This document shows, piece after piece, positions 1 to 64,000 of a stretch of DNA of 64,000 nucleotides. The notes beneath the pieces are model-generated. The model was given only the letters and a program-made list of their open reading frames with translations. It was not told the DNA's origin and did not search any database. The stretch's first letter is position 1. Every line of letters starts with the position of its first letter. A program made the position numbers and the translations under genes. Source of the DNA: Euzebya tangerina (GTDB lineage Bacteria; Actinomycetota; Nitriliruptoria; Euzebyales; Euzebyaceae); NCBI RefSeq assembly GCF_003074135.1, contig NZ_PPDK01000001.1:3162001-3226000 (forward strand). Direction: 5' to 3'.

Positions 1-27
1 CCGTCACTCCGCCCGGTCACTCCGCCC

Positions 28-1703
<1,676 letters not shown>

Positions 1704-1704
<1 letters not shown>

Positions 1705-3692
1705 CACCCGTGCGGCACGCGGATGCGGAACACGTGGACCGGGTCCTCGTGGTGCGGGTCCAGTCGGATCCAGTTGGACGACCCGTGCCAGGTCCACGAG
1801 GTGTCCCTGATGAGGTCGTGCACCAGGTAGGGACCCTCGAAGGTGTCCAGACCCAACTGCCACAGATCGAGGTGCACGAAGCCCTGCTGGACGTTGTGGG
1901 GGTCGAGGTTCGCTACCACCAGCAGCGCGTCCGTGGGGACGGGGCCGTTCGGCAGCCGCCGGCCACCCGCGGTCTTGGAGTAGACGATCAGTTGCTCGTT
2001 GTCGCACCCGTGGAACCAGATATTGGTCAGATCCGACAACATCTCGGGGTTGGACCGTCGGATCTCGTTCAGTCGGGTGATGAATGGCGCGATCGAGTGG
2101 TCGACGTCGAAGTTGCGCGGCCGATAGGCGTACTTCTCGGAGTTCAGGTACTCCTCGCTGCCGGGTCGGACCGGCACGTGCTCCAGCAGCTCATAGCCTG
2201 AGTACATCCCGTAGTTCGGGCTCATCGTCGCCGCCAGGGTCGCCCGGACCTTGAACGCCGCAGGCGCACCGGACTGCAGGTACTCGTGCAGGATGTCAGG
2301 GGTGTTCGGCCAGAAGTTCGGCCGGTAGTAGTTGGCCATCGGGCCGTGCGCCAACTCGGTCAGGTAGGTCTCGAGCTCCCACCTGGTGTTGCGCCACGTG
2401 AAGTAGGTGTAGGACTGCGTGAACCCGACCTTGGCCAGTTGCTGCATCATGTGCGGCTTCGTGAACGCCTCGGCTAGGAAGATGACATCGGGGTCGCTCG
2501 CGTGGATCTCGGCGATCACCCACTCCCAGAAGGGCACTGCCTTGGTGTGGGGATTGTCGACCCGGAAGATCTTCACGCCACGGGCGATCCAGAACTCGAG
2601 GATCCGCTTGAGCTCAGCGATCAGTCCGTCGAGGTCGGGGGTGTCGAAGGAGATCGGGTAGATGTCCTGGTACTTCTTCGGCGGGTTCTCCGCATAGGCG
2701 ATCGAACCGTCCGGCTTGTGGTCGAACCACTCCGGATGCTCGGTGACCCAGGGGTGGTCGGGGGAGCACTGGATGGCGTAGTCGAGGGCGATCTCCAGGC
2801 CGGACGCCTCGGCGGCGGCCAGGAAGTGGTCGAAGTCCTCCAGGGTGCCGAGATCGGGGTGGACTGACATGTGCCCGCCCGCCTCCGAGCCGATCGCCCA
2901 GGGAACACCAGGGTCGTCCGGTCCCGGGTTGAGCGTGTTGTTGGGGCCCTTGCGATGGCTGGTGCCGATCGGGTGGATCGGTGGCAGGTAGAGGACGTCG
3001 AAGCCCATGGCCGCGACCTCGGGCAGCCGTGCCTCAGCCTGTCTGAACGTGCCGCTGGACGTCCCGTCGGACCCGATCGAGCGGGGGAAGAACTCATACC
3101 AGGCGCTGAAGCCCGCCTTCTCGCGATCGACCCACAGCGGCATCGTCATCGACGGGGTCAGGTCGCGCCGGTCCGGGTGGCGGGCGAGGGTGGCCAACAA
3201 CTCCTCGTCGCGGGCGACGTCCACCCTGGCCGGGGTGGGCAGGCTGCTGTCCCGCAGGCGCTGCGCGGCCTGTTCGAGGAGTTCGGGGGCCGGGGAGGGT
3301 ACGCCGGCGGGCTTGGCGTGGGATTCGAGCAGGATCGCGCCCTGCTCGAACTCGAGGGCGAGGTCGGCCACACCTGCCCGGTGCTTCTTGACCAGCCCGT
3401 CCAGCCATGAGGCGTAGTGGTCGGTCCAACCGATGATCTCATACACCCACGATCCGACGCTGTCGACCTCGAACGATCCGGCGAAGCCGTCCTGCTCGGT
3501 GCGCCGCAGCGGTGCCTCGTCCCACTGAGTGGCGTCCTCGCGGCGATAGCGGACACCTGCCGCCACCATGGCGTGTCCCTCGCGGAAAAGGGTGGCTGAG
3601 ACGTCGACACGCCGTCCCACCGTGGTCTTGACCGGATACCGACCTCCGTCGACGGCGGGGGTGATGCTGGCGATCTGGATGCGGTGCTTCAC
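1704..3692 (-). CDS. glgE: Alpha-1,4-glucan:maltose-1-phosphate maltosyltransferase GlgE
   Basis: Extends alpha-1,4-glucan with maltosyl units from maltose-1-phosphate (GH13_3). The 662 residues begin with a beta-sandwich domain (about 1-110), followed by the catalytic barrel. Visible residues are nucleophile Asp379 in FRVDNPHTK and acid/base Glu408 in FLAEAFTKP, 29 residues apart as in the Streptomyces enzyme. The motif [14 protein letters not shown] is characteristic. The start is a GTG at 3692 with an AGTTGAAGG purine run directly against it, so the ribosome site is not convincing. It is the first gene of a glgE-treS unit and is divergent from glgP across only 72 bp. Together the three genes handle trehalose-derived and stored glucan. 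Confidence 0.95.
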
Positions 3693-3752
3693 CCTTCAAC
3701 TTCTAGAGCATCGGGTCGAACCCTGCATGGTGATTGGCAACACGGCCACGGA

Positions 3753-3764
3753 TAGCCTCACCCC
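3753..3764 (+). promoter_or_regulatory. Leaderless-type -10 element of glgP
   Basis: TAGCCT ends six bases before the glgP ATG. There is no Shine-Dalgarno sequence in the gap, so transcription probably starts at the start codon. Confidence 0.6.
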
Positions 3765-6323
3765 ATGGTCAAAGCCGTCCGCACATTTCGTGTCACCCCG
3801 TCTCTCCCGCCGCAGCTCGCACCGCTGACGGAGCTCGCCGGCAACTTCCGTTGGGTCTGGGATCCGGGAACCCGTGAGATCTTCGAGTGGGCCGACCGGA
3901 CGTTGTGGCAGGAGGTCGGCGGCAACCCGACCGCGTTCCTGGGGCGTCTCTCTGCAGCACGACTGGCCGAGCTCTCGACCGATACCGCGTTCCTCAGTCG
4001 GGTCGACGCGGTGCGAAAGGACCTGCAGAGCTACCTGACCGGCTCTCGTTGGGCCCAGTCGCAGGACCCGGCGCCGCCCGCCGTGGCCTACTTCTCCGCA
4101 GAGTTCGGCATCACCGAGGTGATGCAGGTCTACTCCGGCGGCCTGGGAGTGCTGGCCGGTGACCACCTGAAGGCCGCGAGCGACCTGGGCCTGCCGCTGG
4201 TCGGCATCGGGCTGCTGTACCGGCACGGCTACTTCCGCCAGCTCCTCGACGCCGACGGCTGGCAGCGCGAGCAGTACCCGGACCTGAATCCCTATGACCT
4301 GCCCCTGACCCGCTTGGAGGACGAAGCCGGCAGCCGGCTTCTGGTGGAGGTCGAGTTGGCCGGCCGGACCGTCGCCGCGCAGATCTGGAAGGCCGATGTC
4401 GGGCGCGTCCCCCTGCTGCTGCTGGACACCGACATCGACGTCAACCACCCGGACGACCGACAGGTCACCGACCGGCTCTACGGCGGCGATGCGGAGCACC
4501 GCCTGCGCCAGGAGATCGTCCTCGGCATCGGTGGTGTGCGGGCCCTGGAGGTGGCCCGTCAGGCCGGCGCCGTCACGATCGATCCGGTGGTCTTCCACGC
4601 GAACGAGGGTCACGCCGGCTTCCTGCAGTTCGAGCGGATCCTGCGACTGATGCGGGACGGGCTGGACTTCGACCAGGCCATCGAGACCGCACGAGCGTCG
4701 GTTCTGTTCACCACCCACACGCCGGTTCCTGCTGGCATCGACCGGTTCGACCGCGGTCTCATGGAGGCCTACTTCAGCGGCTTCGCGGAGCAGGCGGGCG
4801 TCTCGATCGAGCAGGTGCTGAAGCTCGGTCAGGAGCCTGGCGACGACGGTCTGGGCGTCTACAACATGGCCATGATGGGCCTGCGACTGTCGGCCGGAGC
4901 CAACGGGGTGTCGAAGCTGCACGGCCAGGTCTCTCGTGGGATGTTCGCCGACCTGTGGCCCGGCGTCGAGCCGGACGAGGTCCCCATCACCTCGATCACG
5001 AATGGCGTCCACGCCTCGACCTGGACGGGGGAGGAGATGACGGCGGTCTACGACCGGGTCCTCTCACCGGACTGGTCGCACAACCCCGAGGCGTGGAAGC
5101 TCACCCACAACATCACCGACGACCAGATCTGGCGGGCCCGCGGTCGGGCGCGGGAGCGTCTCGTGACCACAGCCCGCACGTGGGCCCGGCAGCAGGCCGA
5201 GCGCCGAGGCGAATCCTCGAGCACGCTGGCGTGGACCGAGTCGATCCTCGACCCCGACGCGCTGACCATCGGGTTCGCCCGTCGGTTCGCCACCTACAAG
5301 CGGGCCACGCTGCTGCTCAGCCAGCCGGACCGGCTCCGCGCCATGCTGGCCTCCACCGAGCGGCCCATCCAGTTCATCTTCAGCGGCAAAGCGCACCCGA
5401 AGGACGACGGTGGAAAGGGCCTGATCCGGGAGATCATGAAGTTCTCCAACGAGGAGGGCATCCGTGACCGGGTGCTGTTCGTCGAGGACTACGACATGGC
5501 CATCGCCCGCACGATGTTGGCCGGGTGTGACGTGTGGCTCAACAATCCCCGGCGGCCGCACGAGGCCAGTGGGACCAGCGGTGAGAAGTCCGTGCTCAAC
5601 GGCGGGCTGCACGCATCGGTGCTCGACGGCTGGTGGGACGAGATGTACGTGCCGGCTGGCAATCTCACCCCGCCGAACGGCTTCGCGATCGGCAGCCGGA
5701 CCCACCACCCGGATCCGGACCAGCAGGACGCCGCCGACGCCGCGGCGCTGTTCGACCTGCTGGAGCGAATCATCATCCCGACGTTCTACGACCGGAGTGA
5801 CGGGCCGTTGCCTCGCCGGTGGTTGGCGTGCGTCCGGGCATCGCTCACGACCAACGGGCCCAAGGTGCTGGCCTCCCGGATGGTCCAGGACTACGCCACC
5901 GAGCTGTACACCCCGGTCGCGATCCGAGCTGAGCGCCTGACCGCGGACGGCGGCAAGCGGGCGCTCGAGTTGGCTGCCTGGCGAGGCCACCTGGCCACCC
6001 ACTGGTCGGACGTGTCCATCGACAAGGTCGAACTGGACCACCGGGCCGGAGCGCTGGGTGACACACGTGAGGTGGCTGTTGATGTGACGCTCGGCTCGGT
6101 CGCGCCCGAGGATGTCGAGGTCCAGATCGTCCACGGCCCGCTGAATGCCGACGGCACCATCCAGTCGGCAACGGTGCAGTCCCTGAAGGGTGGCAACGGC
6201 CGCTACTCAGGTGTGATGGACCTCGACACCAGCGGTGAGTACGGCTTGACGGCCCGTGTGGTCCCGCGCCACGAAGACCTGCGCAGCTGGGCCGACACCG
6301 GCCTGGTCACCTGGGCGCCGTAG
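3765..6323 (+). CDS. glgP: Alpha-glucan phosphorylase, DUF3417-containing GT35 type
   Basis: Phosphorolyses alpha-1,4-glucan to glucose-1-phosphate using pyridoxal phosphate. The 852-residue length is that of the actinobacterial/thermophile class. It starts with a DUF3417-like segment (LAGNFRWVWDPGTREIFEW, about 17-36), then the phosphorylase core with FSAEFGITE and YSGGLGVLAGDHLKAASDLG. The PLP-binding lysine should be Lys608 in ASGTSGEKSVLNGG, followed by LDGWWDEMY. A C-terminal beta-rich domain (about 730-852) is also normal for this class. It is divergent from glgE-treS, so glucan synthesis and breakdown share an intergenic region. Confidence 0.93.
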   Translation: MVKAVRTFRVTPSLPPQLAPLTELAGNFRWVWDPGTREIFEWADRTLWQEVGGNPTAFLGRLSAARLAELSTDTAFLSRVDAVRKDLQSYLTGSRWAQSQDPAPPAVAYFSAEFGITEVMQVYSGGLGVLAGDHLKAASDLGLPLVGIGLLYRHGYFRQLLDADGWQREQYPDLNPYDLPLTRLEDEAGSRLLVEVELAGRTVAAQIWKADVGRVPLLLLDTDIDVNHPDDRQVTDRLYGGDAEHRLRQEIVLGIGGVRALEVARQAGAVTIDPVVFHANEGHAGFLQFERILRLMRDGLDFDQAIETARASVLFTTHTPVPAGIDRFDRGLMEAYFSGFAEQAGVSIEQVLKLGQEPGDDGLGVYNMAMMGLRLSAGANGVSKLHGQVSRGMFADLWPGVEPDEVPITSITNGVHASTWTGEEMTAVYDRVLSPDWSHNPEAWKLTHNITDDQIWRARGRARERLVTTARTWARQQAERRGESSSTLAWTESILDPDALTIGFARRFATYKRATLLLSQPDRLRAMLASTERPIQFIFSGKAHPKDDGGKGLIREIMKFSNEEGIRDRVLFVEDYDMAIARTMLAGCDVWLNNPRRPHEASGTSGEKSVLNGGLHASVLDGWWDEMYVPAGNLTPPNGFAIGSRTHHPDPDQQDAADAAALFDLLERIIIPTFYDRSDGPLPRRWLACVRASLTTNGPKVLASRMVQDYATELYTPVAIRAERLTADGGKRALELAAWRGHLATHWSDVSIDKVELDHRAGALGDTREVAVDVTLGSVAPEDVEVQIVHGPLNADGTIQSATVQSLKGGNGRYSGVMDLDTSGEYGLTARVVPRHEDLRSWADTGLVTWAP

Positions 6324-6347
6324 CCAACGCGGCCCCCTCCCGGGGCC

Positions 6348-6561
6348 TGACTCTCGGTACACCGCGGCCTCCCCCGGCGTCCGACTTTCGGTACACAGCT
6401 GCGCGCCGACCCACTCTCAGCACACGTGCGTGGTCACATCAGCCCCGCTGGGTGACAGCAACCTCACGCGCTACACCAGCAACAGGAATCCGTGACCTGG
6501 TGTACTGACAGTCGAGTTGCAGGGGCTGCTGCGAATCGACCACCGCGTGTACCCAGAGTCG
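6348..6561. repeat. Cluster of a 15-bp repeat, three direct plus two inverted copies
   Basis: This gene-free stretch of about 308 bp between glgP and a kinase carries copies of CGACTCTCGGTACAC. Direct copies lie at 6348-6362 (14/15), 6382-6396 (14/15) and 6411-6425 (12/15); a weak one is at 6462-6476. Inverted copies lie at 6500-6514 (13/15) and 6547-6561 (14/15). In the middle, TACACCAG (6472-6479) and CTGGTGTA (6497-6504) form a perfect inverted repeat. Two opposed groups of repeated sites resemble either transposase sites at two abutting insertion-sequence ends or a regulator cluster upstream of the kinase promoter. No coding sequence is credible here. Confidence 0.7.
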
Positions 6562-6618
6562 CGCTACGGCGGTTGTTGCAGGAGGCTGACGTGAGGATTC
6601 GTTCCACGACGCGAGGAC

Positions 6619-6631
6619 TAGGCTCGGCCGT
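6619..6631 (+). promoter_or_regulatory. Leaderless-type -10 element of the propeller kinase
   Basis: TAGGCT ends seven bases before the GTG at 6632. The last repeat of the upstream cluster ends 57 bp further back. Confidence 0.6.
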
Positions 6632-8743
6632 GTGAGCCTTGCCACGATCGCCGTACCCGGATATCGCCTGGACCGGATCCTCGGTCGTGGCGGGTTCGGG
6701 ATCGTGTGGCTGGCGACCAGGGAGGCCGACGGACAGACCGTTGCGGTCAAGGTCCTGCACCGCCTGATGGACCCGACATCTGCGGCACGGTTCGACGACG
6801 AGATCCAGACGATGGGCACCCTGGCCTGGCATCCCAACATCGTCCAGATCCAGGACGCCGGCAGGGTCCACCCCGCGGGGGAGGACGGGGAGGCCGGACA
6901 GGCGTTCATCGCGATGGAGTACCTGCCGGGCGGCTCGCTGGGTGACCGGCTCCGGAGCCACGGTCCCGCCCCCGTGCCCGACGTCATCGCGACCGGCATG
7001 CAGGCGGCGACCGGTCTGCAGGTCGCTCACAACGCGGGTGTGCTGCACCGCGACGTCAAGCCGGACAACCTGCTGATTGGGGGATCCGCTGCGGGTGGTG
7101 GTGCTGGCGCGGGTGAGATCATCAAGGTGAGCGACTTCGGCATCGCGGTGTCGGCCTCGGGGGCGTCGGGGTCCCGGGGCGCCACGGGAACGCTGGCCTA
7201 CAGCGCCCCCGAGCTCCTCGGAGGCGGCTCGGCGTCGGTGGCGTCGGACGTCTACGCGCTGGGTGCGACCCTGTACGCCCTGCTGACCGGCGAGGCGGCC
7301 TTCCACCGGCAGACCGACGAGTCGCCGGCCGCGCTGATCCTTCGCGCCTACACCCAGCCGGTCCCCGATGTCAGGGACCGTGGCGTCCCGGCCGCGCTGG
7401 CCCACGTGATCGAGCGCGCGATGGCCAAGCAGCCGGAGGACCGGCCTGCCTCGGCCGAGGCTCTGGCGTTGGAACTCGCCGGCGCGGCCCGGACCCTCGG
7501 CCTCCCGGTCCCCGCCGTGGCACCGGCCGGTCGCCCGACGCCGGCAGCGGCCCCGGCCTTCACCCCGCCTCCGGAGGAGCGAGCCAAGGCGCAACGTCTG
7601 ACCAGGCTGACCCGCCGCGTGGGCGCCGTCGCCATGGCGCTCATCGCCGTCGCCTTCATCGGCGTGTCCACCTTCACCGGCCAATCGGAGGACGCGGCCG
7701 CGCCACCACCGGAGGACGCCTCGGTCGAGGCACCGGCCGCCGATGAGGCCGCGGCCGATGAAGCCGCGGCCGATCCGGCCGAGGGTGCGGACCAGGGCGA
7801 GGGTGAGGCCCCGCCTGTCGCCGCAACGCCCCTTCCCGCCGAGCCCGCGCCCCAGCCGAGCAGCAACGCTGACGAGGGCGGTGGCGACGATCAGGCGGAG
7901 CAGGATGACCTCCAGGAGGCGGTGCCACCCCCGCCAGCCGCACCCCCTCCGCCGGCTCCTGCGCCCCCGCTGCAAGCGGTGGCCGTGCCGCTGGACCCCG
8001 AGGTGCTGGCTGGCGGAGATGGGCAGGTGTACGTCGCCGACGGTCAGGAGATCGTCGTGGTGGACCTGGAGACCGGCGCGGCCGAGGTCCTGGCCTCAGG
8101 CGCCGACGTCCTCGACCTCGTGACGCTTGGAGGTCGAGCAGCAGCGCTGCTGACGGACGGTGCGGTGATCGAGATCGCGGCCGACGGCTCGGTCCGCAGC
8201 CCCGACCTTGCCGCCACGGCCATCGCGTCGGTGGGACAGTCCCTGTTCGTCGCCACCGACGACGGTCTGGTTCGGGTCGACGCCGACGGCGCTCAGACCA
8301 GGGTGGCGGAGGAGCGCTTCGTCTCGCTCGCCGCCGGCCCGCGGACCATCTGGGGTGTCACCGGTGGCGGGGGACTGGTGTCGCTCGACCTGAGGGCCGG
8401 CGCCGCAGCGGTCGGAGTCCGGATCGATCCGCTGCTGGGCTCCATTCGCGCCATCGCGGTCGCGTCCGACGGAACGCTGGTCCTCGGCACTGACGAGGGG
8501 GTCCAGCAGGTCGATCTCGAGGGCACGGTCACACCGCTGGGCCCTGTCGTGGTGGATGACCTGGTCGTCGGCCCTGACGACACGATCTACGGCCTGTCGG
8601 CTGGGGCGGTCGGCGTCCTCGGGCCGGCGGAGACCTTCTCGACCATCGCGGTCGGAGGCCCGGCCACGGCCATCGCGGCAGACGACGACGGGTTGGTGGT
8701 CGGCGTCTCCGATCCGCCGAGGGTGGCTCGCCCCGGTGGCTGA
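6632..8743 (+). CDS. Transmembrane Ser/Thr protein kinase with extracellular beta-propeller-like domain
   Basis: A 703-residue receptor-type kinase. The kinase domain (about 9-280) has the glycine loop GRGGFGIV, Lys40 in VAVKVL, HRDVKPDN with catalytic Asp141, DFG at Asp168 and SAPE. A juxtamembrane linker leads to one membrane helix (about 329-347), then an Ala/Glu/Asp and Pro-rich stalk. The C-terminal part (about 445-703) is made of short repeated beta units such as GGDGQVYVADG, ADDGLVRVDADG and GTDEGVQQVD, as in a propeller. The layout resembles mycobacterial PknD, with an outside sensor and an inside kinase. The GTG start follows a TAGGCT hexamer. The ligand and substrates are unknown. 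Confidence 0.88.
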   Translation: MSLATIAVPGYRLDRILGRGGFGIVWLATREADGQTVAVKVLHRLMDPTSAARFDDEIQTMGTLAWHPNIVQIQDAGRVHPAGEDGEAGQAFIAMEYLPGGSLGDRLRSHGPAPVPDVIATGMQAATGLQVAHNAGVLHRDVKPDNLLIGGSAAGGGAGAGEIIKVSDFGIAVSASGASGSRGATGTLAYSAPELLGGGSASVASDVYALGATLYALLTGEAAFHRQTDESPAALILRAYTQPVPDVRDRGVPAALAHVIERAMAKQPEDRPASAEALALELAGAARTLGLPVPAVAPAGRPTPAAAPAFTPPPEERAKAQRLTRLTRRVGAVAMALIAVAFIGVSTFTGQSEDAAAPPPEDASVEAPAADEAAADEAAADPAEGADQGEGEAPPVAATPLPAEPAPQPSSNADEGGGDDQAEQDDLQEAVPPPPAAPPPPAPAPPLQAVAVPLDPEVLAGGDGQVYVADGQEIVVVDLETGAAEVLASGADVLDLVTLGGRAAALLTDGAVIEIAADGSVRSPDLAATAIASVGQSLFVATDDGLVRVDADGAQTRVAEERFVSLAAGPRTIWGVTGGGGLVSLDLRAGAAAVGVRIDPLLGSIRAIAVASDGTLVLGTDEGVQQVDLEGTVTPLGPVVVDDLVVGPDDTIYGLSAGAVGVLGPAETFSTIAVGGPATAIAADDDGLVVGVSDPPRVARPGG

Positions 8744-8765
8744 CGGCGTCGGGGCTGGTGGGTGC

Positions 8766-8778
8766 TAGCGTCCGGGTC
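8766..8778 (+). promoter_or_regulatory. Leaderless-type -10 element of the soluble kinase
   Basis: TAGCGT ends seven bases before the GTG at 8779. It decides between this GTG and another in-frame GTG at 8758, which lies upstream of the hexamer. Confidence 0.55.
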
Positions 8779-9759
8779 GTGCACCAGATTCCGGGCTACG
8801 ACGGCCTGCGCCGGATCGGATCCGGCGGGACTGCGACGGTGTACCGCGCCGTCCAGCAGCCCATCGGCCGAGAGGTCGCCCTCAAGGTCATGATGGGCAA
8901 TGCGGTCGACGCGAGGACGACGAAGCGGTTCAGCCGCGAGGCTCGCGCACTGGGCACCCTGGGGTGGCACCCCAACATCGTGGTGCTCTTCGACGCGGCC
9001 GTGACGGACGCGGCCGCGACGGGCACACCCGTTGCCTACATCGCCATGGAGTACGTGGCCGGTGGGTGTCTGGGAAACCGGGGTCAGGTGACACCGGAGG
9101 AGGTGACGTCGATCGGGATCCGCATCGCCGGCGCCCTCCACTGCGCCCACCGGGCGGGAGTCGTCCACCGCGACGTCAAGCCGGCCAACATCCTGATCGA
9201 TGTCCTCGGCCAGGTGAAGCTGGCGGACTTCGGAATCTCCGGCCTCATCGACGCCACGTACACGACCGGTGGCGGTATGACCCTGGGACACGTCCCGCCC
9301 GAGGTGGTCGACGGCGGGACCGCTGACGCCCGCAGCGACGTCTACTCGCTGGCTTCGACCCTCTTCGCCCTCCTCGCCGGTCAGGCACCGTTCCAGACCG
9401 AGAACCCTGAGGCGATCGGCCTGATGATGCTGGCCATCATGGATCAGCCGCCGCCCGACCTGCGTGCGTCGGGTGTCCCGGACGCACTGGCCATGGCCAT
9501 CGAGGCCGGCCTGGCGAAGCTTCCGGCTGACCGTCCGCAGACCGCAGCGGCGTTCGGCGAGATGCTCCAGGACGTGGAGCGCGCCCAGGGGTGGCCGCAC
9601 ACCCCCTTGCCGCTGCCCGGCGTCGAGCAGAGCGCGACTCCGCCCGAGGACACGCCACCGGTCTCTCCGCCAGCGGCGTACCCGCCTCCACCGCTGTCGG
9701 AGTCTCCTGGACCGACGTCGGAGACCATTCGGATGACGGAGCTGCCGCCCCTGGAGTAG
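8779..9759 (+). CDS. Soluble Ser/Thr protein kinase
   Basis: A 326-residue kinase without a membrane helix, 35 bp after the propeller kinase on the same strand. The ATP site is intact: GSGGTATVY, Lys36 in VALKVM, HRDVKPAN with Asp132 and DFG at Asp150. The usual APE after the activation segment reads PPE (GHVPPEVV). The C-terminal 60 residues are rich in Pro, Ser and Thr and end SETIRMTELPPLE, which leaves possible phosphorylation sites. The first 100 residues resemble those of the upstream kinase (ALGTLGWHPNIV against TMGTLAWHPNIV), so the pair may come from a duplication. It may relay a signal from the receptor kinase; this is inference. Confidence 0.85.
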   Translation: MHQIPGYDGLRRIGSGGTATVYRAVQQPIGREVALKVMMGNAVDARTTKRFSREARALGTLGWHPNIVVLFDAAVTDAAATGTPVAYIAMEYVAGGCLGNRGQVTPEEVTSIGIRIAGALHCAHRAGVVHRDVKPANILIDVLGQVKLADFGISGLIDATYTTGGGMTLGHVPPEVVDGGTADARSDVYSLASTLFALLAGQAPFQTENPEAIGLMMLAIMDQPPPDLRASGVPDALAMAIEAGLAKLPADRPQTAAAFGEMLQDVERAQGWPHTPLPLPGVEQSATPPEDTPPVSPPAAYPPPPLSESPGPTSETIRMTELPPLE

Positions 9760-10734
9760 CTACTCGTGGCCCAGCGTCGGGCGTGGCTGGTACGGGGCGC
9801 CCAGTGCCTCGAGCTCCTGCTCCTCGAGCACCAGATCCGCGGCAGCCACGGCGTCCTCCAGGTGTGCCAGCTTCGTTGCCCCGACGATCGGTGCGGTGAC
9901 CGTCGGCTGGTGAAGCAGCCAGGCGAGGGCGACCTGGGCTCGCGAGACCCCATGGGCCTCAGCAACCCTCCCCACCTCGTCCAGGATCGCAGCCTCCTCG
10001 TCCGACCCGAAGAGGTGGGGTGTGAACTGGTCGGATCTGCTGCGTGTGGTGGAGGTGTCGGCCGGGGGCCGGGCCAGGACGCCGCGGGCCAGCGGCGACC
10101 AGGGCAGCACTCCCACACCCATGTCGGCGCACTGGGGCAGCATCTCCCGCTCCTCCTCCCGGTACAGCAGGTTGTAGTGGTTCTGCATCGTGACGAACGG
10201 CGTCCAGCCGTTCATGACCGCGACGTGCTGCGCCTTGGCGAACTGCCACGCCGCCATGGACGAGGCGCCGAGGTACCGGACCTTGCCGGCCCGCACGAGA
10301 TCGTCGAGCGCCTGCATGGTCTCCTCGATCGGCGTCTCGGGGTCGAACCGGTGGATCTGGTACAGGTCGATGTGATCCAGGTCCAGCCGTCGGAGGGAGG
10401 CATCGACCGCATCCATGATGTGGCCCCGCGATAGACCACCGTCGTTGGGTCCCTCACCGAGCGGGAACCGGACCTTCGTCGCGACCACGTACTCCTCGCG
10501 GCGGCTGAAGACCTCCTTCAGCAGCCTCCCGGTCACCTCTTCGCTGACCCCGAGGGAGTACATGTCCGCGGTGTCGAAGAAGGTGATGCCAGCCTCGGCA
10601 GCGGACTCGATGAACGGCAGGGAGTCCGCCTCGGACAGCACCCAGTCCCGCCAGCCCGGATCGCCGTAGCTCATCATGCCGAGGCAGATCTTCGAGACCT
10701 TCAGGCCGGTCGTTCCCAGTCGCACGTAGTCCAT
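9760..10734 (-). CDS. Aldo/keto reductase
   Basis: A 324-residue NADPH-dependent aldo/keto reductase of the bacterial YajO/voltage-channel-beta-like group. The catalytic tetrad is present: Asp54 and Tyr59 in FFDTADMYSLG, Lys87 in VATKVRF and His128 in YQIHRF. The substrate cannot be predicted. Its TAG stop abuts the TAG of the convergent kinase with no base between them. The ATG is preceded by TAGGGT six bases upstream, within an 18-base sequence identical to the one before the next gene (start 11645). Confidence 0.88.
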   Translation of the reverse strand: MDYVRLGTTGLKVSKICLGMMSYGDPGWRDWVLSEADSLPFIESAAEAGITFFDTADMYSLGVSEEVTGRLLKEVFSRREEYVVATKVRFPLGEGPNDGGLSRGHIMDAVDASLRRLDLDHIDLYQIHRFDPETPIEETMQALDDLVRAGKVRYLGASSMAAWQFAKAQHVAVMNGWTPFVTMQNHYNLLYREEEREMLPQCADMGVGVLPWSPLARGVLARPPADTSTTRSRSDQFTPHLFGSDEEAAILDEVGRVAEAHGVSRAQVALAWLLHQPTVTAPIVGATKLAHLEDAVAAADLVLEEQELEALGAPYQPRPTLGHE

Positions 10735-10749
10735 GCCAGCACCCTACGT
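10735..10749 (-). promoter_or_regulatory. -10 element of the aldo/keto reductase, copy of a shared start cassette
   Basis: On the minus strand ACGTAGGGTGCTGGCATG spans 10749-10732 and includes the start codon. The identical 18 bases are found at 11660-11643. Confidence 0.6.
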
Positions 10750-10763
10750 GCTGTCGTGAGGTG

Positions 10764-11645
10764 TCAGGACCACTCCGAGAGGAACGCCACCGCGGCGGCG
10801 TTGACGACGGCCGGGTCCGACGCGCTGAGGAAGTGCTGGCCGTCCTCGACCACCTGCAGCTCAGCCCTGGGGGACCGGGTGAACATGGTGATCTCGTCCT
10901 CGGCGTTCGGTACCGAGTAGACCTGATCGGCGGTGCCCTGCAGCCACAGCACCGGACAGGTGACGGTGTCCAGACGCCCGTGCAGACCGTCCCGGTCGCG
11001 GAGGTTCACGCTGCACATGTGCAGCCGCTGCCGCCCCGCCTCCCCGGCGTAGTTCCGGCGGTACTCCTCCAACCAGAACTCGGTCTCCTCGGCGGACACG
11101 TCCTCCCCCAACCCGGCACCCAGCACCATGTGGACGAACTCGTCGGGGACCACCCAATCGTCGTCGACCGGCTCTGCCAGGTCCTCGATCACCGGGGTGC
11201 AGAAGGCCACACCGTCCCAGCAGCCGAGGTCTCGGCTCCGCTGGCTCTCGTCGTCCATCGAGGTCCCCAGCGGCATGATCCCCTGGATGCGATCCGGTGC
11301 CAGCATGGCCATCCGCGCCGTGACCCAGCCACCCTGCGACGTCCCCAGCACGAAGGCCCGGTCGATGCCGAGCGCATCCATGACCTGCAGGTTGGCCAAC
11401 GCCGTGTCCCAGTAGGTGAAGTGCCGACTGGGGCTTCGGGTGCGGCCATGCCCGAACAACTCGATGGCCAGCAGGTTCGCCGTCGAGGTCAGGGCGTCGT
11501 CGGCGAACTGCGGCCGGTACAACTCCGCCGACGTGGTGAACGAGTTGACCAGGACCAGAGTGGGCCGCGACTGGTCCAGCGGCCCAGCCAGGCTGTAGGC
11601 CATGGTCGTGTCGAGATGGGGGATGGTCACGGTCTCGGTCTGCAT
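10764..11645 (-). CDS. Alpha/beta hydrolase
   Basis: A 293-residue alpha/beta-hydrolase-fold protein, probably a cytoplasmic esterase or related enzyme. The nucleophile elbow reads VLGTSQGGW (Ser in G-T-S-Q-G), and the C-terminal histidine lies in EDGQHFLSAS. A charge-relay acid is likely in the strand before it (LQGTADQVY). There is no signal peptide. It lies 29 bp upstream of the aldo/keto reductase on the same strand, but each gene has its own TAGGGT hexamer. The substrate is unknown. Confidence 0.85.
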   Translation of the reverse strand: MQTETVTIPHLDTTMAYSLAGPLDQSRPTLVLVNSFTTSAELYRPQFADDALTSTANLLAIELFGHGRTRSPSRHFTYWDTALANLQVMDALGIDRAFVLGTSQGGWVTARMAMLAPDRIQGIMPLGTSMDDESQRSRDLGCWDGVAFCTPVIEDLAEPVDDDWVVPDEFVHMVLGAGLGEDVSAEETEFWLEEYRRNYAGEAGRQRLHMCSVNLRDRDGLHGRLDTVTCPVLWLQGTADQVYSVPNAEDEITMFTRSPRAELQVVEDGQHFLSASDPAVVNAAAVAFLSEWS

Positions 11646-11660
11646 GCCAGCACCCTACGT
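11646..11660 (-). promoter_or_regulatory. -10 element of the alpha/beta hydrolase, second copy of the shared cassette
   Basis: TAGGGT (11657-11652) ends six bases before the ATG. The sequence through the ATG is identical to that before the aldo/keto reductase. Confidence 0.6.
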
Positions 11661-11681
11661 CACCGGGACGGGCAAGAAGGT

Positions 11682-11717
11682 GGCCACGGTGAGCCGAGCC
11701 GATAGCTCACCGTGGCC
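11682..11717. repeat. Perfect 13-bp inverted repeat upstream of the hydrolase
   Basis: GGCCACGGTGAGC (11682-11694) and GCTCACCGTGGCC (11705-11717) flank a 10-base loop. It lies about 22 bp upstream of the hydrolase -10 element. It is too far from lrp to be its obvious terminator and has no T run. It is followed by a direct repeat, TGGGGTGATCA, twice within about 30 bp. An operator or a structured terminator are both possible. Confidence 0.5.
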
Positions 11718-11785
11718 TGGGGTGATCAACCGGATGGGGTGATCACGACGGGAAAGGTAGGAGCGTCGGATGGCGGGGGAGTGGC

Positions 11786-11820
11786 CGTCGTGTTTCTCTT
11801 TGGTAACAGCGGGCACGACG
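11786..11820 (-). terminator. Possible terminator hairpin after the Lrp gene
   Basis: CGTCGTG and CACGACG form a 7-bp stem with a 21-base loop about 44 bp past the lrp stop. There is no T tract, so termination is a guess. The rest of 11718-11863 shows nothing else credible. Confidence 0.3.
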
Positions 11821-11863
11821 CATGGTCACACCGGCGCCGATTGCGACGCCCTGGTTCATCGAA

Positions 11864-12286
11864 TTACCGTCCGTAGGTGCGAAGGACGACGAAGGTCGTG
11901 GTTCGGACCGTCGTCGGCCAGCGCTTGACCTCGTCAAGTGCTGCATCGAGCGCCGCCGCCGTGGGCGCCTCGAAGCGGGCCAGCAGATCGAAGCTGCCGG
12001 AGACGCTCTCGGCCTCCCGGAACTCCGACAGACCGGCCAGTCGCCGAACGTACCGGGCCGTGTCCCGGGTATCGGTCAGGATGCCCACGCGGGCGACGTG
12101 GCGGCTGGCGGCCTCAGGCCGGACGACCGCGGCGTGGTAGCCGGCGATGATCCCCTCGCGCTCGAGTCGTCTCACGCGCGCCAGGGTTGCGGTGCGGGAG
12201 AGCCCGACCGTCCGACCGAGGGCCGCCATGGGCAGCCGTGCATCTGCTGAGAGGGCCCGGAGGATCTGCTCGTCGACGTCGTCCAC
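11864..12286 (-). CDS. Lrp/AsnC-family transcriptional regulator
   Basis: A 140-residue feast/famine regulator. The N-terminal helix-turn-helix (VDEQILRALSADARLPMAALGRTVGLS, about 2-30) leads to an RAM/effector domain with SGSFDLLARFEA. It is divergent from the lysine aminotransferase gene 94 bp away. In mycobacteria an Lrp regulator (LrpA) likewise sits beside lat, so control of lysine catabolism is likely. The GTG at 12286 was chosen because TACGAT ends eight bases before it; longer in-frame starts would run into the divergent promoter. The ligand is probably lysine or another amino acid, by inference. Confidence 0.88.
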   Translation of the reverse strand: MDDVDEQILRALSADARLPMAALGRTVGLSRTATLARVRRLEREGIIAGYHAAVVRPEAASRHVARVGILTDTRDTARYVRRLAGLSEFREAESVSGSFDLLARFEAPTAAALDAALDEVKRWPTTVRTTTFVVLRTYGR

Positions 12287-12300
12287 TCCGTCAGATCGTA
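12287..12300 (-). promoter_or_regulatory. Leaderless-type -10 element of the Lrp gene
   Basis: TACGAT (minus strand, 12300-12295) ends eight bases before the GTG. Confidence 0.55.
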
Positions 12301-12380
12301 GCGACGATCCGTCGAGGCATGGAGCTGGACTCCACGAATCGACTACCGGAACTGACGGGAGGGCGTACCACACTCACCTC

Positions 12381-13727
12381 ATGGGGAACACCACCAGAAT
12401 CAGCCAGACCATGCGGCCGGCCGACGTCCACGAGGTGCTGGACGAGCACATCCTGACCGATGGCTACGATCTGGTGCTGGACACGGCCGCCTCTCAGGGG
12501 TCGTGGCTGGTCGACGCACGGGACGGCCGGCGCTACCTGGACGTCTTCACCTTCTATGCCTCCTCACCGCTGGGGATGAACCACCCCGGGCTCACCGACG
12601 ACGAGACCTTCAAGGCGGACCTGCTCGACGCCGCCCTGAACAAGCCGGCCAACTCCGACGTCTACACCGTGCACTTCGCCACCTTCGTGGATGCACTCGC
12701 CCGGGTGCTCGGCGACCCAGCGCTGCCCCACTACTTCTTCATCGAGGGCGGAGCGGCCGCGGTGGAGAACGCCCTCAAGGTCGCCTTCGACTGGAAGAGC
12801 CGCCACAATGCCGCTCGCGGACGTGCGGCGGCCGGGCACCGCGTGCTGCACCTGAGCGGCGCCTTCCACGGCCGCTCGGGCTACACGATGTCGTTGACCA
12901 ACACCGACCCGAACAAGGTCGCGCTGTTCCCGAAGTTCGACTGGCCTCGCATCACGGCCCCGCAGGTCACCCATCCCATCGCCGACAACCTGGCGAACAT
13001 CCAGCAGCAGGAGGGTGAGGCGCTCTGCCAGGCTCGGGCCGCGTTCGACCGGTACCCGCACGAGATCGCCTGTGTGATCGCCGAGCCGATCCAGGCCGAG
13101 GGTGGCGACAACCACCTGCGCCCCGAGTTCCTGCACGCGCTGCAGGAGATGGCCCACGCCCACGACGCGCTCTTCGTCCTCGACGAGGTCCAGACCGGCG
13201 CCGGCATCACGGGCCACGCCTGGGCGCATCAGGGGATGGGCCTGGAGCCCGACGTGATCGCCTTCGGCAAGAAGCTCCAGGTCTGCGGCGTGATGGCCGG
13301 CCGCCGAGTGGACGAGGTACCGGACAACGTCTTCGCCACCTCGAGCCGGATCAACTCCACCTGGGGAGGCAACCTGACCGACATGGTCCGGTCACGACGG
13401 ATCCTCGAGATCATCGAAGAGCAGGACCTGGTCACCGCCGCCAAGGACAAGGGCGAGCACCTGCTGGCCCGGCTCGACGATCTGGCCGAGCGATACCGCG
13501 GTCAGGTGAGCAACGTGCGCGGCCTCGGCCTGCTCTGCGCCCTCGACCTGGTCGACCGCAGCAGCCGCGACCGCGTCATTTCCCGTCTCCGAAAGGAGGA
13601 GCAGGTGATGATCCTGGGCTGCGGCGACCGGACCGTGCGCTTCCGCCCCTCGTTGACCGTCACGACCGCTGAGCTCGACCTGGTCGTGGACGCGCTCGCC
13701 CGCGTCCTGGCTCGCCCCATCGAGTGA
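12381..13727 (+). CDS. lat: L-lysine 6-aminotransferase (PLP)
   Basis: Transfers the epsilon-amino group of lysine to 2-oxoglutarate, giving alpha-aminoadipate semialdehyde. The 448-residue class III aminotransferase matches the Lat subgroup: DVFTFYASSPLGMNHPGL near the start, SGAFHGRSGYTMSLTNT, FVLDEVQTGAG, and the PLP-lysine motif FGKKLQVCG (Lys297/Lys298). The ATG at 12381 lies within a long open frame that extends into the divergent lrp promoter, and CACACT ends six bases before it. The gene is followed by an aldehyde dehydrogenase that would oxidise the product. Regulation by the adjacent Lrp protein is probable. Confidence 0.92.
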   Translation: MGNTTRISQTMRPADVHEVLDEHILTDGYDLVLDTAASQGSWLVDARDGRRYLDVFTFYASSPLGMNHPGLTDDETFKADLLDAALNKPANSDVYTVHFATFVDALARVLGDPALPHYFFIEGGAAAVENALKVAFDWKSRHNAARGRAAAGHRVLHLSGAFHGRSGYTMSLTNTDPNKVALFPKFDWPRITAPQVTHPIADNLANIQQQEGEALCQARAAFDRYPHEIACVIAEPIQAEGGDNHLRPEFLHALQEMAHAHDALFVLDEVQTGAGITGHAWAHQGMGLEPDVIAFGKKLQVCGVMAGRRVDEVPDNVFATSSRINSTWGGNLTDMVRSRRILEIIEEQDLVTAAKDKGEHLLARLDDLAERYRGQVSNVRGLGLLCALDLVDRSSRDRVISRLRKEEQVMILGCGDRTVRFRPSLTVTTAELDLVVDALARVLARPIE

Positions 13728-13770
13728 CATGGTGCACGAACCCGACCCGGCGCAGGGTGACTGCACCATG
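13728..13770. repeat. Inverted repeat between lat and the aldehyde dehydrogenase
   Basis: CATGGTGCA (13728-13736) and TGCACCATG (13762-13770) are perfect 9-base arms around 25 bases, starting right after the lat stop codon. The transcript could fold here, limiting readthrough or protecting the lat message. An operator is an alternative. Confidence 0.45.
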
Positions 13771-13822
13771 GTGCTCAATGCCTCCCACCTGACCACACCG
13801 CCCCGAAGGATCTGAGAGACCC

Positions 13823-15382
13823 ATGACCCGCATCATCACCTCGACCATCAACGGCAAGCCGGTCGACCGTCCCGCCTCCGAGACGCTCGCCCTGCGCAAC
13901 CCGGCCAACCTCACCGACCACGTCGCCGACGTCCACCTGACGGACGCCGACACGCTGGTCCAGGCCGCCACCGCGGCCACGGCCGCACAGCCAGGATGGG
14001 CCGACCTGCCGGCCCCGACCCGGGGCCGGACGATCCAGCAGATCGGCCGGATCATCGAGTCCAACAAGGAGGCGCTGGCCAAGCTGGTCACCCGCGAGAT
14101 CGGCAAGCCCTACGCCGAAGCACTCGGCGAGGTGCAGGAGATGGTCGACACCTGCGACTTCTTCCTCGGGGAGGGACGGCGACTGTACGGCCAGACCGTC
14201 CCCAGCGAGATGCCCGACAAGCAGCTGTTCACCTACCGCCGACCCGTCGGCTCGCTCGTCATCGTGACCGCCGGGAACTTCCCGGTCGCCGTGCCCAGCT
14301 GGTACCTAGTCCCAGCTCTGCTGTGCGGCAACACCGTCACCTGGAAGCCCGCCGAGTACGCCGCCGCCAGCGCTCAGGCCACCGCTGAGCTGTTCTGGGC
14401 AGCCGGCCTTCCCGATGGGGTGCTGAACCTCGTGCTCGCCGATGGCCCGACGACCTTCGAGGGCATCGAGCAGTCCCTCGAGGGGGGTGTGGTCGACAAG
14501 ATCGGGTTCACCGGCTCGGTCGCCGTCGGCCGGAAGCTGGGCGAACTCGCCGGCCGGCACCTGCAGACCCCGTGCCTGGAACTGGGCGGCAAGAACCCGA
14601 TGGTCGTCATGCCGGACGCCGACCTCGACCTGGCCGTCGAGGGTGCGCTGTTCGGCGGGTTCGGCACGGGTGGCCAGCGGTGCACCAGCCTGGGCACCGT
14701 CATCGTGCACGAGAGCGTTCACGACGCCTTCCTCGCCCGCTTCGACATCGCGACCCGTGCGGCCAAGGTCGGGGATCCGATGAACGCTGAGATCCTCTAC
14801 GGCCCGATGATCTCGCAGCGCTTCTGCGACACCTTCACCGGCTGGTTGGACGAGATCCAGGACCACCACACCCTGCACGGCTCCACGGGAACGGGTCGGA
14901 TCACGGCCGACAACCCGCGAGAGGGCTTCGTCGGCGACCCGGAGGCCGGCATCTTCTGCCACCCGACGATCGTGGACGGCATCACACCGGACGACACGCT
15001 GTACCAGCAGGAGACGTTCGGACCCGTGGTCGGTGTCGCCACGTTCAGCGAGTTCGACGAGGCGATCGCGTTGGCCAACGGACACGGCTACGGCCTCTCC
15101 TCGGCGATCTACACCACGAACCCGACCAGTGCGTTCCGGTTCGCCGAGCGCGTCAGCGCGGGGATGACCTCGGTCAACAACTCCACGTCCGGCGCCGAGG
15201 CGCACCTGCCGTTCGGGGGCAACGGCAAGTCCGGCAACGGCTCGCGTCAGTCCGGGATCTGGGTGATCGATCAGTTCACGCGCTGGCAGTCCGTCAACTG
15301 GGACTACGCCGGGAAGCTGCAGAAGGCCCAGATGGACATCTCCGACATCGACGCCGATCTGGACTTCCGCCTGACGGAGTAG
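13823..15382 (+). CDS. Aldehyde dehydrogenase, probable aminoadipate-semialdehyde dehydrogenase
   Basis: A 519-residue NAD(P)+ aldehyde dehydrogenase with catalytic Cys287 (GGQRCTSLG) and general base Glu253 (CLELGGKNP). FTGSVAVGRKLGELAG and VTAGNFPVAVPSW are typical of the cofactor and active-site regions. It lies 95 bp after lat, so the likely substrate is alpha-aminoadipate semialdehyde (in equilibrium with piperideine-6-carboxylate), yielding alpha-aminoadipate. Mycobacteria keep a comparable dehydrogenase near lat and lrpA. An alternative is another semialdehyde in the same route. A GAAGGA purine run lies 14 bp before the ATG. Confidence 0.88.
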   Translation: MTRIITSTINGKPVDRPASETLALRNPANLTDHVADVHLTDADTLVQAATAATAAQPGWADLPAPTRGRTIQQIGRIIESNKEALAKLVTREIGKPYAEALGEVQEMVDTCDFFLGEGRRLYGQTVPSEMPDKQLFTYRRPVGSLVIVTAGNFPVAVPSWYLVPALLCGNTVTWKPAEYAAASAQATAELFWAAGLPDGVLNLVLADGPTTFEGIEQSLEGGVVDKIGFTGSVAVGRKLGELAGRHLQTPCLELGGKNPMVVMPDADLDLAVEGALFGGFGTGGQRCTSLGTVIVHESVHDAFLARFDIATRAAKVGDPMNAEILYGPMISQRFCDTFTGWLDEIQDHHTLHGSTGTGRITADNPREGFVGDPEAGIFCHPTIVDGITPDDTLYQQETFGPVVGVATFSEFDEAIALANGHGYGLSSAIYTTNPTSAFRFAERVSAGMTSVNNSTSGAEAHLPFGGNGKSGNGSRQSGIWVIDQFTRWQSVNWDYAGKLQKAQMDISDIDADLDFRLTE

Positions 15383-15418
15383 CCCGCCGACGGGCCCGTG
15401 CGTGCCCGAGGGTCGGCT

Positions 15419-15584
15419 CTAGTGGTCCGTGGGAGAAGATCTTTGCGCTTGCCGTGGTCAGCCGCGCGCCGCTGGCAAGGCGCGCGAAGCCGCCGCATGG
15501 CGGGTCATTCAAGCGAGCGCAACGCAGTCCAGCGGTGATGCGGGGGCCGCGGACGCCAAAGAGATTTGAACTACGGACCACTAG
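15419..15584. mobile_element. MITE-like 166-bp inverted-repeat element with CTAG ends
   Basis: CTAGTGGTCCGT (15419-15430) is perfectly inverted as ACGGACCACTAG (15573-15584). Imperfect similarity continues inward (AGATCTTTG against CAAAGAGAT). The inside has no credible gene but folds: CGCGCGCC/GGCGCGCG (15463-15470/15479-15486) and CCGCC/GGCGG (15490-15494/15499-15503). If CTAG is a duplicated target, the mobile unit is TGGTCCGT...ACGGACCA. The right CTAG supplies the TAG stop of the neighbouring HAD gene. No transposase is present, so this would be a non-autonomous element. A structured RNA or bidirectional terminator is an alternative. Confidence 0.6.
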
Positions 15585-16300
15585 GACGAGACGAGGTCGC
15601 CCAGCGCGTTCCACACCTCACCCAGGTCGTCGACCACCACGTCGGCGACCAGGCCGTCACCCGGCGCGTAGGTGTTGCGGATCCAGATCGTGCGCATGCC
15701 GACGGCTGATGCCCCCTGGATGTCGTCGATCGGACGGTCGCCGACGAAGAGTGCACGCTCAGGCTCGACCTGGAGACGGTCGCAGAGCCGCTGGAACGGC
15801 TCGGGGTGCGGCTTGATCCAGTCGATCTCGGAGGTGTAGACGCACTCGTCGATCAGACCACCGAGCCCGTCGCGCTCGAGGAACCGCTCGTGGAACGACC
15901 GCGGCCAGTGCGTGTTGGACAGCAGGCCGCACTTCACCTCGGAGCGTTGCAGGTCGGACAGCAGCTCCGCCGCTGCCGGGTGGTGGGTGATCGTCTGGGT
16001 CCAGCCGTCCAGGTGCGCCTCTTGCGCGGTCGCGAGGACCGCCTCCGCGACGTCGAGGCCGAGCTCGTCGGACGCCTCCCGCAGCAGGTCCATCAGACGA
16101 GAGGACCGCATGGACGAGGTCGTCCGTGCCCACGATCGCCGCTCAACCTCTGCGAGCTGTCGAGTCAGGTTCCGCGCGGACACCAGGTCGTCGGGCACCA
16201 GGACGTGGGCAGCCGTGCGCCACATGTCGATCAGCTCGACTTCGGTGTGGACCGCCAGTGTCCCACCCCAGTCGAACAGGACCGCGTCGACATCGGTCAC
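15581..16300 (-). CDS. HAD-superfamily hydrolase
   Basis: A 239-residue phosphatase-like HAD protein. Motif I is VLFDWGGTL, motif II LLSNTHW, motif III lysine is in DWIKPHPEPF and motif IV is FVGDRPIDD. The usual second Asp of DxDxT is Gly, which is common in this subfamily. It starts with GTG at 16300, 30 bp after the thiamine-diphosphate enzyme on the same strand, so the two are probably cotranscribed. Its TAG stop lies inside the CTAG end of the inverted-repeat element, so the last residues may have changed on insertion. The substrate is unknown. Confidence 0.85.
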   Translation of the reverse strand: MTDVDAVLFDWGGTLAVHTEVELIDMWRTAAHVLVPDDLVSARNLTRQLAEVERRSWARTTSSMRSSRLMDLLREASDELGLDVAEAVLATAQEAHLDGWTQTITHHPAAAELLSDLQRSEVKCGLLSNTHWPRSFHERFLERDGLGGLIDECVYTSEIDWIKPHPEPFQRLCDRLQVEPERALFVGDRPIDDIQGASAVGMRTIWIRNTYAPGDGLVADVVVDDLGEVWNALGDLVSS

Positions 16301-16330
16301 GTGATGCCGGTCACCCGCCCGGTCGTGCGG

Positions 16331-17968
16331 TCATGCCGCCGAGGTCTTCCGGTACCAGCGACTCTGGTCGGTCGGCGGCTGGGACAGGTCGGCCTTCAGC
16401 ACCAGGACGGTGGGGTCGGGTGCTGCGACGTGGGCGCGGACGGCGGTGGTCAGCTCCTCCCCGACGGAGGTGACCGTGTCCGCCCGGATCCCGAACGTCC
16501 GAGCCGTCGAGGCGAAGTCCGGGCTCGGATGATCGAACAGGTGTGCATCCTGCCCGAGCTCGGTCAGAACGGGCCGCAGCCGTCCGCTGCCACCCTCGTC
16601 GACGATGAGGACGGTGAGAGCCGGCTTCTCGCGGGCCATGACGGACAGGGCCCCCAGGCTGGCCATCATCCCATCCCCACCGATCACCGCGAGTAGGGGC
16701 TCGTTCTCGCCCGTCATGGCAGCCCCGATCGCCGCCGGCAGCGCAAACCCCACGACGTCCACGGAGGTCGGGGTGAGCAGGGTCCGGGGCAGCGTCCACT
16801 CGTGGAAGGCCGCCATCCAGCGTCCCGCGGTGCAGGGGTCGGCCACGACCGTGGTGCGGTCCGGCAGAGCGCCCGCCAGGGACTCGAGGAACACCGCCTC
16901 GCTCTCGTCGTCGCTCCGCAGGTCCCGCTTGACCTGCTCCTTGATCTCCTGCAGCCGTGAGCGGACCACCGCCGTGCCGCCGCGGTAGCTGACCGCGTCG
17001 GACAGGGCCTTGGTGAGGGTCTTGGCGTCGCCTCGCAGCAGGACCCCGGGGCGGTAGTGCCGCCCCGCGTCGACGGGATCGATGTTGATGGCGATCAGGT
17101 TGGCCGGCTCGGGCAGACGCAGACCCTGGGTGCTCTGCTCGTCGAAGTCCGTCCCGACGGCGATGACCAGGTCGGCCTTGTCCCACAGCGCACCCACCGC
17201 CGGCAGGTGCGGCGGCAACCCGACCAGGCACGGGTGGCGGGCCGGGAGCAGCCCGGCCGCCTGCTGGGTCAGGATGACCGGCGCGCCCACCTTCTCGGCC
17301 AGCTCGGCGATCGCTCCGCCGGCGTGCGCCCGCATGGCACCGCCACCGGCCCAGATCAGCACCGACTGGGAGTCGTCGACCAGGTTGCCGGCCCGGCGGA
17401 GCTGGACGTGCTCCACACCAGCCCGCGGCTGGGGCGAGGCCGGCTCCACCGCATCCTCGTCGGGTTCCGGGGCGGCTTCGACCTCGAGGAACCGTTCGGT
17501 GACCTGGACGACGACCGGCCGGCGCGGGCTCCGCGTGGCCGTCTCCGCGATCCCGCGCAGCGCCGACACGAGGTTCTCGCCCTCGCGCAGCTTCACGATC
17601 GGGACCACCGGTTCGGGGGTCGGGGCGGGAGCTGGCCGGGGGCGGGGTGGCCCCGGCAGGTCGGGCAGTTCCGGGAGGACGTTGAGGAGCACGACCGGGG
17701 ACTCCGCCGCGCTGGCCTGCGCCAACTCCGGCAGGACCGCTGGGCCCGGCTCACGTCCGCTGAGGACCACACCGATCCGTGACGCACGACGGGCGTACCC
17801 GTCGGCGGCCTGCACAGCCAAGCTCGTGCTCGGCATCGTCACGAAGCGGATGCCACTGCGTCGCAGCTCGACCGCCACCGGCAGGTTGACGGCGTCTGCA
17901 ACCCCGAACACCACAGGGACACCAACCCGTTCCAAGGCGGCGGTCAGGGCTTCAGCTCCAGATGCCAT
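16331..17968 (-). CDS. Atypical thiamine-diphosphate enzyme, acetolactate-synthase-like
   Basis: A 545-residue protein with the three-domain layout of acetolactate synthase/decarboxylases: PYR-like (about 1-165), central (about 185-320) and PP-like (about 365-520). The fold is recognisable from QAADGYARR and GGDGMMASLGALSVMA. However, the Glu that activates thiamine diphosphate (normally in RHEQ.A.HAADGYA) aligns with Thr48 in MPSTSLAVQAADGYA. Asp432 of GDG is kept, but the Asn pair expected about 25 residues later reads VDEGGS. The enzyme may be altered in mechanism, inactive or regulatory. The ATG follows TAGGTT by six bases. Confidence 0.75.
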   Translation of the reverse strand: MASGAEALTAALERVGVPVVFGVADAVNLPVAVELRRSGIRFVTMPSTSLAVQAADGYARRASRIGVVLSGREPGPAVLPELAQASAAESPVVLLNVLPELPDLPGPPRPRPAPAPTPEPVVPIVKLREGENLVSALRGIAETATRSPRRPVVVQVTERFLEVEAAPEPDEDAVEPASPQPRAGVEHVQLRRAGNLVDDSQSVLIWAGGGAMRAHAGGAIAELAEKVGAPVILTQQAAGLLPARHPCLVGLPPHLPAVGALWDKADLVIAVGTDFDEQSTQGLRLPEPANLIAINIDPVDAGRHYRPGVLLRGDAKTLTKALSDAVSYRGGTAVVRSRLQEIKEQVKRDLRSDDESEAVFLESLAGALPDRTTVVADPCTAGRWMAAFHEWTLPRTLLTPTSVDVVGFALPAAIGAAMTGENEPLLAVIGGDGMMASLGALSVMAREKPALTVLIVDEGGSGRLRPVLTELGQDAHLFDHPSPDFASTARTFGIRADTVTSVGEELTTAVRAHVAAPDPTVLVLKADLSQPPTDQSRWYRKTSAA

Positions 17969-17980
17969 ACGCAGAACCTA
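17969..17980 (-). promoter_or_regulatory. Leaderless-type -10 element of the thiamine-diphosphate enzyme
   Basis: TAGGTT ends six bases before the ATG at 17968. It probably drives this gene and the HAD gene. Confidence 0.6.
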
Positions 17981-18003
17981 CCGAACAACCGGCTCTGACA
18001 GCG

Positions 18004-20319
18004 TCACGCTGCGCCGGCCGTACCGTCCTGTCCGTCGCCCTGACGGCGGCGATCGAGGGGCTCCACCACATCGTCGCCGTGCTCGTCGTCCTGGTCGCCG
18101 GCGGGCTCGGTCCGGGCCTTGAGCTCGGCCCGTTTGGCGTCGGCCGCCTCGGCAGCCCGTGCTTCGATCTCGGTCTCCTTGCGGGCCTCCTCGGCCACGC
18201 CGGCGGCCTTGCGCGGGTCCTTCGGGTACTGGATCCGCGGGTGGTAGACCCCTTCGAGCCCCTCGATCAGGGAGTGCTCCACCGCCCGGAGGTCGGCGAA
18301 GGTCAGCGGCGAGTTGTCCAGCTGGCCGTCGGCGACCCGGTCGCCGATCAGCCCGGTCACGATCGAGGAGATGGTGTCCCGCGACATCCCGCCATCACGG
18401 GACGAGGCTGCGCGCACCGCGCCCTCGCAGCAGTCCGACAGCATCAGCACGGCCTGCTCGCGGCTGAACGGCTTCTTGCCCTTGTAGCGGAAGAACGCCT
18501 CGTCGGGCTCGGCCGCCAGGCCGTCCTCCGCCCGGGCCAGCGCCTGCCGGTAGAAGTAGGCCACGACCGTGGTGCCGTGGTGGGTCCGGATGCCGTCCAC
18601 GATCTCGGGCGGGAGCTTGTGCACCAGCGCCATCTCCACCCCGTCGGTCACGTGGCGCTGGATGATCAGGGCGCTCTGCCGGGGATCGTCCAGCTCGTCG
18701 TGGGGGTTGCCGATCGCCACCTGGTTCTCGACGAAGAAGTACGGCTTCGCCACCTTCCCTATGTCGTGATAAAGAGCCATGACCTCGGCCAGCAGCGCAT
18801 CGGCCTCGATCGCCCGGCAGGCCCGGCTGGCCAGCGTGGCCACCATGACGGAGTGGTTGTAGGTCCCGATGGCCTTGGCCTCGAGCTCGCGCAGCAGTGG
18901 ATGGTTGCGGTCGGCGAAGTCGAGCAGGCTCGAGGCGGTGATGACCCCGAAGAGGCTCTCCAGGAAGGGGAGGAGGCCGTTGACCATCAGCGCGGTCAGG
19001 ATCCCGTTGCCGAGACCCGCGATCAAGGCCGGGACCAGCCCCTCGAAGCCCGAGTAGACGACGTTGAACGCCGCCGCCAGGACCATGTAGGCGATCGTCG
19101 ACTGCCACGCCGTCGCCCGCAGCTGGTTGCGTGCCGTCACCTCCCCGACCAGCGGGATGGACAGCAGACCGGAGACTGCCGCGAACGGCACCAGGCCCGG
19201 TGTGCCCGGGATCTGGTAGGCCACCAGCGCCGTCATGGGGATGACCGAGAGCACCCCGACCCGGGCGTCGAAGAGGATGGTCGCCATCATCGCGATGGCG
19301 CCGACCGGGATGAGGTAGTGGCGTTCACTGCCCCCGACACCGACGGTGTTGATGACCAGGGCGATGACGGTGAACAGCGTCATCAGGGTCACCAGCAGCA
19401 GCAACGAGCGGCCGGTCGCCCAGATGCCCGGCCGGTAGGTCCGCAGGTACACGGCAACGACCAGCGCCAGGACGACGCTGAGCAGCAACGCCTGGGCGAA
19501 CTCGATCAGCGGGTCGCTGCCGTCCAGGCCCGCCTCCCGCAGTGCCTGGAGTTGGATTGGTGTGACGATCTCACCGGAGCGCACGATCGCCGTGCCCCGA
19601 CGGAACGGGACCTCGACCGGCTCGACGGCCTCCGCGGCGGCCTCGCGAGCGCTGATCGTCTCCTGCTCGTTGACCGTCCGCGTCGGTCGCAGGGCCTCGC
19701 GGAGGATCGGCTCGAGGATCAGGCGACTGACCTCGGGTCCCACCGTCGATCGGGCGAGTTCGGTCTGCAGCTGGTTGTTGGCGTAGTCCTCGACCTCACC
19801 CTCGAGGATCTCGGTGGCAGCGGCCGTCCTGGCGATCGACTGGGCTTCACTGCGGGCCGTGGAGAGCGCCGCGTCGGTCAGGTCGACCAGTAGCCGCAGC
19901 GCTTCCTCCTCGAGGACGGGAAGCCGTTGGGACAGCCCGTCGATCTGCTGGCTGGCGCTGGGGATGTCGCCGTCCACCCCGGGGGAGCGGACCGACTGGG
20001 CCACGGCGAAGGCGTCGACGACGAACTGGATCAGATCCGACTGGGCGGTCAGGTTCTCGGTGACGACCGGCTCGACGGCCTCGGCGGCGCGGCGCCGGGC
20101 CAACTCGGTCTCCTCCTCATCGATCACCCGCAACTCCTCCGGCGCGATGACCGTCCGGGGAGACTCCTCGTCGAGCGTGATCGGCGCCTCGGTGAACAGG
20201 GCCGCCAGGCCGAGGATGCTCGGGAGTCCGAGGATCGCGAGCAGCAGAGCCGCGATCCGGAGGGGCCACGTGCGTGGGCCCTTCTCGGTCGCCTCCTCCA
20301 CCTCTGCCACCTCTGCCAT
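18004..20319 (-). CDS. 7TM-HD family membrane phosphodiesterase (PgpH-like)
   Basis: A 771-residue membrane protein of the 7TMR-HD family, whose studied member PgpH hydrolyses cyclic di-AMP. An N-terminal helix (about 20-40) is followed by a large outside domain (about 45-300), a seven-helix block (about 300-510) and a cytosolic HD domain with YNHSVMVATLA and LYHDIGK (His518-Asp519). The C-terminal tail is Glu/Lys/Arg-rich. The ATG at 20319 lies 4 bp after the upstream stop; a start at 20364 would overlap that gene. The usual phoH/ybeY neighbours are missing. The substrate is inferred from family members only. Confidence 0.85.
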   Translation of the reverse strand: MAEVAEVEEATEKGPRTWPLRIAALLLAILGLPSILGLAALFTEAPITLDEESPRTVIAPEELRVIDEEETELARRRAAEAVEPVVTENLTAQSDLIQFVVDAFAVAQSVRSPGVDGDIPSASQQIDGLSQRLPVLEEEALRLLVDLTDAALSTARSEAQSIARTAAATEILEGEVEDYANNQLQTELARSTVGPEVSRLILEPILREALRPTRTVNEQETISAREAAAEAVEPVEVPFRRGTAIVRSGEIVTPIQLQALREAGLDGSDPLIEFAQALLLSVVLALVVAVYLRTYRPGIWATGRSLLLLVTLMTLFTVIALVINTVGVGGSERHYLIPVGAIAMMATILFDARVGVLSVIPMTALVAYQIPGTPGLVPFAAVSGLLSIPLVGEVTARNQLRATAWQSTIAYMVLAAAFNVVYSGFEGLVPALIAGLGNGILTALMVNGLLPFLESLFGVITASSLLDFADRNHPLLRELEAKAIGTYNHSVMVATLASRACRAIEADALLAEVMALYHDIGKVAKPYFFVENQVAIGNPHDELDDPRQSALIIQRHVTDGVEMALVHKLPPEIVDGIRTHHGTTVVAYFYRQALARAEDGLAAEPDEAFFRYKGKKPFSREQAVLMLSDCCEGAVRAASSRDGGMSRDTISSIVTGLIGDRVADGQLDNSPLTFADLRAVEHSLIEGLEGVYHPRIQYPKDPRKAAGVAEEARKETEIEARAAEAADAKRAELKARTEPAGDQDDEHGDDVVEPLDRRRQGDGQDGTAGAA

Positions 20320-20323
20320 CAGC

Positions 20324-20743
20324 TCACCCGCCGAAGAATTGTGGTGCTGCCACCATAAGGGCACGGAAGGTCAGGCCGAAGTTGACCAGTCCGACGACCG
20401 CGAAGGCGGACAGAGGATGCAGGCGCTCCTCGCGACTGAACTTGTGGCCGTAGAAGAGGACGACCCCGGGGAAGATGAACCCGTAGAGGGGGTGGAAGAC
20501 GTGGTTGAACACGCCGATGCCCGGCAGGCCCCCATCACCCAACCAGGCGCGGAGGAACAGGAAGAGCCCGTACAGCAGCTGGACGCCGAGGATGATCTGA
20601 GCGGCGGAGACCAGCTTCCAGAACCACGGGACGTCACCGTTCGGGCGCGCGACGCGCAGGATCAGGGCCACGACCATGACCAGCAGCCAGCTGCCGATGA
20701 TCGCCCAACCGAAGACATAACCGTGGATCTGTGCGATGCTCAC
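20324..20743 (-). CDS. Four-helix membrane protein of unknown function
   Basis: A 139-residue protein with four predicted membrane helices (about 10-29, 40-63, 80-100 and 112-132). Conserved-looking polar residues include His8, the NHVFHPLYG segment with two histidines (about 79-87) and FYGHKFSREERLH on the loop before the last helix. Histidines in helices could bind metal or heme, but nothing confirms this. It overlaps nothing and is followed after 4 bp by the 7TM-HD gene, so the two form an operon. The GTG start follows a TACGCT hexamer. Confidence 0.7.
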   Translation of the reverse strand: MSIAQIHGYVFGWAIIGSWLLVMVVALILRVARPNGDVPWFWKLVSAAQIILGVQLLYGLFLFLRAWLGDGGLPGIGVFNHVFHPLYGFIFPGVVLFYGHKFSREERLHPLSAFAVVGLVNFGLTFRALMVAAPQFFGG

Positions 20744-20758
20744 AGTTCCGGCAGCGTA
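20744..20758 (-). promoter_or_regulatory. Leaderless-type -10 element of the membrane protein/7TM-HD operon
   Basis: TACGCT ends nine bases before the GTG at 20743. The divergent ABC-F promoter begins 29 bp away. Confidence 0.5.
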
Positions 20759-20786
20759 CCTGCGGGGCAGGTGCGGTGCCCCCAGC

Positions 20787-20801
20787 TAGCCTCGGGGCGC
20801 T
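20787..20801 (+). promoter_or_regulatory. Leaderless-type -10 element of the first ABC-F gene
   Basis: TAGCCT ends nine bases before the GTG at 20802. Confidence 0.5.
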
Positions 20802-22820
20802 GTGATCACCGTAGCGGGCATTGCCAAGGGGTTCGGCGGACGCACGCTGTTCGCCGACGTGAGCCTGCGCCTGGACGCCGGCACTCGAACGGCCATCGTC
20901 GGCCCCAACGGCGCGGGCAAGACCACGCTCGTCCGGATCATCTCCGGCGCCGAGCAGCCCGACGCCGGCGAGGTGGCGGTCGCCAAGGGTGCCGAGATCG
21001 GGGTCCTGGAGCAGGACATCGCCCAGTGGGCGAGCGACGAGCAGGGGGCGCAGGACGAGACGTCCACGGGGCCGATGACGCCGGTGCAGCTGGTGTCGGA
21101 CGGGGTCCCCGTCAAGGAGATCGAGGAGCGGCTGAACGAGCTCGGCATGGCCATGGCCGAGAACCCCGAGGACGCCGACATCCTGGAGGAGTTCGGCCGG
21201 CTGCAGGACCGCTACGAACTGCTGGGTGGGTACGACCTCGACGCCCGAGCCAGGCGGGTGCTCGGTGGTCTGGGCTTCGACACCGAGACGATGGATGAGC
21301 CGATTCGCTCGCTCTCCGGTGGCTGGATGATGCGGGTTGCCCTGGGCCGTCTGCTGCTCCGCCAACCCGAGGTGCTGCTGCTGGACGAGCCCACCAACCA
21401 CCTCGACCTCGACAGCGTCGGCTGGTTGCAGCAGTTCATCGCCTCCTATGACGGCGCCGTGATCCTGGTCAGCCACGACCGCGACTTCATCAACGGGTGC
21501 GCCAATCGGATCGTGGAGGTGTCGGGCGGCCGCGTCACGACCTACGTCGGCGACTACGAGGCCTACGTCACCCAACGCGCCGAGCGGGCGGAGCTGCTCG
21601 CCAACCAGGCCAAGAACCAAGCGAAGAAGGTGGCGGAGGTCGAGCGGTTCGTCGAGCGGTTCCGCTACAAGGCGAGCAAGGCCCGGCAGGTGCAGTCCCG
21701 GGTCAAGATGCTCGAGAAGCTGGATCGGATCGAGGCTCCGGACGACCGCCGCAAGACCATGAAGCTGTCCTTCGGCGAGCCGCCCCGATCGGGGCGCACG
21801 GTGGTGGAGCTCAAGGGCGCGACGAAGGCATACGGCGACAACGTCGTCTATCGCGGACTGGATCTGGCCCTCGAGCGGGGCCAGAAGGTTGCCCTGGTCG
21901 GACCGAACGGGGCCGGCAAGTCCACGCTGCTCAAGATGCTGGTGGGCGAGATCCCCCCCGACGACGGCGAGCGCGTACTCGGGCACAACGTGCACGTGGC
22001 CTACTACGCCCAGCACCAGGTCGACGCACTGCACCTGTCGAAGTCGGCCCTGCAGGAGGTGGCGGCCTCGGTCGACACCTCACGCGTCAACCCGCGCGAC
22101 GTCCTGGGTGCCTTCCTGTTCTCCGGGCAGGAGGTGGACAAGGACATCGCCGTGCTGTCCGGAGGGGAGCGGGCCAGGGTCGCACTCGCCAAGCTGATCG
22201 CCGACCCAGCCAACCTGCTGGGCATGGACGAGCCGACCAACCACCTCGACATCGCGAGTCGCGACGTGATCGAGGACGCCCTGGTCGACTATCCCGGCAC
22301 CGTGGTCCTGATCTCCCACGACCGACATCTCATCCGCAACGTCGCCGACGTGATCATCGCCGTCGGGGACGGCACCGCGACGGTTCACCTGGGCGACTAC
22401 GCCAGCTACGCGGAGAAGATGGGCCTGGACTACCTCGGTCGCCCGCTGGACCCACGCGACAACGGCGGCGGGTCCCGCAACGGCGGCGGCAGTGGTCCTG
22501 AGGGGACGAGGTCGGATGGCACGAGGTCGGAGGGCACGAGGTCAGAGGCCAAGCGGTCCGACGCCGAGCGCCGGAACGCCCGTCACCGCCGGACCAAGGA
22601 CATCAAGGCCAAGCTGGCCACGGCCGAGGCCGAGGTCATGGCGGCCGAGGGGGAGGTGGCTGACATCCAGGCCGAGATGGCGGCGCCGGGTGCCTACGAC
22701 GACCCTGGTGCCGCGAAGGTTCTGGGTCAGCGGCACGATGCCGCCAAGGACCGGGCTGCGACGGCCACCGCGCGGTGGGAGCAGCTCGTGGAGGCCCTCG
22801 AGAAGGCGGAAGCCGAGTAG
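20802..22820 (+). CDS. ABC-F family ATPase with coiled-coil tail
   Basis: A 672-residue soluble twin-ATPase of the ribosome-acting ABC-F family, with no membrane helices. The first cassette has [18 protein letters not shown] and [10 protein letters not shown]; the second has [18 protein letters not shown] and [10 protein letters not shown] basic linker between them (about 255-325, [15 protein letters not shown]) fits the P-site interaction motif. The C-terminal region (about 550-672) starts with a repeated Gly-Thr-Arg-Ser-Glu stretch coded by a 15-bp tandem repeat, then a coiled coil like that of Uup/EttA relatives. The role is probably in translation or ribosome maintenance; antibiotic protection is possible but unproven. 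Confidence 0.9.
22503..22562 (+). repeat. 15-bp tandem repeat inside the ABC-F gene
   Basis: Three near-identical units of GGCACGAGGTCGGAG begin at 22503, 22518 and 22533, with a degenerate fourth at 22548. They encode [20 protein letters not shown] in the hinge before the coiled coil. Unit number could vary without a frameshift. Confidence 0.75.
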
Positions 22821-22859
22821 CGCTCGGGGAGGCAGGCCGCCGAGCGGCCGAGCATCGTC

Positions 22860-22873
22860 TACGGTCTCCACGT
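22860..22873 (+). promoter_or_regulatory. Leaderless-type -10 element of the CarD-like gene
   Basis: TACGGT ends eight bases before the ATG at 22874. Confidence 0.55.
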
Positions 22874-23377
22874 ATGGAACTGCAGCCCGGCGACCACGTC
22901 GTCCATCAGGTTCACGGTCCCGGCACCGTGATCGAGGTCACCACTCGCGATATGCCCGGCGGGCCCCGCGAGTACGTCAGCCTGCAGCTTGCGACGATGA
23001 CGCTGCTCGTCCCCCTCGACGAGGTCGATGACTCAGGGCTCCGGCAACCCATCGATGCCGCGGACGCCCACTCCATCATCGAGTTGCTGGGCAAGGAGAG
23101 CCTGGACGATCCCGGGCACCGCGCACGCCGCAGTCGCAACCGGTCCCGCATCGCCTCCGGCGAGGCCGAAGGGCTGGCGAAGGTGGTGCGCAGCCTCAAG
23201 GCGCTCCGGCAGGAGTCGGGCAGACCGCTGCGGTACGCGGACAAGAACCACCTCCGGCAGGCGCTCCGTCAGCTGGTCGGCGAGCTGGCGCTGGCCCTCG
23301 GCATCGACGAGACCGAGGCGGAGGAGATGGTCCTCGACGCCGTGGCCGACGATGAACCGGAGTCAGCTGACAGCTGA
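22874..23377 (+). CDS. CarD/CdnL-like RNA polymerase-interacting protein
   Basis: A 167-residue protein with the CarD/TRCF RNA-polymerase-interacting domain (GDHVVHQVHGPGTVIEVTTRDM...EYVSLQLA, about 6-60) and the helical C-terminal domain (ASGEAEGLAKVVRSLKALRQ and LRQALRQLVGELALALG). CarD binds the RNA polymerase beta subunit and stabilises open complexes. The protein contains no tryptophan at all; the Trp of mycobacterial CarD (TNWSRRYK) that wedges into the promoter aligns near His82 in PGHRARRSRNRSR. This may therefore be a divergent paralogue. The open frame extends upstream into the ABC-F end, but the hexamer supports the ATG at 22874. Confidence 0.82.
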   Translation: MELQPGDHVVHQVHGPGTVIEVTTRDMPGGPREYVSLQLATMTLLVPLDEVDDSGLRQPIDAADAHSIIELLGKESLDDPGHRARRSRNRSRIASGEAEGLAKVVRSLKALRQESGRPLRYADKNHLRQALRQLVGELALALGIDETEAEEMVLDAVADDEPESADS

Positions 23378-23425
23378 CCCACCCCGCACAGCCGGAGTGG
23401 TTGCGGGCCGGGGCAAGCTGGGTGC

Positions 23426-25354
23426 ATGTCGTTCTCCACGCGGATGGCGGGCGGCGCACCGATGTCCCCCGGGACCGGTCGCGCCCGTCGCGGCTTCGAT
23501 GACGACCGGGACGTCTCGCTCCGCTCCGGTCTGATCGGTCGCGTCTGGACCACGTTCGCCAAGCCGTACCGGGGCCGCCTGATCCTGCTCCTGCTGCTGA
23601 TCGCAGGTGCGGCCGCGCTGACCGTGGTGCCTGCCCGCATCATCGGCTTCATCGTCGACACCCTCGATGCGACGACCGACCAGGTCGCGCCACTCGGTGC
23701 GGACGACGCGCGGGGCCGCGTCACCTGGCTCGCGCTCGGGCTCGTCGGTGCGGCCGTCGCCACCGGGGTGCTGTCGGTCGCGCAGCGCTACTACTCCTCA
23801 TGGATCGGCGAACGCCTGATCCACGACCTGCGAACTGCTCTGTTCGATCACGTGCAGCGGATGCCGCTCTCGTTCTTCACCCGAACCCAGACCGGCGCGC
23901 TGATCAGCCGCCTGAACAACGACGTCATCGGCGCCCAGTCCGCACTCACCGGGACGTTCGGCACGCTGGTGAGCAACACCGTCCAGGTGATCGCCGCCGT
24001 TGCGGTGATGCTCACCATCAGCTGGCAGCTGACGCTCCTCACCCTCGCCGTGCTGCCCTTCTTCGTGCTCGCTGCGAAGAGCGTCGGGCGACGACTGCAG
24101 GGCCTGACGCGCGAGTCCATGGAGCTCAACGCCGACATGAACACCTTCATGACCGAGCGGTTCAACGTCGCCGGCGCGCTCGTCGTCAAGCTCTTCGGCC
24201 GTCCGCGGGAGGAGACCGAGACGTTCAGTCGCTCCGCCAGCCGGGTGGCTGACATCGGCGTCCAGACGGCCGTGGTCGGTCGCGTCTTCTTCGTGACCCT
24301 TGCGCTCATGGGTGCGCTGGGGACGGCTGCGGTCTACCTGGTCGGTGGCCGCTTGGTGCTCTCAGGCGACTTCAGCGTGGGCGACCTGGTGACCTTCGGC
24401 GGCCTGGTGGCGACGGCCTACTCGCCGTTGGCCGCCCTCTCCAATGCACCCGTCGAGGTGCTGACCGCGCTGGTCAGCTTCGACCGGGTGTTCGAGATCC
24501 TCGACATCGACCATCCGATCGCCGACTCGTCCGACGCGATGGACCTGCCCAGCGGCGGCGGACGGGTCGTCTTCGATGGGGTCACCTTCGCCTACCCGAC
24601 GGCGAAGGAGTCCACCGTCAGCTCGCTCGACTCATGGGCGGAGGTGATGGACGACCGGCCGGGCGAGATCGTGCTCCGCGACGTGTCGTTCGTGGCTGAG
24701 CCAGGTGAGACGATCGCACTGGTTGGGCCCAGTGGTGCGGGGAAGTCCACGATCCTGTCACTGGTGAGCCGGCTGTACGACCCGGGTCATGGCGTTGTGA
24801 GCATCGACGGCCACGACGTGCGGTCCGTCACCTTGGAGTCCCTCAGCGCCGCCATCGGCGTGGTCAGTCAGGACCCGCACCTGTTCCACGACACCATCCG
24901 TGCGAACTTGCGATTCGCCAAGCCGACGGCGACCGACGCCGAGATCGTCGCCGCGTGCCGCTCCGCCCAGATCCACGACGTCATCGCGGCGCTGCCTGAG
25001 GGGTACGACACCGTGGTGGGGGATCGCGGGTATCGGCTCTCGGGCGGAGAGAAACAGCGACTGGCGATCGCCCGGGTGCTGCTGAAGGATCCGGAGATCA
25101 TCGTGTTGGACGAGGCCACGAGTCACCTCGACTCCGACAACGAGGAGCGGATCCAGCAGGCGCTGACGGCGGCGCTGGAGAGCCGGACCAGCCTGGTGAT
25201 CGCTCACCGCCTCTCCACCATCACCGATGCCGATCAGATACTCGTCATCGAGGATGGCCGGATCACCCAGCGGGGCACCCACGCCGAGCTGGTCCGCATC
25301 GAGGGCCGGTACGCCCAGCTGTACGAGACCCAGTTCGGGGCCGCGACAGCCTGA
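23426..25354 (+). CDS. ABC exporter, fused membrane and ATPase domains
   Basis: A 642-residue half-size exporter (MsbA/LmrA type), working as a homodimer or with a partner. The membrane domain (about 40-345) has six helices and the coupling segment MTERFNVAGALVVKLFGR. The ATPase domain (about 375-620) has Walker A GPSGAGKST, signature LSGGEKQRLA, Walker B IIVLDEATSHLD and the switch histidine in IAHRLSTI. A short insertion before the ATPase (TAKESTVSSLDSWAEVMDDRPGEI) is unusual. The transported substrate is unknown. CAAGCT ends six bases before the ATG. Confidence 0.9.
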   Translation: MSFSTRMAGGAPMSPGTGRARRGFDDDRDVSLRSGLIGRVWTTFAKPYRGRLILLLLLIAGAAALTVVPARIIGFIVDTLDATTDQVAPLGADDARGRVTWLALGLVGAAVATGVLSVAQRYYSSWIGERLIHDLRTALFDHVQRMPLSFFTRTQTGALISRLNNDVIGAQSALTGTFGTLVSNTVQVIAAVAVMLTISWQLTLLTLAVLPFFVLAAKSVGRRLQGLTRESMELNADMNTFMTERFNVAGALVVKLFGRPREETETFSRSASRVADIGVQTAVVGRVFFVTLALMGALGTAAVYLVGGRLVLSGDFSVGDLVTFGGLVATAYSPLAALSNAPVEVLTALVSFDRVFEILDIDHPIADSSDAMDLPSGGGRVVFDGVTFAYPTAKESTVSSLDSWAEVMDDRPGEIVLRDVSFVAEPGETIALVGPSGAGKSTILSLVSRLYDPGHGVVSIDGHDVRSVTLESLSAAIGVVSQDPHLFHDTIRANLRFAKPTATDAEIVAACRSAQIHDVIAALPEGYDTVVGDRGYRLSGGEKQRLAIARVLLKDPEIIVLDEATSHLDSDNEERIQQALTAALESRTSLVIAHRLSTITDADQILVIEDGRITQRGTHAELVRIEGRYAQLYETQFGAATA

Positions 25355-25386
25355 TCGTCCTCCGTCACGGGGACACGATCGTGCAG

Positions 25387-25418
25387 GATCGGGCGATGGC
25401 GTGGGTCAGCCCCCGATC
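25387..25418. terminator. Possible bidirectional terminator between convergent genes
   Basis: GATCGGG (25387-25393) and CCCGATC (25412-25418) can pair across an 18-base loop, and CACGATCG/CGATCGTG (25374-25381/25414-25421) offers an alternative pairing. It lies between the convergent exporter and ppk2 genes. There is no T run. Confidence 0.35.
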
Positions 25419-25431
25419 GTGACCAATCCGG

Positions 25432-26298
25432 TCACTCGATGACGACGTCCTCAAGGCCCTCCTCCGCCTCGGGCCACTCCATCTCCCACGACTCCATCTC
25501 GTGGATCAGGATCCCCGATATCACCAGGTTGCGATACCACTTCCGGTCAGCTGGGACGACGAACCAGGGGGCGTGGTCGGCGTCCGTCCGCCTGATCATC
25601 TCGGTGAAGGCGGCCTGGTAGTCAACCCACCGCTTCCGCTCCGCGAGGTCGCCGATCGAGAACTTCCAGTGCTTCTCGGGGTCGTCCAGTCGCTCTTGGA
25701 GCCGCTCCGCCTGCTCGCCCTTGGACAGGTGCAGGAAGATCTTGATGATGTGGGTGCCCTCGTCGGCCAGCAGCCGCTCGAAGTCGGCGATGTGGCCGTA
25801 GCGTCTGGACCAGCGCGCTTGCGGGACAAGGTCGTGGACACGGACCACCAGCACGTCCTCGTAGTGCGACCGGTTGAAGATGGTGATCTGGCCGTCGGCT
25901 GGGACGTGGGCGTGAACCCGCCAGAGGTAGTCGCGGGCCAGTTCGGCCTCCGTCGGCCGCTTGAAGGATGCGACCTTGACGCCCTGCGGGTTGGTGCCGT
26001 CGAAGACGTGCCGGATGGTCGAGTCCTTGCCAGCGGTGTCGGTCGCCTGGAGCACGACGAGAAGCCGCCGCTCGCCCTCGGCGTACATCTTCTCCTGCAG
26101 TGCCTCGAGCCGCTCGTTCAGACGCCCGACCGCAACCTTCCCCAAGGCCTTGCCGTGGGGCCAGGCTGGTGTGCCACGGGTGTCCAGCTGCTCCAGATCG
26201 AGGGCGGCGGGGGCGCGGTGTGCCTGGGCAGCCTCGACGAGGTCGTGCAGCGCCTCCTCGGGGAGATCAGCCGGCGGTTCGGTGGTGGGCGTGCTCAT
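25432..26298 (-). CDS. ppk2: Polyphosphate kinase 2
   Basis: Phosphorylates nucleotides with polyphosphate. The 288-residue single-domain protein has Walker A QATDTAGKD (about 85-92), the lid/arginine region SFKRPTEAEL, FNRSHYEDVLVVRVH (Walker B-like) and DPEKHWKFS. The sequence around VFDGTNPQGVKV and the one-domain length suggest class I or III PPK2; class III enzymes can use AMP as well as ADP. No ppk1 is nearby. The ATG follows CATGAT by eight bases. It is convergent with the ABC exporter. Confidence 0.92.
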   Translation of the reverse strand: MSTPTTEPPADLPEEALHDLVEAAQAHRAPAALDLEQLDTRGTPAWPHGKALGKVAVGRLNERLEALQEKMYAEGERRLLVVLQATDTAGKDSTIRHVFDGTNPQGVKVASFKRPTEAELARDYLWRVHAHVPADGQITIFNRSHYEDVLVVRVHDLVPQARWSRRYGHIADFERLLADEGTHIIKIFLHLSKGEQAERLQERLDDPEKHWKFSIGDLAERKRWVDYQAAFTEMIRRTDADHAPWFVVPADRKWYRNLVISGILIHEMESWEMEWPEAEEGLEDVVIE

Positions 26299-26338
26299 GA
26301 CGGTTGATCATGGCACGTCGTCGACCCCAGAACGGGCG

Positions 26339-27871
26339 CTACGGCTCGACGGGAGGGACGGCTCCCGGCAGGGGCGGGGCGGCCGGGTCGACCTGTGGGA
26401 TGGCCGCCGGGTGCAGGACCTCGCCCGGCTCGGGCGTGCGGAGGCCCAGGCGCACCGAGCAGACCGGCCAGGCAACCCAGCCCTGCAGATCCAGCAGCCG
26501 CTCGGCTCGACGGATCTGTTCCAGCGCAGGTGCTTCGTGCGGCAGTCCGGTGCCGCCGACCAGTTCCCAGCTCTCGACCGTGAACTGCAGGCCGCCGTAG
26601 AAGCCGTTGCCGCTGTTCATGCCCCAGTTCCCGGAGGCCTCGCACATCGACAGCGCCTGCCAGGTCGCCAAGGTCGGGTCAGTCGGATTGAGTGGCGGCG
26701 GTTCGGGCGTGGCCACGATGCCGGTCGGTTCCGGCTGGGCCAGGTCTGCTGGGGTACCGGCGGCGGCCCCCGCGGCCAACCCGGCCCGCAGCGTGGTCTC
26801 GGCAGGTGCCGGCTGGTCGACGATCGCCGTCGTGGCCAACCCGTCGCCGGACGTCACGTCAGACCCTGCTGAGTCCAGCATGACGACTCCCGCGGTCACG
26901 GTCAGGAGCGCGCCGATCGTCGCGACGACATGTCGTCCACCGACGCGTCCGGCCAAGGCAGCCAGCGTGGCCAGCACCGCCTCGCCGGCTCGCTTCGTCC
27001 GCCCCCGGCCACGCCGACGGGGTGTCTGACGAGCGACGGTCTGAGCGGGTCGGGCTGCAGGAGTGGGGGAGAGGAGCCGCTTGTCCGGGGTGCGGTCCGG
27101 GAGGGAGACCAGTGGGCCCGCGGGTCGAGGACCCACCGGGGTCAGGTCCTGGGGGGCTCGCACGGGCTCGCGGTCCGGGATGTCGAGGTCGGGGAACAGC
27201 TCCTCCTGAGCCGGTGGTCGAGCCGTTGCCACATCACCCGCGACGGCAGGCTCCGCTGGGCCATCGCCGTTTCTGACCGGTGCGGCATCGGCGTCCGGGG
27301 GTCGGGTGACGGGCGGCTTCCAGCGCGGGGAGGGATCGTCGGGCGACGGCTGTGGCTGCTGCTGCTCGCGACGCCACGCCGGCATCAGGACGTCGTCGGA
27401 GGTGTGACCACCGGCCGGGTTACGACCGGCCTTGTCCGTTCGGGGATGCGCGGTCGTGGTGATGTTGACGGCGGCACGACGTGGTCTCGGCTTGTGCCGA
27501 TCCCGACGACCGGGACCACCAGCCGGTTTGTCGCTGACTGTCCGATGCGAGGCCGCTTCGGCGCGCCAACGATCGCGCAGGGCCAGCTTGCCGGCGCGCA
27601 GTGAGCGCCGGGTCTCCTTGCACTCCCCACAGGTCATCGAGTGATCGACCGCGTCGGCCGAGAACGTCATCAGACCATCCAGCTGGTCCGGGCACGGCGA
27701 GCACTCACTGAGCGCGGCGCGAAGGCGTGCACGCGCGACGCCCAGGCGGACCTGGCTGGCCGCCATGTCCAGCTCCTTGGAGATCCGCAGGGCGTCCCAG
27801 CCGGCGCCGTCGTGGAGCAGCCCGATCGCCTCGGTCCGGTCCATCTGCCGGAAGACGTCCCGCACGGTCAT
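26339..27871 (-). CDS. Membrane Rpf-domain protein fused to an N-terminal sigma4-like HTH and zinc motif
   Basis: A 510-residue protein with an unusual layout. Residues about 10-57 (DRTEAIGLLHDGAGWDALR, then ELDMAASQVRLGVARARLR) resemble sigma-factor region 4, a DNA-binding helix-turn-helix. Next come Cys57, Cys60 and an H-x3-C-x2-C set (His77, Cys81, Cys84) like the zinc motif of anti-sigma factors. A long Pro/Arg-rich linker ends RRRGRGRTKR before one helix (about 315-333). The outside part ends in an Rpf domain (about 404-475): catalytic Glu411 in SMCEASGNWG, NGFYGGLQF and WVAWPVC, with Cys410/Cys471 as the likely disulfide. Rpf domains cleave peptidoglycan during resuscitation. The ATG was preferred to a TTG at 27940; the start is uncertain. 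Confidence 0.85.
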   Translation of the reverse strand: MTVRDVFRQMDRTEAIGLLHDGAGWDALRISKELDMAASQVRLGVARARLRAALSECSPCPDQLDGLMTFSADAVDHSMTCGECKETRRSLRAGKLALRDRWRAEAASHRTVSDKPAGGPGRRDRHKPRPRRAAVNITTTAHPRTDKAGRNPAGGHTSDDVLMPAWRREQQQPQPSPDDPSPRWKPPVTRPPDADAAPVRNGDGPAEPAVAGDVATARPPAQEELFPDLDIPDREPVRAPQDLTPVGPRPAGPLVSLPDRTPDKRLLSPTPAARPAQTVARQTPRRRGRGRTKRAGEAVLATLAALAGRVGGRHVVATIGALLTVTAGVVMLDSAGSDVTSGDGLATTAIVDQPAPAETTLRAGLAAGAAAGTPADLAQPEPTGIVATPEPPPLNPTDPTLATWQALSMCEASGNWGMNSGNGFYGGLQFTVESWELVGGTGLPHEAPALEQIRRAERLLDLQGWVAWPVCSVRLGLRTPEPGEVLHPAAIPQVDPAAPPLPGAVPPVEP

Positions 27872-28040
27872 GTCATCGCCAGATCGACGCACGCGCCCAT
27901 GACGGGCAAGTGCGTGGGCAACGTCGAGCGTCGTGGACAACTGAGGGAGGCGGATGTGGAGTCAGGGCGTGAGGTTCAACTATGCCTGTCGTGTGTGACA
28001 TCCCGCTCGCCCATTGGTGCAGGTCAGCGGGCGCTGCCTG

Positions 28041-28781
28041 TCACGTGCGGTGCACACGCGTCGCGCTTGCCTGCGCCTCCGGGAAGATGAGGATCTCTGC
28101 CACTTGGACATGTCGGGGGCGGTCTGCGATCCACACGACTGCTTCGGCGACGTCGTCACCGGTGAGTGGATCCATGCCATCGTAGACGGCCTCGGCGCGC
28201 TCGCGATCACCGTGGAAGCGGACGACGGAGAACTCGGTCTCGACCATTCCCGGGTCCACTGTGGACACCTTGACCCCGGTCCCCAGCAGATCGAGGCGGA
28301 AGCCCTTGGTGAGCGCGTCCACCGCGTGCTTGGACGCGCAGTAGACGGCCCCACCCGGGTAGACCTCCCGACCGGCGACCGAGCCGATGTTGATGATGTG
28401 GCCGCGGCCCCGTTCCACCATGCCGGGCGTGACGGCCCGCGTGACGTTCAACAGCCCCACCACGTTCGTCTGGATCATCGCGTCCCAGTCGGTCACGTCG
28501 CCCGCCTGCATCGGCCCCAGACCGCTGGCCAGGCCGGCGTTGTTGACCAGCACGTCCACGTCGCCCACCTCGGCCAGCGCAGCGTTGGTCATGGCCCGGT
28601 CCTGGACGTCGAACACCAGGGTTGTGACGGAACCGGGAAGCTCCGCCGCGATCTCGTCCAGTCGGTCTTGTCGACGGCCGGTGATGGTCACGTCGGCGCC
28701 CGCGCGGGAGAAGTGCCGGGCGCACGCGGCACCGATGCCGCTGCTCGCGCCGGTGATCAGGACGTGGCGGTCGATGAGCAT
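28041..28781 (-). CDS. Short-chain dehydrogenase/reductase
   Basis: A 246-residue classical SDR with the Rossmann motif TGASSGIG (10-17), NNAG (80-83) and the triad Ser134, Tyr147, Lys151 (YCASK). DPGMVETEFSVVRFHGD is typical of the YdfG-like group that oxidises 3-hydroxy acids or L-allo-threonine/serine, so a 3-hydroxy acid substrate is the best guess. GRRQDR after the second strand favours NADP. A GGAGGA ribosome site lies seven bases before the ATG. It is downstream of the beta-propeller gene by 67 bp on the same strand. Confidence 0.9.
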   Translation of the reverse strand: MLIDRHVLITGASSGIGAACARHFSRAGADVTITGRRQDRLDEIAAELPGSVTTLVFDVQDRAMTNAALAEVGDVDVLVNNAGLASGLGPMQAGDVTDWDAMIQTNVVGLLNVTRAVTPGMVERGRGHIINIGSVAGREVYPGGAVYCASKHAVDALTKGFRLDLLGTGVKVSTVDPGMVETEFSVVRFHGDRERAEAVYDGMDPLTGDDVAEAVVWIADRPRHVQVAEILIFPEAQASATRVHRT

Positions 28782-28848
28782 GGTGTCCTCCAGTGGGGCC
28801 TCTCAGGCCAGGCGATCGTGGGGTGATGTGACGGCGGATCGGTGCGGG

Positions 28849-30657
28849 TCATGGAACTCGGATGAGTCGACGACCACGCACGACGTAGGCCTGCCCACTG
28901 CTGTTGGTGTCGAGGGGCGGCCAGTTCCAGAACTGACCGTCGAGCCCCGATAGGACGGTCTCGCTGGTCCGGTTGTTGGGGTTGAGTCGGAGCAGCGCGT
29001 CACCGGTCGCCAGCAGGAGGCGGTCCCCGTCACGGCGTAGCTGCCCACCCTGCGCCGAGACACGCACCGGTTCGGCGACGGCCAAGGTGTTCAGGTCGAT
29101 CGTGGTGAACCAGCCGCGAGAGGTCGTCAGGGCCAGCCGGCCGGCCACGACCTGCAGGCCCAGCACGAACCCGCCGTCCGGGATCACGTTCGGTATGGTC
29201 CACTCCCGCTCGCCGCTCACGGCGTCGAAGGCAGCGACGGACGGGGCTCCACCGGATCCACCGACGAAGATCGTCGAACCTCGGGTGGCCAGGCCGCTCA
29301 GCGTCTGGCGCCCCAGGGGGTTGACCAGGGTGTCCACGCGCCCTGTCGTCGGATCGATCGTGTTGAGGACCGAGCGATCGACGTCGTCGGTCGTGGTGCA
29401 GACCAACGCGTCGAGCTGCGGGAGGTGGACGAGGCTGATGGGTCGAAGCTGGTCACTGTCGAGTTGGGTGAGCCGACGCGGGCTGCTGGCACCCTCACCC
29501 CAGAACCAGATCTCACCGAGCGGGTACAGCGCGAAGTACATCCTCGTGCCGACCGAGACCATCGCCTTCGGCTCGCCTGGGACGAACCGCGTCGTTGCCG
29601 CGTTGTCCGTCAGACGCCGTCGGGTGAGGGAGAACGAGCCGCCGACGTAGACGTGACGGGAGCCGACCCCGATGGACTGCGCTCGCTCGGGACGGAGCGG
29701 TAGGCCGAGCTCCTGCGGGTCCCGGGTGATGGTCGAGTCGCTGGTGCGGCTGTAGGACCACACCGTCCCGTCCGCCGACACACCCAGTGCCGAGCGTCCC
29801 ATGAGACTGAGATCACGGGTCTCGGACATGGGCACCGGAACATCCAGTCGGAACAGCTGATCGCTGTCGAGGTCGAAGCGGTAGAGGGCTCCGGAGGGTC
29901 GGGAGGTGGCGAAGACCGAGCTGCCGTCGAGGGCCACCCGATCAACCAGGGCCTCCCGAGGGAGCCGGGCGATCTGTGCGTTCCGCGGGTTGTTGCGGTC
30001 GATGACCGCGATGGCGGGCTCATCGAGCTGCGATCCACCGGTACCGACGATGATGCGCCCGGCCGGCGTCAAGGTGCTGCAGTACACGGTTGCATCCAGC
30101 CGCAGCGCGTTCGGGAGCAGATCCCGGGTGGGTCCTCCACCATCGATGTCCCGGTCGAAGAGGAAGGCCTTGCCCCGTCGCGACCCGCCCACGATGACCT
30201 TGCCGTCCCGCACGGTGATCGTCCGCGGTCGGTCCCCGGCCTCGACCAGTCCCAGACTGCGCGCGCGGCGGGTTGCCGTGCTGTACTCGAACACCATGGC
30301 CGGGCCGCTGGTGACGCCGTAGACCGAGCCGTTGGAGCCGTCGGCCAGCTCCCAGATGTAGTCCACGGACAGGGCCGCCACCCCGGTGGTGCTGGCCCCG
30401 TCCAGGCGGAAGAGGTTGGCCCGTCCCTTGGCGCCGAAGGTGCCCACGTAGATGCCATCCGGCCCCACGGTCAGGGCCCAGGCCCCGTCGCCGCCGGGCA
30501 ACACCCGTTGCCGAACGATGCTCAGGTCACGCGCGTCGACCTCGACCAGACGGGTTCGGTCCAGGTTGCGGGACACGATGAAGATGCGATTGCCATCACG
30601 GACTGCGCCGGACGCGGGCCATCCCGGAGCTGCGGTTCCGATCACGGTGGGGTTCAT
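28849..30657 (-). CDS. Beta-propeller protein of unknown function
   Basis: A 602-residue protein made almost wholly of repeated short beta units, such as VGPDGIYVGTFG, GSVYGVTSGPAMVFEYS, RDGKVIVGGSRRGKAFLFD and GRIIVGTGGSQLD, matching PQQ/WD-like propellers; two blades sets (about 1-300 and 300-602) are possible. There is no signal peptide or membrane helix, so it appears cytosolic unless exported by an unrecognised route. No enzyme motif is visible. A TAGGCT hexamer (30686-30681) lies 23 bases upstream and an AGGAG site seven bases before the ATG, so unlike most genes here it has a leader. It is divergent from the ArsC-fold gene. Confidence 0.7.
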   Translation of the reverse strand: MNPTVIGTAAPGWPASGAVRDGNRIFIVSRNLDRTRLVEVDARDLSIVRQRVLPGGDGAWALTVGPDGIYVGTFGAKGRANLFRLDGASTTGVAALSVDYIWELADGSNGSVYGVTSGPAMVFEYSTATRRARSLGLVEAGDRPRTITVRDGKVIVGGSRRGKAFLFDRDIDGGGPTRDLLPNALRLDATVYCSTLTPAGRIIVGTGGSQLDEPAIAVIDRNNPRNAQIARLPREALVDRVALDGSSVFATSRPSGALYRFDLDSDQLFRLDVPVPMSETRDLSLMGRSALGVSADGTVWSYSRTSDSTITRDPQELGLPLRPERAQSIGVGSRHVYVGGSFSLTRRRLTDNAATTRFVPGEPKAMVSVGTRMYFALYPLGEIWFWGEGASSPRRLTQLDSDQLRPISLVHLPQLDALVCTTTDDVDRSVLNTIDPTTGRVDTLVNPLGRQTLSGLATRGSTIFVGGSGGAPSVAAFDAVSGEREWTIPNVIPDGGFVLGLQVVAGRLALTTSRGWFTTIDLNTLAVAEPVRVSAQGGQLRRDGDRLLLATGDALLRLNPNNRTSETVLSGLDGQFWNWPPLDTNSSGQAYVVRGRRLIRVP

Positions 30658-30680
30658 ACTGACTCCTGTGCTCGGCGGGC

Positions 30681-30686
30681 AGCCTA
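30681..30686 (-). promoter_or_regulatory. -10 element of the beta-propeller gene, leadered
   Basis: TAGGCT lies 23 bases upstream of the ATG, leaving room for a short leader with AGGAG. Confidence 0.5.
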
Positions 30687-30716
30687 TCGGGGTCCAGCAG
30701 TGGTGGTCCGTGCCCG

Positions 30717-30728
30717 TACAGTCGGGCC
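30717..30728 (+). promoter_or_regulatory. Leaderless-type -10 element of the ArsC-fold gene
   Basis: TACAGT ends six bases before the ATG at 30729. Confidence 0.6.
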
Positions 30729-31091
30729 ATGTCGGACCTGCAGCTCTTCATAAGTCCCAAGCACAAGGTCGCCCGCAAGGCCGAGCGGTTCTTCAAGGAG
30801 CGGGGTCTGCCGTACCACGCCGTCGATGTGCGGCAGAAGGCCCCCTCACCCGGTGAGCTCCGGAAGTGGGTCCAGCGCTTCGGGGTGGAGGCGGTGCTCG
30901 ACAAGGACTCCAAGACCTACGTCGAGTCCGGGCTGCAGTACTTCTCGGCGGGTGAGGAGGACTGGATCGAGCGCATGTGCCGGCATCCGGAGGTGCTCAA
31001 CCTCCCACTGGTCCGGTGCGGCAAGGAGCTGTCCGTCGGCGACGATCCGGCCTCCTGGAAGCGGTTCGTCGCCGTGCTGAAGGGTTCGTAG
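30729..31091 (+). CDS. ArsC/Spx-fold protein lacking the active-site cysteine
   Basis: A 120-residue protein that fits the arsenate-reductase/Spx family by length and pattern: LQLFISPKHKVARKAERFFKERGLPYHAVDV at the N-terminus and LPLVRCGKELSVGDDPASWK at the C-terminus. The family cysteine after the first strand (P-x-C) is His12 here (SPKHK), so classical arsenate reduction by that residue is not expected. A transcription or binding role like Spx, or a changed chemistry, are alternatives. It is convergent with the HAD gene, with 4 bp between stops. Confidence 0.78.
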   Translation: MSDLQLFISPKHKVARKAERFFKERGLPYHAVDVRQKAPSPGELRKWVQRFGVEAVLDKDSKTYVESGLQYFSAGEEDWIERMCRHPEVLNLPLVRCGKELSVGDDPASWKRFVAVLKGS

Positions 31092-31095
31092 GCGC

Positions 31096-31755
31096 TCACG
31101 GGTTCCCAGGAGCGCCTGTCACCAGTTCGACGACCTCCGGCAAGCTGTCGGCGACAGCCGTCGCCGTTCCGTCGTCCTGCGGGCCGATGATGCCCCAGGG
31201 GCCGCGACGCAGGTGGATGGCCTGGAGCCCGTGGGCGATGGCCGGGACGATGTCGTTGTCGAGTCGGTCGCCGACATAGGTCACGTGGTCGGGCTGCGAT
31301 ACGCCCAGGTGCCGCAGGACGGCGTCGTAGAAGGCCGGGTCGGGCTTGGAGACACCCAACTCCTCGGACATCACCATGACCTCGGGCACCACCCCGATGG
31401 CCCGGAGCTCCTCGGTCCGGGAGGCCGGCTGGTTGCCGATGACCGCCACGCCGAGCCCGGCACCGGTCAACGCCGCCAGGCTCGGCAGCACGTCGGCGTA
31501 CAGGTCGCTCGGCCGGAAGCCCTCGTAGCGCTGGGCGAACTCGTCGAACCGGGCGGACCAGTTGGGATCGAAGCGGCCGAGCGCGGCCGGGTACGACCCG
31601 CCTGCGGCCACGGCCGCCCCAAGTGCGGCGTGCAGCACCAGGGGGGTCACCCCGAGGACGTGGGCCCAGGTGGTCCACACGCGGGTCTCGTCGATCAGGG
31701 TCTCGCCGATGTCCAGGCAGACCCACCGCCGGGCGCCCCCGGCCGCAGAGGTCAC
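31096..31755 (-). CDS. HAD-superfamily hydrolase
   Basis: A 219-residue HAD protein: motif I WVCLDIGETL, motif II region VAVIGNQPA, lysine in SKPDPAFYD and motif IV YVGDRLDNDI. The sequence resembles the REG-2/FMN-phosphatase-like class. The GTG at 31755 shares GTGA with the stop of the TetR gene, so the two are translationally coupled; the longer open frame upstream is only a reading of the TetR gene in another frame. The substrate is unknown. Confidence 0.83.
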   Translation of the reverse strand: MTSAAGGARRWVCLDIGETLIDETRVWTTWAHVLGVTPLVLHAALGAAVAAGGSYPAALGRFDPNWSARFDEFAQRYEGFRPSDLYADVLPSLAALTGAGLGVAVIGNQPASRTEELRAIGVVPEVMVMSEELGVSKPDPAFYDAVLRHLGVSQPDHVTYVGDRLDNDIVPAIAHGLQAIHLRRGPWGIIGPQDDGTATAVADSLPEVVELVTGAPGNP

Positions 31756-32339
31756 GCGCGCGAGCCGTCCAGGAACAGCGTCGTGCACAGCGCCAGGGAG
31801 TCGCCCAGCGGGCGTGCCTGATCCCGCTCGGCCCAGCCCACGATGCTGTCCAACCACAGCGTCGTGATCGCCATCGCCAGCCGCAGTGGTGACATGTCGG
31901 AGCGGATCGTTCCGGCGTGCTGGCCGCGCTCGATGATCGGCGTGATGGTGGCCCACAGCGTGGGCCGGTCGCCCAGGACGCGAGTCCAGTCCGTGTAGTT
32001 GCCCACCAGTTCCCGGATGGTCCGTCCGATGAGCTGCCGTGACTGGCCGCCCATCGCGCTGGCCAGGTGGTCGCCGAGATCGGCGAGGGCCGCGGGGGCG
32101 TCCTCCGGCAACGCCGAGGGGTCGATGCCCTCGACGAGCTGTGCGGCCCACTCGAGCAGGACGTCCTGCTTGCGCTGGAAGTGCACGTAGAAGGTGCCCT
32201 TGGCGACATCCGCGGTGGCGGTGATGGCATCAACCGAGGTGCCCTCCACGCCGTGTCGGTCGAACAACTCGAGCGACGCTTGGACCAGCGCCCGCCGCGT
32301 GGCACGGCCCCGGGTGGCGCGACTCTGGGTCACCGCCAT
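31752..32339 (-). CDS. TetR-family transcriptional regulator
   Basis: A 195-residue TetR repressor. The N-terminal helix-turn-helix is about 15-60 (ALVQASLELFDRHGVEGTSV, then TATADVAKGTFYVHFQRKQDVL), followed by a helical ligand domain. Its ATG overlaps the last ten bases of the upstream membrane-protein gene, and its stop overlaps the HAD start. It probably regulates the operon it sits in. No palindromic operator was identified upstream of the operon, and the ligand is unknown. Confidence 0.88.
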   Translation of the reverse strand: MAVTQSRATRGRATRRALVQASLELFDRHGVEGTSVDAITATADVAKGTFYVHFQRKQDVLLEWAAQLVEGIDPSALPEDAPAALADLGDHLASAMGGQSRQLIGRTIRELVGNYTDWTRVLGDRPTLWATITPIIERGQHAGTIRSDMSPLRLAMAITTLWLDSIVGWAERDQARPLGDSLALCTTLFLDGSRA

Positions 32340-32845
32340 GGCTGCTCGCCGCCCTCAGCCTGGGGGTCGCCGGGCAGGGGCTGCTCATGCTGGGTCAGCC
32401 ACTCCCGGTCATCGACCCACTGCTCATGGGGGGTCTGGGGGTGCGGGGTTGTGGCGTACCCCGAGGCCGGCAGCTGCGGCGCCGGAGGCGCTCCCGGATG
32501 CGGCGGCGCGGCCGGGTGGCCGTAGGAGCCCGGGTGCCCGTAGGTGCCGGGGAACCCCGGCGGCGGGGGTTGACCGTAGAAGCGGAGATCGACACCGGCC
32601 TGCTTCTGCTGCCGAATCCACTGGCGGGTCTGGGGATGGGGCCGACCCGCCCCGAAGTACACCAGGCCTGCGATCGGTCCGAGCAGACCGATCAGCAGCC
32701 CCCACATCAGCTTGGAGCCCGACCGGTAGAACACGTCCGCCGGTACGGTCAGCGCATCGACCAGCGCCCAGATCCAGACCGTCAGGCTCCCGAACACCAG
32801 CACGAACCAGATCAGGGCGAACAGGAGGGGCAGCAGGAAGAGCAC
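32330..32845 (-). CDS. Small membrane protein with PLDc_N-like helices and Pro-rich tail
   Basis: A 171-residue protein with two membrane helices (about 5-30 and 47-67) around VDALTVPADVFYRSGSKLMWGLLIGLLGPIAGLVYFGAGRP, a pattern like the phospholipase-D N-terminal (PLDc_N) family. That module is also found alone in small envelope proteins. The second half is a Pro/Gly/His-rich soluble tail (PPPPGFPGTYGHPGSYGHP). It overlaps the TetR start by ten bases and follows the SGNH gene by 9 bp. The function is unknown. Confidence 0.75.
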   Translation of the reverse strand: MLFLLPLLFALIWFVLVFGSLTVWIWALVDALTVPADVFYRSGSKLMWGLLIGLLGPIAGLVYFGAGRPHPQTRQWIRQQKQAGVDLRFYGQPPPPGFPGTYGHPGSYGHPAAPPHPGAPPAPQLPASGYATTPHPQTPHEQWVDDREWLTQHEQPLPGDPQAEGGEQPWR

Positions 32846-32854
32846 GACGACAGC

Positions 32855-33673
32855 CTAGTGACCTGAGGCCGGCAGTTGGGCGAGGAGCGGTCTGGCGAGG
32901 GCGGCGGCCACGTCCTCGTGGATCCCCCACGACCAGTGGGCACCGTCGGGGTTCAGCTCCTCCAGGCGATCCCTGGTGAGGGCTGCCAGGTCGACCATCG
33001 GCACCCGCCGAGCTGCGGCCAGCCGGTCGAACAGCGCATGCACGTCGTCGTGGTGGGTCGTGAGACCGCCGTAGTAGCCCGTCCGGTGGAACGCCGGCAG
33101 CACGCCGACCAGCGGCACGTCGTCGCCCGCGAAGAGCCGGATCGCATCGACCGACTTCCCCCAGCAGTGCGCGATCACGGGGTCGGGGGTGAAGCGAAAG
33201 CGGCCACCGGTCAGCCGGGTGGCGGCCGGATGGACATGATCGATCTTGCGGCGGACCCACCGTCGAAGCGAGGTCGGCCGCAGGTAGGGCAGCGCCATCA
33301 TGACCCAGCGGGGCACAGCCACGCTCAGCTGGTCGGCGTTGCCGATGCCGAGCACAACGGCGTCGGCCTCGGTGAGCAGTTGCTGTTGCAGGTGGACGTC
33401 CTTTTGCAAGGCCAGCCACAACTCTCGAACACCCTGACCGGCCCGTGCCCACACGTCGACCGACCAGATCCGGCCGGTGGCCTCCGTCAGCTGGCGCCCC
33501 AGCAGGTTGGGGTAGAGACGCTCCTCGTGAAGCGGCACGGGGCCGGCTGGGCCGTGAAAGGACAGTGAATCACTGAGAACAACCAGCCGACCGATATGGT
33601 CGGAGATCCTTGCGAGTCGAGCCGTGGGCGGGCAAGTTAGCGCATCGACTCGGTGCTGCGCCTCAGAATCCAC
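32855..33673 (-). CDS. SGNH-hydrolase-like protein
   Basis: An SGNH/GDSL-type hydrolase candidate. Block I reads VVLSDSLSFHGP (Ser in S-D-S), a GIGNAD block III carries the oxyanion Asn, and DGAHWSWGIHED supplies the C-terminal Asp/His. The family includes esterases and deacylases. A reading frame runs to a GTG at 33754, but its first 25-50 residues look non-coding and cross the hup promoter region. The GTG at 33673 is therefore preferred, giving about 272 residues; the start is uncertain. There is no signal peptide. It is the first gene of the membrane protein-TetR-HAD group. Confidence 0.72.
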   Translation of the reverse strand: MDSEAQHRVDALTCPPTARLARISDHIGRLVVLSDSLSFHGPAGPVPLHEERLYPNLLGRQLTEATGRIWSVDVWARAGQGVRELWLALQKDVHLQQQLLTEADAVVLGIGNADQLSVAVPRWVMMALPYLRPTSLRRWVRRKIDHVHPAATRLTGGRFRFTPDPVIAHCWGKSVDAIRLFAGDDVPLVGVLPAFHRTGYYGGLTTHHDDVHALFDRLAAARRVPMVDLAALTRDRLEELNPDGAHWSWGIHEDVAAALARPLLAQLPASGH

Positions 33674-33760
33674 ATCGGAATCCGGAGCGCCCCGCACGTC
33701 CGTCCGGAGCCCGTCAGGGCCCAGTTCATCACGACCACCCATCATGGGAGACACTCCACA

Positions 33761-34036
33761 ATGAACAAGTCAGAACTCATCGCATCCGCCGCAGACGCTG
33801 CCGGCATGTCCAAGAGCGACATGAACACGGCGCTCGACGCCATCGTCAGCACGATCACGGACGCGGTCGCCTCCGGGGAGAAGGTGTCCGTCACCGACTT
33901 CGGGAACTTCGACCACCGTGACAACAAGGCGCGGAAGGGGCGCAACCCCCAGACCGGCGAGGAGATCGACATCGCCGCCTCCAAGACGCCACGCTTCAAG
34001 GCTGCCAAGAAGTTCAAGGACGCGGTCAACAGCTAG
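33761..34036 (+). CDS. hup: HU-family DNA-binding protein
   Basis: A 91-residue histone-like protein that bends DNA and compacts the nucleoid. It has MNKSELI at the start, FGNFDHRDNKARKGRNPQTGEEI (the HU signature with the DNA-intercalating arm) and KTPRFKAAKKFKDAV at the end. It lacks the long Lys/Ala tail found in many actinobacterial HU proteins. GGGAGA lies nine bases before the ATG, so unlike its neighbours it has a leader and a ribosome site, which suits a highly expressed gene. It is followed by a strong hairpin terminator. Confidence 0.95.
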   Translation: MNKSELIASAADAAGMSKSDMNTALDAIVSTITDAVASGEKVSVTDFGNFDHRDNKARKGRNPQTGEEIDIAASKTPRFKAAKKFKDAVNS

Positions 34037-34053
34037 CCCGCTCGACAGCTCCG

Positions 34054-34078
34054 ACGGGGACCCGGACCGGGTCCCCGT
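34054..34078. terminator. Hairpin terminator shared by hup and hemQ
   Basis: ACGGGGACCCGG and CCGGGTCCCCGT (34054-34065/34067-34078) form a near-continuous palindrome between two convergent genes. The following bases TTGTGCGT contain only a short T stretch. Confidence 0.65.
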
Positions 34079-34088
34079 TGTGCGTCTC

Positions 34089-34886
34089 TCATGCCTGCAG
34101 GCCCAGCCGCCGCATGAGCGCCGCCGGCTCCATCGCCAGCCCGGTCACGAACGGGCCGAAGTCGGCGTAGGCCGCACTGGCTTCGTCGAAGCGCATCTCG
34201 TGGACGATCTCCTTGAGCGTGGCGGGGTCGTCGGTGAGCAACGTGACCCCCCACTCCCAGTCGTCCAGTCCCGTCGAGCCCGTGATCAGCTGGGTCACGC
34301 GCCCCCGGTAGGTGCGGCCCACGGCCGCGTGGCCGGCCATGATCCGCTTCCGCTCCGCGAAGTCGAGCGCATACCAGTTGGCGCCGACCTCCCGTCGCTT
34401 GCTCATCGGGTAGAAGCCGATCACCTTGGTCCGGGGGAGGTTGGGGTGCAGGCGGTGTTCGGCGTAGGCCGCCATGCGCTGCTCGAAGGCGCGCACCTGC
34501 TCCTCCAGTTCCTCGCTGTCGGGCGCCAGGTCCTCCTCCGCAACCAGACGCTCGCGTTCCTGCTCCGGCGTGGTGGTGTACTCGCTCGTCTCGGTGAGGC
34601 TCAGGTAGCTGGCGGCGGGGACGAGCCCCTCGCCGAGCCCACCGTTCACCAACTCGACCGCGAAGCTGTCCAGGACGTCCAGATCCGGTCCGAGCACCAT
34701 CAATCCCAGATCCGCCTTCTGCCCCAGGACGCTGAAGGTCAGGACCTGATAGTCCTCGCGGCCATCGAGGTCGGAGACACGTCGGATGAACTCCCCGGCA
34801 GCGTGGACGGGGTCGGACAGAGCGGCGCGGCGGAAGTGGAAGAAGAGGTGGAGGACGCCCCACCCGGTGCTGGGCACAGTCGGCAT
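34089..34886 (-). CDS. hemQ: Coproheme decarboxylase HemQ (chlorite-dismutase family)
   Basis: Converts coproheme to protoheme in the coproporphyrin-dependent heme pathway of actinobacteria and Firmicutes. The 265-residue protein has the diagnostic FYPMSKRRE with catalytic Tyr159, the proximal heme ligand His186 in MAGHAAVGR, and GSTGLDDWEWGVTL. The start was moved from an ATG at 34931 to the one at 34886 because TACCAT ends seven bases before it. It is divergent from an alpha/beta hydrolase and convergent with hup. Other hem genes are not in the window. Confidence 0.93.
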   Translation of the reverse strand: MPTVPSTGWGVLHLFFHFRRAALSDPVHAAGEFIRRVSDLDGREDYQVLTFSVLGQKADLGLMVLGPDLDVLDSFAVELVNGGLGEGLVPAASYLSLTETSEYTTTPEQERERLVAEEDLAPDSEELEEQVRAFEQRMAAYAEHRLHPNLPRTKVIGFYPMSKRREVGANWYALDFAERKRIMAGHAAVGRTYRGRVTQLITGSTGLDDWEWGVTLLTDDPATLKEIVHEMRFDEASAAYADFGPFVTGLAMEPAALMRRLGLQA

Positions 34887-34899
34887 GGACGCGATGGTA
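34887..34899 (-). promoter_or_regulatory. Leaderless-type -10 element of hemQ
   Basis: TACCAT ends seven bases before the ATG at 34886, favouring that start over an upstream ATG. Confidence 0.55.
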
Positions 34900-34917
34900 G
34901 GGCAGACTGCACGGAGC

Positions 34918-35694
34918 ATGACCGCGACCACCCCCGCTCACCTGCCCGTCCTCCTGCTGCACGGCTGGACCGGATCGCACCAGGACTTCGGCCCCGTCCG
35001 GTCGGCCCTGGAGCACGAGCGGCTCACCTTGGTGCCCGATCTGCCGGGCCACGGCGATCAGAAACCTGCGGAGGATGGGGACTACTCGCTGCCGGCACAC
35101 GTCCGGTGGCTGCGCGAGTACCTGGACGACCACGGGGTCGGCGACTTCCACCTGGTCGGGCACTCCCACGGTGGTCTGGTCGCCCAGTGGCTGGCCTTCG
35201 CGATGCCGCACCGAGTCGCATCGCTGACGCTGATCGGCACAGGACCGGGCGCTCCGTCTGACGACACCACTGACCACATCCGGCTGGTCGCTCGGACGCT
35301 GCAGGCTGAGGGCAAGGACGCCGCCTGGGCCCTGTTCGCCGAGCCTGGCGACCGTGCGACCGAGGACGAGCGCGACCGCTTCGTCCGGGAACGCTTCATG
35401 GCGATGGACGATGACGCGGTCGTCGGCGTGGCGCGAAACCTGCTGACGGTTGCACCGCTGGGCGCGTTCCTGCGTGGCATCGACTGCCCGGTGCTGGTGT
35501 GCCACGGCGAGGGCGACGAGTCGTGGCTTCCGGCGCAGCAGCGGCGACTGGCCCGCTGGATCCCGGGATCACGCTACGCGGTCATCCCCGACGCGGACCA
35601 TGTACCCAGTGTCGAGAACCCGGCCGGTCTGACGGCGCTGCTCATCCCTTTCCTCCGTGACGGGGACTCGGCGCCACCGAGATCGGAGGCCTGA
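34918..35694 (+). CDS. Alpha/beta hydrolase
   Basis: A 258-residue alpha/beta-hydrolase. It has the oxyanion motif LLLHGWTGS, nucleophile Ser in VGHSHGGL and C-terminal His in PDADHVPS. It resembles lipase/esterase or meta-cleavage-product-type hydrolases; no substrate can be named. The ATG was chosen because CAGACT ends nine bases before it. The TGA stop overlaps the ATG of the next gene by one base, starting a three-gene coupled unit with a zinc protein and a PIG-L deacetylase. Confidence 0.85.
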   Translation: MTATTPAHLPVLLLHGWTGSHQDFGPVRSALEHERLTLVPDLPGHGDQKPAEDGDYSLPAHVRWLREYLDDHGVGDFHLVGHSHGGLVAQWLAFAMPHRVASLTLIGTGPGAPSDDTTDHIRLVARTLQAEGKDAAWALFAEPGDRATEDERDRFVRERFMAMDDDAVVGVARNLLTVAPLGAFLRGIDCPVLVCHGEGDESWLPAQQRRLARWIPGSRYAVIPDADHVPSVENPAGLTALLIPFLRDGDSAPPRSEA

Positions 35695-35915
35695 TGGCCC
35701 GCCAGTGCCCGCACTGTCCGTTGCTGTTCGACCTGGCACCCATGCTGGCCGACCACATGGCACGGGACCACGACGTCGACGCGGACCAGCTGCACCACCT
35801 GCAGCCGCCATCTCGTCGCGTCGGCACGCGGGTCGAGTCCGGGCCGGGCGAATCGAGACAGGCCGAGTCGACGTCGGACCAGCCCGACCGGCCAGGACGG
35901 ACGGATCAGCGATGA
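35694..35915 (+). CDS. Small C2H2-type zinc-binding protein
   Basis: A 73-residue protein with one C-x2-C...H-x4-H set (Cys5, Cys8, His21, His26 in CPHCPLLF...LADHMARDH), a plausible single C2H2-like zinc site. The rest (about 35-73) is rich in Arg, Ser, Asp and Gln and probably disordered. It overlaps both neighbours (TGATG before, ATGA after), so expression is tied to the hydrolase and the PIG-L protein. Nucleic-acid or protein binding is possible; the function is unknown. Confidence 0.72.
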   Translation: MARQCPHCPLLFDLAPMLADHMARDHDVDADQLHHLQPPSRRVGTRVESGPGESRQAESTSDQPDRPGRTDQR

Positions 35916-36700
35916 GCGTGCCGACCGGAGCGATCAGGTCTGCACGTCGCCGGGTTCGGCAGGGCATCGAGGCCCTACCGGATGACATCCGCGAGCTGGC
36001 GCTGGCCCTGGCGACACGGACGACGTCGGGCCCGACGGTGCTGCCCGGTCCTCCGGACGGTCCGGTCCTGGTCGTGGCACCACACCCGGACGACGAGGTG
36101 ATCGGCCCCGGCGCAACCCTGGCCCGACACGCCGAGGAGGGGCATGAGGTCCGTGTCCTGGTCTGCACCTCCGGCGGCGCCACCGCCGGAGGCGGCATGG
36201 ACGTGACGCAGGTCCGAGAGGAGGAGTCCCGTCGTGCCCTGCGCCAGCTCGGCGTGGACCAGCCCCCGAGGTTCGGGCGGTTGACGGACGGCGCCCTCCC
36301 GGAGGAGGCTGCGGCGCTCGCACGGCTGATCCAGGAGCACGGACGGGACGTCGCCACCGTGTACGTGCCGTCCCTGTTGGACCACCACCCGGACCACGCA
36401 GCGGCTGCCCGGGCGCTGGCCCGCACCGATCTGCCAGATGAGGTGACGGTCATGGGCTACGAGGTCTGGGCGGCGGCGCCGGTCAACGTGCTGCTGGACG
36501 TGACCAGGGTCTTCGCCCGCAAGCAGGCCGCCCTGGGGGAGTACCTCGTCGCCCTGGAGACCGTGGACTACGTGCGCTCGGCGTCGGGCCTGGCGGCCTA
36601 CCGCAGCGCCGAGGGGGCGCTCGGCGGTCGGGGGTTCGCCGAGGGCTTCGTGCAGTCCTCCCTCGCCGAGTACCGCTCTTGGGTCAACCTTTACCCGTGA
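35912..36700 (+). CDS. PIG-L/LmbE-family deacetylase
   Basis: A 262-residue zinc-dependent N-acetylglucosamine-type deacetylase. The metal/catalytic motif is VVAPHPDDEVIGPG (His, Asp, Asp), and a later metal-binding HHPDHAAAA is also present. Actinobacterial relatives include MshB (mycothiol) and Mca, but the flanking motifs are not enough to choose one. Its ATG overlaps the stop of the zinc-protein gene (ATGA). Residues about 1-45 before the motif are an extra N-terminal stretch. The substrate is unknown. Confidence 0.85.
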   Translation: MSVPTGAIRSARRRVRQGIEALPDDIRELALALATRTTSGPTVLPGPPDGPVLVVAPHPDDEVIGPGATLARHAEEGHEVRVLVCTSGGATAGGGMDVTQVREEESRRALRQLGVDQPPRFGRLTDGALPEEAAALARLIQEHGRDVATVYVPSLLDHHPDHAAAARALARTDLPDEVTVMGYEVWAAAPVNVLLDVTRVFARKQAALGEYLVALETVDYVRSASGLAAYRSAEGALGGRGFAEGFVQSSLAEYRSWVNLYP

Positions 36701-36739
36701 TTTGGCGGCCCCCGGGCCCGCTGCCCGTGCAGTGCATGG

Positions 36740-36752
36740 CAGGCTCGGGAGT
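36740..36752 (+). promoter_or_regulatory. -10 element of the rhomboid gene
   Basis: CAGGCT ends seven bases before the GTG at 36753 (nAnnnT variant). Confidence 0.45.
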
Positions 36753-37634
36753 GTGGACCAGCACCCAGTGACCAACCCGCCGGCACCTCCTGCGGTGTGC
36801 TACCGGCACCCCGATCGGCCCACACGCTTGTCCTGCACCTCCTGTGGGCGGTCCATCTGCGTCGACTGCACGCGACAGGCGGCCGTCGGCCAGAAGTGCC
36901 CGGAGTGTGCCGCACCGGCCGGTCGCAACAAGGTCGTGACGGCGTCTGAGATCCGCAACCGGGGCGCCCTGGACGGCGCGCCCGTCGTCAAGGGGACCCT
37001 GATCGTCACGATCGCGATCGCGGTGATGCAGTTCGTGGCCCCGCAGGCATGGAGCGTCCTCGCGTCACTCACGATCGACAACGTGGCCGCCGTCGACGAC
37101 GGTCAGCTGTGGCGGACGTTCACGGCGGCGCTGCTGCACTCCGGATCGCTGTACCACGTCGGGTTCAACATGTACGCGCTGTACCTCTTCGGGCCGGACC
37201 TCGAGCGGCGGTTCGGCTCCGCTCCCTTCCTGATCTTCTACATCGCCACGGCGGCCGGGGGTGGCGCCGCATTCCAGTTGACGACCGAGTCGGGCAGTGC
37301 GCTGGGCGCCTCTGGGGCGGTCTTCGGTCTCTTCGGCGCCTACGTCCTGTCGGCCTACCTCTCCCGTCACACCGCAGCAGGTCGGGCCGGCCTGAACCAG
37401 CTGTTGCCGCTGCTGGCCATCAACCTGGCCCTGCCGCTGTTCATCCCGCGCATCGCCTGGGAGGCCCATCTCGGTGGGATGCTCTTCGGCGCGCTGATCA
37501 TGCTGGCCTGGCGTCGGATCGGGCCGACGACCGGCGGGTCTGGCACCGAATCGAGCACCTCGGTGACCCTCCGCCGCTCCGGCGTGGCCGTCGGGGCGCT
37601 GGTGCTGGCACTGGTCATCGCAGCGCTGGCCTGA
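36753..37634 (+). CDS. Rhomboid-family intramembrane serine protease with N-terminal zinc finger
   Basis: A 293-residue rhomboid protease. A B-box-like Cys/His zinc finger (CYRHPDRPTRLSCTSCGRS, then CVDCTRQA and CPECA, about 16-56) precedes six or seven helices. The catalytic dyad is Ser187 in GASGAVFG and His239 in EAHLGGML; the fold motifs HVGFNMYALYLFG and LERRFG are also present. It cleaves membrane proteins inside the bilayer; the substrate is unknown. The start is GTG at 36753, supported by the preceding hexamer. Confidence 0.9.
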   Translation: MDQHPVTNPPAPPAVCYRHPDRPTRLSCTSCGRSICVDCTRQAAVGQKCPECAAPAGRNKVVTASEIRNRGALDGAPVVKGTLIVTIAIAVMQFVAPQAWSVLASLTIDNVAAVDDGQLWRTFTAALLHSGSLYHVGFNMYALYLFGPDLERRFGSAPFLIFYIATAAGGGAAFQLTTESGSALGASGAVFGLFGAYVLSAYLSRHTAAGRAGLNQLLPLLAINLALPLFIPRIAWEAHLGGMLFGALIMLAWRRIGPTTGGSGTESSTSVTLRRSGVAVGALVLALVIAALA

Positions 37635-37674
37635 CCGGGCCGAACCCCCTTCAGGACCGGCCAGGAGCTGCCGA

Positions 37675-37687
37675 TACCATCAGCGTT
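37675..37687 (+). promoter_or_regulatory. Leaderless-type -10 element of the SRPBCC gene
   Basis: TACCAT ends seven bases before the GTG at 37688. Confidence 0.55.
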
Positions 37688-38248
37688 GTGCAGCCGATCC
37701 ACGCGTGGGATGAGGTGTTCATCCGCTGTCGCCGCCAGACCGTGAACGCTCTGGTGGTCGACGTGCGTTCCTGGGGCGCGTGGTGGCCGGATCTGGGCGT
37801 CACCACCCTGGGCGATGAGCGGTTCGGACTGACCATCCGTCGGGGTGTGGCCGGGCTGGCCACACAGCAACTGCTGCTGACCCGGGACCGAGTTCGTCCC
37901 CGCGACAAGGGTCTTGAGTTCTCCGTCCGCGGCGATGTGGTGGGGACGGGCGAGTGGTATCACCTGGATCACCCGAACGGCGTCGTGGTCCACTACCTCC
38001 TGCGCGGCGAGCTGACCGGGGGCAACCCGAGGCGCTGGCTGGGTCATCACCGCGCGTCCGTGCGGTCGGCACTGACCGACCTCAAGCGGCGGCTGGAGCG
38101 CGGCCGAGTGCCGGGAGCCGAGCCCCATCCCGACCTGCTCACCCACCAAGCCGAGGAGCTGAGCATCTTCGCCGAGGAGGTGGCGGCCCACGAGCGCAAG
38201 ATCGCGGCCGCTGCGAGCGGATCCTCGACGGAGGGAGGGTCGCCGTGA
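37688..38248 (+). CDS. SRPBCC/START-like domain protein
   Basis: A 186-residue protein whose first 145 residues follow the polyketide-cyclase/START pattern (ALVVDVRSWGAWWPDLGV, LEFSVRGDVVGTGEWYH, VHYLLRGELTG). Such folds bind hydrophobic ligands. The tail (about 150-186) is a charged helix (EELSIFAEEVAAHERKI). It is followed by a zinc-ribbon membrane-protein gene sharing GTGA at 38245, so the pair is coupled. The ligand is unknown. Confidence 0.7.
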   Translation: MQPIHAWDEVFIRCRRQTVNALVVDVRSWGAWWPDLGVTTLGDERFGLTIRRGVAGLATQQLLLTRDRVRPRDKGLEFSVRGDVVGTGEWYHLDHPNGVVVHYLLRGELTGGNPRRWLGHHRASVRSALTDLKRRLERGRVPGAEPHPDLLTHQAEELSIFAEEVAAHERKIAAAASGSSTEGGSP

Positions 38249-38922
38249 GGTGTCCCTCGTGTGGCGCCACCAATCCGGACACCGCCACGTTCTGCGGGCA
38301 GTGCTACGAGGTGTTCGCCACGCCCGAGCCTGATCCTGCGCCCCCGCAACTCGAGTCCATAGCCCCCTCCATGGGGTCTGGCGTCACCGAGATCGGACCG
38401 CCCGGGGTCGGTGAGGCAGCCCACCCACCGGCGCGGACGGCACGTGCTGGGCGGTTCGTGACCAGCGACGGGCAGACCATGTGGACCTGTGCCGTCTGTG
38501 ACACCCAGAACTCGCTCGAGCACTTCGTCTGCGACGTCTGTGGTGCGAAGATGGACACCGAGGACGCTGGCACGACCCCTACGCAGGCGGACTGGGCTGC
38601 CGCGCAGCGCGCCGAGTGGATGATCCCGGGGCTGGGCCACATCAGGACCGGCCAGGAGGGGATGGGGTACGCCCGGTTGGGCGTGGTGGCGCTGTGGGCC
38701 ATCGGCGTGGTGGTGCTGCTGGTGATCGGCGGCGGCACGGGGCTGATCGTGTCCCTCCCACTGCTGTTCGGCTTGGTCGCGGTCTGGGGCACCGGGCCTG
38801 GGGATGTCCTGGCGACACGGAGCGGGCGCGAGCCGCGCCTGGACGCACGGCGCTTCATGTACGTCGTCATCGGTGTCACCGCCGGCCTGATCGTCATGGG
38901 TGGCGTCGCGGCCGTCCTGTAG
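38245..38922 (+). CDS. Membrane protein with two zinc ribbons
   Basis: A 225-residue protein with two Cys4 zinc ribbons (CPSCGATNPDTATFCGQC at about 3-20; CAVCDTQNSLEHFVCDVC at about 80-97), then three membrane helices (about 145-165, 168-190 and 203-224). The second ribbon resembles a RanBP2-type finger. A very strong GGAGGGAGGG lies six bases before the GTG. The start overlaps the stop of the SRPBCC gene (GTGA). The function is unknown. Confidence 0.75.
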   Translation: MRCPSCGATNPDTATFCGQCYEVFATPEPDPAPPQLESIAPSMGSGVTEIGPPGVGEAAHPPARTARAGRFVTSDGQTMWTCAVCDTQNSLEHFVCDVCGAKMDTEDAGTTPTQADWAAAQRAEWMIPGLGHIRTGQEGMGYARLGVVALWAIGVVVLLVIGGGTGLIVSLPLLFGLVAVWGTGPGDVLATRSGREPRLDARRFMYVVIGVTAGLIVMGGVAAVL

Positions 38923-38950
38923 GGGCGTCACCCTGTGGTCGCCGGCATGG

Positions 38951-38963
38951 CAAGGTGGCCCGC
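38951..38963 (+). promoter_or_regulatory. -10 element of the second SRPBCC gene
   Basis: CAAGGT (nAnnnT variant) ends seven bases before the ATG at 38964. Confidence 0.4.
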
Positions 38964-39398
38964 ATGGCATCAGAGACGGTCACCGAGTCGCTGGTCATCG
39001 GCGCGCCGCTGGGCGTGGTGTACGACACGGTCGGTGACTTCGACAGCTACCCGGAGTGGCTGGAGGAGTTCAAGGAGGCAACCGTCGTCCACACCCGCGA
39101 CGACGGCTGGGCGGATCGCGTCGCCTTCGTGGCCAGCTCCCTCGGCATGACGCTGCGGATGACGCTCGCCTACAGCTACGACGACACCCGCGTGTCCTGG
39201 GAGCTGGTCGAGGCCAACATGCTCAGCCGCAACGACGGCTTCTACGACATGGTGGACAACGGCGACGGCACCACGACCCTGACCTACGAACTCTCCGTCG
39301 ACACCATCGTCCCGATTCCAGCCCTGCTCCGCCGGCAGCTGACGCGGCGGACGGTCACGGAGTCCTTGCGGGCGATCAAGGAGCGGTCAGAGCAGTGA
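38964..39398 (+). CDS. SRPBCC-family protein (RatA/Coq10-like)
   Basis: A 144-residue helix-grip protein with VIGAPLGVVYDTVGDFDSYPEWLEEFKEATV, the pattern of the RatA/Coq10/polyketide-cyclase family. It lacks a membrane helix. In actinobacteria such genes recur beside an ArsA-like ATPase, as here, and the GTGA overlap couples the two. A lipid-binding or chaperone role with that ATPase is plausible but not shown. Confidence 0.82.
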   Translation: MASETVTESLVIGAPLGVVYDTVGDFDSYPEWLEEFKEATVVHTRDDGWADRVAFVASSLGMTLRMTLAYSYDDTRVSWELVEANMLSRNDGFYDMVDNGDGTTTLTYELSVDTIVPIPALLRRQLTRRTVTESLRAIKERSEQ

Positions 39399-40588
39399 GG
39401 GTGATGCTGTTCACCGGCAAGGGCGGCGTCGGCAAGACGTCGGTCTCCGCGGCGACGGCGCTCCTCTGCGCGCGCTCGGGCCTGCGGACGCTCGCCATGT
39501 CAACTGACCCGGCCCACTCGCTGGCTGACTCCTTCGACGTTCCGCTGGGCGCGGACCCGACCGAGGTGGCCCCCGGCCTGGACGCCGTCCAGCTGAACGC
39601 CCAGGCGCGGCTGGAAGACAACTGGCGGGACATCCAGGACTACCTGGTCGCGTTGCTCCGCTGGTCGGGCATCGGTGAGGTGCAGGCCGAAGAGCTCTCG
39701 GTTCTGCCCGGCCTCGAGGAGATCTTCAGCCTCATCGACGTGCAGCAGTTCGCATCTCGGGGCACCTACGACTTGATCGTGGTCGACTGCGCACCAACCG
39801 CGGAGACGCTGCGACTGCTCAGCCTGCCGGACGCGCTGGGCTGGTACATGGAGCGGATCTTCCCGATCGAGCGGAAGGTCGCCCGGGTGGTACGTCCCGT
39901 CCTCGGCCAGATGACCTCGATGCCGCTGCCCGCCGATGCGCTCCACGGGTCCGTGGAACGGCTGTACCGCAACCTGGAGGACGTTCGCGACCTCCTCGCC
40001 GACACCGAGACCACCTCGGTGCGCCTGGTCACCAACCCCGAGCGGATGGTGATCGCGGAGGCGCGGCGCACCTACACCTACCTCTCGCTGTTCGGCTACC
40101 ACGTGGATGCGGTGGTCGTGAACCGACTGATCCCCGACGCGGTGACCGACCCCTGGTTCGACACCTGGAAAGCCCGGCAGGTCGAACATCTCGCCACCAT
40201 CGCCGAGAGCTTCGGCGAGGTCCCGCTGCTCCGCGCGCCGCTCTTCGACGACGAGATGGTCGGGACGGGTCGGTTGGAGGAGCTCGGCGCCGAGCTCTAC
40301 GGCAACGCCAAGCCACACGAGATGCTGTACGTGGGCACACCCCTGACGTTCGAGACGACCGACGACGGCTGGGAACTGGGCGTGTCTCTGCCCTTCGTGG
40401 CCAAGGGGGAGGTTGACGCCTTCCACCGCGGCGGCGAGCTGTACCTCAAGATCGGGGCGTACACCCGCTCGATCCTCCTGCCAGCCGCGCTCCAGCGCAG
40501 TGCGATCACCCGGGCGAGTCTGGACGACGGTGTGCTGTCCATCACCTTCCAGACCGTCCGTGGAAACCAGCGCGACGTCCCTCGGTAG
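39395..40588 (+). CDS. ArsA/GET3-family ATPase
   Basis: A 397-residue P-loop ATPase with GKGGVGKTSVSAATA (deviant Walker A, about 7-20), STDPAHSLADSF (switch I) and VVDCAPTAETLRLL (Walker B/switch II). It also has an extended C-terminal domain (about 320-397, HSP20/alpha-crystallin-like beta pattern) seen in actinobacterial and plant-type GET3 homologues. Roles may include tail-anchored protein targeting or anion handling; no arsenic genes are nearby. The GTG at 39395 overlaps the SRPBCC stop; a GTG at 39401 and an ATG at 39404 are alternatives. Its TAG stop is also part of the -10 hexamer of the next gene. Confidence 0.88.
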   Translation: MRVMLFTGKGGVGKTSVSAATALLCARSGLRTLAMSTDPAHSLADSFDVPLGADPTEVAPGLDAVQLNAQARLEDNWRDIQDYLVALLRWSGIGEVQAEELSVLPGLEEIFSLIDVQQFASRGTYDLIVVDCAPTAETLRLLSLPDALGWYMERIFPIERKVARVVRPVLGQMTSMPLPADALHGSVERLYRNLEDVRDLLADTETTSVRLVTNPERMVIAEARRTYTYLSLFGYHVDAVVVNRLIPDAVTDPWFDTWKARQVEHLATIAESFGEVPLLRAPLFDDEMVGTGRLEELGAELYGNAKPHEMLYVGTPLTFETTDDGWELGVSLPFVAKGEVDAFHRGGELYLKIGAYTRSILLPAALQRSAITRASLDDGVLSITFQTVRGNQRDVPR

Positions 40589-40599
40589 GCTGCGCGGCA
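40586..40599 (+). promoter_or_regulatory. -10 element built on the ArsA-like stop codon
   Basis: TAGGCT (40586-40591) begins with the TAG stop of the upstream ATPase gene and ends eight bases before the GTG at 40600. Confidence 0.55.
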
Positions 40600-40866
40600 G
40601 TGAACCAATCGAGCGAGGAGGCGGCGGGCGACGCCGAACAGCCATCCAGCCACGGCTTCGGGGGTAGCCCCGAGTGCCAGCTGTGCCCCATCTGCGTCGT
40701 CATGCAGGCCATCGGCGCCTCACGGCCCGACGTCACCGCCCACCTCCTGGCTGCAGCTCGCGAGCTGGCACTGGCCATCAAGTCCGTCGCCGAGGGGCAT
40801 GTTGAAGCTTCCGACCGCGCACAAGCCGTGATGAACGATAGGTTGACGCGGATCAACATCGACTAG
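40600..40866 (+). CDS. Small Cys-rich protein of unknown function
   Basis: An 88-residue protein with one tight cysteine set, ECQLCPICVV (C-x2-C-x2-C), near residue 26-32 and a following helix (AHLLAAARELALAIKSVAEGHV). Related short proteins with the same Cys set occur next to ArsA-like and ROK genes in other actinobacteria. A metal site is likely, but the function is unknown. The GTG follows TAGGCT. Confidence 0.65.
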   Translation: MNQSSEEAAGDAEQPSSHGFGGSPECQLCPICVVMQAIGASRPDVTAHLLAAARELALAIKSVAEGHVEASDRAQAVMNDRLTRINID

Positions 40867-40884
40867 GCGCCTGGAGGGCACCCT

Positions 40885-41997
40885 ATGGAACTGACCGCCA
40901 GTGGCATCAAGGACCTGGTCTCGCGACCAACCGGCGAGGTCCCGGTCACCTCGGTCTTCCTCAACACCGACGGGGCCGTGTTCCCGCGATCCGCCGACTA
41001 CGAGGCCCGACTCGAGGGCCTGCTGCGAGCGGCGGTGAGCAGCGCCGAGGCGGGCCAGGACCGCCAGTCCGCCGAGCGGGACGCCGAGGCCATCCGTCGT
41101 TGGGTGAGCGATGACTTCAATCGCGACGGGGTGAAGGGCCTGGCCCTGTGGGCATCGGACGGGGAGATCTTCGACAGCCTGCACACCGCCTCGGCCTTCC
41201 GGAACGTCGCCCGGGTGGGCGAGACGCCGTACGTGGTCCCCCTCCAGGCCATGCTCGGCCGCTACATGCACATCGGCTTGGCCGTCATCGAACGCGACTC
41301 CGCCCGCCTGTTCCGCTACCGACTGGGGCGGATGGTGGAGTACCACTCGATCGACTCCGACGTCCCGGGTCAGAGCGACGGCGGCGGGTGGTCCCAGGCA
41401 CGAATCGCGCGCAACGTGGAGAACGCCGTGCTCCACCACTTCAAGGAGGCGGCCGAGGAGTTCCGGGGCGTCCACGCCGAAGACCCCTTCGACGCGCTCG
41501 TGTTGGCCGGGACCCACGTCGAGGTCGAGAACTTCCGCAAGCTCCTGCACCCCTACCTGGCGGCGGTCGTCCACGGCACGATGTCCGGGATCTCGGCCAG
41601 CTCGACGAAGGAGGAGCTGCTCGAGGCCTTCGCGCAGGTCGAGCAGGAGCGGGTGTCGGCACGCCGCAAGGAACTGCTGGAGCGCCTCGCCGCCGGAGCC
41701 GGGCAGGCTGAGACGGTGGCACGGGGCATCGATGACGTCATCAGCGCGTGCAACGAACGGCGAGTGGAGACCCTGTTCGTGGTGGAGGGGTCCGGGTCGC
41801 CCGGTTTCCGGTCCGGCACGGGGATGTTGACCAAGGACCGCGCCGCCGCGCAGGCCTTCGGCGGGCCCGTCCAGCCCGTGGACGACCTCATCGACGAGGT
41901 CATCGAGCAGTGTGTCCTCTCCCGGGCCCGGATCGAGCTGTTCCGGGACTCCTTCCGTCTAGATGGCGAACCCATCGCCGCCCTCCTCCGCTTCTAG
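40885..41997 (+). CDS. Vms1/baeRF-family release-factor-like protein
   Basis: A 370-residue protein resembling the bacterial archaeo-eukaryotic release factor group (eRF1/Pelota/Vms1 relatives). The three-part pattern has an N-terminal domain (about 1-130), a catalytic loop DGGGWSQARIARNVEN (the counterpart of the GGQ/Vms1 glutamine loop, about 165-180) and a C-terminal domain with FVVEGSGSPGF. Vms1-type proteins release nascent chains from stalled tRNA. GGAGGG lies seven bases before the ATG. Its neighbours suggest a cytosolic housekeeping operon. The activity is inferred from family resemblance. Confidence 0.78.
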   Translation: MELTASGIKDLVSRPTGEVPVTSVFLNTDGAVFPRSADYEARLEGLLRAAVSSAEAGQDRQSAERDAEAIRRWVSDDFNRDGVKGLALWASDGEIFDSLHTASAFRNVARVGETPYVVPLQAMLGRYMHIGLAVIERDSARLFRYRLGRMVEYHSIDSDVPGQSDGGGWSQARIARNVENAVLHHFKEAAEEFRGVHAEDPFDALVLAGTHVEVENFRKLLHPYLAAVVHGTMSGISASSTKEELLEAFAQVEQERVSARRKELLERLAAGAGQAETVARGIDDVISACNERRVETLFVVEGSGSPGFRSGTGMLTKDRAAAQAFGGPVQPVDDLIDEVIEQCVLSRARIELFRDSFRLDGEPIAALLRF

Positions 41998-42012
41998 ACC
42001 GCGACGTCTCGT

Positions 42013-42996
42013 ATGGCCTTCGCAGTTGGTGTCGATGTCGGCGGCACGAAGATCCTGAGCGGCCTCGTGGACCACGACGGTGTGATCCACGCCATCGACC
42101 GGCGGCCGACGCCCCACAACGGCGACGCGATCGTGGCCAGCATCGTCAGCGCCGTCACGGATCTGTGCGAGGACGGGGACTGCTCAGCCCTCCCCGTCGG
42201 CGTGGGGTATCCCGGTCTGGTGACCCATGATGGCGTGGCGCGGTACGGGCCCAACATCAGGCTGGCGGAGTACCGGCTGCGGGATCACCTCGTCGAGCAG
42301 TTGGGGTCGGAGGAGGTGATCGTCACCAACGACGCCAGGGCAGCAACCTGGGCGGAGTTCGTCATCGGGGCCGGGCGTGAGGTCGCCACGACCATGGTGA
42401 TGATCACGCTTGGCACAGGGATCGGGGGTGGCCTCATCATCGGTGGCGAGCTGCACCGCGGGCACAACGGCTTCGCCGGCGAGGTGGGACACGTGGTGAT
42501 CGACGTCGGCGGTGAGCCGGGGACCAGTGGCGTGGACGGCGAGATCGAGGCGTACGCCTCGGGCTCCGCGATGGCCCGCATGGCCAGGGAGGCGCACGCC
42601 GCAGGCGCCTTCGAGGGAACACCACTGGCTGGCGCCGCACCACCGGGTGGCGAGGCGATCAGCCGTGCGGCCGCCGACGGCATCGAGCCGGCGATCCGGG
42701 TCTTGGCGGAAGCCGGCAGGTACCTCGGGATCAGCGCGGCCGGGCTGGTCAACGTCCTGGACCCTGAACTGATCGTCGTCGGCGGTGGGGCGGCCGGCGC
42801 GGGCGAGTTCGTGCTCGAGCCGGCCCGCCAGGCGCTGCGCACCCACGTGCTGGGACCGGGCCATCGGCCCGACGTGCCGATCGTCGCGGCAACCCTGGGC
42901 CCTGAGGCCGGCATGATCGGCTCGGGCCTGCTGGCCCTCGGATTCGCCGATGCTCGCAGGCTCGGGCACACGAGCGGCGGGGTTGCTCCCGGGTGA
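42013..42996 (+). CDS. ROK-family kinase (glucokinase-like)
   Basis: A 327-residue sugar kinase of the ROK family: VGVDVGGTKILSGLV (ATP loop), GVGYPGLVTHDG, NDARAATWAEF, TLGTGIGGGLIIGGEL and GHNGFAGEVGHVVID with the metal-binding His. The C-x-C-G-x2-G-C zinc motif of ROK proteins is missing: GEPGTSGVDGEIEAYASG has no cysteine. Glucose is the likely substrate, feeding glycolysis. Its stop overlaps the start of the prenyltransferase gene (GTGA). Confidence 0.88.
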   Translation: MAFAVGVDVGGTKILSGLVDHDGVIHAIDRRPTPHNGDAIVASIVSAVTDLCEDGDCSALPVGVGYPGLVTHDGVARYGPNIRLAEYRLRDHLVEQLGSEEVIVTNDARAATWAEFVIGAGREVATTMVMITLGTGIGGGLIIGGELHRGHNGFAGEVGHVVIDVGGEPGTSGVDGEIEAYASGSAMARMAREAHAAGAFEGTPLAGAAPPGGEAISRAAADGIEPAIRVLAEAGRYLGISAAGLVNVLDPELIVVGGGAAGAGEFVLEPARQALRTHVLGPGHRPDVPIVAATLGPEAGMIGSGLLALGFADARRLGHTSGGVAPG

Positions 42997-43901
42997 ACAC
43001 CACCCTCGTGAGGACCTTCGTGGCCTTCGCCCGGCCACACACGATCATCGGCACGGTGCTCGCGGTCGTGGCGTTGTGGGCGATGGCCGGCTCGACCGTG
43101 GGTGATTCGGTTGTGGCGGCCGGTCTTGGCGCGCTGCTCCTGGCGCTGGCGGCCGCGCTGGCCACCAACGTCTACATCGTCGGGATCAACCAGCTGACCG
43201 ACGTGGCCATCGATCGCATCAACAAGCCGTACCTGCCGCTGGCGGCCGGTTCGATCACCCGGTCGACCGGCCGCGTATGGGTCGTGGTGTCCGGGCTCGT
43301 GGCCGTGGGCGCGGCGGCCCTGGCGGGTCCGTGGCTGTTGGCTGCGGTCGTCATCGGTCTCGTCGTGGGGACTGCGTACTCCGTGAAGCCCTTCCGGCTG
43401 AAGCAGAACCACCTGGCTGCGGCCGCGGCGATCACCTCGGTGCGGGCGCTGGCGGTCAACCTGCTCGTGTACGCCCACTTCCACGGCCTGGTCGCCGGCG
43501 AGGTGGCGATCCCCCGGTACATCTGGGCGCTGACGGGGATGGTCCTGGGGCTGACCATCTCGATCGCCTGGTTCAAGGACATCCCCGATGCCGATGGGGA
43601 TGCCCGCCATGGGATCGGGACCCTCGTGCTGCGTGTGGGGCTGGCCCGCGTCCTGGCTGTTGGCCTGGCCGTGCTGTCGGCGTGCTACCTCTCACTCATC
43701 GTGGCCGGCGTGGTGGGGCTCGCGGGGGTCAACGGCGCTCTGCTGGCCGGGGGGCACGTGGTCCTGCTGGTGGCCCTGGGGATCATCGTCCGCCAGATCG
43801 ATCCGGACGACCCGGCGACGCTGAAGCGCTTCTACGCGCGGATCTGGTGGCTGTTCTTCGCCGAGTACGTCGCCTTCCCGCTGGCAGTCCTGCTGGCGTG
43901 A
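42993..43901 (+). CDS. UbiA prenyltransferase, homogentisate-phytyltransferase-like
   Basis: A 302-residue membrane enzyme with about eight helices and both Asp-rich prenyl-diphosphate sites: NQLTDVAIDRINKPYLPL (first) and KDIPDADGD (second). The wording of the first motif (NQLTDVxIDRINKP) is that of homogentisate/plastoquinone and related UbiA proteins, rather than MenA. It may attach a prenyl chain to an aromatic acid to make a quinone or tocopherol-like lipid; the substrate is inferred. The GTG overlaps the ROK stop, so the two genes are coupled. Confidence 0.85.
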   Translation: MNTTLVRTFVAFARPHTIIGTVLAVVALWAMAGSTVGDSVVAAGLGALLLALAAALATNVYIVGINQLTDVAIDRINKPYLPLAAGSITRSTGRVWVVVSGLVAVGAAALAGPWLLAAVVIGLVVGTAYSVKPFRLKQNHLAAAAAITSVRALAVNLLVYAHFHGLVAGEVAIPRYIWALTGMVLGLTISIAWFKDIPDADGDARHGIGTLVLRVGLARVLAVGLAVLSACYLSLIVAGVVGLAGVNGALLAGGHVVLLVALGIIVRQIDPDDPATLKRFYARIWWLFFAEYVAFPLAVLLA

Positions 43902-43912
43902 CCGAGTGGGCG

Positions 43913-44743
43913 TCACGCGACCCGGACGTCGGCGGCCACCAGCAGCGCGACCAGCACCAAGCCCGTGAGCATCGCCAGCCGGTAGGCCAGCTCCCGGGCC
44001 CCCCTCACGGCCGCGACACCCAGCGCCGCGAGGAGCACGACACAGACCAAGCCGGCACCCACCCGGAGGGCCGGCGCGAAGCTCGGCGCCCCCGCCAGGA
44101 TCACGGCCGTTCCCGCCGCCAGGCACCCGATCGTCGCGACCGTCGAGCCCACGGCGCCGACCCGCTGTGGCAGGCCCCGGACGCCAGCCGCCCGGTCGCG
44201 ATCGAGGTCCGGCAGCACGTTGGCGAAGTGCACGCCCGCCCCGAAGGCGGCCCCCGTCGCGGCGGCCCACAGCGGCGCGAGGGTCCCGACGACGGACGCG
44301 GTGACCACCGAGGGGAGCAGACCGAACGACAGCAGGTAGGGAAGCACGCTGGCGGCCGTGGCCTTCAGCCCGAGGTTGTACGCCCAGCCACCCGCGACTG
44401 CGAGCAGGTGGATCCCCGCCGCCAGGGGCCCGAGCGCCAACGACAGCAGGACACACGCAGCCAGGGCCACCCCCGCCGCGGTGCCGACCGCGCCAGTCGC
44501 CAGGGATCCGTCGGCCAACGGCTTGTCGGGCCGACCGCTGTCGCGACCGGCGCGGTCGTCCAGCCAGTCGTTGGACCACCCGATGGAGAGCTGCCCCGTC
44601 CCGACCGCCCCGACGACCAGGAGGGTCTGACCCAGGCTGGCGTCTGCTGAGATGGCAAGCCCGGCGGCGACCACGACCACCACCAGCGACGGTCCCAGAT
44701 GTGCTGCGGCCGCCAGGTGACGGATCAGGGTGAGGCGTGACAC
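43913..44743 (-). CDS. UbiA-family prenyltransferase
   Basis: A 276-residue membrane protein of the UbiA superfamily with Asp-rich motifs GWSNDWLDDRAGRDSGRPDKPLADG and NVLPDLDRDRAAG. Eight helices are likely. It is not closely similar to the divergent-type UbiA gene it converges on, so a different lipid product is likely. The GTG at 44743 lies one base after the stop of the upstream gene; a TTG at 44764 is a weaker start. The substrate is unknown. Confidence 0.82.
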   Translation of the reverse strand: MSRLTLIRHLAAAAHLGPSLVVVVVAAGLAISADASLGQTLLVVGAVGTGQLSIGWSNDWLDDRAGRDSGRPDKPLADGSLATGAVGTAAGVALAACVLLSLALGPLAAGIHLLAVAGGWAYNLGLKATAASVLPYLLSFGLLPSVVTASVVGTLAPLWAAATGAAFGAGVHFANVLPDLDRDRAAGVRGLPQRVGAVGSTVATIGCLAAGTAVILAGAPSFAPALRVGAGLVCVVLLAALGVAAVRGARELAYRLAMLTGLVLVALLVAADVRVA

Positions 44744-44744
44744 C

Positions 44745-45263
44745 TCACCGACGGCGTCGGACAACCATCGTCACGATCACGACGACGGCAACGCCGAGGG
44801 CGATGCGGATGCCCAGGTCACTCCTGATCGTGGGGGCCAGCGTCACGACCATCAGGGGGACCAGCAGGATCACGAGCACCCAGGAGAGGTTGCGGAAGCG
44901 CTCCATCACCAGTGGCGGGCCATCTCGCAGCTCCTCGGGCAACGCGGACTGGTCGTCGTCCTCGTCCTCGCTGCGTCGGCGGAAGCGGGGTGCCTTGACC
45001 GATTCAGGACGGGCAGGTTCGGGCCGCAGGGCCGCACTGGCGTCGCGCACCTCGTCCATCCGCTGGGCCAGGGTGCGAAGGGCTGCCTCGCGCTGTCCCT
45101 CCTCGACCATCACCTCGACGTCGCCATCGGGGGCTGGATCCGTGGTCCAGGCCCGGATGCCGGCCCGTTCGAGGACGACGACCACGGCCTCGGCCGTATG
45201 CTGATCGAACGTGGTGACGGCCGTGCCTGGATGCGACGAGCCTGGGTGTGAGGAGGAGTCCAT
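44745..45263 (-). CDS. Membrane protein with DUF2007-like N-terminal domain
   Basis: A 172-residue protein. Residues about 17-70 (TTFDQHTAEAVVVVLERAGIRAWT, then EVMVEEGQREAALRTLAQRM) follow the DUF2007 pattern of putative signal proteins. A charged linker leads to two helices (about 125-145 and 147-166), ending in MVVRRRR. It is cotranscribed with the second UbiA gene, one base apart. The function is unknown. Confidence 0.7.
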   Translation of the reverse strand: MDSSSHPGSSHPGTAVTTFDQHTAEAVVVVLERAGIRAWTTDPAPDGDVEVMVEEGQREAALRTLAQRMDEVRDASAALRPEPARPESVKAPRFRRRSEDEDDDQSALPEELRDGPPLVMERFRNLSWVLVILLVPLMVVTLAPTIRSDLGIRIALGVAVVVIVTMVVRRRR

Positions 45264-45297
45264 GAGGGCAGGTCTGTTGGGATTGTTCGGGACGGAC

Positions 45298-45303
45298 TAG
45301 ACT
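45298..45303 (+). promoter_or_regulatory. -10 element of plsC, leadered
   Basis: TAGACT lies 42 bases before the GTG, with GGAGG in the leader about 15-20 bases before the start. This gene therefore has a normal leader. Confidence 0.45.
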
Positions 45304-45345
45304 GCCGGTGCTTGGAGCAGCGAGTGATCTGGAGGACGTGGCTAC

Positions 45346-46092
45346 GTGGCAGCAGATGAGAAGATGCCGCTCCTGTACCGCACGATCCACACGGTACTGC
45401 CACCGGTCCTGACTGCGCTGTATCGGCCCACCGTGGAAGGACTCGAACACATCCCCACCGACGGGCCGGCCATCCTGGCGTCCAACCACCTGTCGTTCCT
45501 CGACCACTTCTTCCTCCCGGCCTACATCAACCGGCCGATCTTCTTCCTCGGCAAGAGCGACTACTTCCGAGGCTGGCAGCGATACTTCTTCGAGAACGTC
45601 GGCGTCAAGCCGATCGATCGGGAGGGCGGCGATGCGGGCGAGCGATCGCTGCGGACCGGCCAGCGCATCCTCGACGAGGGCAAGCTGCTCGGCATCTATC
45701 CGGAGGGCACCCGCAGCCCTGACGGCCGGCTGTACCGCGGCAAGACCGGCCCCGTTCGACTGGCACTGCGAGCTGGTGTCCCGATCCTGCCCGTGGCCAT
45801 GCTCGGCGTGTTCGACATCCTGCCGCCCGGCAGGTCCGTCCCGCGCGTGACCGGCAAGGTCGGCGTCAAGATCGGCAGGCCGCTGGACTTCTCCCGCTAC
45901 GAGGGGCAGGAGGACAACAAGTTCGCGCTCCGGTCGGCGACCGACGAGCTGATGTATGAGCTGATGCTGCTGTCCGGTCAGGAGTACGTCGACGAGTACG
46001 CAGCCCAGGTCAAGGCCGGTGAGGTCGACATCGGCAGCGGTGACCTGGTCGAGCTGGGCCGGATCGTGGATGAGGAGCACCGCGCAGCGTGA
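45346..46092 (+). CDS. plsC: 1-acyl-sn-glycerol-3-phosphate acyltransferase
   Basis: A 248-residue acyltransferase that makes phosphatidic acid from lysophosphatidic acid at the membrane. Acyltransferase motifs are present: block I SNHLSFLDHFFLP (NHxxxxD), block II FFLGKSDYFRG, block III YPEGTRSPDG and the block IV region VPILPVAM. Its N-terminus could be a short amphipathic or membrane-associated stretch. It starts a unit running rightward. Confidence 0.9.
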   Translation: MAADEKMPLLYRTIHTVLPPVLTALYRPTVEGLEHIPTDGPAILASNHLSFLDHFFLPAYINRPIFFLGKSDYFRGWQRYFFENVGVKPIDREGGDAGERSLRTGQRILDEGKLLGIYPEGTRSPDGRLYRGKTGPVRLALRAGVPILPVAMLGVFDILPPGRSVPRVTGKVGVKIGRPLDFSRYEGQEDNKFALRSATDELMYELMLLSGQEYVDEYAAQVKAGEVDIGSGDLVELGRIVDEEHRAA

Positions 46093-46131
46093 CCGCGCCG
46101 TCAGTCGCGCGAGAATCCCACCGGCTCGTCG

Positions 46132-46698
46132 CTAGTCCTGCAGTCGGCTGGTGGTGCGGGCGTCCAATAGGTCACGGCCGAAGGCGATCAGCTCATCGGT
46201 CTTCTCGGGACCGACCGTGAACGACAGGCTCTGCGGCTGCATCGACAGCGCGTAGCCGATCACGTCCGGATCCTCCAGGCTGATCGGATCTGCGTGTCCG
46301 GTCTGGCCTGGTGTGTTGAGCATGACGGCCAGTGAGACGTCCAGTTGCAGGCCGTCCGGATGACTTGCCGTGGAGATCTGCGTTCCCACGATCGTGTCCA
46401 GGGGGTGGCACGACATGGTCGTCTCGAACGTCGTGTCCACGCTCTCGGGGCCACGGTCGTAGTGCTCCTCGCTGACGATGACCGACTGCAGTTCGGTGTC
46501 GGTCAGCAGCCACATGATGATGTCCAGGTGCACGTGTCCGGCGTCGCACAGGTCGCTGGCCATGCTGAGGAGGTGTGCTCGGATCGGCTCGTTCGGGACG
46601 ATCCGGATCAGGTGATCCGGCAGCCACCCGAGTGTCGGTCGGTGTGCTGCCAAGGCGCTCGAGAGCTCGAAGTCCCAGGCTTGTTGCATTGCGCTCAT
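46132..46698 (-). CDS. Hypothetical protein
   Basis: A 188-residue protein that I do not recognise. It is acidic to neutral with no signal peptide, membrane helix or obvious enzyme motif. An internal segment (SFTVGPEKTDELIAFGRDLLDAR) near the C-terminus looks like a helix. The open frame runs further upstream (to 46968), but that would cross the divergent molybdenum-oxidoreductase start. ATG codons at 46707, 46698 and 46689 are all possible; 46698 is taken as a compromise. Confidence 0.55.
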   Translation of the reverse strand: MSAMQQAWDFELSSALAAHRPTLGWLPDHLIRIVPNEPIRAHLLSMASDLCDAGHVHLDIIMWLLTDTELQSVIVSEEHYDRGPESVDTTFETTMSCHPLDTIVGTQISTASHPDGLQLDVSLAVMLNTPGQTGHADPISLEDPDVIGYALSMQPQSLSFTVGPEKTDELIAFGRDLLDARTTSRLQD

Positions 46699-46701
46699 GT
46701 C

Positions 46702-46707
46702 TAGCAT
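46702..46707 (+). promoter_or_regulatory. -10 element of the molybdenum-oxidoreductase gene
   Basis: TAGCAT followed by a leader of about 31 bases that contains AAGGGA before the ATG at 46739. Confidence 0.4.
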
Positions 46708-46738
46708 GTGCCGCCTGCTGCGACGCAAGGGATTGCTC

Positions 46739-47317
46739 ATGCCCACCAAGAACAGCGACCGGTTGCCGCCAGGCCAGTACGAGGCGCGGGGCTGGCCGGT
46801 CCTCAACTTCGGTCGAACGCCGTCGGTCGACGAGCAGACCGCAACCGTGCGGGTGTGGGGCGCCGTCGAGCAGGAGCGTCGCTGGACCATCGCCGAGTTC
46901 AAGGCCCTGCCGACCGTCACGCGCACCGCCGACTTCCACTGCGTCACGAAGTTCAGCGTGTTCGACAACGAGTGGTTCGGGGTCGCTCCGCGGACCGTCT
47001 TCGACGAGGTCGGGCTCCAACCGGACGCCTCACACGTGATGCTGCACGGTGCGGAGGGCTACACCACCAACGTTCCCCTGTCCGCGCTGCTCGACGACGA
47101 CGTCGTGTTCGCGTGGCGTCGGAACGGCGAGGACATCAGCGTCGAGCACGGCTGGCCCCTGCGGCTGATCCTGCCGAAGCGCTACGCCTGGAAGTCGTGC
47201 AAGTGGCTCACCGGTGTCGAAGTGATGACGGCTGACAGGCGTGGCTTCTGGGAGGAGCGGGGATACCACAACGATGCAGATCCCTTCACCGAGCAGCGCT
47301 ACAGCTATCAGGAGTAG
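46739..47317 (+). CDS. Sulfite-oxidase-like molybdopterin oxidoreductase
   Basis: A 192-residue protein with the Oxidored_molyb fold of sulfite oxidase/MsrP-like proteins. The molybdenum-binding Cys is in ADFHCVTKFSVFDNEWFG, and MLHGAEGYTTNVPLSALLDDD, GWPLRLILPKRYAWKSCKWL and FWEERGYH are conserved-like segments. It has no Tat signal, so it seems cytosolic. An AAGGGA ribosome site lies six bases before the ATG. It is coupled (12 bp) to the FeS photolyase gene. The substrate is unknown. Confidence 0.85.
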   Translation: MPTKNSDRLPPGQYEARGWPVLNFGRTPSVDEQTATVRVWGAVEQERRWTIAEFKALPTVTRTADFHCVTKFSVFDNEWFGVAPRTVFDEVGLQPDASHVMLHGAEGYTTNVPLSALLDDDVVFAWRRNGEDISVEHGWPLRLILPKRYAWKSCKWLTGVEVMTADRRGFWEERGYHNDADPFTEQRYSYQE

Positions 47318-47329
47318 GGGCGGGCGGCG

Positions 47330-48820
47330 ATGAGCAGGCGAACCGTCGTCGTCCTGGGGGACCAGCTCAGCCGGACGGGTGGCGCCTTGGCCGACGTGGG
47401 ACCGGAGGACGCCAGCGTCCGCATGGTCATCAGCCGGGCCAAGCTGGCGCAGCGTCCCTGGCACCGGGCCAAGCTGCACCTGGTCCTGTCGGCAATGCGG
47501 CGCTTCGCCGACGGTCTGGAGGCGGAGGGGTTCCAGGTCGATCTGCGCACGGCGGACACGTTCGCGGACGGGCTGACGGGGACCACCGATCCGGTGGTGA
47601 TGGCTCCCTCGTCCTGGGATCTGCGGGCGCATCTGGATGACCTCGGCGTCGAGCAGGTGCCCAACGATGCGTTCATCGTCGGCGAGCAGGGCTTCGCAGA
47701 GTGGGCCGAGGGCCGCAAGAGCCTGGGCCTCGAGTGGTTCTACCGCGAGGTCCGCAAGGACACCGGCTGGTTGATGACCGACGAGGGGGAGCCGGCGGGC
47801 GGGGAGTGGAACTACGACTCGGAGAACCGCGAGACACCCCCACGTCAGGGTGTGGATCCACCGGCCCCCTGGCGCCCCACCGAGGACGACGTCGACACCG
47901 CCGTCCGCTCGCAGGTCTCAGCGTTCGAGAACGCGTTGGATCTGGAGCTCTACGGGTCGATGGATCAGCGACTCTTCCCGGTCACCCGCGACGAGGCGCT
48001 GGCTGCCCTGGATGACTTCGTCTCGAATCGGCTTGGCGGCTTCGGGCCGCTGGAGGACGCCGTCATCGCGGAGCAACCCATCCTGTGGCACAGCCTGCTC
48101 AGCGTGCCGCTCAACTACGGGCTGCTGCATCCCCGCGAGGTGTGTGAGGCCACCGACGCTGCCTGGCGGGATGGTCGCCGGAACCTGCCACTCAACTCCC
48201 TGGAGGGCTTCCTGCGGCAGATCTGTGGCTGGCGCGAGTACGTCTGGGGCATCTACTGGCACCGGATGCCGCACTGGCGCAGCGACAATCACCTGGGACA
48301 GGACGGCGCGGTCCCCGATGCGTTCTGGACCGGTGAGACGGACATGGCCTGCGTCCGTGGGACCATCGACGACCTGCTGAGCCGTGGCTGGAACCACCAC
48401 ATCCCGCGGCTGATGATCCTGGGTTCCTACGCCCTGATGGTCGGAACGGACCCGCAGGAGCTGACCGAGTGGTTCCACTCGATGTACGTCGACGCCTTCG
48501 ACTGGGTGATGGTGCCCAACGTGATCGGCATGTCCCAGTGGGCCGACGGTGGGGTGATGGCGACCAAGCCGTACGCCTCCTCGGCGCGCTACGTCAACAA
48601 GATGACGACGTACTGCGGCGACTGTGCCTTCGATCACACCACCCGAACCGAACCGGACAGCTGCCCCTTCAACAGCCTGTACTGGGACTTCCTGGCCCGT
48701 CACCGTGACACGCTGGCGGAGAACCGGCGCATGTCGATGATCCTCGGCAACCTCGACCGCTTCGATGACGCCGAACGGCGTGCGATCGCCGACCGGGCCG
48801 GTCAATTCAGGACCGACTGA
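47330..48820 (+). CDS. FeS-type (6-4) photolyase/cryptochrome (FeS-BCP, PhrB-like)
   Basis: A 496-residue member of the iron-sulfur bacterial cryptochrome/photolyase group, which repairs (6-4) photoproducts with FAD and light. It carries the four likely 4Fe-4S ligands: Cys299 (RQICGWREY), Cys429 and Cys432 (YCGDCAFD) and Cys445 (DSCPFNSLYW). The start follows the family pattern (VVVLGDQLSR), and NVIGMSQWADGGVMATKPYASSARYVNKMTTYC is the conserved FAD-proximal stretch. It sits directly after a molybdenum oxidoreductase, a pairing that may reflect shared stress or light conditions, by inference. Confidence 0.9.
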   Translation: MSRRTVVVLGDQLSRTGGALADVGPEDASVRMVISRAKLAQRPWHRAKLHLVLSAMRRFADGLEAEGFQVDLRTADTFADGLTGTTDPVVMAPSSWDLRAHLDDLGVEQVPNDAFIVGEQGFAEWAEGRKSLGLEWFYREVRKDTGWLMTDEGEPAGGEWNYDSENRETPPRQGVDPPAPWRPTEDDVDTAVRSQVSAFENALDLELYGSMDQRLFPVTRDEALAALDDFVSNRLGGFGPLEDAVIAEQPILWHSLLSVPLNYGLLHPREVCEATDAAWRDGRRNLPLNSLEGFLRQICGWREYVWGIYWHRMPHWRSDNHLGQDGAVPDAFWTGETDMACVRGTIDDLLSRGWNHHIPRLMILGSYALMVGTDPQELTEWFHSMYVDAFDWVMVPNVIGMSQWADGGVMATKPYASSARYVNKMTTYCGDCAFDHTTRTEPDSCPFNSLYWDFLARHRDTLAENRRMSMILGNLDRFDDAERRAIADRAGQFRTD

Positions 48821-48836
48821 CCTCGGCTGGTCTCGG

Positions 48837-49367
48837 TCACCGTCCCGGAACCGGGACGGTCAGTTCGGCTCCGCCCCAACCGTTGGCCTGATCGCGGCCC
48901 TGGATGACGACCTCTGACACGTCCTCGGGGATCTCGATGCCGGACTGTGACCGGGTGAACGGCTGCTCGTTCGCGTGATGGTGGGCAAGTGGCCGGATGC
49001 CGAGCTCCTCCCGGTCCGGCGAGAGCACGCGCCAGGCATCGGCGTACCGCTCAGGCGTGTCGTAGGGGGACGACAGGGTGACAGCGGCCGTGAAGGTGCC
49101 GTCGCCATCCTCGGTCAACTCGGCATCCACCACGTCCGGATGGAGCTGCTCGGCCGACGCCGACACGGAGGCGTCATCTGACGGCAACGCCTCCTCTGAC
49201 GGCAACACCTCCTCTGACGGCAACGTCTCCTCTGACGGGCCGACCGTCTCGATGCCGCCGGCACTGGCCGTGTCCCCTGTCGCCTGGTCCGGGTCAGCGG
49301 CCTGCGCACACCCGATGAGCACCATGGTCAGGGCAGCGGCGAGAACGGCAGGGCGGCGCACCATCAC
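48837..49367 (-). CDS. Lipoprotein with Ser/Glu/Leu/Pro repeats
   Basis: A 176-residue exported lipoprotein: VMVRRPAVLAAALTMVLIGCAQA has an n-region, hydrophobic core and lipobox LIGC. A tandem repeat of PSEE(T/V/A)L follows (about 41-60), then a small beta-rich domain with VTLSSPYDTPERYADAWRVLSPDREELGIRPLAHHHANEQPFTRSQSG. That segment recalls lipoproteins with a Ig-like/PQQ-type sandwich, but no family is certain. The GTG at 49367 was chosen because TACGGT ends six bases before it. Confidence 0.75.
   Translation of the reverse strand: MMVRRPAVLAAALTMVLIGCAQAADPDQATGDTASAGGIETVGPSEETLPSEEVLPSEEALPSDDASVSASAEQLHPDVVDAELTEDGDGTFTAAVTLSSPYDTPERYADAWRVLSPDREELGIRPLAHHHANEQPFTRSQSGIEIPEDVSEVVIQGRDQANGWGGAELTVPVPGR
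49177..49238 (-). repeat. 18-bp tandem repeat in the lipoprotein gene
   Basis: Three 18-bp units of TCTGACGGCAACGNCTCC run 49177-49230, with a partial fourth. They encode the Pro-Ser-Glu-Glu-x-Leu repeats of the mature lipoprotein, and the unit number could change without a frameshift. Confidence 0.75.
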
Positions 49368-49379
49368 CCATCGACCGTA
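49368..49379 (-). promoter_or_regulatory. Leaderless-type -10 element of the lipoprotein gene
   Basis: TACGGT ends six bases before the GTG at 49367. Confidence 0.55.
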
Positions 49380-49427
49380 CGGCGAATCCGCTCGGTCGGC
49401 CGCGAAACGTGAGCCCGCTCCACGTGC

Positions 49428-49440
49428 GATGCTGGAGGTG
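49428..49440 (+). promoter_or_regulatory. -10 element of the zinc-ribbon/discoidin gene
   Basis: GATGCT (nAnnnT) ends seven bases before the ATG at 49441. GGAGGTG lies in the spacer but directly against the ATG, too close to work as a usual ribosome site. Confidence 0.4.
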
Positions 49441-50307
49441 ATGTCTGCAGTCTCAGAGGATGAACCGGCCGGGGCGACGGCGTGTCCGCACTGCGATGCC
49501 CCGGTCATGGCAGACCAGCGCTTCTGCACCAACTGCGGCGGCTCGCTCACGGCCGCAGCCGAGGTTGCAGCCGACCTGACCGATCAGAAGGCCGCACGGC
49601 TGGTCGAGTGCGACGTCTGTGGAGCCGGCAACGCCCAGAGCCGTCCGCTGTGCGCCGTCTGCAGCGCACCGCTGCGCGACGAGATCCCCGGCGGGGACGC
49701 GCTGCCGGAGGAGCTGGACACCCCGGTCACGGCGACCTCACCCGACGGCCCGGAACGCCGGGATGTCCCCACGCTCGTCCTCAGCCTGGTCATCCTCGCG
49801 GCGCTCGTGACCGCTGGTGTGATGCTCAGTCTGCTGAGCAGCCGGTTCGGACCGCTGGACGATGAGGCGATTCCGACCGGCGTGGCCCTCCAGGCGGCCT
49901 CAGCCAGCAGCGCACTCGGGGACCACCCGGCCTCCCTGGCCATCGATGGTGACACGGCGACCGCCTGGACCGAAGCGGCCAGCGGATCGGGTCAGGACCA
50001 GTGGTTGGAGGTGACGATGGCGAGCGAGGTCTCCGTCAGCCGGATCCTGCTGTGGAACGGCGACCAGCGCGACGACACCCGCTTCGACGAGAACGGCCGG
50101 GCAGCCGCCATCCGCATCGAGGTCACCGACGACGTCGCCGACCGGCAGTTCCGCGTCGTCCTGGAGGACACCAGCGGTCCCCAGCAGGTCGACCTGCCCG
50201 AGCCGGTCGTCACCGACCGCGTCCGGGTCGTGGTGGAGGACGCGATCGCGGGAGACCGGTACACCGACCTCGCGATCAGCGAGATCGTGGTCCAGGCCGC
50301 CCCGTAG
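49441..50307 (+). CDS. Membrane protein with two zinc ribbons and an outside discoidin-like domain
   Basis: A 288-residue protein: two zinc ribbons in the cytosol (CPHCDAPVMADQRFCTNC, about 15-32; CDVCGAGNAQSRPLCAVC, about 59-76), one helix (about 109-131), then a beta-sandwich resembling F5/8 type-C/NADase-type domains (SLAIDGDTATAWTEAASGSGQD, then FDENGRAAAIRIEV). That kind of domain binds sugars or lipids outside the cell. ATG at 49441; a second ATG eleven bases earlier also fits. The function is unknown. Confidence 0.75.
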   Translation: MSAVSEDEPAGATACPHCDAPVMADQRFCTNCGGSLTAAAEVAADLTDQKAARLVECDVCGAGNAQSRPLCAVCSAPLRDEIPGGDALPEELDTPVTATSPDGPERRDVPTLVLSLVILAALVTAGVMLSLLSSRFGPLDDEAIPTGVALQAASASSALGDHPASLAIDGDTATAWTEAASGSGQDQWLEVTMASEVSVSRILLWNGDQRDDTRFDENGRAAAIRIEVTDDVADRQFRVVLEDTSGPQQVDLPEPVVTDRVRVVVEDAIAGDRYTDLAISEIVVQAAP

Positions 50308-50320
50308 CGCGTCCTGCCGG

Positions 50321-52060
50321 ATGATCAGCGTCGCCCAACTCAGCTTCACCCATCCCGGTGACACCGGTGGGTTCGATGACGTGACGTTCGCCGTACCGCC
50401 CGGTGGGCACGCCGCGCTCATCGGCGACAACGGCGTCGGCAAGACCACCCTGCTGCGGATCCTGGCGGGCCAACTGCAGCCCGACGACGGCCAGGCCCAG
50501 GTCCAGGGGAGCATGCGGTACATGCCGCAGGAGGTCGGCTTCGAGGGGGACGCGGTGGCGGTGCAGGAGCTGCTGTGCCGCTTTGCGCCAGCGCCGTTGG
50601 ACCAGATCGGCATCGCCATGTTCGCCGCCGAGCGACGACTGGCCGCGGGTGATGACGAGGCGGGGTTCGAACTCGCCGAGCGCATGAGCGAGTGGGGTGA
50701 CCTGGGTGGTTACGAGCTGCAGGCCCTCTGGGATGCCGCGAGCCGCACCATCATCGGGACGGGCTTCGACGCGGTCGCCCAGCGCGATGCCACCACGCTG
50801 TCGGGTGGGGAGCGCAAGCGCCTGGTCCTCGAGGTGCTGCTGGGCTCACCGATCAAGACGCTGCTGCTGGACGAGCCGGACAACTACCTGGACATCCCGG
50901 CCAAGCGACGGCTGGAGCGCCAGCTGGCCGACAGCGACCAGACGATCCTGCTGGTCAGTCACGACCGCGAGCTGCTGTCGACGGCGCCGACTCGGCTCAT
51001 CACACTCGAGCCGGGCGGCGCGTGGATCCACCACGGCACCTACGCCGACTACGACGAGGCGCGGGAGGCGCGTCAGCAGTCCCTGGGTGATGAGCTGCGG
51101 CGCTGGCAGGACGAGGAGCGGCGCCTGTTCCGCTTCTACAAGACGATGAAGCAGCGGGCCGCCATCAGTGACGTCATGGCCTCCAAGGCCGATGCCGCCG
51201 AGACGCGGTGGAGGAAGTGGGTCGAGGCGGGGCCACCGCCACCGCCGGCTCCGGACCAGACGGTGTCGATGCAGCTGATGGGGAGCGGTTCCGGCAAGCG
51301 CATGCTGCGCCTGACCGGCCTGGCGATCCCCGGGCTGGTCCACCCCTTCTCCGACGAGATACACCATGGCGAACGGGTCGGCCTGATCGGTCCGAACGGA
51401 ACCGGCAAGACCCATCTCGTCCGGACGGTCGCCGCCGCGCGGCCTGCCGGGGAACTCGCCGCTGACCAGCCCTCGCATCAGGGCGAGGTGGTGCTCGGTG
51501 CCCGCGTCCGCGCTGGCTACTTCGCCCAGGTCACCACCAACCCCGCCATGTCGGGCAGCACACCCCTGGCTGTCGTCACCGATGCGACCGGTAACGAGCA
51601 GCGGAGCATGGCGGCGCTGGCACGGTATGGACTCACCCGGACCGCACGTCAGATCTACGAGACGCTCTCAGGCGGTCAGAAGGCCCGGCTGGAGATCCTG
51701 CTGCTCGAACTGTCCGGCGTGAACCTGCTGATCCTCGACGAGCCGACGGACAACCTGGATCTCGAGTCGTGCCGTGCGCTCGAGACGGCCCTGGACGGAT
51801 TCGACGGAGCCATCGTGGCGGTCTCGCACGACCGCACCTTCCTTCGTGGCATGAGCCGTCACCTGCACCTCGGTGAGGACGGGCGCGTCTTCGGCGTTGC
51901 GGACTTCGAGGCGGCGATGGCGGTTCTGATGGATGGGCTTGCAGCGGCGACCCACGGAGCCGTCGTGCCCCAAGTCGGGTTAGGGCTCGAGCGTCCCGCC
52001 GCTCAGTCGTCGTCATCGTCGTCGTCATCATCATCGTCAACAGCAGCTTCGGTGAAGTAG
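50321..52060 (+). CDS. Second ABC-F family ATPase with poly-Ser tail
   Basis: A 579-residue ABC-F protein. Cassette one: GDNGVGKTT, LSGGERKRL and LLLDEPDNYLD (DEPDN in place of DEPTN). Cassette two: GPNGTGKTH, LSGGQKARL and LILDEPTDNLD. A charged linker (RFYKTMKQRAAISDVMASKADAA) separates them. The last residues form an 11-Ser tract, encoded by a trinucleotide repeat that also codes an Asp tract in the convergent kinase. Without that repeat the protein would end near the usual ABC-F terminus. The function is likely ribosome-related; antibiotic protection is possible. Confidence 0.88.
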   Translation: MISVAQLSFTHPGDTGGFDDVTFAVPPGGHAALIGDNGVGKTTLLRILAGQLQPDDGQAQVQGSMRYMPQEVGFEGDAVAVQELLCRFAPAPLDQIGIAMFAAERRLAAGDDEAGFELAERMSEWGDLGGYELQALWDAASRTIIGTGFDAVAQRDATTLSGGERKRLVLEVLLGSPIKTLLLDEPDNYLDIPAKRRLERQLADSDQTILLVSHDRELLSTAPTRLITLEPGGAWIHHGTYADYDEAREARQQSLGDELRRWQDEERRLFRFYKTMKQRAAISDVMASKADAAETRWRKWVEAGPPPPPAPDQTVSMQLMGSGSGKRMLRLTGLAIPGLVHPFSDEIHHGERVGLIGPNGTGKTHLVRTVAAARPAGELAADQPSHQGEVVLGARVRAGYFAQVTTNPAMSGSTPLAVVTDATGNEQRSMAALARYGLTRTARQIYETLSGGQKARLEILLLELSGVNLLILDEPTDNLDLESCRALETALDGFDGAIVAVSHDRTFLRGMSRHLHLGEDGRVFGVADFEAAMAVLMDGLAAATHGAVVPQVGLGLERPAAQSSSSSSSSSSSTAASVK

Positions 52061-54096
52061 AAGATCTGGACGGTCGAGCCGCGCTGGATCGGCTCCCCGC
52101 GCTCGGGGACCGAGCCCTGCACCACGTTCGCCACCGTGACGGTGAACGGACCGAAGGTGCGCTGCTCCTCGGTGATCCGCTCGACCACGAGCCCGAGGGC
52201 CTCCAACTCCGCCGTGGCCTCGTCAGGGCTGAGTCCCCGCACGTCGGGTACCTCGATGGTCAACGGTCCCTGGGAGAACACCAGCGAGACCGGGCTGTTC
52301 TTGTCGACCTGCACCGCTGGATCCAGCGACTGACTGACCAGGAGCCCAGCTTCGGGGACCTCGTCGGAGAAGGTCGTGGTCACCTCGCCGAGCGTCAGCT
52401 GCGCCTCCGCGAGAAGTTGCTCCGATGCCTCCTGGGTCTGGCCGGCCAGGTCCGGCACGGTCACCTGTTCGATGCCGAGAGAGACGACCACGGAGACCGC
52501 GGAGCCCTGCTCGACGGGCAGTCCCTCCTCAGGGCTCTGGGAGATGATCTGTCCGGCAGGGACGGCGTCATCGAACGTCTCCGTCGGATCCTCGAGCACG
52601 AAGCTGTTGGCCTGGACCTCCGGCCCGATGTCCTCCACCGTCCGGCCTTCGAAGCTGGGCATGTCGACCACCAGTGGCCCGAGGGAGAGGGTGACGGCCA
52701 CGGTGTTGCCGGCCCGCAGCTCCCCGTCGCTCGGGTCCTGCGCGATCACCGAACCCGCGGGGGCATCCAGGCGGTTCTCCTCGCCCTGCACGCGATAGAG
52801 GAGTCCCAGGTCGCTCAGGCGCTGCTGTGCCTCGGTGCTGTCCATGCCCCGCAGGTCCGGCACCGCCGCGACCGGTGCAACCACCTGATCCCAGTACACG
52901 TAGCCGCCCCCGGCGCCCAGACCTGCCAGCAGGACCAGCCACAGGAGGACGACCAGCACCCGGCGTCCCGTCCGACGGCGGGGCGGCGGGGTGGTCGGGA
53001 CAGCCGCGGGGCGGACGGCCGTGGGCCTGGCGGGCGTGCTGATGCGCGTCGCGGTGCCAGGCTCCTCCCGCGGACCGCGTCGCTCCGCCAGATCGCGCTC
53101 GGCCCGTTCCTGCTCAGCGAGAGCCGTGGCGGTGATCGCCATCGTCTCGGAGGCCTCCGGCGGCAGGATCAGCGTGTGGATCGATCCGTCGTCCTGGGTG
53201 GTGGCCACCTCCTGCGCATCAGCTCCGACGGCGGCCAGCATCGCGGCCGCCATCGCCCGGACGGTCGGGTACCGGCGGGTCGGGTCGTGACGCGTGGCTC
53301 GCTCGATGACCGCGTCGAGCGCCGCGGGCACCTCGGGGGCGTAGCGACTGGGCGGCGGCACGGACTCCTTGGCATGGCGCAGGGCGATGGCCATCGGCGT
53401 GTCGCCGGTCAACGGCTTGCGGCCCGTCAGCAACTCGAAGGCCATCACGGCCAGCGCATACTGGTCGCTGGCCGGTGTGGCCTCGATGCCGCCGACGAGT
53501 TCCGGCGCCATGTAGTGGACGCTGCCGACCAGTGAGCCGGTCGCTGTGTGGCTGGTGGCGGCCATCACGCGGGCGATGCCGAAGTCGGCCAGCTTCGGGA
53601 TGCCCTCCGGGGTGATCAGGACGTTCTCGGGCTTGATGTCGCGGTGGACCAGCCCGCCGTCGTGTGCTGACTGCAGAGCGTCGGCCAGCGGCGGGATGAC
53701 CGCCAGCAGTTGCTCCGGCGAGAGTGGGCCGTGACGGCCGAGGACCTGGCGGAGGCTCGGACCGGCCACCATCTCCATCACGATGTAGGGGAGGTCCGAC
53801 TGGCCTTGGTCGAAGACAGCGACGATGTTGGGGTGGGTCAGGGACGCCGCGTGCCGCGCCTCGGCCTTGAACCGGCTCTGGATCTGTGGATCGCCGGCCA
53901 GATGCCGGTGCAGCACCTTGATGGCGACGTCGCGGTCCATCTGCCGATCCCGGGCGCTGACGATGGTGGCCATCCCGCCGGCGCCGATGCGCTTGCCGAC
54001 CAGGTATCGACCCGCCAGGATCCTCGAGCCGTCCGACGGCGCATCCGAGGCGGCCGGGCGGTCGGTGTCAGAGGTTTCCGGGACGGAGGTGCTCAC
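52003..54096 (-). CDS. pknB: PASTA-domain Ser/Thr kinase (PknB-like)
   Basis: A 697-residue membrane kinase. The kinase domain has GAGGMATIVSA, Lys60 (VAIKVL), HRDIKPEN with Asp153, DFG at Asp171 and MAPE. A Pro/Arg-rich juxtamembrane stretch leads to one helix (about 379-397). Outside are four PASTA repeats (about 411-681: VPDLRGM, MPSFEGRT, VPDLAGQT, VPDVRGLS), which sense peptidoglycan fragments in PknB. The protein ends in 11 consecutive Asp residues from a trinucleotide repeat. The GTG at 54096 follows TACACT; an in-frame start at 54141 would cross the divergent promoter. The usual division partners (pknA, pbpA) are not next to it. Confidence 0.92.
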   Translation of the reverse strand: MSTSVPETSDTDRPAASDAPSDGSRILAGRYLVGKRIGAGGMATIVSARDRQMDRDVAIKVLHRHLAGDPQIQSRFKAEARHAASLTHPNIVAVFDQGQSDLPYIVMEMVAGPSLRQVLGRHGPLSPEQLLAVIPPLADALQSAHDGGLVHRDIKPENVLITPEGIPKLADFGIARVMAATSHTATGSLVGSVHYMAPELVGGIEATPASDQYALAVMAFELLTGRKPLTGDTPMAIALRHAKESVPPPSRYAPEVPAALDAVIERATRHDPTRRYPTVRAMAAAMLAAVGADAQEVATTQDDGSIHTLILPPEASETMAITATALAEQERAERDLAERRGPREEPGTATRISTPARPTAVRPAAVPTTPPPRRRTGRRVLVVLLWLVLLAGLGAGGGYVYWDQVVAPVAAVPDLRGMDSTEAQQRLSDLGLLYRVQGEENRLDAPAGSVIAQDPSDGELRAGNTVAVTLSLGPLVVDMPSFEGRTVEDIGPEVQANSFVLEDPTETFDDAVPAGQIISQSPEEGLPVEQGSAVSVVVSLGIEQVTVPDLAGQTQEASEQLLAEAQLTLGEVTTTFSDEVPEAGLLVSQSLDPAVQVDKNSPVSLVFSQGPLTIEVPDVRGLSPDEATAELEALGLVVERITEEQRTFGPFTVTVANVVQGSVPERGEPIQRGSTVQIFYFTEAAVDDDDDDDDDDD
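52006..52038. repeat. Trinucleotide repeat read by two convergent genes
   Basis: Eleven tandem GTC/ATC triplets on the plus strand give 11 Asp codons at the end of the kinase (minus strand) and, offset by one frame on the other strand, 11 Ser codons in the ABC-F gene. The two genes overlap for 58 bp (52003-52060). Confidence 0.8.
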
Positions 54097-54104
54097 GCCG
54101 CGCC

Positions 54105-54114
54105 AGTGTAGGTT
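54105..54114. promoter_or_regulatory. Overlapping divergent -10 elements
   Basis: On the plus strand TAGGTT (54109-54114) ends six bases before the GTG at 54121. On the minus strand TACACT (54110-54105) ends eight bases before the GTG at 54096. The two hexamers share the TA at 54109-54110, so both start codons lie 25 bp apart with no other promoter space. Confidence 0.6.
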
Positions 54115-54120
54115 GGCCCG

Positions 54121-54480
54121 GTGGCATCTCCTGCTGACCAAGACGACATCGATCCGTTCTGGGAGGAGCTCGCCTCACTGGGATTCCAGCCGGTCCAGGC
54201 CGACCGGAAGGGGACGGTCCAGTACGCGCGACGGCCCAATCGCTTCCTGACCGAGTGGATCCACGACGACGGGGCTGAGCTGCTGTTCACCTGGGAGTTC
54301 GACCTGGGTGAGTTCTGCGAGAGCGTCGGCTGGCAGATCGGCGCGGCCGAGACGTCCTTCCAGATCCTCTTCCCGCAGTACGACGTGAAGATCGCCAGGG
54401 ACCTCGAGGCCGTCGCGGTCGAGGTCCAGCGGCTGGAGAACCAGATGCGCGGCCTCGATCTCTCCGATCCGTCGCTCTGA
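54121..54480 (+). CDS. Hypothetical YbjN-like small protein
   Basis: A 119-residue soluble protein I cannot place firmly. Its pattern (LASLGFQPVQADRKGTVQY, LLFTWEFDLGEFCESVGWQIGAA, VQRLENQMRGLDLS) is reminiscent of short sensory or chaperone-like YbjN domains, but this is weak. It has no membrane helix or metal motif. It starts 25 bp from the divergent PASTA kinase, so a functional link is possible. Confidence 0.55.
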   Translation: MASPADQDDIDPFWEELASLGFQPVQADRKGTVQYARRPNRFLTEWIHDDGAELLFTWEFDLGEFCESVGWQIGAAETSFQILFPQYDVKIARDLEAVAVEVQRLENQMRGLDLSDPSL

Positions 54481-54500
54481 CGCGAGGTCGACCGGGGCGC

Positions 54501-55967
54501 TCACTGCAGCGGCAGCTGGACGTGCATCCGCGCACCGCCCAGCGGTGCATCCTCCACCTCGACGGTTCCGCCGTGCAGGGCGACCAGCTGGGCGACCAGC
54601 GACAGGCCGAGGCCGTGCCCCGGCCGGTCGTCGGCGTCTGCGCCGCGGTGGAAGCGGTGGAAGACCGCCGCACGGTCGGCCGGCGGGATGCCCGGCCCGT
54701 CGTCGTCCACCAGCAGGTGCACCACCCGATCTCGCTGCTGGACGTGGACATCGATCACCCCGCCGGGGCGCCCGTGCACCGCTGCATTGGTCAGCAGGTT
54801 GTCCACGACGCTGCGGAGCCACGGCCCGAGACCGGTCACCACCACCTGATCGGCCGCCCCGGTGTTCACCCGGAGCTCGGGGGGCTCCAGCAGATCCGTC
54901 CATCGTTCCCGAGCCGCGGTGGCCGCGTCCTCCACGATCTCGAGGAGGTCCACGGCTTGCGGGGCCTCACCGGCACCGGCATCGATCCGTGCCAGCAGCT
55001 GCAGGCTGGCCAGCAGCTCGCTCAGCCGTCGTGTCTCCCCGGCCACCTCGACCAGACCCTCACGTCGGACCTCCTCCGGGGCATCGGGGTTTCGAACCAG
55101 CGAGTCAAGGGTCGTCTGCATGGCGGTCAGCGGCGTGCGCAGCTCGTGACCTGCGTCCGCTGCAAACCGCCGGGCGCCGTGCAGGGCGGTGGCCTGCGCC
55201 TCCGCCGCCTGCTCGAGGCGTTCGAGCATGGCGTTCAAGCTGTCGGCGACCTCGCGGATCTCGAGCGGAGCAGACTCGGGCGTCACCCGCCGGGACAGGT
55301 CCTGGGTGGCGGCGACGGTCTGCGTGGCCTCGACCAGCTGACTCATGGGTCGGGTGGCGCGGCCGACAGCCCACGCCGTGGCAAGGCCGGTTGCCAGCGT
55401 GGCGATGCTGCCCAGGACGACCACGAGCCGGCGGAAGCCCTGCACGGTCTCGTTGACGAACGCCTGGACATCGCCTCCCAACTGCACGGCGACCCGTCCG
55501 CCCGGCAGTTCGTGCGTGAGGACCCGCCAGCGACGGCCGTCCTCGTCGACGAAGTCCGCAATGGTGCCGTCGCTGCCACCCGGTGGACCACTGGCGGGCT
55601 CGTCCCCCAGCGTCGCCAGGATCCGGTCCCGGAACGACAGGGAGAGGAAGAACCCCCGACCGAGGGTCCGGTCCGCGACATCACGCAGCGGCTGAAGACG
55701 TTCGTCGTCGATGTCGGGCAGCCCTGCCGGGCCGAGGCCGAATGGTCTCGGACCAGCGGGAGGGCCGCCGTCGAGGTCCGGTCGAGCGGTCGTCCATGCT
55801 TCGTCGAGCACGGCCGAGAGTCGGTCCCGCAGTTCGTCGTCGAAGCGCTCACGGGCCTGTCGCGCGGCAGCGCCCTGCAGCGCAGCTCCCGTGAGGAGGA
55901 ATCCCAGACCGACGACGAGACACGCGACCAGCGCGACCCGACCTCGGAGGCTTCGGGGGGCACCCAC
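54501..55967 (-). CDS. Sensor histidine kinase
   Basis: A 488-residue membrane sensor: helix 1 (about 10-32), an outside sensor domain (about 33-170), helix 2 (about 172-197), HAMP, the dimerisation domain with phospho-acceptor His274 (AGHELRTPLTAM) and an ATPase domain (NLLTNAAVHG, VDDDGPGIP, GHGLGLSLV). It starts at GTG 55967, five bases after the response-regulator stop, so the two are one unit. The open frame running back to 56915 is a reading of the regulator in another frame and not the protein. The signal is unknown. Confidence 0.9.
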   Translation of the reverse strand: MGAPRSLRGRVALVACLVVGLGFLLTGAALQGAAARQARERFDDELRDRLSAVLDEAWTTARPDLDGGPPAGPRPFGLGPAGLPDIDDERLQPLRDVADRTLGRGFFLSLSFRDRILATLGDEPASGPPGGSDGTIADFVDEDGRRWRVLTHELPGGRVAVQLGGDVQAFVNETVQGFRRLVVVLGSIATLATGLATAWAVGRATRPMSQLVEATQTVAATQDLSRRVTPESAPLEIREVADSLNAMLERLEQAAEAQATALHGARRFAADAGHELRTPLTAMQTTLDSLVRNPDAPEEVRREGLVEVAGETRRLSELLASLQLLARIDAGAGEAPQAVDLLEIVEDAATAARERWTDLLEPPELRVNTGAADQVVVTGLGPWLRSVVDNLLTNAAVHGRPGGVIDVHVQQRDRVVHLLVDDDGPGIPPADRAAVFHRFHRGADADDRPGHGLGLSLVAQLVALHGGTVEVEDAPLGGARMHVQLPLQ

Positions 55968-55972
55968 GCGCG

Positions 55973-56704
55973 CTACCTCTCGGCCAACATGAAGCCGACG
56001 CCACGTTTGGTGTGGATCAGCCGGGGGCGGCCACCCTCCTCGGTCTTGCGGCGGAGGTACCCGACGAAGACGTCGACGACGTTGCCGTCCGCGGCGAAGT
56101 CGTAGCCCCACACCAACTCGAGCAGCTGAGCACGCGAGAGGACCCGGTCCGCGTGGGTCATGAGCGTGTGGAGCAGCTCGAACTCGCGGCGCGTCAGCTC
56201 GATCTCGACGCCGTCCCGGCTGACCTCGCGGCGTGCGGGGTCGAGGCGGAGGTCGGCCACCTGGAGCACCTCGGACGCTGAGTCGGCGGTGTGGCCCGCG
56301 CGGCGCAGCAGTGCCGACATCCGGGCCAGCAGCTCCTCCAGGGCAAAGGGCTTGACCACGTAGTCGTCCGCACCGGCTTCGAGGCCGGCAACCCGGTCGG
56401 TGATCTCGTCGCGGGCCGAGAGGATGCAGATCGGCATGTCGAAGCCGTCGGCCCGAAGCCGTCGCGTCACGGCGACACCGTCGACGTCCGGCATGCCGAC
56501 GTCCAGGATCACCAGCGCCGGCGGCTGCTGCTTGACCGCTTCGAGCGCTGCAAGGCCGCCGGCGGCCAACCGCGGGTCGTAGCCCTCGAGCCGCAGGGCG
56601 CGACTGAGCGAGGAGAGGATCGCCGCGTCGTCGTCCACCACGAGCACGTCGATGACCCCCGCCGGGGACGAGGGCGAGGTCGATGAGGCTGCGGACGATG
56701 ACAC
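55973..56704 (-). CDS. OmpR-family response regulator
   Basis: A 243-residue regulator: receiver with phospho-acceptor Asp68 (VILDVGMPD), conserved Asp pair in VVDDDAA and Lys in VVKPFALEELLAR; then a winged-helix DNA-binding domain (about 145-243, with RREFELLHTLMTHADRVLSRAQLLELVWG). It is comparable to MprA-type regulators of actinobacteria. The GTG at 56704 follows CACGCT by seven bases. The first 15 Ser/Ala-rich residues look disordered. Target genes are unknown. Confidence 0.9.
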   Translation of the reverse strand: MSSSAASSTSPSSPAGVIDVLVVDDDAAILSSLSRALRLEGYDPRLAAGGLAALEAVKQQPPALVILDVGMPDVDGVAVTRRLRADGFDMPICILSARDEITDRVAGLEAGADDYVVKPFALEELLARMSALLRRAGHTADSASEVLQVADLRLDPARREVSRDGVEIELTRREFELLHTLMTHADRVLSRAQLLELVWGYDFAADGNVVDVFVGYLRRKTEEGGRPRLIHTKRGVGFMLAER

Positions 56705-56717
56705 GTGCGCAAGCGTG
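56705..56717 (-). promoter_or_regulatory. -10 element of the two-component operon
   Basis: CACGCT (nAnnnT variant, minus strand) ends seven bases before the GTG at 56704. Confidence 0.4.
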
Positions 56718-56754
56718 CCATGCGGGCCTGTGGAATCTCTGAGGAGGCGCCCGA

Positions 56755-56766
56755 TACCGTGGGTCG
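56755..56766 (+). promoter_or_regulatory. Leaderless-type -10 element of the thiamine cluster
   Basis: TACCGT ends six bases before the thiO GTG. With no leader, a thiamine-pyrophosphate riboswitch cannot sit upstream of thiO. Confidence 0.55.
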
Positions 56767-57924
56767 GTGGATGCGCAGGCAGTGGTCGATGTCACGATCG
56801 TCGGCGCTGGCGCCATCGGGCTGACCACAGCGCTGTGGTGCGCCGACGCCGGCCTGACCGTGCGGCTCGTCGATCCCGCGCCGGGACGGGGCGCCTCGTG
56901 GGCTGCTGCCGGCATGCTGGCACCGGTTGCGGAGATGCACTACGGCGAGACCGCACTGCTGGCCCTCAACTCAACCTCCTCCCGGCGTTGGCCGGCCTGG
57001 GCCGAGCGGCTTGGCGAGCAGGGGATCGATGTGGGCTACCAGCGCTGTGGCTCGCTCCTCGTCGCCCGCGATGCCGACGATGCCGCCGAGCTCCGCCGCC
57101 TGTTGCAGACCCACGAGGACCTGGGACTCGAGGTGAGCTGGCTGCGGAGTCGTGCCGCGAGGCGGGCCGAGCCGGCGCTGGCACCGTCCACCCGGGGTGC
57201 GATCCGCGTGCCCGGGGACCATCAGGTCGACAACCGGGCCCTGGTGACCGGCTTGCTCGAGCTGGTGGCTGGGCACGGCGCGATCATCATGGATCGTCGG
57301 CGCGTCGCCTCGGTCGAGGGGCGGTCCGCGGCCGGGATCTGCACGGTCGGGCTCGATGACGGGACCGACGTGCAGTCGCGATCGGTCGTCCTCGCCTCGG
57401 GGGCCGGAACGGCGGCACTGCACACCCCGACGCTGGAGCTGCCGACCATCCGTCCCGTGAAGGGGCAGCTGCTGCACCTGCGCAGTCACGACGGACCGCT
57501 CGCCGTTGCCAACATCCGCGGCCTCGACTGCTACATCGTCAACCGTCCTGACGGCCGGATCGTGGTGGGTGCAACCGTGGAGGAGATGGGCCATGACACC
57601 ACGGTCACGGCCGGCGGTGTGTCCCATCTTCTCCGGGCCGCCTGGGAGCTGATGCCCGGAATCGACGAGTGCGAGTTGGTGGAGACGACGGCGGGCCTGC
57701 GGCCCGGCAGCCCGGACAACGCGCCGCTCATCGGTTGGGTGGAGGGAACGACCGGCGTGATCGCCGCCGTCGGTCACTACCGCAACGGCGTACTGCTCAG
57801 CCCGATCACTGCCGAGATCGTCACGGGTCTGCTGACGGAGGCGACTCCCGCCGCGGACGTGGAGGTCGGTGCCTTCTCGCCGTCGCGCTTCACCCCCTCG
57901 TCTGCGACGACCGCATCTGCGTAG
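56767..57924 (+). CDS. thiO: Glycine oxidase ThiO
   Basis: Oxidises glycine to the iminoacetate needed for the thiazole of thiamine, using FAD. The 385-residue protein has the FAD motif VGAGAIGLTTALWCADAGLTVRLVD (about 11-35), WAAAGMLAP, GRIVVGATVEEMG and the C-terminal signature ETTAGLRPGSPDNAPLIG. It is the first gene of the thiO-thiS-thiG group. Its stop codon forms part of the thiS -10 hexamer. Confidence 0.92.
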   Translation: MDAQAVVDVTIVGAGAIGLTTALWCADAGLTVRLVDPAPGRGASWAAAGMLAPVAEMHYGETALLALNSTSSRRWPAWAERLGEQGIDVGYQRCGSLLVARDADDAAELRRLLQTHEDLGLEVSWLRSRAARRAEPALAPSTRGAIRVPGDHQVDNRALVTGLLELVAGHGAIIMDRRRVASVEGRSAAGICTVGLDDGTDVQSRSVVLASGAGTAALHTPTLELPTIRPVKGQLLHLRSHDGPLAVANIRGLDCYIVNRPDGRIVVGATVEEMGHDTTVTAGGVSHLLRAAWELMPGIDECELVETTAGLRPGSPDNAPLIGWVEGTTGVIAAVGHYRNGVLLSPITAEIVTGLLTEATPAADVEVGAFSPSRFTPSSATTASA

Positions 57925-57934
57925 GCTGGGCCGC
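57922..57934 (+). promoter_or_regulatory. -10 element of thiS, built on the thiO stop codon
   Basis: TAGGCT (57922-57927) begins with the TAG of thiO and ends seven bases before the ATG at 57935. Confidence 0.55.
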
Positions 57935-58980
<1,046 letters not shown>

Positions 58981-58991
58981 GATCTCCGCGT

Positions 58992-59004
58992 TACGGTGGC
59001 GGCG
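58992..59004 (+). promoter_or_regulatory. Leaderless-type -10 element within the thiamine cluster
   Basis: TACGGT ends seven bases before the ATG at 59005. Confidence 0.55.
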
Positions 59005-59478
59005 ATGGCGTCCAACCCCGCGGAGTCCGAACCCGACGCCCTGGTCGACTTCACCCAGGTCCCGCGCCGGCTGCAGACAGCGGTGGTCGTCTCGGCTGCG
59101 CTGGCGCTGCTCGGCTGCGTCGTCGACGGCGCCATCAACGGGCTCACCTTCGCACTGATGGGCCGCTGGGGCGGCATCTTCGTGCTGGTGGCGTTGTTGT
59201 CGGGAGCAGCCGTCACCGCGATCCATGCGCTCGGTGGTGCCGACCGGGCGGGGCAGCGCGGGGAACGACTGGCCGGCCCCGACGTCGGGCTGTCCCCGCG
59301 CCGCTTCGAGGGCCGTGGGCTGCTCCACAAGGCGGACGCCGTCAGCGCTGCCGCGGCCACGGGCTCCGCTGCCTCGACCGACGAACCGGAGCTGGACGAC
59401 ACGCAGCGTCTGGACCCGGTCCAGCCTGACCCGGCCGCGGACGAGAGTCAGACGACCAACCCCGATGCACCCCGCTGA
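59005..59478 (+). CDS. Two-helix membrane protein between thiG and thiE
   Basis: A 157-residue protein with two helices (about 25-43 and 51-70: VVVSAALALLGCVVDGAING and WGGIFVLVALLSGAAVTAIHAL) and an acidic, Ala/Thr/Asp-rich tail. There is no thiamine-related motif, so its place among thi genes may be incidental or reflect transport. Its end overlaps the start of thiE by 14 bases. The function is unknown. Confidence 0.7.
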   Translation: MASNPAESEPDALVDFTQVPRRLQTAVVVSAALALLGCVVDGAINGLTFALMGRWGGIFVLVALLSGAAVTAIHALGGADRAGQRGERLAGPDVGLSPRRFEGRGLLHKADAVSAAAATGSAASTDEPELDDTQRLDPVQPDPAADESQTTNPDAPR

Positions 59479-60094
59479 CCGCGCCGCTCGTCTGGCGGAC
59501 GCCTACCTGTATCTCTGCACGCCACTGCGGGACGACCTGCCCGAGTTCCTCGATGCCGTCCTCGCGGGGGGCGTGGACATCGTGCAGTTACGGGACAAGA
59601 ACGCCGAACGGGCGGAGCAGGTGGCTGCCTGTCCCTTGTTCCGCGAGGCCTGCGACCGTCACGAGGCGCTGTTCGTCGTCAACGACGACCCGGACGTGGC
59701 GCTCGAGGGTGCTGCTGACGGTGTCCACGTCGGGCAGGACGATCTGCCGCCCCGGGCCGTCCGGGACCTGGTCGGCGAGGCGGTCCTGATCGGCCGCTCG
59801 ACCCACTCGCAGGATGAGGTGGATCAGGCCCTGACCGAACCCTGCGACTACTTCGCGGTCGGCCCGGTCAGCGCCACGCCCACCAAGCGGGGACGGCCGG
59901 GGATCGGGCTCGAGCCGCTGCGCCATGCGGCCACGGTGGCAGACCGGCCGTGGTTCGTGACCGGTGGGATGGCGCCGGACACCGCCCACGCCGTGCTGCA
60001 GACCGGCGCCACTCGACTGGTGGTGGTCCGGGCCCTCACCGAGGCGCCCGACCCGCAGACGGTCGCCGCAACCCTCACCGGGATGCTGCGGTAG
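59465..60094 (+). CDS. thiE: Thiamine-phosphate synthase ThiE
   Basis: Joins the pyrimidine and thiazole phosphates to make thiamine monophosphate. The 209-residue barrel has LQLRDKN-type substrate contacts (VDIVQLRDKNAERA), LFVVNDDPDVAL, GVHVGQDDLPP and DYFAVGPVSATPTKRG. The ATG at 59465 lies within the end of the preceding gene; earlier in-frame starts run in noncoding-looking sequence. There is no thiC or thiD in the window. Confidence 0.92.
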   Translation: MHPADRAARLADAYLYLCTPLRDDLPEFLDAVLAGGVDIVQLRDKNAERAEQVAACPLFREACDRHEALFVVNDDPDVALEGAADGVHVGQDDLPPRAVRDLVGEAVLIGRSTHSQDEVDQALTEPCDYFAVGPVSATPTKRGRPGIGLEPLRHAATVADRPWFVTGGMAPDTAHAVLQTGATRLVVVRALTEAPDPQTVAATLTGMLR

Positions 60095-60099
60095 CTGGG

Positions 60100-61032
60100 C
60101 TACGCCGTCAGGTTCCCGACCAGGTCCCGCAGGATCTCGACCGGCATCGGCCCGTCCAGGCGGTCCACGATCACGCCGTCGGCTCCGATGGTGAACAGCC
60201 ACGGCTCGGTCGGCAGCCCCCAGTCGGCCACCGCCGGCACGACGGGTACGCCAGCCACGGCCCCGCCGGTCGGCTCCTCCGCGTAGATCTCGGAGTGGAT
60301 GAAGGCGACGTCGCCCCAGTCCTCCTCCTCGCGGATGGTCTCGAGGGTGGCTACGGACGGCCCACAGACCGCGGTCTGGCAGAACTGGGGTGTGGCGAAC
60401 ATCATCACGACCGGCTGACCCGCCGCCAGCGCCTCGTCGAGGCTCACCTCGTGCATCCCGCACGGTGGATCCTGGGTGCAGAGCGAGAAGACGCCGAGGT
60501 CCTCCTCGACGGTTGCCGTCTGGGCGCTCACGGCCATGGCACCTGGGATCAGCGGCTCGCCCTCGTCTGGGCTGCGGACCTGTGAGTTGCTCGGGTCCAC
60601 GACCTGGATGGCGTTGACCCCGAAACCGGACTCGGTGAGGGCGACGATCTCGAACAGCCCCGGTTCCTCGAGGGCGGTCTGGAGGTAGTAGACACCCTGA
60701 CCGGTGTCGACAGCGGGGGAGAAGGTCGGCGTCAGCGGGCCGGCGATCACCTCGCCGGTCTCGTCCGGGGTGGTGGCCACGCGCCGGAGGTAGATGTCCA
60801 CCTCCTGGTCCTCGGCCAGCGGTGACATGTCGCTGTTGGTCAGCCCGAAGGCGAGCCACCGCTCCGGGCCGGTGAGCAACTCCAAGGAGGCCAACTGCAC
60901 GAAGTAGGCCTGGTCGTCGCTGGAGGGCGGGAGTTCAGCCCTCTCACCGTCCGCGGCACCGCCGCACGCAGTGGCGACGAGGCCCGTGGTGGCGGCGAGA
61001 GTGGCGGTTCGAATGAACTGGCGTCGATCCAT
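60100..61032 (-). CDS. Tat-exported lipoprotein with thioredoxin-like domain
   Basis: A 310-residue protein. The N-terminus MDRRQFIRTATLAATTGLVATACGG carries a twin-arginine motif followed by a lipobox (VATAC). The C-terminal part (about 200-305) resembles thioredoxin/TlpA-type folds, with FATPQFCQTAVCGPSV (two Cys four residues apart) and a TxPxLF-like segment PWLFTIGADGV. The pair Cys-x4-Cys is wider than the usual C-x2-C. A beta-rich domain lies between (about 40-190). The ATG follows TAGGCT by eight bases. The role is unknown; redox handling of an exported partner is inferred. Confidence 0.75.
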   Translation of the reverse strand: MDRRQFIRTATLAATTGLVATACGGAADGERAELPPSSDDQAYFVQLASLELLTGPERWLAFGLTNSDMSPLAEDQEVDIYLRRVATTPDETGEVIAGPLTPTFSPAVDTGQGVYYLQTALEEPGLFEIVALTESGFGVNAIQVVDPSNSQVRSPDEGEPLIPGAMAVSAQTATVEEDLGVFSLCTQDPPCGMHEVSLDEALAAGQPVVMMFATPQFCQTAVCGPSVATLETIREEEDWGDVAFIHSEIYAEEPTGGAVAGVPVVPAVADWGLPTEPWLFTIGADGVIVDRLDGPMPVEILRDLVGNLTA

Positions 61033-61046
61033 CCTGCCCGAGCCTA
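61033..61046 (-). promoter_or_regulatory. Leaderless-type -10 element of the Tat lipoprotein gene
   Basis: TAGGCT ends eight bases before the ATG at 61032. Confidence 0.55.
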
Positions 61047-61098
61047 ACTCGCGCACTCCACGGTCGTCAGCCATGGGCAACCGACCGGTCCATCGTGT

Positions 61099-61112
61099 CA
61101 GACTTGGGTGAC
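61099..61112 (+). promoter_or_regulatory. -10 element of the binding-protein gene
   Basis: CAGACT (nAnnnT variant) ends eight bases before the GTG at 61113 and decides against a GTG at 61095. Confidence 0.4.
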
Positions 61113-62018
61113 GTGAAGCAGCGAGCGGCGGGTCGTGCCCTGGGTCTCCTCCTGGCCCTGGTCTGCGTGGCCGCGTCCTGTCAGGGCGGCCAGCAGGAGC
61201 CGCCCATCCGCATCGGGGCCGGGTCGACGGGTGAGCAGCAGATCCTGGCGGCCCTGACGGCCGAGGTCCTGTCCCGCAAGGACATCGACGCTGAGATCGT
61301 CCCGGAGCTGGGGGACAGTCGTGACGTACGGGACGAGGCGCTGGCCGGGCGGGTCGATGTGTACTGGGACTACTCGGGTGCGGCCTGGGCGCTGTCCCTT
61401 GGGGCCCTGGCACCCCCGGTCGACCCCCTCGAGTCCTTCGAGGCGGTTGCTGCCGAGGAGGCGGAGAACGGCCTGGAGTGGCTGGGCCCCCCGCAGATCG
61501 ACGTCCGCCTGGCGTTCTTCGTGCCAGCGGGCGCGGTGCCGCCCGACACCGATCCGACCCTCTCCTGGCTGGCCGGCGCGCTGGCGGATGGCAGTGGCGC
61601 GCTGTGCGCCGACCCCGAGTACCTGGCCGCGCCCTCGGGCTACGCCTACCTCGCTGACAGCTACGCGATCTCCGCCCAGTCGGTGACCACCAGCGCCATG
61701 GTCGAGGACGCGGCGCTGCGCGGCATCGCCGACGGGACCTGTCAGACGGCCCTGTCCACCCAGGGGTCGGGTCTGGCGCGAACACTCGGCCTGACGGCCC
61801 TCCGAGACGACCTCGGCGTCTTCCCGGCCCAGGTGCTCTCACCCGTGCTCGTCGAGGGTGGGCGCGCCGACCAGCCCGGCCCCCGTGATGCCTTGACCGA
61901 TCTCGGTCGACTGCTGGGAGAGAACGATCTGGCCAACCTCAATGCGGCAGTCGAGTTGGGTGAGGCGCCCGACGCCGTGGCGGTCGCCTTCCTCGACGCG
62001 CGAGAATCGGATCAGTAG
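61113..62018 (+). CDS. Glycine-betaine-type substrate-binding lipoprotein, orphan
   Basis: A 301-residue lipoprotein of the osmoprotectant (OpuAC/ProX) binding class: MKQRAAGRALGLLLALVCVAASC is a signal with a lipobox (VAASC), and the mature part has IRIGAGSTGEQQILAALTAEVL and RVDVYWDYSGAAWALSLG, as in binders of glycine betaine, choline or carnitine. No permease or ATPase gene is next to it, so it is an orphan in this window. A GntR regulator follows. Confidence 0.82.
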   Translation: MKQRAAGRALGLLLALVCVAASCQGGQQEPPIRIGAGSTGEQQILAALTAEVLSRKDIDAEIVPELGDSRDVRDEALAGRVDVYWDYSGAAWALSLGALAPPVDPLESFEAVAAEEAENGLEWLGPPQIDVRLAFFVPAGAVPPDTDPTLSWLAGALADGSGALCADPEYLAAPSGYAYLADSYAISAQSVTTSAMVEDAALRGIADGTCQTALSTQGSGLARTLGLTALRDDLGVFPAQVLSPVLVEGGRADQPGPRDALTDLGRLLGENDLANLNAAVELGEAPDAVAVAFLDARESDQ

Positions 62019-62037
62019 GAATCGGATCTCCAGGCGG

Positions 62038-62050
62038 TACGGTCCAAGAC
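62038..62050 (+). promoter_or_regulatory. Leaderless-type -10 element of the GntR gene
   Basis: TACGGT ends seven bases before the GTG at 62051. Confidence 0.55.
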
Positions 62051-62698
62051 GTGGAACGTCTGAGCCTGACCGATCAGGTCGCCGAGGCCATTCGCGGTGA
62101 GATCCTGAATGGGGACCTGGCGCCCGGGCATTCGCTCCGCGAGGTTGCGCTGTCCGAACGGCTTGACGTCGGCCGCTCGACGGTCCGCGAGGCGATCCGG
62201 ATGCTGGTCTCCGAGGGCCTGGTGTCCCAGCAGCACCATCGGGGATCAGAGGTCACCCGGCACACCCCGGCCGACGTCGAGGACCTGATCAACGCACGGG
62301 TCATGATCGAGCGCCACGTGGCCACGGTCGGGGTGGGGGACACCGCGGAGGCCGAGCGTGCCCTGGCCGACCTCGAGGTCGCCGTTCGCGGCAAGGACTG
62401 GCGAGCTGCAGCCGCCGCGGACGAGGCATTTCACCGCGCACTGGTGATGTCGATCGGCTCCGAGCGGGTGGGCGCCTTCCACGCACAACTCGCCGGAGAG
62501 ATGCGGCTTCTCCTCACCACGGCCGCGCGCTACTCCCCGGAACCGGACAAGGTCGCAGAACACGCGCGGCTGCTCGAACTCGCGACATCAGGGGACCAGC
62601 AGGCCTACCTGGACGCGGCGATCCACCACATCACCCGGTCACGCCCGACGTTGGTCGACGTGGCGACGCGCATGGCCGGGATCGCCGAGACCGCCTGA
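62051..62698 (+). CDS. GntR-family regulator, FCD type
   Basis: A 215-residue FadR-class repressor. The winged-helix domain (about 5-70: LTDQVAEAIRGEILNGDLAPGHSLREVALSERLDVGRSTVREAIRMLVSEGLV) is followed by an all-helical FCD ligand domain with likely metal-binding His residues (EAFHRALV, HARLLE, DAAIHHITRSRP). A FadR-type palindrome sits 43 bp downstream and overlaps the promoter of the next gene, so it probably represses the amidinohydrolase/ornithine aminotransferase genes. The effector is unknown. Confidence 0.88.
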   Translation: MERLSLTDQVAEAIRGEILNGDLAPGHSLREVALSERLDVGRSTVREAIRMLVSEGLVSQQHHRGSEVTRHTPADVEDLINARVMIERHVATVGVGDTAEAERALADLEVAVRGKDWRAAAAADEAFHRALVMSIGSERVGAFHAQLAGEMRLLLTTAARYSPEPDKVAEHARLLELATSGDQQAYLDAAIHHITRSRPTLVDVATRMAGIAETA

Positions 62699-62737
62699 GC
62701 TCATGGACAGGGGCTGGTCTTCACAACCATGGTCTGA

Positions 62738-62758
62738 TAGATTGTCTGACAATCAGAC
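62738..62758 (+). promoter_or_regulatory. GntR-type operator overlapping the amidinohydrolase promoter
   Basis: ATTGTCTGACAAT (62741-62753) is a perfect 13-bp palindrome, and GTCTGACAATCAGAC (62744-62758) is a second, overlapping one. The sequence TTGTC-x-GACAA is typical of FadR-class sites. It overlaps a TAGATT hexamer (62738-62743), so binding would block polymerase. Confidence 0.6.
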
Positions 62759-62784
62759 GATTCTTGACGAAGGAAGGTGAAGCC

Positions 62785-63630
62785 GTGTCCGACCTGACCT
62801 GGGGACAGCGCTACGCGATGTGTGCGCCGACGTTCTTCGACGTGGTGTACAGCATCAACCCGTGGATGGGCGGCACGGTCGATCCGGACGTCGCCATGAC
62901 GCAGTGGGAGACGCTGGCAGCCGCGATCAGGATGGCCGGTGGCGAGGTCGACGTGGTCCAGCCGATGGCTGATCTGCCGGACATGGTGTTCGTGGCCAAC
63001 GCCGGCGTCGTCAGCGGGCCGGCCTTCATCCCCGGAGCGATGCGCTACCCGGAACGGGCCCCGGAGACCGCCGCGTTCGTCCAGTGGGCCGGGGCGGTCG
63101 GCTTCACCGTCGAGCGGCTGCCCGAGGGAGCGGTGTTGGAGGGGACGGGCGACGCCATGCCGCTGGGCGACGTGGTCGTCAGCGGATACGGCGCCCGGAC
63201 CAATCGAGCCGCTCACGCCGCGCTCACGCGGTTGACGGACGTCGAGGTCGTCCCCGTTCGACTGCAGGATCCACGGTGGTACCACGTCGACCTCACCCTG
63301 TGCCCCCTGGACTCACGGCGGGCGATGGTGTACCCCGAGGCGTATGACCGTGCCGGCGCCGCAGCCGTGATCGCCCACATCGCCGAGCCGCTGGTACTGA
63401 CCGAGGCGGAGGCGGCAACCTTTGCCGCCAACTCCATCGTGGTTGGACGGACTGTCATCATGCCGGCCTGCCCGCCGCGAGTCGGACGACTGCTGGAGGC
63501 CTGGGGCTTCGACGTGGTGGTCGTCGACGTCGGGGAGTTCCAGAAGGCCGGCGGGGCGGTGCGGTGCCTGACGTTGCCGCTCGACACCTCGATCGGCCGC
63601 GACCGCGTCGCACAGATGGAGGTTGCCTGA
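62785..63630 (+). CDS. Amidinohydrolase (dimethylarginine-dimethylaminohydrolase/DDAH-like)
   Basis: A 281-residue protein of the amidinotransferase/DDAH fold: MCAPTFFDVVYSINPWM at the start, VFVANAGVV, FIPGAMRYPERAPE, YHVDLTLCPL with the catalytic His, and the nucleophile Cys in GGAVRCLTLPL. DDAH-like enzymes act on arginine derivatives; mycobacteria have such a gene beside rocD. The pairing with ornithine aminotransferase suggests arginine or N-substituted arginine breakdown to ornithine. AAGGAAGGTG lies before the GTG at 62785, and a control site lies upstream. Confidence 0.88.
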   Translation: MSDLTWGQRYAMCAPTFFDVVYSINPWMGGTVDPDVAMTQWETLAAAIRMAGGEVDVVQPMADLPDMVFVANAGVVSGPAFIPGAMRYPERAPETAAFVQWAGAVGFTVERLPEGAVLEGTGDAMPLGDVVVSGYGARTNRAAHAALTRLTDVEVVPVRLQDPRWYHVDLTLCPLDSRRAMVYPEAYDRAGAAAVIAHIAEPLVLTEAEAATFAANSIVVGRTVIMPACPPRVGRLLEAWGFDVVVVDVGEFQKAGGAVRCLTLPLDTSIGRDRVAQMEVA

Positions 63631-64000
63631 TGGTGTCGGAGTCCCTGGAACTGGAGCGCCGCCACGGCGCCAACAACTACCACCCGTTGCCGGTCGTCAT
63701 CAGCACCGCCTCCGGCGCCTACGTCACCGACGAGGACGGGCGGCGCTACCTGGATGCCCTGGCCGCCTACTCCGCCGTGAACTTCGGGCACGGCCACCCA
63801 CGCCTGATCGAGGCAGCCAGGAGGCAGCTGGATCGGGTCACGCTGACCAGCCGGGCGTTCCACAACGACCAGCTCGGTCACTTCTGCGCCGAGCTCGCCG
63901 AGCTCTGCGGGATGGACCGGGTCCTGCCGATGAACACGGGCGCCGAAGCCGTCGAGACGGGCATCAAGACCGCCCGCAAGTGGGGGTACGAGGTGAAGGG
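63630..64000 (+). CDS. rocD: Ornithine aminotransferase, N-terminal part
   Basis: The first 123 codons of a class III aminotransferase, cut by the window end. It starts MVSESLELERRHGANNYHPLPVVI and includes NFGHGHPRLI and NTGAEAVETGIKTARKWGYEVKG, which match the ornithine-oxoacid aminotransferase subgroup. Its ATG overlaps the amidinohydrolase stop (TGATG), so the two are coupled: arginine-derived ornithine would be converted to glutamate semialdehyde. Confidence 0.88.
   Translation, partial: MVSESLELERRHGANNYHPLPVVISTASGAYVTDEDGRRYLDALAAYSAVNFGHGHPRLIEAARRQLDRVTLTSRAFHNDQLGHFCAELAELCGMDRVLPMNTGAEAVETGIKTARKWGYEVK

Follow-up and report, generated by a model that had tools for sequence, protein, structure and literature searches.

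Overlapping opposite-strand -10 boxes and a probable bidirectional promoter between a PASTA kinase gene and a conserved small gene in Euzebya tangerina

Two divergent genes and the 24 bp between them

Within the 64,000-nucleotide stretch of Euzebya tangerina DNA that we analysed (the window), a PASTA Ser/Thr kinase gene on the minus strand (52003-54096, start GTG 54096-54094) and a 119-codon gene on the plus strand (54121-54480, start GTG 54121-54123) point away from each other, and their start codons are separated only by an intergenic gap of 24 bp (54097-54120, GCCGCGCCAGTGTAGGTTGGCCCG). The kinase is of the Stk1/PknB type, and its kinase domain and PASTA repeats both scored above the curated cut-off. 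Its reading frame stays open back to a TTG at 54141, and a kinase protein longer than the GTG-start form is formally possible. At its 3' end the kinase gene overlaps a convergent ABC-type ATPase gene on the plus strand by 58 bp (52003-52060), where the two strands of a single trinucleotide repeat (52006-52039) encode a poly-Ser tail and a poly-Asp tail.

The small protein of 119 aa belongs to a highly conserved but unannotated family, marked by the motifs TEWxHDDG, FTWEFDLGEF and GWQIGAAE. Relatives were present in 52 of 61 related genomes, the named ones belonging to Egibacteraceae, Euzebyaceae and Nitriliruptorales, and in 26 of the 149 Actinomycetota genomes sampled. The family extends across Actinomycetota, and its gene frequently lies head to head with that of a kinase. 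Sequence searches of Pfam, NCBIfam and PDB returned nothing convincing, and a match to an Eph receptor (E 0.008) was dismissed as not credible. In the predicted model (mean pLDDT 78), helices and strands follow one another in an order resembling YbjN and type III secretion chaperones, but no structural match (Foldseek E > 0.3, VIA-align Z 4-5) rose above what the tool states to be noise.

The gap holds two putative -10 boxes on opposite strands, TACACT of the kinase gene (54105-54110, minus strand) and TAGGTT of the small gene (54109-54114, plus strand), which have the TA at 54109-54110 in common and stand 8 nt and 6 nt, respectively, from their own start codons. The original prediction had placed the two elements, their overlap and both distances exactly as we found them. 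Overlapping opposite-strand -10 elements are a feature of prokaryotic bidirectional promoters, and each box is a TANNNT hexamer 6-9 nt ahead of a start codon, a position enriched above background as in leaderless genes. No GGAG, GAGG or AGGA precedes either start within the gap, which is too short for a Shine-Dalgarno sequence to fit. A -35 element of known type is likewise absent at both putative promoters; TANNNT promoters of actinobacteria usually lack one. An E. coli-type scan of 4.5 kb, a method blind to promoters consisting of TANNNT only, revealed neither TTGACA/TATAAT-type promoters nor terminators. TAGGTT is a weak box, with three of six matches to TATAAT, and its activity may be lower than that of the TATSCT found ahead of its orthologs.

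Positional statistics and conservation of the boxes

TANNNT has only three fixed bases, so that two such short, degenerate hexamers could overlap by chance and have no promoter function. From 53900 to 54330, a region of 430 bp, the two boxes are the only occurrences of the motif on either strand. Over both strands of the G+C-rich window, 51 copies were observed against about 156 expected from a first-order Markov model, a roughly three-fold depletion that extends across the whole window, as if selection acted against spurious promoters. The overlapped form ANNNTANNNT occurs twice in the window, compared with 11 copies in dinucleotide shuffles; the second copy, at 40835, was rejected as a parallel case because divergent genes do not flank it.

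A larger sample of the genome, consisting of the window and 20 spaced 20-kb stretches (464 kb, 404 called genes), contained 222 genes that are first in their transcription unit. A TANNNT preceded the start at a distance of 6, 7, 8 and 9 nt in 16, 11, 10 and 6 of these first genes, together 19%, and beyond 11 nt the count fell to about zero to one gene per position. The 6-nt and 8-nt gaps of the focal boxes both lie within this genome's own leaderless-promoter peak. Overlapping boxes were seen in only one of the 64 divergent pairs in the same sample, namely the focal pair.

Both boxes are held by a 13-bp sequence, AGTGTAGGTTGGC (54105-54117), that is identical in all four genus members analysed and forms the longest invariant run in their alignment (simulated P of an invariant run of at least 13, 0.00035). 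The spacing to the start codons is 6 nt on both sides in two of the species and 8 nt (kinase gene) and 6 nt (small gene) in the other two. TACACT is invariant in the genus and TASACT-like across the order, and TAGGTT, although weaker and different from the TATSCT of the orthologs, is also kept in 4/4 genus members. These differences leave room for a reading in which the kinase box alone works in the genus, TAGGTT being incidental and the small gene relying on a non-TANNNT promoter inside the kinase gene. We consider this quite improbable: TAGGTTGGC does not vary within the genus and always stands 6 nt from the start codon of the small gene, the flanking 430 bp offer no other TANNNT, and the gap leaves no room for a Shine-Dalgarno sequence.

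Outside the genus, elsewhere in the order, the kinase gene and the small gene are still divergent, but their boxes are separate. Where both boxes were recognized, the gap was mostly 68-147 bp (226 in one genome), and each box stood 6-10 nt ahead of its own start. The kinase box reads TAGACT, TAAACT, TACACT or TAGAAT; that of the small gene is in most cases TATCCT, TATGCT or TACCCT. The divergent pair is therefore older than the overlap, whose simplest origin is a contraction of the gap in this genus. Two further families of the phylum also have members in which small gene and kinase gene lie head to head (loci L103-L106).

A further near-invariant element, CCTGCTGACC (54130-54139), lies inside the small gene, in codons 4-7. 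Its genus form, CCTGSTGACC, is kept in 4/4 members except for one G/C position, although adjacent codons have changed, and it uses two rare codons, CCT for Pro and GCT for Ala, which account for 5-8% and 8-10% of the codons for these amino acids. Because it falls at -32 to -41 relative to the predicted kinase start site, that is, in the -35 region, it may be a part of the kinase promoter written within the small gene; its function is uncertain and the position is suggestive only.

Recurrence of putative back-to-back leaderless starts

The palindromic pattern CAY-N6-ANNNTANNNT-N6-RTG describes two leaderless starts whose boxes share the TA. It matched five places in the four genus genomes, and all five are the starts of real divergent genes: moaA-like/histidine kinase (two species), oxidoreductase/TfoX-like, and kinase/small gene (two species), as named from the protein sequences without searches. 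With spacings of 8 and 6 nt, the pattern found the focal site and a TatD-like/AbrB-like pair in this genome and three more sites in a sister species, all of them with coding sequence on both sides. Spacings of 7 and 6 nt were less specific; only two of the four matches in this genome, SURF1-like/hydrolase-like and DsbA-like/membrane-protein, were clear divergent gene pairs.

Across 66 genomes of the class, gaps of 6 nt gave 49 sites, compared with 13 and 15 for control gaps of 3 nt and 12 nt. A reversed-pattern control gave 23 sites; we prefer the gap-shifted controls because reversal swaps TA for AT and alters the start-codon triplets. Clear coding sequence lay on both sides at no fewer than 12 of the 32 class loci fetched. 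Leaderless back-to-back geometry thus recurs in the class at unrelated gene pairs, though it is uncommon. Given this recurrence at true gene pairs, the depletion of TANNNT in the window, its positional peak before starts and the invariance of the boxes in the genus, an accidental overlap without promoter function is hardly credible.

Bidirectional promoters prefer start-site distances of 18, 10 and 23 bp (PMC12825309). The 18-bp class is the commonest; its leaderless counterpart, CAY-N5-TANNNTA-N5-RTG, had no match in the genus, and the 10-bp class could not be leaderless both ways because the start codon would then fall on the opposite box.

Two further observations came from the class matches. 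Three members of one genus (L059, L060 and L061) have the same overlapped leaderless start between genes for a ~420-aa protein and a predicted membrane protein of ~90 aa, so that the overlap is conserved at another locus as well. Several matches, including L056, L065, L067, L068 and L070, contain CGAAC-N4-GTTCG-like palindromes resembling LexA boxes, and one genome (G050) carries several near-identical copies.

A bolder generalization would be that a stereotyped module of 22-24 bp, two leaderless promoters on one TA, arose repeatedly in Nitriliruptoria and is held by selection as the joint transcription and translation start of two genes, at this locus coupling the PASTA kinase to a conserved pathway partner protein. 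We regard this as doubtful.

Proposed mechanism and comparison with known systems

The best explanation, which we hold to be very likely, is a bidirectional promoter of the 23-bp class from which both mRNAs would emerge leaderless or nearly so. The housekeeping sigma factor would read TANNNT in either orientation. Let x be the -12 position of the plus box: transcription from it would begin at x+12, and transcription from a minus box that also contains x and x+1 would begin at x-11, 23 bp away. TAGGTT would then drive polymerase rightwards from 54121, the first base of the GTG of the small gene, and TACACT leftwards either from 54096, on the kinase GTG, or from 54098, 2 nt ahead of it; judged by the box positions, the predicted divergent start sites are 23 bp apart, or 25 bp if both fall at the start codons. 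Given its 8-nt gap, the kinase mRNA may carry a 2-nt leader, whereas in the two species with 6 nt on either side the predicted start sites coincide with the start codons at a distance of exactly 23 bp. It is very probable that both mRNAs have no leader or almost none, since TANNNT peaks 6-9 nt before first genes and the 13-mer holding the boxes is invariant in the genus.

The original prediction further proposed that two polymerases could not bind at once and that the two genes may be expressed in competition; it overlooked the probable leaderless mRNAs, the membership of a described promoter class and the conservation. Its first half is sound on geometry, since with 2 bp shared by the two promoters at most one polymerase should occupy the site at a time. 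Competition in expression is unproven and would depend on activity: of five E. coli bidirectional promoters tested, each had too little basal activity for competition, whereas repression of the opposite direction followed when one was strongly activated (PMC12825309). By analogy, mutual exclusion would become measurable competition only with one direction strongly active.

The stronger form of this idea, a competitive switch in which the overlap of the boxes would keep the kinase gene and the small gene from being expressed together in normal life, one rising as the other falls, gains from the geometry that bars two bound polymerases, from the retention of the overlap in all four genus members and from the E. 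coli repression upon one-sided activation. Nevertheless, we judge it unlikely: besides the lack of basal competition in E. coli, neither box is near consensus, no -35 element or known activator site was seen, and in outgroups the same pair is served by separate boxes. Under the bidirectional promoter that we favour, ordinary activity would probably co-express both genes at a low level with little mutual effect, and repression of one gene by the other would require a regulator that greatly increases activity in one direction.

The locus offers a clean, conserved case of a very small control region serving two genes, and it lends itself to testing directly whether the overlap comes at a cost to expression or couples it. 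Because outgroups hold the same pair with separate boxes, it also suggests a route to a bidirectional promoter in which the gap between two ordinary promoters shrinks, and it points to an unannotated protein family that in several actinobacterial groups is encoded head to head with a kinase.

Among known systems, the closest are the prokaryotic bidirectional promoters described by Warman, Grainger and colleagues (Warman et al. 2021, as relayed in two subsequent papers from that group, PMC12825309, Warman et al. 2026, and PMC10268837), which likewise have overlapping opposite-strand -10 elements between divergent genes. They are defined by divergent start sites 7-25 bp apart (PMC10268837), and the 23-25 bp predicted here lie within that range, at or near the preferred 23 bp. 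The locus differs in that its mRNAs are predicted to be leaderless, in that -35 elements are absent and in its host lineage, Nitriliruptoria, where our search found no study of bidirectional promoters. With the leaderless promoters of Actinobacteria, for which two studies describe a TANNNT about 10-12 bp before the start as the mark of leaderless genes (PMC3160421; PMC3898074) and, in the M. tuberculosis leaderless-promoter peak, no -35 consensus (PMC3898074), it shares the TANNNT, the missing -35 element and the box-to-start gap of 6-8 nt, but it has two such promoters back to back with two bases in common. The closely juxtaposed divergent promoters of Mycobacterium tuberculosis also serve divergent leaderless genes, for example prpD and the regulator gene Rv1129c, whereas the available portion of that report contains no statement of shared -10 bases (PMC3898074). 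We read the locus as a compact, conserved instance of the bidirectional promoter, a class already described, rather than as a novel type of switch. Its leaderless twist, by which the same few bases would set the starts of both transcription and translation, appears to make it unusually compact.
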